Shown in pieces: positions 1 through 32,030 of a stretch of DNA of 32,030 nt (its first letter is position 1; each line of letters begins with the position of its first letter). A program made the position numbers and the translations under genes. The stretch spans positions 28,205 to 60,234 of the forward strand of contig JAUNJF010000021.1 in NCBI GenBank assembly GCA_030533405.1. The letters are read 5' to 3'. This DNA is from Eubacteriales bacterium (GTDB taxonomy: Bacteria; Bacillota; Clostridia; Lachnospirales; Lachnospiraceae). Below the pieces are notes generated by a model. It saw only the letters and a list, made by a program, of their open reading frames with translations, was not told the DNA's origin and ran no database searches.

Positions 1-3000
1 TAAAGAATGACCTTTGAAATCTTCCGGTCTGTCGATATTGAATTTTTCAAATATGACTTCAAGCTGTTCGCCTTCTGTCTTTCCTTCAATATCTGATAGC
101 TTACCGCTATACATGACTTGATAATTCTCTGGCTTTATTTCCTCATAGTTATCTTTTAAAATACCCATTCGCATAAGACTTGAAGTACCCTCAAATCGTC
201 TATCATCAAGCTCTGGATTATCCTTTAACTGATAAATAGTATAGGTTGGCTCAGCCTGAGCTAAAGTTTCTTTTACTTCATCAGTCTGTTCTATCGTCTC
301 CTCAACCTTTTCTGTTACTTCTACAGTCTCGGTATTCTCAGCCTGTTCCTCTTTCTTTGGTGTATTTTCGTCAATCTCGGCACTCTCTTCACCACGCTCA
401 TCCATATTTAAGAGAGCATTTAAAGCTGAAAGTCTGTCTAACTTTTCTGCAAGCTCTGCTTCTTGTGGAAATTCCTTTGTAACTTCGACCTTTGCGGTTT
501 CAAGCTGTTGCTCTACATTTACAAGCTTGGTCTGAGCTTCTTCAAGCTGTGCTGGCATTGCTTCTAATGTATTGTTGATACGGGTAATGTTACCACTTGG
601 ATCTGCACCTACTTCCAAAGGATGACTCATTGCACCTTTCATATTCAGCACAAATTTATTATTAAAGCTGTCAAAGGTAACATTCATCTTAAAACCAAGA
701 TACTCGCCTACATCAGCACTTGCATTGATACCTTTTAATTCTTTGCACATAGCAATAAGAGCAGTTCCGGCTTCTTTTCTATCCGTATATTCCTTACCGC
801 CTACAGTCATTAAAAACTCGGACGTTTCGGCTGGCTTCTTAGCTTCATACTGTGCAATATCAGCCTTAAAACCTTCAATACGCTCTGAAAGTCTTGCTAT
901 CTGCTGTGGGTAATGCTGCGTGATATTATCTTCAAGTCTGTATCTCTGGCTCGTATGGTTCGCTTTCATAAGCTTAAGCTTTGATACCTGTATATCGAGG
1001 TCCATTTTCTCTTTGATATATGGATTTCCTGTTGCAAGAGCCTTAACCTCTGCATAAGATAATGCTGCTTCATCCACATCCTCACAGCTTCTTACAGGAG
1101 ATTTACTTGTCATAATCTGACCGATAAACTTCTGCTTATTCTCTATAAGCTGCCATGAATAAGAATCAAATGTACCCTCTGTTACATAACGGAAAATCTT
1201 TACTTTAGGATTGATATTACCTTGTCTTAAAATACGACCTTCCTGCTGTTCAATATCAGACGGTCTCCAAGGCACATCCAAATGATGCAAAGCAATTAAC
1301 TTATCCTGAACATTTGTACCAGCTCCCATCTTTGCTGTAGAACCAAGCAAAAATCGAACCTGTCCGCTTCTTACCTTTGCAAATAGTTCTGCTTTTCTGG
1401 TTTCAGTATTGGCATCATGAATAAATGCTATCTCATCCGCTGGAACACCCTTTGCTACAAGTTTATCTCTGATATCCTCATAGACATTAAATGTACCATC
1501 GCCCTTTGGAGTTGATAAATCACAGAAAATTAGCTGTGTGGACTTCTCAGGCTTAGTCTGCTCCCATATCTCAAATGCCTTTTCTACACATACTGCCGAC
1601 TTTGAGTTTTCATCATCTGGTAGCATAGGATTCATAAGTCTCTGGTCAAGTGCAAGCTTTCTTCCGTCATTGGTAATTTTAAGCATATTATCAACGGATG
1701 CATCCACTCGTCTGTCTCTTACTGCTTCTGCTCTATCAGCCAGAGATTCCACCATTTCTTTCTGGAACTCACTTGGCTTCAATACCACATTTTCATATTC
1801 TGCTTCTGGAACAGGCAGTTTTAACATATCTGGAGTCTGAATATCCGCCGCTTCTTTGAAAAGACTTATAAGCTCTGGCAAATTGAAAAACTTTGCAAAT
1901 CTTGTCTTGGCTCTATATCCTGTTCCTTCAGGTGCAAGCTCAATAGCGGTCTGTGTTTCGCCAAATGAAGCCGCCCAAGCATCAAACTGACCTAACCCCA
2001 AACGATTCAGCGTACCAAACTGTAGATAACGCATATTGGTATAAAGCTCTGTCATACTGTTTGAAATTGGTGTACCTGTGGCAAAGGTTACACCCTTACC
2101 GCCTGTCAGCTCATCAAGGTACTGACACTTTGCAAACATATCTGATGACTTTTGTGCTTCTGTCTGTGCTATACCAGCCACATTACGCATCTTGGTATAT
2201 AAAAACAGATTCTTATAATTGTGGCTCTCATCCACGAATAATCTATCTACACCAAGTTGCTCAAAGGTAACTACATTATCTTTTCGGCTCTGATCATTAA
2301 GCTTATCAAGTCTTGTTTGCAAGCCTTTCTTGGTCTTTTCCATTTGCTTAATAGTATAACGCTCGCCCTTGTCAGCTTTCATCTGGTCGATTGCCGCTGT
2401 AATATCCTCAATCTGTCTTTCGATAATGGTTATCTGTCTTTCCTGCGATAAAGGAATCTTCTCAAACTGACTGTGACCGATAATAACTGCATCATAATCA
2501 CCGGTGGCAATTCTTGAACAGAATTTCTTTCGATTAGCTGGTTCAAAGTCTTTCTTAGTTGCAGCTAAAATATTCGCACCAGGATATAATCGCAAGAAAT
2601 CACTTGCCCACTGCTCTGTTAAATGATTCGGTACTACAAATAATGACTTCTGACATAAGCCAAGTCTTTTACTTTCCATAGCAGCCGCAGTCATTTCAAA
2701 GGTCTTACCAGCACCTACGCAATGTGCAAGCAAGGTATTATTACCATACAGTACATGAGCAACAGCATTTTTCTGATGTGGCTTTAATTCAATATCTGGA
2801 GTCATACCCGGAAACTTAAGATGTGCTCCGTCATATTCTCTCGGACGAGTAGAATTAAATAATTCATTGTACTTTGCAACAAGAGCCTGTCTGCGGTCTG
2901 GATCTCTGAATATCCAATCCTTAAAGGCTTCTCTGATAGCTTCCTGCTTCTGACTTGCAATCGTTGTCTCTTGCTTATTAAGGACACGCTTTTCTTTTCC

Positions 3001-6000
3001 ATCCTCTTCTATGGTGTCATAGATACGGGTATCCTTTAAATTAAGAGAATCCTCTAAAATCTTATAAGCATTGGCTCTGCTTGTACCATAGGTCATATTT
3101 ACAAGTGAGTTGCCATAGTCAGCATTTTTGCCCTTAACATTCCATTCTCCTGTTACCGGCGAGAACTGTATTCCCATCACATCTCGTCTCAAAAGATAAT
3201 CTGGAGTATTGAAGGTATCACGCATAAAATCTTCAATATACTTCTTATCAATCCAAGTCGCACCGATACGCACCTCAATTTCAGATGCATCAAGCTCCTT
3301 TGGCTGGACCTGCGTAAGAGCATGAACATTGATTGCAAATTCTGGATGATTTTCAGCAATAGTCTCAGCTATTGCAAGCTTCTCTCTGACATTACCAGAC
3401 AGATATTCGTCTGCTGTTTCCCAGCTATCGGTTATAGGATTCTGGAAGATTACACCTCTAAGCTCTTCTGTAAGCACATCCTTGTCCTTACCTGTAAGCT
3501 CTGCCATATAATCAAGATTGACCTTTGCTTTTTCTCCAAGTGATACTGCTAATGCTTCGCTTGCTGTATCAACACTTGTAACAATCTCAGCTTTCTTAAT
3601 AGTTCTCTTGGTAAACATATCTGCTTTACCCTTGAAATTACCTTCATCATCCAGCTTTTCAAGAGAACATAAAAGGCAATAGCTACTGTCCTGTGAGAAC
3701 GCTCGCTTATTGCCTTGTGAATTGATGAGTCCATATTTTTTTGAAAAATCATCATATAATTGATTAAGTTCTGCCTGCTTACCCTTAATTGCACTATCCG
3801 AATACTCTTCAAGCTGCATATTGATAAGCTCCTGTGTGCAGTTTCTAATGCCTACCATACCTTTGATACGCTCAGCCATTGTATCTGCTACATCTACAGG
3901 ACGCATTACAGAATTTTCTCTGTAATAAACCTGATTATCAACTACTGTGTAACTGAAATTCTTTACATTAGGATCTGCTGGTATGGTTTCAACCTGCATT
4001 TCCTCTTCTAAATCAGAAAGCTCTACTTCTTCGATGTGTCCTGTAATTCGTCCAATCGCTTCTTCAAGCTGTTCCTCAAATGGTCTGCTCTCATCTGGCT
4101 GACAGGTACTTTCCATTCCGAAAGGTCCTGATACCATCGCCATTTTACCAACTACCTGTTCTGGATGATCTGCGAAGTATGAGTTCATGGTAATACCATC
4201 TTCATTTTCTGCTAAATGCACCCAATCAGGCTGAATATCCATAAGTCTATCTCTCTTCTGGAAAAACAGAATATCTGATGTTACCTCAGTTCCAGCATTT
4301 GCCTTAAAAGCAGTGTTTGGAAGTCTGACTGCACCAAGAAGGTCTGCTCTTTGTGCAAGATATTTTCTAACCTCTGAACTTGCCTTATCCATTGTTCCCT
4401 TACTTGTGATAAATGCTACTACACCACCCGGACGAACCTTATCGAGTGCCTTTGCAAAGAAATAATCATGGATAAGGAAATTATTTTTATCATACTGCTT
4501 ATCAGCTACCTTATACTGACCAAATGGAACATTACCTATGGCAACATCAAAGAAGTCATTAGGATAATCGGTCTTTTCAAAACCTTTTATCTGTACATCT
4601 GCCTGTGGATATAGCTGCTTTGCAATTCGACCTGTTATATCATCAAGCTCAACACCATATAACCTGCTATGCTCCATTGTAGGCGGCAGCATACCAAAGA
4701 AATTACCGATACCCATTGAAGGCTCTAACACATTGCCTTTACTAAATCCCATATTTTCGAGAGCATGATACATACTGCGAATGACTGTAGGACTTGTATA
4801 ATGAGCATTTAAGGTACTTTCTCTTGCCATTTTATACTCTTCTGGAGTAAGAAGTGCTTTTAATTCTGCATATTCGCTTGCCCAATTACTCTTTGTTTCA
4901 TCAAAAGCATCTGCAAGACCACCCCAGCCAACATACTGCGCTAATGTTTCCTGTTCTGCTGGATTGGCAATTCTGCCCTCGCTCTCAATCTGGTTAAGCA
5001 TTTTTATAGCATTTACATTTCTTCTGAATTTCTCCTTTGGAGTACCTTCGCCTAAATGCCTATTGATAATATTGTAATTGATACCCTTACTACGGTCTGG
5101 CTCTGGTTTCTTTGCTTCTTCCTTTGGCTCGTTTTCTTCCCAAGGAAAAGTCAGTTCTTCAGCTTCAACAGCTTTACTTTCTTTTGCTTCTTCATTAGCT
5201 GCATGATTGCCCTTATCATCAATTACAACTACTTCCTCTTCTGGAACCTGTGCAATAAGAACACCTTCTCGCCTGATTTCCTCGATATCATCAGCACTAA
5301 AGCGAATTTCCTCTCCGTCAGAAGAATCATAACCTATAAGTTCCTGCTCCTTTGAGATATTCTGGTCTGAAAGAATATCAACCACATATCCATTATCAAG
5401 AGCAACTACATCGCCATCTATTAGTTCCTCTATATCTGTGACATCAACAACCTCTGGATGATTATAAGCTTCTACCGCCTTATCCTGTGCAGCTATTTCA
5501 CGCTCTATTTGTGGTAATAATGCTTTTGCATCTTCCTCGGTCTCAAAGGTATAAACAGTTCCGTCAATGCTCTTGCAATAGTCCTGTTTTTCCTTATCCC
5601 AAATAGCATAGTTTTCGCCCCAAGCAAAGGCATCACTTGTCTCCACAACAGACAATCTTGGTTCTCTTTGAGCCTGTCTTTCAAGCTCTTTTTGCGCTTT
5701 ATCAAGTTTATACTGTTCATAAGCTTCTTTTGCCTGTGGTGATAAGTATTTATCTTCCTGAACAAGTTCACGAATACGCTTCTCAACTACATTCCAATTA
5801 AGAAGCACCGTTGCATAAGGACTGCCATAGTTACCCTTTGCAAGTTTGATACCTTTTCCATCATGGTCATTATGAGACATATCACTCCCCGGAAGTCCAC
5901 CAGAACCACCGCCAATACCATACTCATGTTTTAGGAAATCTACATTGTCCTTTTTGTCATGACCTTCTGAAAAATGCTCATAAATACGAAATGCTCCTTG

Positions 6001-8103
6001 AGAAAAACCGCTACCTCTTGTAAGTGCAAAATCTATCTCATCCTGAGTAATAAAGCTCTCGGTTCTTACATCAAGACTTTCCTTTAATGGGAATACCAAT
6101 CTTTCTGTATCAAGATCTGCAACTTCATCCATTAAATATTCTGGAGATTTTACATATTTCCATCTAAGTGATAACTCTCCGCTATCAAGGCGCATTTTTG
6201 CATCTAATAATTCGTCAGCAATAAGGTTTCTTCCTTCGTGAGTAGAAAGAAGTTCCATAAGCCTTGCTTCGCTATCTGGGAAATTATTGCCCTTAATGCC
6301 GATACTATCTGGTGTTTCTCCTATACCATCCCTAAAGAAAAAATAAAGCTGATTTGCAACTCTTTTCTGTTCAAAAGAGTCTACCAGAAACGCTTCAGGT
6401 CTGCTCATATACTCGCCTGTTTCAACAAGTGTACGAATATTCTGCTCAATCTCAGGCCAACCCATTACCATGATTGGCGCATCTTTCGCAGATGTTCCAT
6501 ATCCTACACCCATACCTCTGTCATCAAACCAAACTGACACAGGATCTCCATTAAATTCAAAGCCTTTTCCTGTAGTTCCATATTCTGCCTTTAGGAAACC
6601 AATCATTTCTTCTGGAGTCTTATGTTCTGAATATTTCGCATAGATTCTTTTTCTGCTGTTTGAGTTTCCACCACCACTACGAAGAATGGTATCTAAATGC
6701 TCTTTCGGTAAAGAAAAAGCAGCGGGCATTGTATATTTCATACTTGCTTCCGCTGCTACGATATTTCCCATCTGTTCCTCAAAACTTGGAAACAGACTTA
6801 ATTGTTCATACTTAGGCTCTGGTGCATTTTCTGCTCGAAGTAAAGTATCTTCTACAGGCTGTAAACCAGCTCGTTCAGAACGATTTCCTCCGCTGATGCT
6901 CTGATGTTCTCCATTTTCTGTACCCAAAGCATCTGATTTGATTCCTTCAAGCTCTCCGTTATCCCTTCCGTTTTCGCCATTTGATTCATTAGGCTCTCTA
7001 ATCTCTCCTCTGCCTGCGTCTGGATAGTCAAGAGATGCTCTTTCAATTTCCCTTTCATCAGAAACGCTGAATAAACTCCCTTGTGATAATCCTTCAGAAA
7101 GCTCTCCCTCATCATTCCGTACTTGGTTACTGTCCCCTCCGGCTGTGGATCCGCCTGTAATGTCGGGATCATGTAATCCCCGTTTTTCTCGTATGCTATA
7201 TTCATCGCTATCGCCCCTTTCTACGCCTTTTGGTGCGTTATCAATATATTCTTCGTGTCCGTTTTCACTTTCACGCTTTAAAGCATTATAATCACGCTCA
7301 GGACTATTTGCAAGTCCTTTTTCTGGTACACGCATATTTTCGTGTGATTTTTCATAAGCAGCTATTTCTTTTCCAATTTCCTGTAAAATTGGACTTGTTA
7401 AATCTGATGTAGCATTACCTAAAATATTAAGAACATCAGGTGAATTGAACTCATGGATATAATTAAAACTTACCTCATCCAAAATATCCCTGGTCTCATA
7501 ACCACACCTTGATAAAACAGAAAATGCGATGCTTGCTGAAAGTGTTTCTCTAAGTCTGATATCTAAATTCTGCTCATCATATCCTTCAAGAAAACTACCC
7601 TCGACCATATACTGAAGGTCTGGTAAAAGTTCTCCATAATAATCTAATGCAATATGGTCAGATAGTTCCGCTATTCTCTGCTCAAATGATTTCTCTGGAT
7701 CTGTCTCACCATAAATATTTTCAAGTCTTTTTAATACATCCTCTTTGTGTTCCTCTTTCATCTTCCACAAGTTCGGATCTTTACCAATTCTTCTTGCCTT
7801 ATGAACATCAGATACATCAAACACATATTTAAGTTTTTTTCCTCTGTCATAAGATTCATCAATTAAAGCAATACCTTTGGCACCCTTATTAACCCAGCAA
7901 TTCATTTTTTCATTCCAGAACTCTAAGCTGGCACATGCTGTAGCATCTGGTCTTTGTGCATATATAAGAAGCTGGTCCTTAAAAGGATATCTATATATTC
8001 TTGCGGCTGTTTCAAGGTATTTTGCCCATTCCATTTCATTTTTTACAACTTCCTGAGCTGTAGCCTGTGCAAGTCCTGATATTAAATCATACTTCGTAAC
8101 CAT
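1..8103 (-). CDS. Giant SNF2-type helicase / N6-adenine DNA methylase of ICE (3' end outside window)
   Basis: The frame is open from the ATG at 8103 to the window edge: 2701 codons with no stop, so the C-terminus is missing. An AAAGGAG site precedes the ATG. Visible parts are: an N-terminal domain typical of these ICE proteins (residues 1-270); a G/S/E/N/D-rich linker (about 280-440) that overlaps a tnpV-like gene in another frame; an adenine methylase with motif I EPSMGIGNFF (about 1125) and NVPFG in place of NPPF (about 1188); and a helicase with Walker A GAGKT (about 1795), DESH (about 1955), TGTPISNS, and the C-terminal helicase motif EGRILRQG (about 2285). A YodL-like segment follows near residue 2640. 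Such proteins are carried by Tn1549-like ICEs next to topoisomerase III and probably act in element DNA processing or protection from restriction. That role is inferred; the domain assignment is firm. Confidence 0.93.
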   Translation of the reverse strand, partial: MVTKYDLISGLAQATAQEVVKNEMEWAKYLETAARIYRYPFKDQLLIYAQRPDATACASLEFWNEKMNCWVNKGAKGIALIDESYDRGKKLKYVFDVSDVHKARRIGKDPNLWKMKEEHKEDVLKRLENIYGETDPEKSFEQRIAELSDHIALDYYGELLPDLQYMVEGSFLEGYDEQNLDIRLRETLSASIAFSVLSRCGYETRDILDEVSFNYIHEFNSPDVLNILGNATSDLTSPILQEIGKEIAAYEKSHENMRVPEKGLANSPERDYNALKRESENGHEEYIDNAPKGVERGDSDEYSIREKRGLHDPDITGGSTAGGDSNQVRNDEGELSEGLSQGSLFSVSDEREIERASLDYPDAGRGEIREPNESNGENGRDNGELEGIKSDALGTENGEHQSISGGNRSERAGLQPVEDTLLRAENAPEPKYEQLSLFPSFEEQMGNIVAAEASMKYTMPAAFSLPKEHLDTILRSGGGNSNSRKRIYAKYSEHKTPEEMIGFLKAEYGTTGKGFEFNGDPVSVWFDDRGMGVGYGTSAKDAPIMVMGWPEIEQNIRTLVETGEYMSRPEAFLVDSFEQKRVANQLYFFFRDGIGETPDSIGIKGNNFPDSEARLMELLSTHEGRNLIADELLDAKMRLDSGELSLRWKYVKSPEYLMDEVADLDTERLVFPLKESLDVRTESFITQDEIDFALTRGSGFSQGAFRIYEHFSEGHDKKDNVDFLKHEYGIGGGSGGLPGSDMSHNDHDGKGIKLAKGNYGSPYATVLLNWNVVEKRIRELVQEDKYLSPQAKEAYEQYKLDKAQKELERQAQREPRLSVVETSDAFAWGENYAIWDKEKQDYCKSIDGTVYTFETEEDAKALLPQIEREIAAQDKAVEAYNHPEVVDVTDIEELIDGDVVALDNGYVVDILSDQNISKEQELIGYDSSDGEEIRFSADDIEEIRREGVLIAQVPEEEVVVIDDKGNHAANEEAKESKAVEAEELTFPWEENEPKEEAKKPEPDRSKGINYNIINRHLGEGTPKEKFRRNVNAIKMLNQIESEGRIANPAEQETLAQYVGWGGLADAFDETKSNWASEYAELKALLTPEEYKMARESTLNAHYTSPTVIRSMYHALENMGFSKGNVLEPSMGIGNFFGMLPPTMEHSRLYGVELDDITGRIAKQLYPQADVQIKGFEKTDYPNDFFDVAIGNVPFGQYKVADKQYDKNNFLIHDYFFAKALDKVRPGGVVAFITSKGTMDKASSEVRKYLAQRADLLGAVRLPNTAFKANAGTEVTSDILFFQKRDRLMDIQPDWVHLAENEDGITMNSYFADHPEQVVGKMAMVSGPFGMESTCQPDESRPFEEQLEEAIGRITGHIEEVELSDLEEEMQVETIPADPNVKNFSYTVVDNQVYYRENSVMRPVDVADTMAERIKGMVGIRNCTQELINMQLEEYSDSAIKGKQAELNQLYDDFSKKYGLINSQGNKRAFSQDSSYCLLCSLEKLDDEGNFKGKADMFTKRTIKKAEIVTSVDTASEALAVSLGEKAKVNLDYMAELTGKDKDVLTEELRGVIFQNPITDSWETADEYLSGNVREKLAIAETIAENHPEFAINVHALTQVQPKELDASEIEVRIGATWIDKKYIEDFMRDTFNTPDYLLRRDVMGIQFSPVTGEWNVKGKNADYGNSLVNMTYGTSRANAYKILEDSLNLKDTRIYDTIEEDGKEKRVLNKQETTIASQKQEAIREAFKDWIFRDPDRRQALVAKYNELFNSTRPREYDGAHLKFPGMTPDIELKPHQKNAVAHVLYGNNTLLAHCVGAGKTFEMTAAAMESKRLGLCQKSLFVVPNHLTEQWASDFLRLYPGANILAATKKDFEPANRKKFCSRIATGDYDAVIIGHSQFEKIPLSQERQITIIERQIEDITAAIDQMKADKGERYTIKQMEKTKKGLQTRLDKLNDQSRKDNVVTFEQLGVDRLFVDESHNYKNLFLYTKMRNVAGIAQTEAQKSSDMFAKCQYLDELTGGKGVTFATGTPISNSMTELYTNMRYLQFGTLNRLGLGQFDAWAASFGETQTAIELAPEGTGYRAKTRFAKFFNLPELISLFKEAADIQTPDMLKLPVPEAEYENVVLKPSEFQKEMVESLADRAEAVRDRRVDASVDNMLKITNDGRKLALDQRLMNPMLPDDENSKSAVCVEKAFEIWEQTKPEKSTQLIFCDLSTPKGDGTFNVYEDIRDKLVAKGVPADEIAFIHDANTETRKAELFAKVRSGQVRFLLGSTAKMGAGTNVQDKLIALHHLDVPWRPSDIEQQEGRILRQGNINPKVKIFRYVTEGTFDSYSWQLIENKQKFIGQIMTSKSPVRSCEDVDEAALSYAEVKALATGNPYIKEKMDLDIQVSKLKLMKANHTSQRYRLEDNITQHYPQQIARLSERIEGFKADIAQYEAKKPAETSEFLMTVGGKEYTDRKEAGTALIAMCKELKGINASADVGEYLGFKMNVTFDSFNNKFVLNMKGAMSHPLEVGADPSGNITRINNTLEAMPAQLEEAQTKLVNVEQQLETAKVEVTKEFPQEAELAEKLDRLSALNALLNMDERGEESAEIDENTPKKEEQAENTETVEVTEKVEETIEQTDEVKETLAQAEPTYTIYQLKDNPELDDRRFEGTSSLMRMGILKDNYEEIKPENYQVMYSGKLSDIEGKTEGEQLEVIFEKFNIDRPEDFKGHSL
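6852..7205 (-). CDS. tnpV: TnpV-like protein encoded out of frame inside the giant helicase gene
   Basis: This is a 117-residue reading frame that does not share the frame of the helicase/methylase gene around it. I recognise the TnpV family (transposon-encoded protein, function unknown) from its succession of features: NGDYMIP near the start, KYGMMRESFLK, GKLKEHL, QAEERLESLMNQMAK, then WVQKMENIRASAEEIV near the end. Length and motif order fit a complete TnpV. The sequence GAAAGGGG lies 8 nt before the ATG, a plausible ribosome-binding site. The giant protein reads through the same DNA as a low-complexity linker, which suggests overprinting or in-frame absorption of an old tnpV. Expression has not been shown. 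The family match is from memory and not a search. Confidence 0.72.
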   Translation of the reverse strand: MNIAYEKNGDYMIPTLQADPQPEGTVTKYGMMRESFLKDYHKGVYSAFLMKGKLKEHLLTIQTQAEERLESLMNQMAKTEGITESLKESNQMLWVQKMENIRASAEEIVLNELVYSL

Positions 8104-8174
8104 TAAAACTCCTTTCTATGAAACGAGGGCAGCTTAATCAGCCACCCTCTTATCATAAATGTTATATAAATCGC

Positions 8175-9326
8175 TTAAATCACAGTTTCTTTCTTCTTGC
8201 CCAGATCCTTCGCCGGATCCTTTTTTTCTCCTGAAGCGATTTCTTTCTTTTTTTCTGCAAGTCTTTCCTTTAAGGATGCTCTGGTTTCCTCTTTTTCAGC
8301 CTTTTTATCAACTGCCTTTTCTTCCTTTGCAGGTGTTTTATCTTCCTTGGCAGCTTCTTTTTCAGCCTGTCTTTCATCTGCCCTATCAGCTCGGAATACT
8401 TCGTGAGAATCAGCATCATACTGATATACATGGTCTGAAAGTCGGTCCTGTGGAGCAACCTGCGTCTCATTGACTTCCTTTACCATATTTTCAAGGTCTC
8501 TAAGCTCCATTCCCGCATCTGCCGGAACAACGAGACACTCATGAATACTTGAAGGTAAGATAAAGAAATCATCGCCAATCTTTTCTCTAATAGAATCCAT
8601 AAGCTTATCATCAAGAAGTGCCGCTGCACCATTTAACTTTTCTTCATTAGAGATAACATACATTTTTTCTTCTGGTGGCATCATAGCGCTGAGCATTGCT
8701 TCTGCCATATCCCTGTCTCCACCACATTCCTCAATCATCTGTGGTAACATCATTTCAGCCATTACCTCATTCATGGACTTAAATGTGGAAGGTGATAAAG
8801 ACTCCAGATTAGAAATGGCAATATCGTGTAATTCTTCCTGTGTTACTCCCCAGCTTTCCATAAGCTGATTTGTAATCGGTACACTCATAGAACCATTTTC
8901 ATCAGAACCAAGCATTACACAGTATGTGACAGCTAAATCATCCATTTCACTATGAGGACGCTGTGCAAGAAGCTCTGCGTTATCTTCCATACCAATAACT
9001 CTTGGTGCGATATGGTCCTTTGCCTGCTCAAAATCTGTAATCTTTGTAATATCAAAGGACTTATCTACCTCGTGATCCATGCGGACAGTTGCAATATTCT
9101 GTAAGATATCCTCAATGCTTTCTCCATCCTGATAGCTTTCATAATAGCTATTAAGATAAATGGTTGGAGAAACATTACTATCTGGACTTGTAATTGTAAG
9201 TCCATCAAGCTGCTCATTATTCTTCTGTACTGTATTTATTTGAACATTGCTGTCCTCAAACTTCTCAGGGAGAAAATCCTTAATCTCATCAGCAATCGTT
9301 TCCTTAAACTCATCATAATTCATCAT
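8175..9326 (-). CDS. DUF5688 family protein
   Basis: This 383-residue protein matches, in length and character, the DUF5688 proteins found beside topoisomerase III in clostridial ICEs. Their biochemical function is unknown. The first 310 residues look globular and acidic; from about 315 the protein becomes a Lys/Glu/Ala-rich, probably helical or coiled tail. The tail contains SLKERLAEKKKEI from residue 351, about 33 residues from the C-terminus, a pattern shared with two other proteins of this element. The start overlaps the stop of the 51-aa gene upstream (TAATG), so the two are translationally coupled. There is no signal peptide or membrane segment. It lies 71 bp upstream of the giant helicase gene. 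Confidence 0.8.
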   Translation of the reverse strand: MMNYDEFKETIADEIKDFLPEKFEDSNVQINTVQKNNEQLDGLTITSPDSNVSPTIYLNSYYESYQDGESIEDILQNIATVRMDHEVDKSFDITKITDFEQAKDHIAPRVIGMEDNAELLAQRPHSEMDDLAVTYCVMLGSDENGSMSVPITNQLMESWGVTQEELHDIAISNLESLSPSTFKSMNEVMAEMMLPQMIEECGGDRDMAEAMLSAMMPPEEKMYVISNEEKLNGAAALLDDKLMDSIREKIGDDFFILPSSIHECLVVPADAGMELRDLENMVKEVNETQVAPQDRLSDHVYQYDADSHEVFRADRADERQAEKEAAKEDKTPAKEEKAVDKKAEKEETRASLKERLAEKKKEIASGEKKDPAKDLGKKKETVI

Positions 9327-9481
9327 TACTGTGCACCTCCCTTTGCTTTTTCTGCATCCTTCATAGCCTTTTCCATAAGCTTCTTAACCCCTTCGTTATA
9401 GGCTACAAGTCTTGCCTTTTCTCTGTCAGCATTTCTACTTGCTGTCATACTACCTGTGTTAATTGCGCTCTTTACATGCAT
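9326..9481 (-). CDS. Small conserved-looking protein, 51 aa
   Basis: This short frame begins MHVKSAINTG and ends KAKGGAQ. A perfect AGGAGG lies 9 nt before the ATG, and the stop overlaps the start of the DUF5688 gene (TAATG). Those two facts argue for a real gene. The second half is a charged helix rich in Lys, Glu and Ala, with no membrane segment. I do not recognise the family. The position between topoisomerase III (12 bp away) and DUF5688 places it in the DNA-processing operon. Confidence 0.7.
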   Translation of the reverse strand: MHVKSAINTGSMTASRNADREKARLVAYNEGVKKLMEKAMKDAEKAKGGAQ

Positions 9482-9493
9482 TGCTTTTTCCTC

Positions 9494-11608
9494 CTAATTC
9501 TTTTTCTTTGGAAAAGTCATATCAAACTTATACTGTGAACCTTTATGCTCTTTTCCATTCTTGTCTGTATATGAAAAATCTTCGATTCCGTTTGGCTGTA
9601 AATAGGCATCATATACCTTGCCAGACTTTCCTCGAAGATTTTTAACAAGTATTTTCTTTCCTTCTAAAAGGCTCTTCACTTCTTTTTCTGTAAGTGTTGC
9701 ACCCATAGCTTTTCCAAACACCATACCGCACTTGCCGCTGCAATAAGGTCCAAACTTACCTTTAACAACTGCGTTCTTACACTTAGGACACTCTCCAAGT
9801 GATTCCTGATCCTTTGAAAATGGATTATCTATTGCAGTTGCTCCTACATCCTTATACTTTGCAACCAGCTCATTAACCATAAGCTCGATACCTTCCATAA
9901 AATGATCCATTGATACCTCACCTTTAGATACAAGCACAAGCTCATTTTCCCAATCTGCTGTAAGCTGTGGAGATTTAACAGTATCAGGTAACACAGTTAT
10001 AAGCTTCATACCATCATCTGTAGGTATCATCTGCTTTTTCTCTCGCTTTACAAATCCGTCTTTAACAAGCTTTTCAATAATATCTGCTCTGGTTGCTGGA
10101 GTACCAAGACCTTTTCGTTCCACTTCATCGTCCATATCAGCAGCACCAGCTTTCTCCATTGCTGTAAGAAGTGTTGCTTCTGTGTAATGTGGTGGAGCCT
10201 TTGTAAACTGTTCTTTAACTACAATCTCCTTAACTGCTAAAGACTGACCTTCTTCTACTGAAATACTGCTAAGATTCTCATCCTCATCAGTATCATCATC
10301 AATCTTTTTAATGCTAAATACTGACTTAAGAGCTTCCTCATATATCTTCCAGCCATTATCCTTGATGACCTTGCTACTACACTTAAATTCAATGCGATTG
10401 CAACTAAGAACAACTGTCTCAGATACATATTCGTGCTTACTTCCTGTAGCTTCTAATAATCTTGCAGCTACTAAATACAAAATCTTTTTCTCTGCTTCTG
10501 TAACATCCATTCCCTTAGCAATCTGTACTGTAGGAATAATCGCATGGTGGTCTGTTACCTTCTTTGAGTTGAGTACCCTCTTAATATCTGGACTTGTATC
10601 TCCTTCAAACGGAGTTGTAAGAGTCATATTTGCCTTAATTGCTTCAATTACACCACCTGCTGTATCAGCCATATCATCCGATAAAAACTGACTATCTGTT
10701 CTTGGATATGTAACAAGCTTCTTTTCATAAAGACTCTGTGTATATTCAAGCGTTTGCTTTGCAGTAAACCCAAACATCTTATTTGCATCACGCTGAAGCG
10801 ATGTTAAATCATAAAGCTTCGGTGGATTGAGAGTTTTATCTTCTTTCTTAACTGAAACCACCTCTGCATTTCTTCCTGAGCAAGATATCTTCGCCTGATT
10901 TGCTGAATTTTCAGTATCATATTTATCTGATACTGCTTTAAGTCCATCTGCATCCAGCACAAGCGTATAGTACGGCGTTTTCTTGAAATTCATAATCTCC
11001 GCTTCACGATCTACAAGCATTGCAAGTGTAGGTGTCTGAACTCGTCCAACCTTTAACACTTTGCTCTTATACAAAACTGTAAAAAGTCTTGTTCCATTGA
11101 TACCCACAAGCCAATCTGCCTGTTGTCTGGCAAGAGCTGACTTATAAAGATTGTCATAATCACTTCCCGGCTTAAGATTTGCAAAGCCTTCCTCTATTGC
11201 ACTTTCCTCCATAGAAGAAATCCAGAGTCTTAAAATAGGCTTTTTACAACCAGCCATTCTATAGGCAAGACGGAAAATAAGTTCTCCTTCTCGTCCGGCA
11301 TCTGTTGCACATACAACCTCTGATACTGAAGAATCATTCATAAGCTTTTTCACTACATCAAACTGCTTCTTCGTATCAGATTTAACCTCATACTGCCAAT
11401 TTTCAGGCATAATCGGTAATGTGTTAAAATCCCATTTCTCGAACTGCTCCCCGTATGCCTGTGGCTGCGATAATTCAACTAAATGACCTACGCACCAAGA
11501 AACAAGATATCCATTACCTTCCATGTAACCATCTTTTCTATCATTAGCACCAAGTACATCTGCAATGCTATTTGCAACACTTGGCTTTTCCGCTATTACT
11601 AATTGCAT
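9494..11608 (-). CDS. topB: DNA topoisomerase III (type IA)
   Basis: This 704-residue type IA topoisomerase passes single strands through transient nicks and decatenates DNA. The TOPRIM domain opens with VIAEKPSVA and contains the acidic metal site DAGREGELIF near residue 104. The active-site tyrosine is Y301 in TYPRTDS. A zinc-ribbon begins near residue 605 (CPKC, then two more cysteines), followed by a topoisomerase C-terminal repeat. Length is normal for ICE-borne TopB. The ATG directly abuts the stop of the MT-A70 gene, and its GGAGG lies inside the end of that gene, so the two are coupled. It probably resolves plasmid-form or transfer intermediates of the element. Confidence 0.96.
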   Translation of the reverse strand: MQLVIAEKPSVANSIADVLGANDRKDGYMEGNGYLVSWCVGHLVELSQPQAYGEQFEKWDFNTLPIMPENWQYEVKSDTKKQFDVVKKLMNDSSVSEVVCATDAGREGELIFRLAYRMAGCKKPILRLWISSMEESAIEEGFANLKPGSDYDNLYKSALARQQADWLVGINGTRLFTVLYKSKVLKVGRVQTPTLAMLVDREAEIMNFKKTPYYTLVLDADGLKAVSDKYDTENSANQAKISCSGRNAEVVSVKKEDKTLNPPKLYDLTSLQRDANKMFGFTAKQTLEYTQSLYEKKLVTYPRTDSQFLSDDMADTAGGVIEAIKANMTLTTPFEGDTSPDIKRVLNSKKVTDHHAIIPTVQIAKGMDVTEAEKKILYLVAARLLEATGSKHEYVSETVVLSCNRIEFKCSSKVIKDNGWKIYEEALKSVFSIKKIDDDTDEDENLSSISVEEGQSLAVKEIVVKEQFTKAPPHYTEATLLTAMEKAGAADMDDEVERKGLGTPATRADIIEKLVKDGFVKREKKQMIPTDDGMKLITVLPDTVKSPQLTADWENELVLVSKGEVSMDHFMEGIELMVNELVAKYKDVGATAIDNPFSKDQESLGECPKCKNAVVKGKFGPYCSGKCGMVFGKAMGATLTEKEVKSLLEGKKILVKNLRGKSGKVYDAYLQPNGIEDFSYTDKNGKEHKGSQYKFDMTFPKKKN

Positions 11609-12166
11609 TTATTTTATTTCCTCCATATCTATATCTGATTCCACCTCATTACCCCAAACATCAAAACCATCTGTTTTTCTACGGGCAAATAGTTCAATTT
11701 TAGGTACATCTCCCATAAGCTCCATAATTCTTCTATGTGCTTCATAAGGTTTTCTGCTATGTTCCTCAATGTGAGAAATAATAACTTGATGTACCCCTTT
11801 TCCAGCTCTTTTAGGATGTCCTCTTGTGCCAAGCAAACATAATTCAGCATTAGCTCTTGTCCAATATCCCATACCCCAAAATAGAGAATCAGACTTTTTA
11901 TTTTGCTTTATCCAAGTAAAAGCGACTGTCTTATAGGTAAATCCCCAAGCCTTTAGCGTTTCAATGCCCTCTAATAAACAAGGGAATGTCACCCATAAAA
12001 ACAGCGCACAATCCTTATCCGCAAGTTTCTCCACAGGTAGAGCCTTTATATCTTCAATGGTCATTGTTGGATAATGACTTTCGGCACTTCGCCCCATACC
12101 TTTCTTGGAGTAAACCTTGTATTGCCAAGGAGGATCAGCATAAATTACAGAATATCTCTTCTGCAT
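11609..12166 (-). CDS. MT-A70 family N6-adenine methyltransferase
   Basis: This 185-residue protein belongs to the MT-A70 family, S-adenosylmethionine-dependent N6-adenine methyltransferases. The catalytic motif DPPW is at residues 11-14 (YADPPWQYK). Other family marks are FLWVT, the GYWTRANAELCLLG segment and the final EHSRKPYEAHRRIMEL block. Length fits the short bacterial/phage members. An AGGAGG that overlaps the upstream stop codon precedes the ATG. The target, DNA or RNA, cannot be decided from sequence; in a mobile element, DNA methylation against host restriction is the usual guess. Confidence 0.92.
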   Translation of the reverse strand: MQKRYSVIYADPPWQYKVYSKKGMGRSAESHYPTMTIEDIKALPVEKLADKDCALFLWVTFPCLLEGIETLKAWGFTYKTVAFTWIKQNKKSDSLFWGMGYWTRANAELCLLGTRGHPKRAGKGVHQVIISHIEEHSRKPYEAHRRIMELMGDVPKIELFARRKTDGFDVWGNEVESDIDMEEIK

Positions 12167-12177
12167 TGCTGCCCCTC

Positions 12178-12681
12178 CTATAACGCATTTTCTTTAGATT
12201 TTGTATTCTGTTTAGACTTATCCCCTTTATTCTGAGATACAGTCTCCTTCTTATCAGAAAGTCTATCCTTTAAGGAATCTCTGTCTTTGTCCTTATCCTT
12301 ATAAAACTCAACTCTTGCTTTGAGCTCCTTATTAGGAACCTTCTCCTTAGTTGTCTCATAAACATTCTTTCCAGCTTCATCCTGTCCCACCACATTATCT
12401 TTACGAACAGTGGTTGAGCCTTCGGCTGGCAACTTTACCCACATACCTTTACCGAACTGATCCTCATGAACCGAATTTGCCTTAACAACAAAAGTTGCCC
12501 AAGGACTCTTATCGTTTTCATCCTGATTAGGTATCTTAATCTGTCTGTAATCCTTGCCATCCTTACCCTGAAAAGGCTCGCCTACAAGACCTTTTCCCAT
12601 TTTCACAGTAATCTCTTTGAATTCCTTCTTTTCACCCTGCTCTGCTTCTGCAGGTGCCTTTGTTTCCTTATCTTCTGCCAT
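12178..12681 (-). CDS. Conserved ICE protein of unknown function, 167 aa
   Basis: I recognise this as a protein repeatedly found upstream of the methyltransferase/topoisomerase genes in such ICEs, but not with a known function. The core (residues 20-115) is beta-rich with segments such as EITVKMGKGLVGEPF and WATFVVKANSVHEDQFGKG. A compact beta fold like that of single-strand-binding proteins is a possibility only. The last 45 residues are a highly charged Lys/Asp tail that contains SLKDRLSDKKETVSQNK from residue 136. The ATG follows GGAGGAACAAAA. The gene is the first after the terminator-like leader at 12746-12790. Confidence 0.75.
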   Translation of the reverse strand: MAEDKETKAPAEAEQGEKKEFKEITVKMGKGLVGEPFQGKDGKDYRQIKIPNQDENDKSPWATFVVKANSVHEDQFGKGMWVKLPAEGSTTVRKDNVVGQDEAGKNVYETTKEKVPNKELKARVEFYKDKDKDRDSLKDRLSDKKETVSQNKGDKSKQNTKSKENAL

Positions 12682-12745
12682 TTTTGTTCCTCCATATCTT
12701 AAAATTAAGTTTCCTCAGCCCCTATTTCTTCAGAAAAGCTATAAC

Positions 12746-12790
12746 AAAAAAGCAGCTGACTATTGGCTTTCGCCATAAATCAACTGCTCT
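12746..12790 (-). terminator. Intrinsic terminator or attenuator, copy A
   Basis: On the minus strand the RNA reads GAGCAGTTGA, a second stem TTTATGGC, a GAAA loop, the return strand ending TCAGCTGCTT, then six T. This is a standard intrinsic terminator between the cyclase gene and the 167-aa gene. The sequence just before it (TACAGCGT.AG) and the stem are shared with the element at 28486-28522, so it may be a regulated leader and not only the end of the cyclase transcript. Confidence 0.75.
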
Positions 12791-12827
12791 AACGCTGTAA
12801 TAATGCAAATTCTAACTTAATAATACT

Positions 12828-13622
12828 CTATTTATTTATCCAACCATTAATTTCTATAATATCTATGTCATTTTCATGTTCTACCGTGAACTCACTTAAC
12901 ACAGTATTAAAATACTCTGCTACCCATATATACTTTTTTACTATATGTTCATTATTTCGATGGATCTCAATTGATTTTTCAATAAGTCCTCGTATTTTTT
13001 CCATTGCAAAAATATAGTCCTCAATTGTATCCATTTCATCCAACATCCTTAAGTAATCTAAAGTATACCAACCATCTTTATCCTTCTTTAGTAGTTCATA
13101 TACTTCTTCCGATTCATATTTCCAACTATACGCATCAAGCGCTGTGTCTTTAGTTTTCTCATATGTGTTATCTATACCTTTATTAATAACATCTTCACTT
13201 ATTATTATTCTAGGATAAATTGCCTTGGTTGATTCAAGCATATACGCTGTATTCATAGCTGGACCAAATATCTCATTTTGTACATGTCTCAACTTACCAA
13301 TAGTAATTCCACCTCTGACAAACACTCCTTTTTGTAACAAAATAAATTGCAAATATGTTAAATCGTATAATATATGAAATAACCCTCCTACAAAATCTAA
13401 CGGATAAGAGATAACAAGGCTATCAGAGAATGTTGTTACTTTTACATCTCTATCATAAAACTCATTCTCTTTTTCTTTCTTTACTTTTCTAAAATCTTCC
13501 AAAGCATCATGTATTCTTAAATATGAATAATGATCTGATACACTCTCATCTACAAGATTCTTAAATCCAAGTATATCGACAAAAGCAATTATTCTCATTT
13601 CATAATCAGTAATAGTCTTCAT
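12828..13622 (-). CDS. Orphan class III nucleotide cyclase, Pycsar-like
   Basis: This 264-residue protein carries the hallmarks of a class III nucleotidyl cyclase. The first metal aspartate is D16 in AFVDILGF and the second is D67 in TTFSDSLVIS. They are followed by VRGGITIG (103-109) and IFGPAMNTAYMLES (119-132), then YPRIIISEDV. In known members these residues bind two metals and form a cyclic nucleotide from an NTP. The layout, without sensor or membrane domains, resembles the cytidylate/uridylate cyclases (PycC) of Pycsar anti-phage defence. No effector gene (TIR or membrane protein with a cyclic-nucleotide domain) is next to it. The gene is AT-rich, has its own putative -10 box, lies between a hairpin and a terminator, and breaks the conserved ICE order, so it is probably cargo. 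The start is followed by an alternative Met at codon 9; neither has a strong ribosome-binding site. Nucleotide specificity is not readable here. Confidence 0.8.
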   Translation of the reverse strand: MKTITDYEMRIIAFVDILGFKNLVDESVSDHYSYLRIHDALEDFRKVKKEKENEFYDRDVKVTTFSDSLVISYPLDFVGGLFHILYDLTYLQFILLQKGVFVRGGITIGKLRHVQNEIFGPAMNTAYMLESTKAIYPRIIISEDVINKGIDNTYEKTKDTALDAYSWKYESEEVYELLKKDKDGWYTLDYLRMLDEMDTIEDYIFAMEKIRGLIEKSIEIHRNNEHIVKKYIWVAEYFNTVLSEFTVEHENDIDIIEINGWINK

Positions 13623-13685
13623 TTGTAAAACCTACCCACTCAACATTTTAGCTTTAGTTATACTGACTCTTATAAAGCTGAATAC

Positions 13686-13691
13686 ATTATA
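13686..13691 (-). promoter_or_regulatory. Putative -10 box for the cyclase gene
   Basis: A perfect TATAAT on the minus strand lies in a very AT-rich stretch about 64 bp before the cyclase ATG. There is no good -35 hexamer at 16-19 bp, so the assignment is tentative. The rest of the 168-bp gap between the cyclase and DUF4366 genes contains only a hairpin. Confidence 0.4.
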
Positions 13692-13756
13692 CATACATAT
13701 TTATATATAAACCACAAAAAATTACTTTTATATTCAGTTCGCAATTCCAGTAGCTA

Positions 13757-13778
13757 GGGTGGCACATTAATGCCACCC
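13757..13778 (-). terminator. Hairpin after the DUF4366 stop codon
   Basis: Perfect 8-bp arms, GGGTGGCA and TGCCACCC, enclose a 6-nt loop, 12 bp beyond the stop codon of the DUF4366 gene. There is no T-tract on the minus strand, so it is more likely an mRNA 3'-end stabiliser or a Rho-assisted site than an intrinsic terminator. It marks the end of the secretion operon. Confidence 0.5.
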
Positions 13779-13790
13779 CATACTCTGATT

Positions 13791-15506
13791 TTATTCATCA
13801 TCAATAGTATCTGCTACATCCTCTGACATATCTTCTGTTACAGGTGCACCTAGAAGAGTTTCATCATCGTCATCCATACTGAAGAAATCATTACCATCAG
13901 ATTCCTCTTCTTCATCTGACTCGTAATACTCTTCCTCATCATCCTCTTCATCATCCTCATCAAGGAAATCTTCTTTCTTGCCCTTTACCATCTTGAGGTA
14001 ATACCATGCTCCAATAGCACCGGCACCAATGATTCCAATAATGAGATATGTTGCCATACTGCTCTGTGGCTTTGACTCTTCAACTTCAGGTTCTTCCTCC
14101 ACTGGTTCCTCTTCACCTGGTTCTTCTGTAGTATCATTTTCAGATACTACTCCATCTGATACTGTAACCTCTGATTCAACATTGTTATTATTTAATGCTG
14201 AATCATTTGATGGAATAGCTGACTCTAATGCAGCTGAATTCTTAGGAAGTGTTTCTGATGTATTGCTTACTGTATTCATAAGATCGTTTTCATCAATCTC
14301 AGTTAAGAAGTAAACTCTCTCTTCCTCTCCATCACGGTCAATAATTAAATAAAATACTTTTTCGCTCTGAGTCTGAATAGTATAAAACTCTTTTCCCGTC
14401 TCAGCTCTTTCTTCATCAGAATCCCCTTGCTTTTCAACCTCTTCTGCAGCATCTGCCTCAGCCATTGACTGATGTTTTTCCTGCTCCTGCTTACTTGAGT
14501 AAGTTGTATTGCCCTGGCTGTCAGTCTTTGTATGCTCTGTTACTTCAGCTGTGGCATGAGATGGATTAGAAGCTGTGGCATCTGTTGGAAGTGTGCTTGC
14601 TCCCTTGTCATCATCATCACTTGGATCATCGTCATAATAAGGATTCTTTGTCTTATAAACCTCAGACATATTTCCCGATCTATCCATTGCCTGAACAGTG
14701 AAATACTCATATCCTGTATCAAACTGCTGAAGTCTGATATTTAATGTATTATTGGTAAATTCAGTGAATTCATAACCATTTACATAGAACGCCTTGATAC
14801 CGGAATCATTATCATATCCTACAATTGTAAGTAAGCCGTTGCTAACAGCAGCATTAAGTGTTGGATTAGTTCTGTCAAAACATCTGATACTTCTATTCTT
14901 TGAATAAACCTTATTATTCTGGTCTGTTACCTGAACATACACACTGCAGTTTTCAGTAATCTCGATATACTTATCTTCTGTGATATCCTGCCATGATCCG
15001 TTATGACCTATCTTTGCTTCAATCTTTACAATTTCAAAATTGCCAGTATCTTTGGCATCCCTTACAGCTATAGTTACTCTTGCCTTATCGTTATACCAGC
15101 CATCTGGAACTGAAATGGAAATTGTAACATTTGGATTTACATATTCGCAGTTTTTATAATCTGCTGCGCAAGCCTCGCAATTGGCATTATAACTGTATGC
15201 TCCAGCGCAATGCTCCGAACATGTACATGTAAGCTTTACTGGCTCTTCTGTTTCACCTGCATCACCTTCACCTGCCTCATTATCAGATGCACTGCCATCT
15301 TCATTACCGCTTGTATCGCCTGACTCATCTGAAGCAGTTTCTTCGTTTTCTTCATTTGCATTATTATCTGATGCTGCATCAGTATCAGCTGCAAGAACCG
15401 GTGCTGTCATACTGCTGTTTGCAAATATTGCCCCTATTGGCATTACAAATAAAATCGCGGAAAGAACAAGAATTCCAATTGCTCTTAACCTTAAATTCTT
15501 AGTCAT
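13791..15506 (-). CDS. DUF4366 / CD1107 family surface protein
   Basis: This 571-residue protein matches the CD1107-like mobile-element proteins that carry DUF4366. A signal peptide occupies about residues 1-39 (ending near VLAAD). It is followed by an acidic linker and a Cys-rich segment (CTCSEHC, CEAC, about 93-123). Ig-like beta domains come next and contain FDRTNPTL and the DSGIKAFYVNG stretch. A Ser/Thr/Glu-rich region and the DUF4366 part follow, then one membrane helix near residue 495 (YLIIGIIGAGAIGAWYYL) and a very acidic cytoplasmic tail. It should sit on the outer membrane face, close to the secretion channel; its exact job is unknown. Its start overlaps the DUF4315 gene by 8 bp. 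Confidence 0.88.
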   Translation of the reverse strand: MTKNLRLRAIGILVLSAILFVMPIGAIFANSSMTAPVLAADTDAASDNNANEENEETASDESGDTSGNEDGSASDNEAGEGDAGETEEPVKLTCTCSEHCAGAYSYNANCEACAADYKNCEYVNPNVTISISVPDGWYNDKARVTIAVRDAKDTGNFEIVKIEAKIGHNGSWQDITEDKYIEITENCSVYVQVTDQNNKVYSKNRSIRCFDRTNPTLNAAVSNGLLTIVGYDNDSGIKAFYVNGYEFTEFTNNTLNIRLQQFDTGYEYFTVQAMDRSGNMSEVYKTKNPYYDDDPSDDDDKGASTLPTDATASNPSHATAEVTEHTKTDSQGNTTYSSKQEQEKHQSMAEADAAEEVEKQGDSDEERAETGKEFYTIQTQSEKVFYLIIDRDGEEERVYFLTEIDENDLMNTVSNTSETLPKNSAALESAIPSNDSALNNNNVESEVTVSDGVVSENDTTEEPGEEEPVEEEPEVEESKPQSSMATYLIIGIIGAGAIGAWYYLKMVKGKKEDFLDEDDEEDDEEEYYESDEEEESDGNDFFSMDDDDETLLGAPVTEDMSEDVADTIDDE

Positions 15507-15765
15507 TTTTAGAATCGCTCCTCTCTGTATTTGTTGCAGAATCGTTAGCCCTTGCTAATCCAAGTAGCCTTTTCTCTTCTGCCTGCTTTGCTTTAATCAT
15601 CTCTGTAAGTTCCTCTACAGAAATGTGATGCTTATCAAGAATGGACTGCTTTTCGGCATCCTCAGCCATCTTTAGTTCCTGTACAAGATGGGCTTCTCGT
15701 TTCTGGAGGCCTGCAAGCTGTTCGCGTACTTTGATAAGCTCTCGTTCGATTTTTGCTTTCGACAT
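15499..15765 (-). CDS. DUF4315 family protein
   Basis: This 88-residue protein has the length and character of DUF4315 proteins, which sit between the CD1108-like hydrolase and DUF4366 in these elements. The start MSKAKIEREL is chosen because AGGAGG lies 6 nt upstream; an open frame continues further up but without a ribosome-binding site. Residues 1-65 form a charged coiled coil (Lys/Glu/Leu heptads). No membrane segment or catalytic motif is seen. Function is unknown; co-translation with DUF4366 is suggested by the overlap. Confidence 0.85.
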   Translation of the reverse strand: MSKAKIERELIKVREQLAGLQKREAHLVQELKMAEDAEKQSILDKHHISVEELTEMIKAKQAEEKRLLGLARANDSATNTERSDSKND

Positions 15766-15827
15766 TTTTACCTCCTGTACTAGAAAAGCAGCCTTGATTT
15801 CTCTTAGCTGCTTTCCATAAAACATAT

Positions 15828-18347
15828 TTAATTTGCCAGTCTTCCAAAGCCATAAAAATGACTCTGCCAGTAACTGGTTGTATATGACGAATACTTAATA
15901 GGATCTCCGGCATGAACCATAACACCAGGCTCAACCACGATTCCTACATGTGTGACAGGACTTCCTGCACTGTAGGTTCCTGTAAAGAATATAATATCTC
16001 CCGGTTGCTCTTCTCCAGGTGTCACTGTAGCACATTTATTATAGATACCCTGTGCTGTAGTTCTCTCAAGTGGATATGTTCCGCTTGCCCTGAAGGACCA
16101 GCATACAAATCCAGAACAGTCAAAACCTGTGCTCGGACTTGATCCACCCCATACATAAGGAGTACCTACATATTTGTCTGCTTCTTTTAATAGTGCTTCC
16201 ACCTGGGCATCACTGAATGAATCCGGCAGTGTGTAATCACTTCTTCCTCCACTGCCACCACCGCTTTCGCCATACATGGTTCTGGTTCCACAGTTAAAAT
16301 AAAACAGTGGATTATAATACTCACCGTTATAAAGACATTCAAAATGAAGATGACTGCCTGTACTTGCACCGGTATTACCAGTCTTTCCAATAACAGTTCC
16401 TTTTCTTACTGTCTGCCCGGCTGTTACATTTATTTCACTTAAGTGACCATACTTGGTTGTATAGCCTTTTGCATCTGTTATGACAATATAATTACCAAAG
16501 CTGTCATCATAGCCAGCCTCAGCTATTGTTCCATCATGGGATGCATATACTTTTGTTCCCTCAGGCACCGCTATATCCACACCTCTGTGAAGCTGTTTGT
16601 CTCCTGTAATTGGATGAATTCTGTAACCGTAATAGCTGGATATGTAATCATACCAGTAATAATCAACCGGTGAAGCATATATCTGTAATGCACCTCTTGT
16701 CGCAGTATACGCATTGAAAAGTTCTTTCTGCTCTGCTGTAAGATTTGCATCCACAATCTCACTAATCGGTTTTACAACCAATTCAACTCTCAGGATTGAT
16801 ACTTCATATTCCTCTTCTTCCTCATATTCATCCCCGGTATCAGGGTCTGTCTTTGTAACAGTCCTTGTTCTGGTTTCCGTATCAGGTGTCAGAGTCAGTG
16901 TGTACATTTCATCAAATAAAGCCTGTATTTCTGCTTCAACATCAGCAGCCGTAAACTCTGAATGCTTCGCTGAAAGATAACAGATAAGCACTGACGGATC
17001 AATGCCGATTTCTCCAAGGTTATAATCATATTCATCGTAATCCGGATAATCCGTTTCAATGTTATTAATCTGCTCCTGAAGGTCTGCTTCCAGCTCGCTT
17101 ATCTGAAGCGCAGCTCCGTCAATTTCTGCAGGTTCACTAAGGTATGTGCTTGCCATTGTTGTACTGACACCACCGCCAAGCATTGCTGCGCAGCTTGAAA
17201 ACATACTCATAATAATAATCAGCAGTAATGCAAATATACCAATAATAGCAAATACCTTCGCATGTGCTGCAATGAACTCCTGAATCTTATGAGCCACAAG
17301 AGTTGTTGTCTTTGCTGTCTCGGCAGCTATCTCCGCAGTCTTTTCTGCATTCTTGGCATTCTTTGCTGCCTTAAGATACTGCCTTTTGATACGGTTCTTC
17401 TGAATCTGTTTCTGCATCGCATTAGAAGCTGTCTTTTCCTTTAACTGGGGATTTTGAGAAAGCCATTTCTCATATTCTTTCTTTGTTTCAAACTGAAACT
17501 TCTTCTTTTCAAAAACCGCATCAGCCTTATCCATTTTCTTCTGTGCTTTGGCTAACCTGTCATATTTTCTCTGCGTAGGAGATTTGCTATGCTCCTGTAC
17601 AAAATCAAATAGTCTCTCGCCAGTCTGCTCCGTTGCATTTGCTGCATCTACTGCATCATTATCATCTGCATTTTCCATACCCTTTGCACGCGCTGCAGCT
17701 GCAGCCTCATACATAAGCTTTCTGGACATCTGCTTTTTACGCTTTGCTTTATCAGGCTTTATGTCCTTTTTGTCAGCCATAACCTTATAGGTATAAGTTC
17801 CGGTATCTTCATCAAATACCTTTTGCATAGAATATGTTGTCTTTTGTGTACCAGCCTTAGCTTTTTCGTATTTCTTCCTGGCTTTCTTTTTATCAGCCGC
17901 AGCCTTATCAAGCTTTTTATCTCCAAACAGTTCTGGTTCTATAAAATCACTTTTCTTCTCAGAAAATTCCTTTTCTCCACCTTTGGATTTTCCTCCGGTC
18001 TTTTCTCGTTCTCTTCCCTGGAATTCTCTCTGGATTCTTGATTTTCCATTACTGCCTGATTCCGTTCTTCCTGCCTTACTGCCCTCATCAAAGAAACTGT
18101 CAGTCTGCGGAGCCTTATCCATATTTGCTTTTTCTCCCGATGCCCTGTTTCCTGATTCTGCTTTGGCATATTCTGAACTTACTTTTCTGGCTGCTGTTTT
18201 TGACCTTGGCTCAGACTGAGCCGAGCCTTCTGGCGACCCCTGGACACTGTGTCCAGAAGTCGCATCTCTTGGTTTATTACCGGCATCAAAACTTTCCTTC
18301 TGAAATTCAGTGGAAACCTTTCTGCCAGCTTTTTTACTATCAGCCAT
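15828..18347 (-). CDS. CD1108-like conjugation cell-wall hydrolase (M23 + NlpC/P60)
   Basis: This 839-residue protein has a long, basic, low-complexity cytoplasmic N-terminal part (1-355). One membrane helix follows near 363-385 (AIIGIFALLLIIIMSMF), then an external region. An M23 peptidase domain carries HRGVDIAVPEG (about 586) and GSHLHFE (about 662). The C-terminal NlpC/P60 domain carries GFDCSGFVCW (catalytic Cys near 743), HVGIVV (about 800) and HAGDP. Both domains cut peptidoglycan peptides; the protein should open the wall for the conjugation channel, the role VirB1-type hydrolases play elsewhere. AGGAGG from the end of virB4 serves the start, 3 bp after that stop. An unusual feature is a perfect 17-bp palindrome inside codons 31-36. 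Confidence 0.93.
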   Translation of the reverse strand: MADSKKAGRKVSTEFQKESFDAGNKPRDATSGHSVQGSPEGSAQSEPRSKTAARKVSSEYAKAESGNRASGEKANMDKAPQTDSFFDEGSKAGRTESGSNGKSRIQREFQGREREKTGGKSKGGEKEFSEKKSDFIEPELFGDKKLDKAAADKKKARKKYEKAKAGTQKTTYSMQKVFDEDTGTYTYKVMADKKDIKPDKAKRKKQMSRKLMYEAAAAARAKGMENADDNDAVDAANATEQTGERLFDFVQEHSKSPTQRKYDRLAKAQKKMDKADAVFEKKKFQFETKKEYEKWLSQNPQLKEKTASNAMQKQIQKNRIKRQYLKAAKNAKNAEKTAEIAAETAKTTTLVAHKIQEFIAAHAKVFAIIGIFALLLIIIMSMFSSCAAMLGGGVSTTMASTYLSEPAEIDGAALQISELEADLQEQINNIETDYPDYDEYDYNLGEIGIDPSVLICYLSAKHSEFTAADVEAEIQALFDEMYTLTLTPDTETRTRTVTKTDPDTGDEYEEEEEYEVSILRVELVVKPISEIVDANLTAEQKELFNAYTATRGALQIYASPVDYYWYDYISSYYGYRIHPITGDKQLHRGVDIAVPEGTKVYASHDGTIAEAGYDDSFGNYIVITDAKGYTTKYGHLSEINVTAGQTVRKGTVIGKTGNTGASTGSHLHFECLYNGEYYNPLFYFNCGTRTMYGESGGGSGGRSDYTLPDSFSDAQVEALLKEADKYVGTPYVWGGSSPSTGFDCSGFVCWSFRASGTYPLERTTAQGIYNKCATVTPGEEQPGDIIFFTGTYSAGSPVTHVGIVVEPGVMVHAGDPIKYSSYTTSYWQSHFYGFGRLAN
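18240..18256. repeat. Dispersed palindrome, copy 1 (inside coding sequence)
   Basis: CTGGACACTGTGTCCAG is a perfect inverted repeat with 8-bp arms. It lies in the disordered N-terminal part of the CD1108-like gene and is read as part of SGHSVQG. The 13-bp core GGACACTGTGTCC also occurs at three intergenic places in the window. Confidence 0.8.
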
Positions 18348-18350
18348 GCA

Positions 18351-20861
18351 TTACGCCTCCTCTTCTTTTTTCACCGATTCTTCAGGCTTTGTATTCATGA
18401 TTCTGTACGTCTTTGTATCTGTAGGATATTTATCTACAAACGGAATAACCACATTATCAAAAAGAATAAGTCCCGAACCAGGTTCAGAGTTGGTTACATG
18501 TGCAAGCTGCTTTTCTGAAATCCCAAGCTTGTCAGCCAAAATATGCTGGTCCTTGGCATTCTGATTCAATAAATAAACAAAGTCAGAGTTACCAAGAATT
18601 CCCTCGATTTCCTCTGACCTTAAAAAGTCACCTACATTCTGAGTTAAGCCTGTTGGAATACCACCCCATTTACGGAATCTCTTCCAAATTTCAACTGAGT
18701 AAATAGCTGTCTGCTTTTCCTTAAGAAGTAAGTGAAACTCATCACAATAGTATCTGGTTGCTATCTTTCTTTCACGGTTCATTGATACTCTGTTCCAAAC
18801 CGCATCCTGTACAATCAACATTCCAAGTTCTTTAAGCTGATTACCAAGATCCCTGATATCAAAACACATGATTCTGTTCTGACTATCAACATTGGTTCTG
18901 TGATTGAAATAATTCTGTGAACCATGAACATACAATACTAATGAATTGGCAATTCTCTCTGCCTTTGGATTCTTATGTGCCAAAAGCGCATCATATAAAT
19001 CTTCAAGCAAAGGCATATTTTCAGGCACCGGATTATCAAAGTATTTATCATAAATATGTCTGATACATTCATCAATGATACCCTTTTCATCATTCTCAAG
19101 ACCTTCCTTGCCACCTGCAATCAAATCGCAAAGTGTAATCAGAAAGTCTGATTTTAACTTAAGCGCTTCCTTATCATCCTTATGACTAATCTGGATATCC
19201 ATTGGATTTAAGAAGTCCTTTGAATTAGTTGCCAGTCTTACTACCTGACCATGAAGTGCCTGCACCAGTGGAAAATACTCTCCCTCTGGATCACAGATAA
19301 CTACATCATCCCTAGTCTGTAAGAATGAAGATAATATCTCGCGCTTGGCACTAAATGATTTACCAGAACCAGGCGTACCAAGGATAACTCCGTTTGGCGT
19401 TCTAAGCTTCTTTCTGTCTGCCATGATCATATTGTTGCTGAGTGCATTTAATCCGTAATAGATAGCCGGACTTGGCATAAATAATTCCTGCGTACAGAAT
19501 GGAACCAGTATAGCTGTGCTCTTTGTTGTAAGCACACGCTCAATTCCTGTCTCATTGCATCCTATAGGTGCTGATGCCATAAGCCCATGCTCCTGCAGAT
19601 ACTGTAATGGTCTTAAGTTGCAATTCGCCTGCTGGATAATACCGGATACTCTCTGCTGAAGAGCTTCCATCTTTTTCTTTGTCTCACCATAAGTTGTTAT
19701 AAGAAATGTCATCTTAATAATCTTCTGATTTGAACTGTTAAGGTCATCCAAAAGCTCCAGTGTATCCTTCTCATATGTAATAATATCCGTTGGAAGGATA
19801 TCCATATCATAGCCACTTCTTACAGCTTTCTTCTGTTCCTCAATCTTCATCTTCTGAATATTGGTAAGCGCACCCTTAAGCATCTTAATTGCCTTTACAG
19901 GATCCATTGTCTGCATGTGCATTGTAACCGTGAGATTATCATCTATATCAAGTAATCTCTTCAAAAGCTCATCGCTGAACCTTGGTGCAATAATATCAAG
20001 GTAATGCACACATCCAAACATCTTTCCTGATCTGAACCTGTTAGGATATCTGAAATCAAATCCCGGTGGAGCCACATAATCTTTTACGCTTTTTCCGGAC
20101 TCAGATAATTCCTTAAATGAAAAATGGAAAGGTTCCAAACTTCCCTGGTTAAAATACTCATGGAGTACACGAAGTCTTTCCTTTCCATCAAGTGAATGCG
20201 CATTGGTTCCCATTGCGTTCAGGTTTCTGATTACATCTTTTTCAATGTTCATAAGCTTTGCTCTGGCTTCTTTTAGATCCGCTGCATCAATGCCAAATAC
20301 AAAATACTTTGACTTGATAATACCGTTGGTACCCTTTGCTGACTGTTTCTTAAGCATCTGCGAATACTCTTCACGAATATCATCAAATGCGTCTCCCTGC
20401 AGTGGAATATCAAGCTGCGCTGCAAGCTCTTCTTCACTTACCCTTCTGTTAAATAGGAACAGCTGGAACTGTACGCTTGGATCAAAATAGTTAATCAGTT
20501 TGGAATAATCTTCCAGTATTGTTCCCTGGTCCTCAATCTCCAGAAGGTCATAATTAATATCATAAAATTCCACCATCTTTGAATAATGTTTTGCTGACAC
20601 CTTACAGATGCCATCCTTATACATCTTTTCAAATGTAATAGTTTTCTGTGCTGTATCTGGAGTCTTACTTTTACTGTCCGTTCCAGTCATTTCCTTCTTC
20701 AGGTTTTTAATCTTAAGTTGTAATAATAAACGGTCTATCAATGCCTTAATCTTTGCAATGATTCCGTTTTCTGTTGATTTAGCGGCAGTAGTTTCAGCTT
20801 TCCCAGAAGTCTTCGCCTTAGCTGATTTCTTCTTTTCTACCGCCTCTTGCTTTTTCTTCAA
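18351..20861 (-). CDS. VirB4-like conjugation ATPase
   Basis: This 836-residue ATPase energises the type IV secretion channel at the membrane. The Walker A motif GTPGSGKS is near residue 495, and the Walker B region YYCDEFHLLL is near 704, followed by a QNV sensor segment. The N-terminal domain (80-450) is of the VirB4/TraC type. The first 60 residues are Lys/Ala-rich and probably disordered. The start is TTG, chosen because AGGAAGGAGG lies 9 nt upstream. The coding region overlaps the PrgI gene by 44 bp, which implies translational coupling. Length is as expected for this family. Confidence 0.95.
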   Translation of the reverse strand: MKKKQEAVEKKKSAKAKTSGKAETTAAKSTENGIIAKIKALIDRLLLQLKIKNLKKEMTGTDSKSKTPDTAQKTITFEKMYKDGICKVSAKHYSKMVEFYDINYDLLEIEDQGTILEDYSKLINYFDPSVQFQLFLFNRRVSEEELAAQLDIPLQGDAFDDIREEYSQMLKKQSAKGTNGIIKSKYFVFGIDAADLKEARAKLMNIEKDVIRNLNAMGTNAHSLDGKERLRVLHEYFNQGSLEPFHFSFKELSESGKSVKDYVAPPGFDFRYPNRFRSGKMFGCVHYLDIIAPRFSDELLKRLLDIDDNLTVTMHMQTMDPVKAIKMLKGALTNIQKMKIEEQKKAVRSGYDMDILPTDIITYEKDTLELLDDLNSSNQKIIKMTFLITTYGETKKKMEALQQRVSGIIQQANCNLRPLQYLQEHGLMASAPIGCNETGIERVLTTKSTAILVPFCTQELFMPSPAIYYGLNALSNNMIMADRKKLRTPNGVILGTPGSGKSFSAKREILSSFLQTRDDVVICDPEGEYFPLVQALHGQVVRLATNSKDFLNPMDIQISHKDDKEALKLKSDFLITLCDLIAGGKEGLENDEKGIIDECIRHIYDKYFDNPVPENMPLLEDLYDALLAHKNPKAERIANSLVLYVHGSQNYFNHRTNVDSQNRIMCFDIRDLGNQLKELGMLIVQDAVWNRVSMNRERKIATRYYCDEFHLLLKEKQTAIYSVEIWKRFRKWGGIPTGLTQNVGDFLRSEEIEGILGNSDFVYLLNQNAKDQHILADKLGISEKQLAHVTNSEPGSGLILFDNVVIPFVDKYPTDTKTYRIMNTKPEESVKKEEEA

Positions 20862-21216
20862 GGTAGTGAACCTCCTTCCTTAAACGTTCCTTGTCCTCCA
20901 GCTTTGCATATAAATTTTCTGATTTATATGGACGAATTCCTGGCGTTAAGAATTTCTGTCTGATCATAAATTTCAGTATCTTTTCCGCCGGAAATCCATC
21001 CTTTGAATACATTGCAAAGAAGAAGAACGGCATTGCCACAACCATAAGAAGCAATGCTGATGCGCTGGTACCAAGAGAGTTCTTTGTAAGAAAATATATT
21101 GGTCCTGCTGTCAGAATTGCTCCCGAGAAACATATAATCTGCCTCTTCGTAAGGTTTAAGGCTACTTTTGTTTTGATGCCGGATAAATCTTTCGGCACCG
21201 CTACTGATATTGCCAT
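20818..21216 (-). CDS. PrgI family protein (VirB3-like)
   Basis: This 132-residue membrane protein opens MAISVAVPKDLSGIKTKV, the typical PrgI start. Two membrane helices follow (about 28-45 and 52-72), then a basic, amphipathic C-terminal half. PrgI proteins take the place of VirB3 next to VirB4 in Gram-positive conjugation systems. GAGAGGAG precedes the ATG. The gene lies 14 bp after the VirB6-like gene and overlaps virB4. Confidence 0.92.
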   Translation of the reverse strand: MAISVAVPKDLSGIKTKVALNLTKRQIICFSGAILTAGPIYFLTKNSLGTSASALLLMVVAMPFFFFAMYSKDGFPAEKILKFMIRQKFLTPGIRPYKSENLYAKLEDKERLRKEVHYLEEKARGGRKEEIS

Positions 21217-21230
21217 AAGATTCTCCTCTC

Positions 21231-22103
21231 TTAGTGTGAATTCCAGATGGATTTTGCAAGGTTTCCTGTCTTAAATAATGAGAAGCACAGGATGACTGTA
21301 TATGCCATTACACCCCAAAGTGCGGAATGTAAATTACTTGCTACTGCCACTGAGCTAACCAGTACAGCATAGATTCCTACGCATACCATAATGAAAAATC
21401 CCTGGAATGCCAGGGCACATAAGCCCTTAAAATAATTTGTTCCAATTGAACCCCACTCCCTGTTTGCAACTGTTGCACATGGTACCGGGGCTACCGAAAT
21501 GTAAAGGTATATTTCCACCATTCGGCCATATAATACGACGGTGATGAGGACCGACATGATCTTCATACACATGCTTACTATCATGGTTTCCATTCCGAGT
21601 CCTACCAGATCTCCAATACTCATTGTCGATAACTGGCTGTTAAACATACTCTGAATTGTCGTACCCACATTTAAGCTTGTGGAACCTGTAATTGCAGCTC
21701 CTGCCTGTGTAACAATGTGGGTTCCAACATCAAATACTGCCAGAACAATGTCGAATGTTTTTGACAGGAGCATGACAGCGATACATGCCTTCATAAAGAA
21801 TCTTATGAAGACAGAGGTATCAAATTCATGCATGTTATTTTTATCTATGATCATGCTTATCAGTTCATATACAAGCACAAAACTTATTATCATGCCCGCT
21901 ATGGGAATCATGACATTATCTGAAAGCGTTTTGATCATATTGAATATTCCTGCGTTCCATGTACTGGGTGACTGGCCAACCTCAGTAGCTATCGTGCCTA
22001 CCTTGTCATTGACATCAGTAAACATGGTCTCTAAATTGGTTAGCACCCACCCCTGAAGCATTTCCTTTATAAACTCGGTAATCTTATCTATGATTCCGTC
22101 CAT
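21231..22103 (-). CDS. VirB6/TrbL-like channel protein (CD1112 family)
   Basis: This 290-residue polytopic membrane protein has about six hydrophobic segments (near 64-85, 104-125, 175-200, 225-245, 250-270 and the C-terminus). A central loop with Gly/Thr/Ser residues (ITGSTSLNVGTTI) resembles VirB6/TrbL proteins of clostridial ICEs. It should form part of the inner-membrane translocation pore. There is no clear ribosome-binding site; the ATG lies 6 bp after the Maff2 stop, so translation probably depends on coupling. Confidence 0.88.
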   Translation of the reverse strand: MDGIIDKITEFIKEMLQGWVLTNLETMFTDVNDKVGTIATEVGQSPSTWNAGIFNMIKTLSDNVMIPIAGMIISFVLVYELISMIIDKNNMHEFDTSVFIRFFMKACIAVMLLSKTFDIVLAVFDVGTHIVTQAGAAITGSTSLNVGTTIQSMFNSQLSTMSIGDLVGLGMETMIVSMCMKIMSVLITVVLYGRMVEIYLYISVAPVPCATVANREWGSIGTNYFKGLCALAFQGFFIMVCVGIYAVLVSSVAVASNLHSALWGVMAYTVILCFSLFKTGNLAKSIWNSH

Positions 22104-22109
22104 TTAATC

Positions 22110-22325
22110 TTATGAGAACAATGTGCTAAGCTGAGGGATCACCGTCTGAGCCACAATAATAATTCCTCCACCTGACATGAGCTGCTTGATTCCCTGTGAC
22201 TTTGCACCAGGGTTATCATTACCATAACCTTCGAGAAGATTGATAACTCCCCATACACCTACACCTGCTCCGATTGCTGTTACTACGGTCTTAAGACCAG
22301 TTACTGCTGTTGTAAAAAATGCCAT
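22110..22325 (-). CDS. Maff2 family small membrane protein
   Basis: This 71-residue protein starts MAFFTTAVTGLK, chosen because GGAGG lies 8 nt upstream; an ATG five codons earlier would place the ribosome-binding site inside the gene. It matches the Maff2 family of mobile-element proteins. Two hydrophobic segments (about 8-28 and 47-65) are separated by a short polar loop (EGYGNDNPGAKSQG). Size, topology and position before VirB6-like and VirB3-like genes resemble a VirB2-type pilin subunit, but that equivalence is inference. Confidence 0.85.
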   Translation of the reverse strand: MAFFTTAVTGLKTVVTAIGAGVGVWGVINLLEGYGNDNPGAKSQGIKQLMSGGGIIIVAQTVIPQLSTLFS

Positions 22326-22425
22326 TTCTTTTTCCTCCAAAAATTGATTGATTTGTTATATGCCTTTTTAACTGTTTCTCCATTCACTGGCAGTCTCCCG
22401 GTGACATAGAAAAAGACACATGCTT

Positions 22426-22448
22426 CTTATGGACACTGTGTCCTTAAG
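22426..22448. repeat. Dispersed palindrome, copy 2
   Basis: The core GGACACTGTGTCC is flanked by CTTAT and TTAAG, giving near-symmetric 11-bp arms with one mismatch. It lies in the 216-bp gap between the coupling-protein gene and the Maff2 gene, about 100 bp before the Maff2 start. The 18-mer CTTATGGACACTGTGTCC recurs exactly, on the other strand, at 28455-28472. Confidence 0.8.
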
Positions 22449-22492
22449 TGCTGTGCCTCCAACGGGTACAATATTTAGTTTTTTAATTGTTC

Positions 22493-22527
22493 TCTGATGA
22501 TAGGGAAGCTGCACTGCAGCCATCAGA
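22493..22527 (-). terminator. Stem-loop after the coupling-protein gene
   Basis: Arms TCTGATG and CATCAGA enclose an inner 13-bp palindrome, GCTGCACTGCAGC. The structure begins about 14 nt after the VirD4 stop codon. There is no T-run directly after it on the minus strand, so it may protect or process mRNA and not end transcription. The rest of this gap shows no convincing promoter. Confidence 0.45.
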
Positions 22528-22541
22528 TAATTTATAAGGAT

Positions 22542-23593
22542 TTACTCCTTAATCTCACCTGCGTCGAATACTTCATCAATTACCTGTTCCTTTTTCATTT
22601 TCATGGTTCCAGGTTTTAACGATTTCAGATATTTTTCGACATCAAATGTATTCTTGCTGTCGTAATCGGATAAGTACTTATACTGCTTATGCCTGGTTAT
22701 ATCAAACTTATCTGAGAAAAATGGTCTCACACCTCTTACCTGCATAATGCATTTTCCACCATCCATGACAGCTATCTCATCCTGGCTCATAAGCTCTTTT
22801 CCTGTCTTCTGATAATTCATACCATAGGACTGAGTTGTACCTCTGGTATCAGAAGTGTTATAAAGATCAATTGTTTCCTTACCAAGGATTTCTGCCATTT
22901 CTTTAAGAGTCGTTTTCTCTTTTCCACCTAAAAACAGGGTTGTGTCGCAGTTTCCTTCGATAGTATCTGCATTGTCTTTATAAATAGCTTTAAGCTGGGA
23001 TTTCGATTGCAAAATAATAGAAGCCGATATTTCACGCGATCTTATAGTCGCAATCAGCTTCTCGAAATTTGGAATCTGTCCGATATTCGCAAACTCATCT
23101 AAGAGACAACGAACATGAATCGGCAGTCTTCCACCATATACATCATCTGCTTTATCACACAGAAGATTGAATAACTGAGTGTACATGATACTAACAAGGA
23201 AATTAAATGTAGCATCTGTATCACTGATAATTACAAACATTGCTGTTTTCTGTTCGCCAAGAGTATCAAGTTCCAACTCATCATATGCTGTAAGGTCTCT
23301 AAGCTCTCTGATATCAAATGGAGCAAGCCTTGCACCACATGAAATTAAAATACTTTTTGCTGTCTTGCCGGCAGCTAATTTATATTTTGCATATTGGCGT
23401 ACAGCAAAGTGCGTTGGATCCTCAGCAGCAAGCTCTTCAAACAAAAGATCTACTGCATTTTTGAACTCTTCATCATCTTCTCTGGCTTCACTGGCATCAA
23501 TTAAATCAATGAGCATTGAGAAGTTCTGTTCCTCTTCAGGAGCTTCATACCATATGTACGCAATAAGCGCTGTATAGTACAGTTTTTCGGCTT
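22542..23593 (-). CDS. VirD4/TraG coupling protein, exon 2 (C-terminal part)
   Basis: This is the 3' exon of the coupling protein. It opens within the codons for KAEKLYYTALIAYIWYEAP and continues to the Walker B region CLLDEFANIGQIPNFEKL (about residue 424 of the joined protein) and the QSKSQL sensor stretch. Joined to exon 1 (26330-27125), it gives 1848 nt, 615 codons plus stop, with the expected family sequence across the join (FWV-KAEK). An ATG at 23516 could start an N-truncated product, but it has no ribosome-binding site and would lack Walker A. VirD4 proteins are hexameric ATPases that hand relaxase-bound DNA to the channel. Confidence 0.92.
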
Positions 23594-23642
23594 ATGACAA
23601 TAGGTAAGACTTTGAAGTTATCTCCGTCTTTTCCCCTGTCCC

Positions 23643-23676
23643 ACACCGGACATGCGACTTTCACCGCATCCGGCGT
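23643..23676 (-). ncRNA. Group II intron domain V
   Basis: This is a 34-nt hairpin with outer arms ACGCCGG and CCGGTGT, upper stem GCGGT/GTCGC and a GAAA tetraloop. It lies 48 nt before the intron 3' end. The catalytic-triad position reads CGC where many introns have AGC. Domain V is the most conserved part of the ribozyme, and its presence supports a splicing-competent intron. Confidence 0.85.
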
Positions 23677-23725
23677 TCCATCGATTGTCTTCACAAGCAT
23701 TTAATCAATCACCATTTATTACGCA

Positions 23726-25633
23726 TTAATCTATTGCAGATAGATTCGCCTGCTTTCGCAGACTATTAATTTTTACTAACATTTTATTTGTTATCTCAAG
23801 AGATTGTGATGTGGCTTTTAATATCTGTTGCGATGTTTCCTGCAACAGAGGCATATACCTTTTGTGAATCAGAATCATATTTTTGTAGCGCTCCTCACCA
23901 CCATTATCTTTTGGTTTCTTCAACCAACCTACGATATCAGATGCACTCTGAAACTCTTCTCCACTGATTGCACATTTTCCATGCTGTGCAGAATAAAGTG
24001 AAATCCTGCTATCCATGTATTCTGTGCTTCGACCGTTTGACACTTGCTCTCTTAATTCTCTTAACAAAAATACATTAAGGTTTAGATTGCTATGTATAAG
24101 TGCCCTTCCTTCGGCTGTGTAGCTACATACAGCCGACCTTTTAGCCATTGGTATTTTGTTTTTGATATAGGCTATCGGATAAATCATTTGGTCTATTCCT
24201 GCAACATATCTAATCATTTTGGAATTTCCAAACCGTTCTTTTTCTGCTTGGGTAATAGTTCCACCCTCGCGTTTAAGCTGACAGCCCTTTTCTGTATTAA
24301 GCCTGTTGGTTAATACCGTCATAACTCGTCTATGTATGTCCCTGCAATCAATACTGATACAGGTTGCAAGCTGATAATAATTCTGTATTCCAAGAACCAT
24401 TGAATTGAATAACTGAATTTCTCCAAGGCATGTTTTCTTTTCTCTTGGTCTAGCTATATTTTTAGCTTGCTCCACTAACTTGTCTGTTTCAATTTTAACC
24501 TTTTTGTCACAGATTGCTGATTGTACAATATATTTATGGTGCTTTGGTCTTACCCTAATCTTGAACCCTAAAAACTCCGACCACCTCTTACGAGTATTAA
24601 CAATCCTTGTCTTTTCGGGTGAAACCTCAAGTTTTAACCTCTCTTCAATCCACTTTGTAACAGCTTCTTTTGTCTTTATTGCATCTTCTTTGGTCTTACA
24701 GAATATCCTAAAATCATCAGCATATCTTACAATATGCATTTCCTTTAGCTCCGTATTCTTCATAAGCCTGTAACCATCGCTCTTGTCAAATACTTCTGTC
24801 TTTCCTATTATTCGATGTCTGCCTCTGCTAGTTGCAACGTGGTGTTCTTCCCATTGGCTAGCAACCCACCAATCAAGTTCATTAAGTACGATATTTGCTA
24901 GTAGCGGTGAAATGATACCGCCCTGCGGTGTTCCCTTGTCTGGTATTACAGTAGAACCGTCTGGCATCCGTATGGGTGCTGTCAGTATTCTCTTTATTAC
25001 AAAAATCAACTGTTTGTCCTGTATTCCAAGCGACCATATCTGCTTCATTAACTTACTATGATTTACATTATCAAAGAATCCTTTGATATCGAATTCTATA
25101 ACATAGTGCATGTTCATCATTTGAAGCATGGTATAAGTTCTGTTAATGGCATGTTCAACCGAACGGTTAGGACGAAAGCCATAGCTGTGATTGTAAAACT
25201 TTGCTTCGCATATGGGCTCTAATATTTGTTTAATGCATTGTTGTATAAGCCTGTCCCATATACATGGAATACCTAACGGACGCGTCTTTCCGTTTGGTTT
25301 CGGGATATCCTTTCGCCGTACAGGTTTTGGTCTGTACCCATGATTGCTCCCTGTGACTATAAACCTCACTTTCTCGATAACTTCTTCGGGTGTTTTTCTC
25401 CCGATGTCAGTAATGTTTTTGTTATCTGTTCCTGCCGTGTAGCTTCCCCCATTAGCCTTTATGTTTCTATAGGCTAACAAAATGTTATCGCGTGAAAGAA
25501 TCAAACTCATAAGATTACTGAAGTTCTCTCCATTCTTGCTCTTCTGATAAAGTTCATCAAAAGTTTGTTGCATGCCGTAGTATTCTGCATGTCTTAGGTC
25601 TTCTACACATAGACTTTTGTCTTTCTTTGGCAT
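23726..25633 (-). CDS. ltrA: Group II intron reverse transcriptase/maturase
   Basis: This is a 635-residue LtrA-type protein. The reverse-transcriptase domain spans about 50-400 with PLGIPCIWDRLIQQ, FNHSYGFRP-like FYNHSYGFRPNRS, TPQGGIISPLLANI and the catalytic YADD at 304-307. The maturase X domain follows (about 410-520). The C-terminal HNH zone (from CAISGEE near 555) is degenerate: one Cys remains and the usual His-His is replaced by VGWLKKP, though NGGEE and NMILIHKRY survive. AAAGGAGGTGAT precedes the ATG. The protein should help the host intron splice and, with weaker or no second-strand cleavage, retrohome. Confidence 0.95.
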   Translation of the reverse strand: MPKKDKSLCVEDLRHAEYYGMQQTFDELYQKSKNGENFSNLMSLILSRDNILLAYRNIKANGGSYTAGTDNKNITDIGRKTPEEVIEKVRFIVTGSNHGYRPKPVRRKDIPKPNGKTRPLGIPCIWDRLIQQCIKQILEPICEAKFYNHSYGFRPNRSVEHAINRTYTMLQMMNMHYVIEFDIKGFFDNVNHSKLMKQIWSLGIQDKQLIFVIKRILTAPIRMPDGSTVIPDKGTPQGGIISPLLANIVLNELDWWVASQWEEHHVATSRGRHRIIGKTEVFDKSDGYRLMKNTELKEMHIVRYADDFRIFCKTKEDAIKTKEAVTKWIEERLKLEVSPEKTRIVNTRKRWSEFLGFKIRVRPKHHKYIVQSAICDKKVKIETDKLVEQAKNIARPREKKTCLGEIQLFNSMVLGIQNYYQLATCISIDCRDIHRRVMTVLTNRLNTEKGCQLKREGGTITQAEKERFGNSKMIRYVAGIDQMIYPIAYIKNKIPMAKRSAVCSYTAEGRALIHSNLNLNVFLLRELREQVSNGRSTEYMDSRISLYSAQHGKCAISGEEFQSASDIVGWLKKPKDNGGEERYKNMILIHKRYMPLLQETSQQILKATSQSLEITNKMLVKINSLRKQANLSAID

Positions 25634-26329
25634 AAGGCATCACCTCCTTTTGAAGTGACCCTTTTGGTCTTACTCGAATCCTTATTATAGATTGAATAAT
25701 GCCTGTTTATTTCAACCGACTTGAGGCCATTCCTCCTTTTCCCATTACAGGAAATATCACAAGTTCGACCTCTACTTTTCAGCACCGATTAATCCGCTTA
25801 TTATTCTTCGTCGGAATATCCCATAGGGACTCGATACCTTTCCTTGTTCCGATAATTCTATCTGTGCATATATTTTTAGGTTTCTGCTATAGTCCTGCTA
25901 GCTTGGTAATGCCTGTAACTTCACATGGTCGTTCGTAGGGCAAATTTCTACTAAACCACACTAGCTATGCTTAAACATACCCATACATTTCTATATGGTC
26001 TTCTTCTAGAACCGTACATTCGCAGATTCGTCAGTATCCCCGCCAAGGCATACATTCTAACCATGAATATTTTATAGAATCTTGGTCTATAGGTAACATA
26101 CCTCACCGCTGAGGCACTTTCGGAATCCTTTGGCAGGATTCTACGGTTACTCTCGACCGTTGTCACGGAACTCCACACCCCAGCCATTACAGCTGACGCA
26201 TGTCCGTCAAGACTAGGCGTTTCAAGGCGTTACCCTATCATTCCACCTATCGAATTATCAGTTCACAGACTGAAATATTAAATTTTCACGCTGTGCGCAG
26301 ACTTTTTACCGCCTGCGAACAAGTCGTAC

Positions 26330-27125
26330 TGACCCAGAAATCTTCCGTGGCCTGTGCGCCTTCTCCCTTAGTATTAACAATGATCGTATTTACTAACTTT
26401 AATATGTCCTTTTCACTTCTGATATAAGCAAAAGGATTGTAATGATTTGACTTTGTAAAGTTGATAGTATTCAGCACTTTGATACGGTATCCGTTGTCAA
26501 AAAGCAGCTTACCAACTTCTAACAAAATCGTTCCTTTCGGATCAGTACACACATACGAACTGTGCATCTGCATTATGTTAGGCTTAACAAAGAATCTTGT
26601 CTTACCTGAACCAGAACCACCTATAATTAACACATTTTTATTACGCGCATATTTAGGTGAACTCGGTCTTCCGTTCATCTGCAGTCTTTCTGTCTGTGTA
26701 AGAAGAATGTTATTTTCAAAATTTTCCTTGTCCATATATGGTTCAATATCCTTAGGTGTTCCCCATCTGGCTGAACCATACTCTTCACCATGTCTGAACT
26801 TCTTGGCATTCTTTGCCTTAAAATATACTATCAGCCTCATACCAACACCAAATGCCACTCCTATAAGTAAATCCATAGGATGAAAACTCGGCATTGGATT
26901 CTGAAATGCTGCATTACTTGCCAGGGAATCCATCAACCGGTTTAAGGTATCAGAACCTTCCGTGATACGATATCCATAATAAAACTTATCTGCCACATAT
27001 CCAAAGATGGCATATGGCAGTACCTTAAGAATGACCCTCTTTGGTTCCAGGGATTTGGTCTTACTCTTAATTGTCTTTGGGATATTCTTTAGATCCTTGG
27101 TAATGCCTTGAATGATATTACCCAT
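26330..27125 (-). CDS. VirD4/TraG coupling protein, exon 1 (N-terminal part)
   Basis: This 5' exon encodes residues 1-265 plus one base. Two membrane helices (about 32-50 and 85-103) anchor the protein. SARWGTPKDI and then Walker A GGSGSGKT (near 170) follow. Family sequence continues to ATEDFWV, where the group II intron begins; without splicing the frame runs into the intron and stops after 14 foreign codons at 26286. The start overlaps the stop of the PcfB gene by one base (TAATG), as in related elements. Confidence 0.93.
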
Positions 27126-27619
27126 TAAAGGCTCTGACCTCTGCTTTTCTGTTTATCCCTGGTTCTTTCTCGATTTTTATTCTGAGCCACAGTCTTTGCA
27201 AAATTCTTAAGCTTCTGCCTGACTGAAACTTTGGCTTTCTGTTTCTCATTTACTTTTACAAATTCCTTAAAAGCCTGAGATAAAACATCGGTATCCTTTG
27301 CCTTGAAAAATACCATGTACTTAGGTGGTTCAACTGTCTTATCTTTCTTAACTGCAAAATCCACATTGTACTTCTTGGCAACCTTTTCAAAGGCTTTAAT
27401 ATTATTATCATTCACTTCTATGGAAGTTGCTCCTTGCCCTTGTCCTACAAGCTCTGTAAGCTTCATTTTGCCATGCTTAGGTTCTGCAGGACCTTTCTGC
27501 TGTCTGCTATCAAGATATGCTTTCATAGCCTTTGCAAGAACATCCTTTGTGAGTCTGGCAGCACGAAATGTAAGAGCAACTGTCTTAGAAGTGACCTCAT
27601 GATTTAATTCATCATTCAT
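27125..27619 (-). CDS. PcfB family protein (DUF3801)
   Basis: This 164-residue protein begins MNDELNHEVTSKTVALTFRAARLT, typical of PcfB/DUF3801. PcfB of enterococcal plasmid pCF10 is a substrate adaptor near the coupling protein PcfC. A globular domain covers about residues 10-128, followed by a basic tail with SVRQKLKNFAKTVAQNK from residue 132. AAGGAGGGAG precedes the ATG, and the stop overlaps virD4. The tail resembles those of two other proteins in the window. Confidence 0.9.
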   Translation of the reverse strand: MNDELNHEVTSKTVALTFRAARLTKDVLAKAMKAYLDSRQQKGPAEPKHGKMKLTELVGQGQGATSIEVNDNNIKAFEKVAKKYNVDFAVKKDKTVEPPKYMVFFKAKDTDVLSQAFKEFVKVNEKQKAKVSVRQKLKNFAKTVAQNKNRERTRDKQKSRGQSL

Positions 27620-27630
27620 GAACTCCCTCC

Positions 27631-28434
27631 TTAATCAATACCATTCTCTGCAAAATTTTTGATTTTCTCCATGAGTTCATCACTAGAAAGATTAAGATTG
27701 TAACACTCATATACATTTCCCATGAACACATGGAACTCATATGCTTTTTCATTATTACCTTCAAGAATCTTGTCAATACGAGCAAATTCTCCATCATTTG
27801 TTAGCCAGATTTCATGAAAAATAATAAGGTCCATAATATTATCTTTTCTGATTGATCCAATATTCGTATCGAGAATCTTACATGCTGCTACATCAAGAAC
27901 ATTTTCTCCAAAACTCTTCTGATGAAAACCAATCTCAGCCACAGCATCATTTTGTTTTTTCATTCCCCAAATGACTCTGTTATAAATGCTGTCCATAATT
28001 GGTTCAAGTTCTTTTTTTGCCAGTTCCTGCCTTTTAAGTTCATCAAAATCACTGTGTCTTCCTTCATTTTTCCAACAGTCATTAATAAGCATAATAAATG
28101 CATCTTCAACCATTTCACGACTTATAGTATCCTTATCGCTTGCCGTAAACTTTTTATTATATGGCTCTGAAAGAATATCATCTGAAGATATGAAATCGAA
28201 ATCAAACTCATCATCAAGATTTTCATCGAATAAAGATTCCTGTTCTTTTTCATACTCTTCATATTCTTTCATTTCAGCCTCGAATTCTTTATCATCCTCG
28301 TACTGATCAATTTCTTTCCGGATTCTCTTACTTATCCAATCACCAAGAGAATAGTTTATCCCCTGCACAATTGGAATAGCAGCTAATCCTGCCACCGCAC
28401 CACCTAACACACTAAGTATTACTTTCTTTTTCAT
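27631..28434 (-). CDS. Unrecognised membrane-anchored protein, 267 aa
   Basis: I do not recognise a family. One N-terminal hydrophobic helix (about 4-27, VILSVLGGAVAGLAAIPIV) is followed by a very acidic segment (40-80, rich in Glu/Asp/Tyr/Phe). A probably helical cytoplasmic domain follows, including IMDSIYNRVIWGMKKQND and FHEIWLTNDGEFARID. There is no catalytic signature. TGGAGGAATTTCAAA precedes the ATG. It lies 11 bp upstream of pcfB and downstream of the conserved leader hairpin, so it is the first gene of the coupling-protein transcript. Confidence 0.75.
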   Translation of the reverse strand: MKKKVILSVLGGAVAGLAAIPIVQGINYSLGDWISKRIRKEIDQYEDDKEFEAEMKEYEEYEKEQESLFDENLDDEFDFDFISSDDILSEPYNKKFTASDKDTISREMVEDAFIMLINDCWKNEGRHSDFDELKRQELAKKELEPIMDSIYNRVIWGMKKQNDAVAEIGFHQKSFGENVLDVAACKILDTNIGSIRKDNIMDLIIFHEIWLTNDGEFARIDKILEGNNEKAYEFHVFMGNVYECYNLNLSSDELMEKIKNFAENGID

Positions 28435-28454
28435 TTTGAAATTCCTCCATTTCC

Positions 28455-28472
28455 GGACACAGTGTCCATAAG
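28455..28472. repeat. Dispersed palindrome, copy 3
   Basis: The core GGACACAGTGTCC, followed by ATAAG, lies 20 bp upstream of the ATG of the 267-aa gene, close to its ribosome-binding site. Read on the minus strand it is CTTATGGACACTGTGTCC, identical over 18 bp to the plus strand at 22426-22443. Confidence 0.8.
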
Positions 28473-28485
28473 TTTTCTATAACGT

Positions 28486-28522
28486 AAAAAGAGCAGCTGA
28501 CTTATTTCTAAATCAACTGCCC
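28486..28522 (-). terminator. Intrinsic terminator or attenuator, copy B
   Basis: The minus-strand RNA forms a stem from GGGCAGTTGATTTA, a GAAA loop and TAAGTCAGCTGCTC, followed by five T. It stands about 50 bp upstream of the 267-aa gene, directly after a promoter-like sequence, so it would stop or attenuate transcription into the pcfB-virD4 operon. Stem and preceding TACAGCGT are shared with the element at 12746-12790. Confidence 0.72.
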
Positions 28523-28533
28523 TTACGCTGTAC

Positions 28534-28561
28534 ATTTTATTCGACTATTTTTATTTGTTAA
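28534..28561 (-). promoter_or_regulatory. Putative promoter upstream of the attenuator
   Basis: On the minus strand TTAACA (28556-28561) and TAAAAT (28534-28539) are separated by 16 bp. Transcription would start next to TACAGCG, just before the terminator hairpin, giving a short leader of about 45 nt unless read-through occurs. Confidence 0.5.
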
Positions 28562-28607
28562 TTTCCCGCTTTCGATTCACATTTTGTTCGTAATCCATTC
28601 TTTGTAA

Positions 28608-28656
28608 TATAAGTCCGCGAAATTTGCATTTCCGAGGCACATTTCGCGGGCTTATA
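28608..28656. repeat. 49-bp hairpin, distal end of the ATPase cassette
   Basis: Arms TATAAGTCCGCGAAAT and ATTTCGCGGGCTTATA (one mismatch, G-U pairable) enclose a 17-nt loop. The hairpin begins one base after the ATPase stop codon. There is no T-tract. The same arms and the same total length occur at 30137-30185, in the same orientation. Confidence 0.88.
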
Positions 28657-28657
28657 A

Positions 28658-30100
28658 TCATTCACAAAACAAATCATCTAGTAACACTTGTGTTCCAACA
28701 AGTCCACTATATTTATTTCGTTTAACTCCAAATGTTGTAATCATAACTAGCTGAATTGTCTTCTTGCAACTAGTAACCTTTGTAAATGTTGATATCTTAT
28801 TTCTCAGGTTTGCATCGTATGCTTTATCAATGTCAAATTCACTAAGAGAGTATTTCATCTCACAAAGAGAAACCACATAATCTCTTCTGTCTATCAACAA
28901 ATCTATTTGAGCACCTGTAATACATTTTTCATCATCTGACTTTACAAACCAAGATGCTTCTTCAGATAGAACTCCAGAAATACCAAGCTTAGACTTTATT
29001 TGTTTTATATGATCCTTACATATTCTTTCAAAAGTTAAACCCTCCCATGCTTTTCTTGAAGCATTATCAACTGAATTACTCCAAAAATGTTCATCCTTAC
29101 CATAATGTCCTCTTATATATTTAAAATAAAAAAGTGTAAAGTAATCTGATAATTGATATAAGGATTCTTTCTTTTTTCTTCCATAAAAATCACAAACAAC
29201 AACGAACCCTGATAGGCTAAGATTCTTCAAAATTTTACTTATATCCCCACCTTTAGAGATTCCTACCCTATCACATATTTCGCCCCTCGTTAAGCCGCCT
29301 TTCTTTTCGCTAAGTGCTTCTACAACAGCTACATAATATTCGCTATTAGTAAATAATGTATTATACAGATGTTCAAACTCATCCCACAACTCACCCTTTT
29401 TCTTAAAAAATAAACGGTCAATATTCTGATGCAATGATTCTTCTGAATCCAAAAGATTCAAATAATATGGTATTCCTCCCATAATCATATAACATTCAGC
29501 AATCTCATATTTAGACCAATAAATTTCTTTGCTAGTAAGGAATTCTTCAACTTCATGTAAGCTAAAAGGCTCCAAGTACAATCTACATGTCTGTCTATTA
29601 AATAATCCACCTTTATTCTTAGTTATTTTTTCATCCATCCAGGAAGTCGCAGAACCACATAAGACAAATATAAAATTATGTTTTGTTGAAGCATAATCGT
29701 TCCAAAAATACTCAAATGCAGACAAAAATCCCGATTTTTTTCCATCTAGCCAGGGTAACTCATCAAGAAAAACTACCTGCTTATTATTTGCATCTAATCC
29801 ATCCATATATTCTCTCAGATAATTAAATGCCTCTATCCAATCTTTAGGAATAGTATACTTTTTTTCTGATCGTCTATTCAACTCGGCTGTAAAATTCTGA
29901 AGTTGTTCCTTTCTTTTTTGCCCATATACTCCAGTTAATTTAAAAGCAAACGTATTTTCAAAAAACTCATTTATCAAATATGTTTTTCCAACACGTCTTC
30001 TTCCATATACGACAACTAATTGAGCTGAATTAGAACGTAAACATCTACTCAAGCGCTCACATTCTTCATTTCTACCAATAATACTATTATTCTTTTTCAT
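28658..30100 (-). CDS. ATPase with C-terminal DUF234-like nuclease domain
   Basis: This 480-residue protein of the archaeal-type ATPase_2 family has Walker A GRRRVGKT at 33-40 and Walker B VVFLDELPW near 108-116. FVLCGSATSWM and LYLEPFSLHEVEEFL follow. A winged-helix part lies near 265-310 (GEICDRVGISKGGDISKIL). The C-terminal part carries AQIDLLIDRRD followed by CEMKYS, which fits the D...ExK core of the PD-(D/E)xK fold reported for DUF234. Function in bacteria is unknown; nuclease activity is inferred. It is not a normal conjugation gene. The ATG has no ribosome-binding site and lies 6 nt after a -10 box, so the mRNA is probably leaderless. AT content is higher than in the neighbours. Confidence 0.88.
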   Translation of the reverse strand: MKKNNSIIGRNEECERLSRCLRSNSAQLVVVYGRRRVGKTYLINEFFENTFAFKLTGVYGQKRKEQLQNFTAELNRRSEKKYTIPKDWIEAFNYLREYMDGLDANNKQVVFLDELPWLDGKKSGFLSAFEYFWNDYASTKHNFIFVLCGSATSWMDEKITKNKGGLFNRQTCRLYLEPFSLHEVEEFLTSKEIYWSKYEIAECYMIMGGIPYYLNLLDSEESLHQNIDRLFFKKKGELWDEFEHLYNTLFTNSEYYVAVVEALSEKKGGLTRGEICDRVGISKGGDISKILKNLSLSGFVVVCDFYGRKKKESLYQLSDYFTLFYFKYIRGHYGKDEHFWSNSVDNASRKAWEGLTFERICKDHIKQIKSKLGISGVLSEEASWFVKSDDEKCITGAQIDLLIDRRDYVVSLCEMKYSLSEFDIDKAYDANLRNKISTFTKVTSCKKTIQLVMITTFGVKRNKYSGLVGTQVLLDDLFCE

Positions 30101-30106
30101 AATATG

Positions 30107-30135
30107 AATATAGCATTCTCCAACGTAATTGTCAA
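30107..30135 (-). promoter_or_regulatory. Strong promoter of the ATPase gene (leaderless)
   Basis: On the minus strand TTGACA (30130-30135), a 17-bp spacer and TATATT (30107-30112) form a near-consensus promoter. Only six bases (CATATT) separate the -10 box from the ATG at 30100, so the start point would fall on or next to the start codon. The -35 box adjoins the hairpin at 30137. Confidence 0.75.
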
Positions 30136-30136
30136 T

Positions 30137-30185
30137 TATAAGTCCGCGAAATCTCTGTTTTTATTCCACTTTTCGCGGACTTATA
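30137..30185. repeat. 49-bp hairpin, proximal end of the ATPase cassette
   Basis: Perfect 15-bp arms, TATAAGTCCGCGAAA and TTTCGCGGACTTATA, enclose a 19-nt loop. The arms match those at 28608-28656; the loops differ except for a shared CAC near the right side. The 135 bp between this hairpin and the 215-aa gene hold no intact gene, only a short open stub discussed in the findings. Confidence 0.88.
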
Positions 30186-30320
30186 TCTATGTGCTAATCT
30201 AATATAAACCATATCAGCATAGAATTTTTGAATTTTTACGAGACGTCAGTTCTTCCATTCTCTGCTTGAACAATACCCTATCTACCTTAGTATCAACAAA
30301 AAATAAAACCCGATATGGTT

Positions 30321-30968
30321 TTATGCTACTACAAAGACAGTGTAAAGTTTGGCACATATCATTCCATCATATTCCCAGATATCATCAAGAAGAAGACACT
30401 GGAACAATACTTCATTTATATCGGCAAGTCTCATAATTCTTCTATAAAGAGAATCATCATCTTTTATTTCCATATTCACTGCTATATCAGCTCTGGCGGA
30501 TTCACATTCACAATACAGACCAATAATATAAGGATTCGACATTATAAAACCATAGGTCTCTTTATCATTATATGTGTATCTGCATTTATCTTTTTCTTCC
30601 TGTGACAGTGAAAAGCAGCATACTGCTTCTTCCAAAACACAGTCACCATCAAAGGAAGGATTTATCTTCTTGGCTCTTCTTAAGGCATCCACTGATATAT
30701 TCATTCTTTCGAGAATCGATTTTGTTCTTGTGAACTCCGGTGCCTTTGCCATAGGTTTCATATATACATTGTTTGCTACAGTCGCCTCACCGGTACGATA
30801 CTCATTTAATCTTATTAACCAGTTAAGTACCTTTTTGTAATGGTCAGCATCTGTGATCATCTTATATGAATCCTCACTAAGCTCCATCTTTTCAAACTTA
30901 AGTGGTGTTACTCTTCCTTTCTCAATCTCACGTTCCATTTTTCTTCTGACATCTCTCAATGATTCCAT
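30321..30968 (-). CDS. Unrecognised soluble protein, 215 aa
   Basis: I do not recognise a family. The start MESLRDVRRKMER is chosen because AGAAAGGA lies 7 nt upstream; the frame is open 11 codons further but without a site. It begins with a charged helix, then shows EDSYKMITDADHYKKVLNWLIRLNEY, a two-cysteine segment (AVCCFSL) near 120, and CECESARADIAVNMEIKDD. It has no membrane helix or signal peptide. The gene lies between DUF6050 and the coupling-protein operon, so it is probably part of the element core and not cargo. Confidence 0.7.
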   Translation of the reverse strand: MESLRDVRRKMEREIEKGRVTPLKFEKMELSEDSYKMITDADHYKKVLNWLIRLNEYRTGEATVANNVYMKPMAKAPEFTRTKSILERMNISVDALRRAKKINPSFDGDCVLEEAVCCFSLSQEEKDKCRYTYNDKETYGFIMSNPYIIGLYCECESARADIAVNMEIKDDDSLYRRIMRLADINEVLFQCLLLDDIWEYDGMICAKLYTVFVVA

Positions 30969-31021
30969 CTTAGTTCCTTTCTGCAATAAATTAGGAGCCA
31001 CAATCTGCAGCTCCTACATCC

Positions 31022-31040
31022 TATGGACACTGTGTCCATA
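31022..31040. repeat. Dispersed palindrome, copy 4
   Basis: TATGGACACTGTGTCCATA is a perfect 19-bp inverted repeat. It begins 4 bp after the stop codon of the DUF6050-like gene and stands 54 bp before the 215-aa gene. It has no T-run. The core is the same as at 18242, 22431 and 28455. Confidence 0.82.
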
Positions 31041-31044
31041 ACTT

Positions 31045-31368
31045 TTATTCAGTTGCCTTTTTTCTAAATAATTTACCAACAGCCCTTATATAATCTGCCA
31101 TGATAACAACCAGCTTTTTTATCAAAAATATTCCACCAATTAATCCTGCAACAATTGCATCAAGTGCAAATACTCCAATCTCTCCTGCAAGACCAAGGCC
31201 TCTTGCAAATAACAGCATTCTCAGTTTTTGGAATCCAAAAGGAAATCCATTTAATATCCAGAAGAGGAAATAATTGAATCCTTCTTCTGATTTGCAGATG
31301 CTATAACAAGTCAGCGCCCATATAACTATCAGTCCAAGCTGTAAGGTGTTGGATATTATTTTTCTCAT
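31045..31368 (-). CDS. DUF6050-like membrane protein
   Basis: This 107-residue protein looks like DUF6050 proteins that follow the replication initiator in clostridial ICEs. Two or three hydrophobic segments are visible: LGLIVIWALTCYSI (about 12-26), the GFNYFLFWILNGFPFGFQ segment, and GEIGVFALDAIVAGLIGGIFLI (about 62-84). A basic tail ends KLFRKKATE. GAGGTGAT precedes the ATG. Function is unknown. It lies 11 bp after the initiator gene and is probably co-transcribed with it. Confidence 0.75.
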   Translation of the reverse strand: MRKIISNTLQLGLIVIWALTCYSICKSEEGFNYFLFWILNGFPFGFQKLRMLLFARGLGLAGEIGVFALDAIVAGLIGGIFLIKKLVVIMADYIRAVGKLFRKKATE

Positions 31369-31379
31369 AACGCATCACC

Positions 31380-32030
31380 TCACGATTCTCTTGCAAAGAA
31401 GCTTCGACCACCACTCATATACTGTGAACTCTGTGTAAGACACTGGCGGTACAAAGACTTAATGTGATACATAGTTACTTTTTTCACTTGTGTTGAATTG
31501 TTAAGATACTGAGTAATGTAAGTCAGCACTGTTCCATATCCCAGATGCTTATTAAAAACATTTTTTACAATGGCATTACTCTTAAAGTCAGGCTCTTCTC
31601 TGTTACCAAAATTGAACCTCTTGTCATCAGGTGCGGCAAATACTTCATACACAAGAACATCCCTTACCTCTTCAAGAATTCCGTTAAATTCATCTTTTGC
31701 AGCATTATATTCAACTTCCGGATCATCGAAGTCTGTAAACAGAAGATTAAAATCTATTAATTCATTTACCATTGCAGTAATAGCATCAATATCCACATCA
31801 GCATCAGCTTTTGTCCTGGCGCTGCCTTTTTCTGATAATGATAATGATGTTGATACGGATAAACCACTTATTGTTTTAATCTCTGTTGTATTATGTGTGG
31901 TAATCTCTGATGTACTCTCTGTAGTAGTATATGTATTTGTAGGGTCATTTCTGTCCAACCCCTTGGACAATTCTGTCTGAGCAGTTGGACAATTCTGTCT
32001 TTTTACCTGGACAAATCTGTCTGAGTTCTC
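31380..32030 (-). CDS. Replication initiator RepA-like protein, C-terminal part (5' end outside window)
   Basis: The frame is open to the window edge: 216 residues plus stop are visible and the N-terminus is missing. A TTG at 31970 could be mistaken for the start, but the frame continues upstream without a stop. From about 60 residues into the visible part it matches the DUF6017-like C-terminal domain of ICE replication initiators: DIDAITAMVNELIDFN, EVRDVLVYEVFA, VKNVFNKHLGYGTVLTYI and SLYRQCLTQSSQY. The preceding Thr/Ser/Asn-rich segment is a flexible linker. The missing N-terminal part should hold the RepA winged helix. The linker-coding DNA contains 22-bp iterons. Confidence 0.82.
   Translation of the reverse strand, partial: ENSDRFVQVKRQNCPTAQTELSKGLDRNDPTNTYTTTESTSEITTHNTTEIKTISGLSVSTSLSLSEKGSARTKADADVDIDAITAMVNELIDFNLLFTDFDDPEVEYNAAKDEFNGILEEVRDVLVYEVFAAPDDKRFNFGNREEPDFKSNAIVKNVFNKHLGYGTVLTYITQYLNNSTQVKKVTMYHIKSLYRQCLTQSSQYMSGGRSFFARES
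31937..32024. repeat. 22-bp iterons inside the replication initiator gene
   Basis: Four tandem units with a 22-bp period are seen on the minus strand, core GACAGAATTGTCCA (first unit GACAGATTTGTCCA; the last, near 31950, degenerate). The period is not a multiple of three, so the encoded peptide does not repeat; the repeat serves the DNA. RepA_N-type replicons often have their origin inside the initiator gene, so this is a candidate origin of replication. The array may continue beyond the window. Confidence 0.72.

Follow-up and report, generated by a model that had tools for sequence, protein, structure and literature searches.

Palindromes flanking a PDC-S27 ATPase-nuclease gene as probable operators of a self-regulating cassette: a computational analysis

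The window analysed here, a stretch of 32,030 nucleotides from a Eubacteriales bacterium (contig JAUNJF010000021.1), raises the question of what two 49-nt palindromes (28608-28656 and 30137-30185) are doing on either side of a single minus-strand gene (28658-30100) inside an ICE. On computational grounds the palindromes are probably the cognate operators of a self-regulating ATPase-nuclease cassette, with binding being predicted. Three computed features underlie this reading: a fixed geometry of two half-sites; a locus-specific sequence common to the upstream and, where present, the downstream copies; and a code that relates winged-helix residues 283, 286 and, in the wing, 311 to half-site bases and is confirmed on held-out loci.

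The locus is organized compactly. Read on the gene strand, the putative downstream cognate palindrome (28608-28656, minus strand) begins one base past the TGA stop codon (28660-28658), and its arms are 90% complementary over 20 nt, with one mismatch in the outer 15 nt. The putative upstream cognate palindrome (30137-30185, minus strand) has arms that are complementary at 15/15 positions around a loop of 19 nt, and its dyad is centred ~60.5 nt from the ATG. It stands one base from the -35 box of a promoter, TTGACA-17-TATATT (30107-30135, minus strand), which is predicted to be of the leaderless type, with 6 nt between the end of its -10 box and the ATG. This promoter matches the consensus at 11/12 positions and heads the six promoter-like sites in 2 kb, which are fewer than in shuffled sequence (mean 10.2); the promoter call is therefore based on the high consensus match and the conserved position in homologs, not on the site count. 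The four palindrome strands fold with z-scores of -6.2 to -7.5, and 200 shuffles of each yield no equally stable fold. The two hairpins framing one gene that were described in the initial annotation are thus present, as is, in predicted form, the order of palindrome, promoter, leaderless-type gene and palindrome, but the shared orientation that it ascribed to the hairpins means little, each being a near-perfect palindrome so that the pair registers as both a direct and an inverted repeat. A terminator-like stem with a T tail (28489-28524, minus strand), separate from the palindromes, lies about 130 nt beyond the stop codon.

Within the host genome (94 contigs, 95.8% complete), the palindrome occurs at up to three mismatches only at these two places, and a 15-nt arm query at up to two mismatches adds three single-arm matches, a lower number than with the reversed control. 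In another genus, one genome (G290) carries the same segment, cassette included, at 97.7% identity, and the palindrome search there gives one extra place at three mismatches, as does the control. The initial annotation had proposed searching genomes for the arm sequence; in the host, the palindrome belongs to this one gene, and relatives carry sequences of their own. Elsewhere in the ICE (22542-27125), the TraG/VirD4-like coupling-protein gene is split into two pieces (26286-27125 and 22542-23516), between which sits a reverse transcriptase ORF (23726-25633) that is of the group II intron type by its look.

The gene encodes a protein of 480 aa with an ATPase at residues ~1-235, a winged helix at ~245-320 (29141-29368, minus strand) and a PD-(D/E)XK-like domain at ~347-480 (28661-29062, minus strand). 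The PADLOC profile PDLC04984 (PDC-S27) matches over the full length (residues 6-478, E 2.4e-197), and all of the 9 relatives tested match it as well. By sequence and structure model, the protein appears to be a STAND/ORC-like ATPase joined to a winged helix and a PD-(D/E)XK-like domain, and a member of the candidate phage-defence family PDC-S27. In Pfam, it matches ATPase_2 and has no recombinase, transposase or DUF234 match, and the C-terminus of one relative falls just short of DUF234 (21.3 bits against a cut-off of 22.5). Of the identities first proposed for the product, the ATPase and nuclease-like make-up is supported by the ATPase_2 match and the C-terminal domain, the defence module holds at the level of a candidate family, and the DUF234 assignment is without a Pfam match for this protein. 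No Orc1/Cdc6 family profile matches above its cut-off (TIGR02928, 12.9 bits against 181.3), and the winged helix shows a weak MarR_2 match at residues 259-303 that is below cut-off (E 0.005). The C-terminal domain possesses the invariant residues E358, D400, E414 and K416 and is modelled with a pLDDT of 90.7. Its model has two structure matches at E 0.001 or better, AF1548 (E 1.3e-4, TM 0.52) and a McrBC chain (E 5.5e-4, TM 0.49), both of which presumably have the PD-(D/E)XK fold.

Palindromes of this kind are widespread beside homologous genes. The best 80 of 154 relatives in the scan were kept, and these lie in records named Lachnospiraceae, Treponema, Anaerolineaceae, Fibrobacter, Bacteroidales and others, with relatives occurring across several phyla and also on plasmids and in phage records; one scan of viral contigs found no relative. 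From 199 loci, 167 were kept after removal of exact duplicates and those with too little flank, near-duplicates such as L008 and L088 remaining. An upstream palindrome is present in 79/106 loci; among 213 other ORFs of these loci the rate is 5.2%, and among shuffles it is 1.9%. Across all loci gathered, the count is 185/232, obtained with a slightly wider window and differing loop limits from those of the test with the 5.2% controls, and 47/232 loci have no clear upstream palindrome. A downstream palindrome of any sequence is present in 20/108 loci, against 9.4% of control ORFs. Distant relatives (25-28% identity; L098, L101, L102 and L111) also have palindromes near the start codon, each different, and three of them (L098, L101 and L111) match PDC-S27.

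The distance between half-sites is nearly fixed, with a spacer of 15 or 16 nt in 86/135 cases, and the middle of the palindrome is unpaired and variable. Sites with non-canonical spacers, 42/135 in the training set and 8/51 in the hold-out set, were left out. Arm symmetry reaches beyond the bases covered by the code, a figure inflated by the palindromes having been picked by symmetry. Where palindromes occur in tandem, their centres are 50.5-54 nt apart in 31/46 neighbouring pairs and 51-55.5 nt apart in 17/24 pairs of a second set, a spacing of ~52 nt that equals about five helical turns. A palindrome cognate to the upstream one lies within 250 nt past the stop codon in 22/93 loci, compared with 38/2309 mismatched pairs (1.6%), and in 21 of those 22 it is within 40 nt; the second set gives 18/42 against 15/630 mismatched pairs (2.4%), with 15/18 within 40 nt. 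The remaining 71/93 loci have no cognate downstream copy. In three loci (L066, L084 and L190), the whole upstream palindrome array recurs almost identically behind the gene. One Bacteroidales genome (L160, L182-L201) contains 21 PDC-S27 relatives, of which 14 have a canonical site and 7 have none by the rule used. The sites of those 14 paralogs all differ, by 2 to 9 of 10 half-site bases in pairwise comparison (median 5), and several of the 14 repeat their own palindrome sequence past the stop codon.

To relate these private sequences to the proteins, mutual information with background correction was calculated between protein columns and half-site bases across 93 loci. The top three pairs all fall in the winged helix: residue 283 with base 8, residue 311 with base 10, and residue 286 with base 5. 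In the structure model, residues 283 and 286 are at the start of the recognition helix (285-296 by AlphaFold2 secondary structure; codons of residues 282-287, SKGGDI, at 29240-29257, minus strand), and residue 311 lies between the two strands of the wing (codon of K311 at 29168-29170, minus strand). The best pair scores 7.83 and exceeds the maxima of all 200 permutations (highest 7.60; mean of maxima 5.5), whereas the second and third pairs (7.39 and 6.51) are below the highest permuted maximum; when partners were swapped among near relatives 100 times, the maximum was 6.99, which is exceeded by the first two pairs. Without background correction the residue order is 311, 284, 283, then 242, 246 and 28, with 286 next and placed no higher than eighth when pairs are ranked, and some residues that are not part of the winged helix (28, 135 and 115) come close; the ranking is mixed, so shared ancestry adds noise.

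The code was then applied to a hold-out set fetched afterwards, which comprises 69 loci from one order, 51 of them with an upstream palindrome and 43 canonical, 4/43 of the proteins being more than 80% identical to training proteins. Bases predicted from the training loci were correct in 29/35 cases for residue 311, 22/34 for residue 286 and 29/35 for residue 283, against shuffled means of 16.4, 11.1 and 12.3, respectively, and 0/5000 shuffles reached the hold-out result. Each of the three residues ranks first among 454 for its own base. With the 4 near-training proteins removed, the rule outperforms copying from the nearest relative (26 vs 16 of 31, 18 vs 9 of 30, and 27 vs 12 of 31). Residue 284 was dropped, its hold-out predictions reaching 21/40 (P 0.23) and 10/40 (P 0.12) despite its strength without correction. 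Because residues 283, 286 and 311 predict half-site bases on hold-out loci, the palindromes are very probably read by the encoded protein itself, through its winged helix, a computational conclusion drawn from covariation. It had been argued from the differing loops that either structure or arm sequence is what matters; it is mainly the arm sequence, as half-sites of the winged helix, and structure less so.

What binding would do is indicated by the position of the sites. The distance from palindrome centre to ATG clusters at 60-65 nt in 17/93 loci and at 30-40 nt in 18/93. Sites of the first class, to which that in the window belongs, lie directly against the -35 box; those of the second overlap promoter elements, and in L077 a TATAAT lies, by eye, inside the palindrome. 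At 19/165 loci, a TATAAT-like box stands at a distance of exactly 6 nt from the ATG, the highest count of all offsets from 3 to 40, and the full leaderless-type arrangement is found at 22 loci compared with 1 to 8 at five other offset ranges. A Shine-Dalgarno match is present at 1/22 leaderless-type loci, compared with 44/143 others. Since sites of the 30-40 nt class overlap promoter elements, repression would be the simplest reading of site position. That the protein instead turns on its own promoter from about -60.5 is a less likely variant of self-binding, and not exclusive of it: a centre 60-65 nt from the ATG in 17/93 loci and leaderless-type promoters right after the site would suit an activator, but the 18/93 sites that overlap promoter elements and the TATAAT inside the L077 palindrome would not.

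In the proposed mechanism, the ATPase would bind the palindromes via its winged helices as a symmetric dimer or a higher oligomer. Binding would most likely silence the gene, amounting to autorepression, given that the palindrome here lies directly against the -35 box and in some relatives extends into promoter elements. The tandem sites five turns apart suggest cooperative assembly, and with the copy past the stop codon the protein can probably grip its gene at both ends, by looping or as a roadblock, which would tighten control. An ATP-dependent change, set off by infection or some other trigger, may release the protein and free its nuclease domain. Gene and sites would remain one compact cassette with a private code, so that many cassettes could coexist in one genome.

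Palindromes at both ends of a gene might equally be expected to mark the ends of a mobile unit, and relatives were compared on this point. The empty-site comparison is confined to relatives because both neighbouring genes in the ICE are too rare in the genomes searched: the one at 27631-28434 has a match in 1/115 genomes, the host's own, and the one at 30321-31001 in 2/391, the host's own and one other (G115, 36% identity). Of 27 close pairs, 6 were flagged for shared or too short flanks and 4 have no detected upstream palindrome, leaving 17. In 7/17 pairs, homology on the left stops within ~4 nt of where the palindrome has its outer edge; in the other 10/17 it stops 9 to 35 nt further in, 12 to 24 nt further out or elsewhere, and the suggestion that palindromes form the boundaries is partly supported. 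Among the 7 pairs, homology on the right ends at +10 or just past a downstream palindrome in L042/L044, L033/L134 and L021/L024, the first of which has no downstream palindrome. Three more of the 7 (L039/L047, L047/L048 and L055/L056) have a downstream flank common to both members and so do not represent moves to a new place, and in L020/L057 homology stops within the gene. At one Butyrivibrio-type site, inspected by eye, L263 has the palindromes and gene between a stop codon and TTTTATGAGAG, where L264 has a short spacer, and no target duplication is seen there. The gene is absent from L260 and L265, in which half a palindrome is retained; L260, the gene-free sister of L259, was rejected as a clean empty site, its one half-site followed by unrelated letters being a remnant. 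By these comparisons, the cassette is gained and lost as a compact unit in some cases.

Two further sets of records were considered for information on cassette ends. In Wolbachia phage WO records (L125, L127-L132), a palindromic repeat is common to the gp18-gp19 gap, and one record carries a PDC-S27-like relative (37% identity) in that gap; the gap palindromes were rejected as cassette ends, being also present, by eye, in WO records without the gene. An identical cassette-bearing stretch of 2.78 kb is found on two contigs of one genome (L208 and L209), and was discarded as a duplication informative on ends, the identity extending over 2780 bases with flanks included.

It is unlikely that the palindromes belong to an autonomous mobile or homing-like cassette, in which the ATPase-nuclease would recognize them at both gene ends and move or copy the unit. 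The predicted self-read sites at both ends of some cassettes, the left edges that coincide in 7/17 pairs (three of them with a matching right end), the presence and absence at the Butyrivibrio site seen by eye, and the distribution across several phyla, plasmids and phage records are all consistent with such a cassette. Against it stand the 10/17 pairs whose edges do not coincide, the three pairs with shared downstream flanks, the lack of a target duplication at the Butyrivibrio site and of a downstream palindrome in L042/L044, the differing sites of the 14 paralogs, the restriction of the palindrome to this gene in its own genome, and the absence of a recombinase or transposase Pfam match in the protein. 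An extension of self-binding, given a similarly low probability, is a minimal NLR-like immune or selfish cassette that recognizes its own locus, where the winged-helix code that silences the gene would also define 'self' DNA at both ends, and unoccupied or foreign palindromes, or loss of the bound array, would trigger the nuclease. If true, self-recognition would drive cassette retention, rival exclusion or homing, and with private codes about 20 such cassettes could share a genome.

It is very unlikely that the hairpins work at the level of RNA or DNA structure (terminator, attenuator or cruciform) and not as protein sites. Low folding energy and symmetry beyond the coded bases would favour structure, but the near-fixed half-site spacing with its unpaired middle, the residue-base code, the separate terminator-like stem further on, and Rfam results consisting of two matches far below gathering scores all argue against it. 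A non-autonomous unit moved in trans by an IS200/IS605-like enzyme, the initial annotation's suggestion, would explain hairpin-forming DNA at both ends but is scarcely credible for a palindrome that occurs at a single gene in the host genome, differs among 14 paralogs, lacks a cognate downstream copy in 71/93 loci and follows the residues of the encoded protein. REP-like dispersal is likewise disfavoured, with two sites only in the host genome and none shared between paralogs.

Parts of this picture are already known. PDC-S27 has been described as an ATPase fused to a PD-(D/E)XK member in a survey that gives 3503 occurrences for Archaea and 4562 for Bacteria (PMC12988326), and another survey lists 2865 from rumen genomes (PMC13356809); the family, its make-up and its abundance in the rumen are thus on record. 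The main texts of both papers contain no 'winged', 'operator', 'promoter' or 'inverted repeat', and 'palindrom' for CRISPR only. A search of journal articles by title and abstract opening found no palindromes beside the PDC-S27 family; within that scope, neither the cognate palindromes and their geometry nor the downstream copy or the residue code turned up in any publication. With a code that can be read from residue to base, a DNA ligand would be at hand for many PDC-S27 members at once, and repression, cooperativity and release would become directly testable. Such a code would also present a case in which one chain, tied to its own gene, unites an ATPase of immune type with DNA-reading and nuclease-like domains.

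Among known systems, PDC-S27 has the same full-length profile match and ATPase and PD-(D/E)XK make-up as this protein. REP/RAYT and IS200/IS605 elements have palindromes around a gene whose product reads them, a likeness that extends, by prediction, to the present cassette, which nevertheless differs in having no dispersed copies in its own genome, private sequences and a protein with no such transposase domain. The archaeal ATPases PABY2304 and SSO1545 (2QEN and 2FNA) share 19-20% identity with the protein, but the alignment stops near residue 330 and leaves the C-terminal domain uncovered. Compared with Orc1/Cdc6 initiators, which bind origin recognition boxes, the protein is below the family cut-off and bears a nuclease-like domain. 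STAND/NLR-type ATPases, such as APAF1, CED-4, plant NLRs and Avs3, have a long C-terminal sensor region that this 480-aa protein does without, and, unlike in those ATPases, the winged helix here apparently serves to read DNA at the gene that encodes it.
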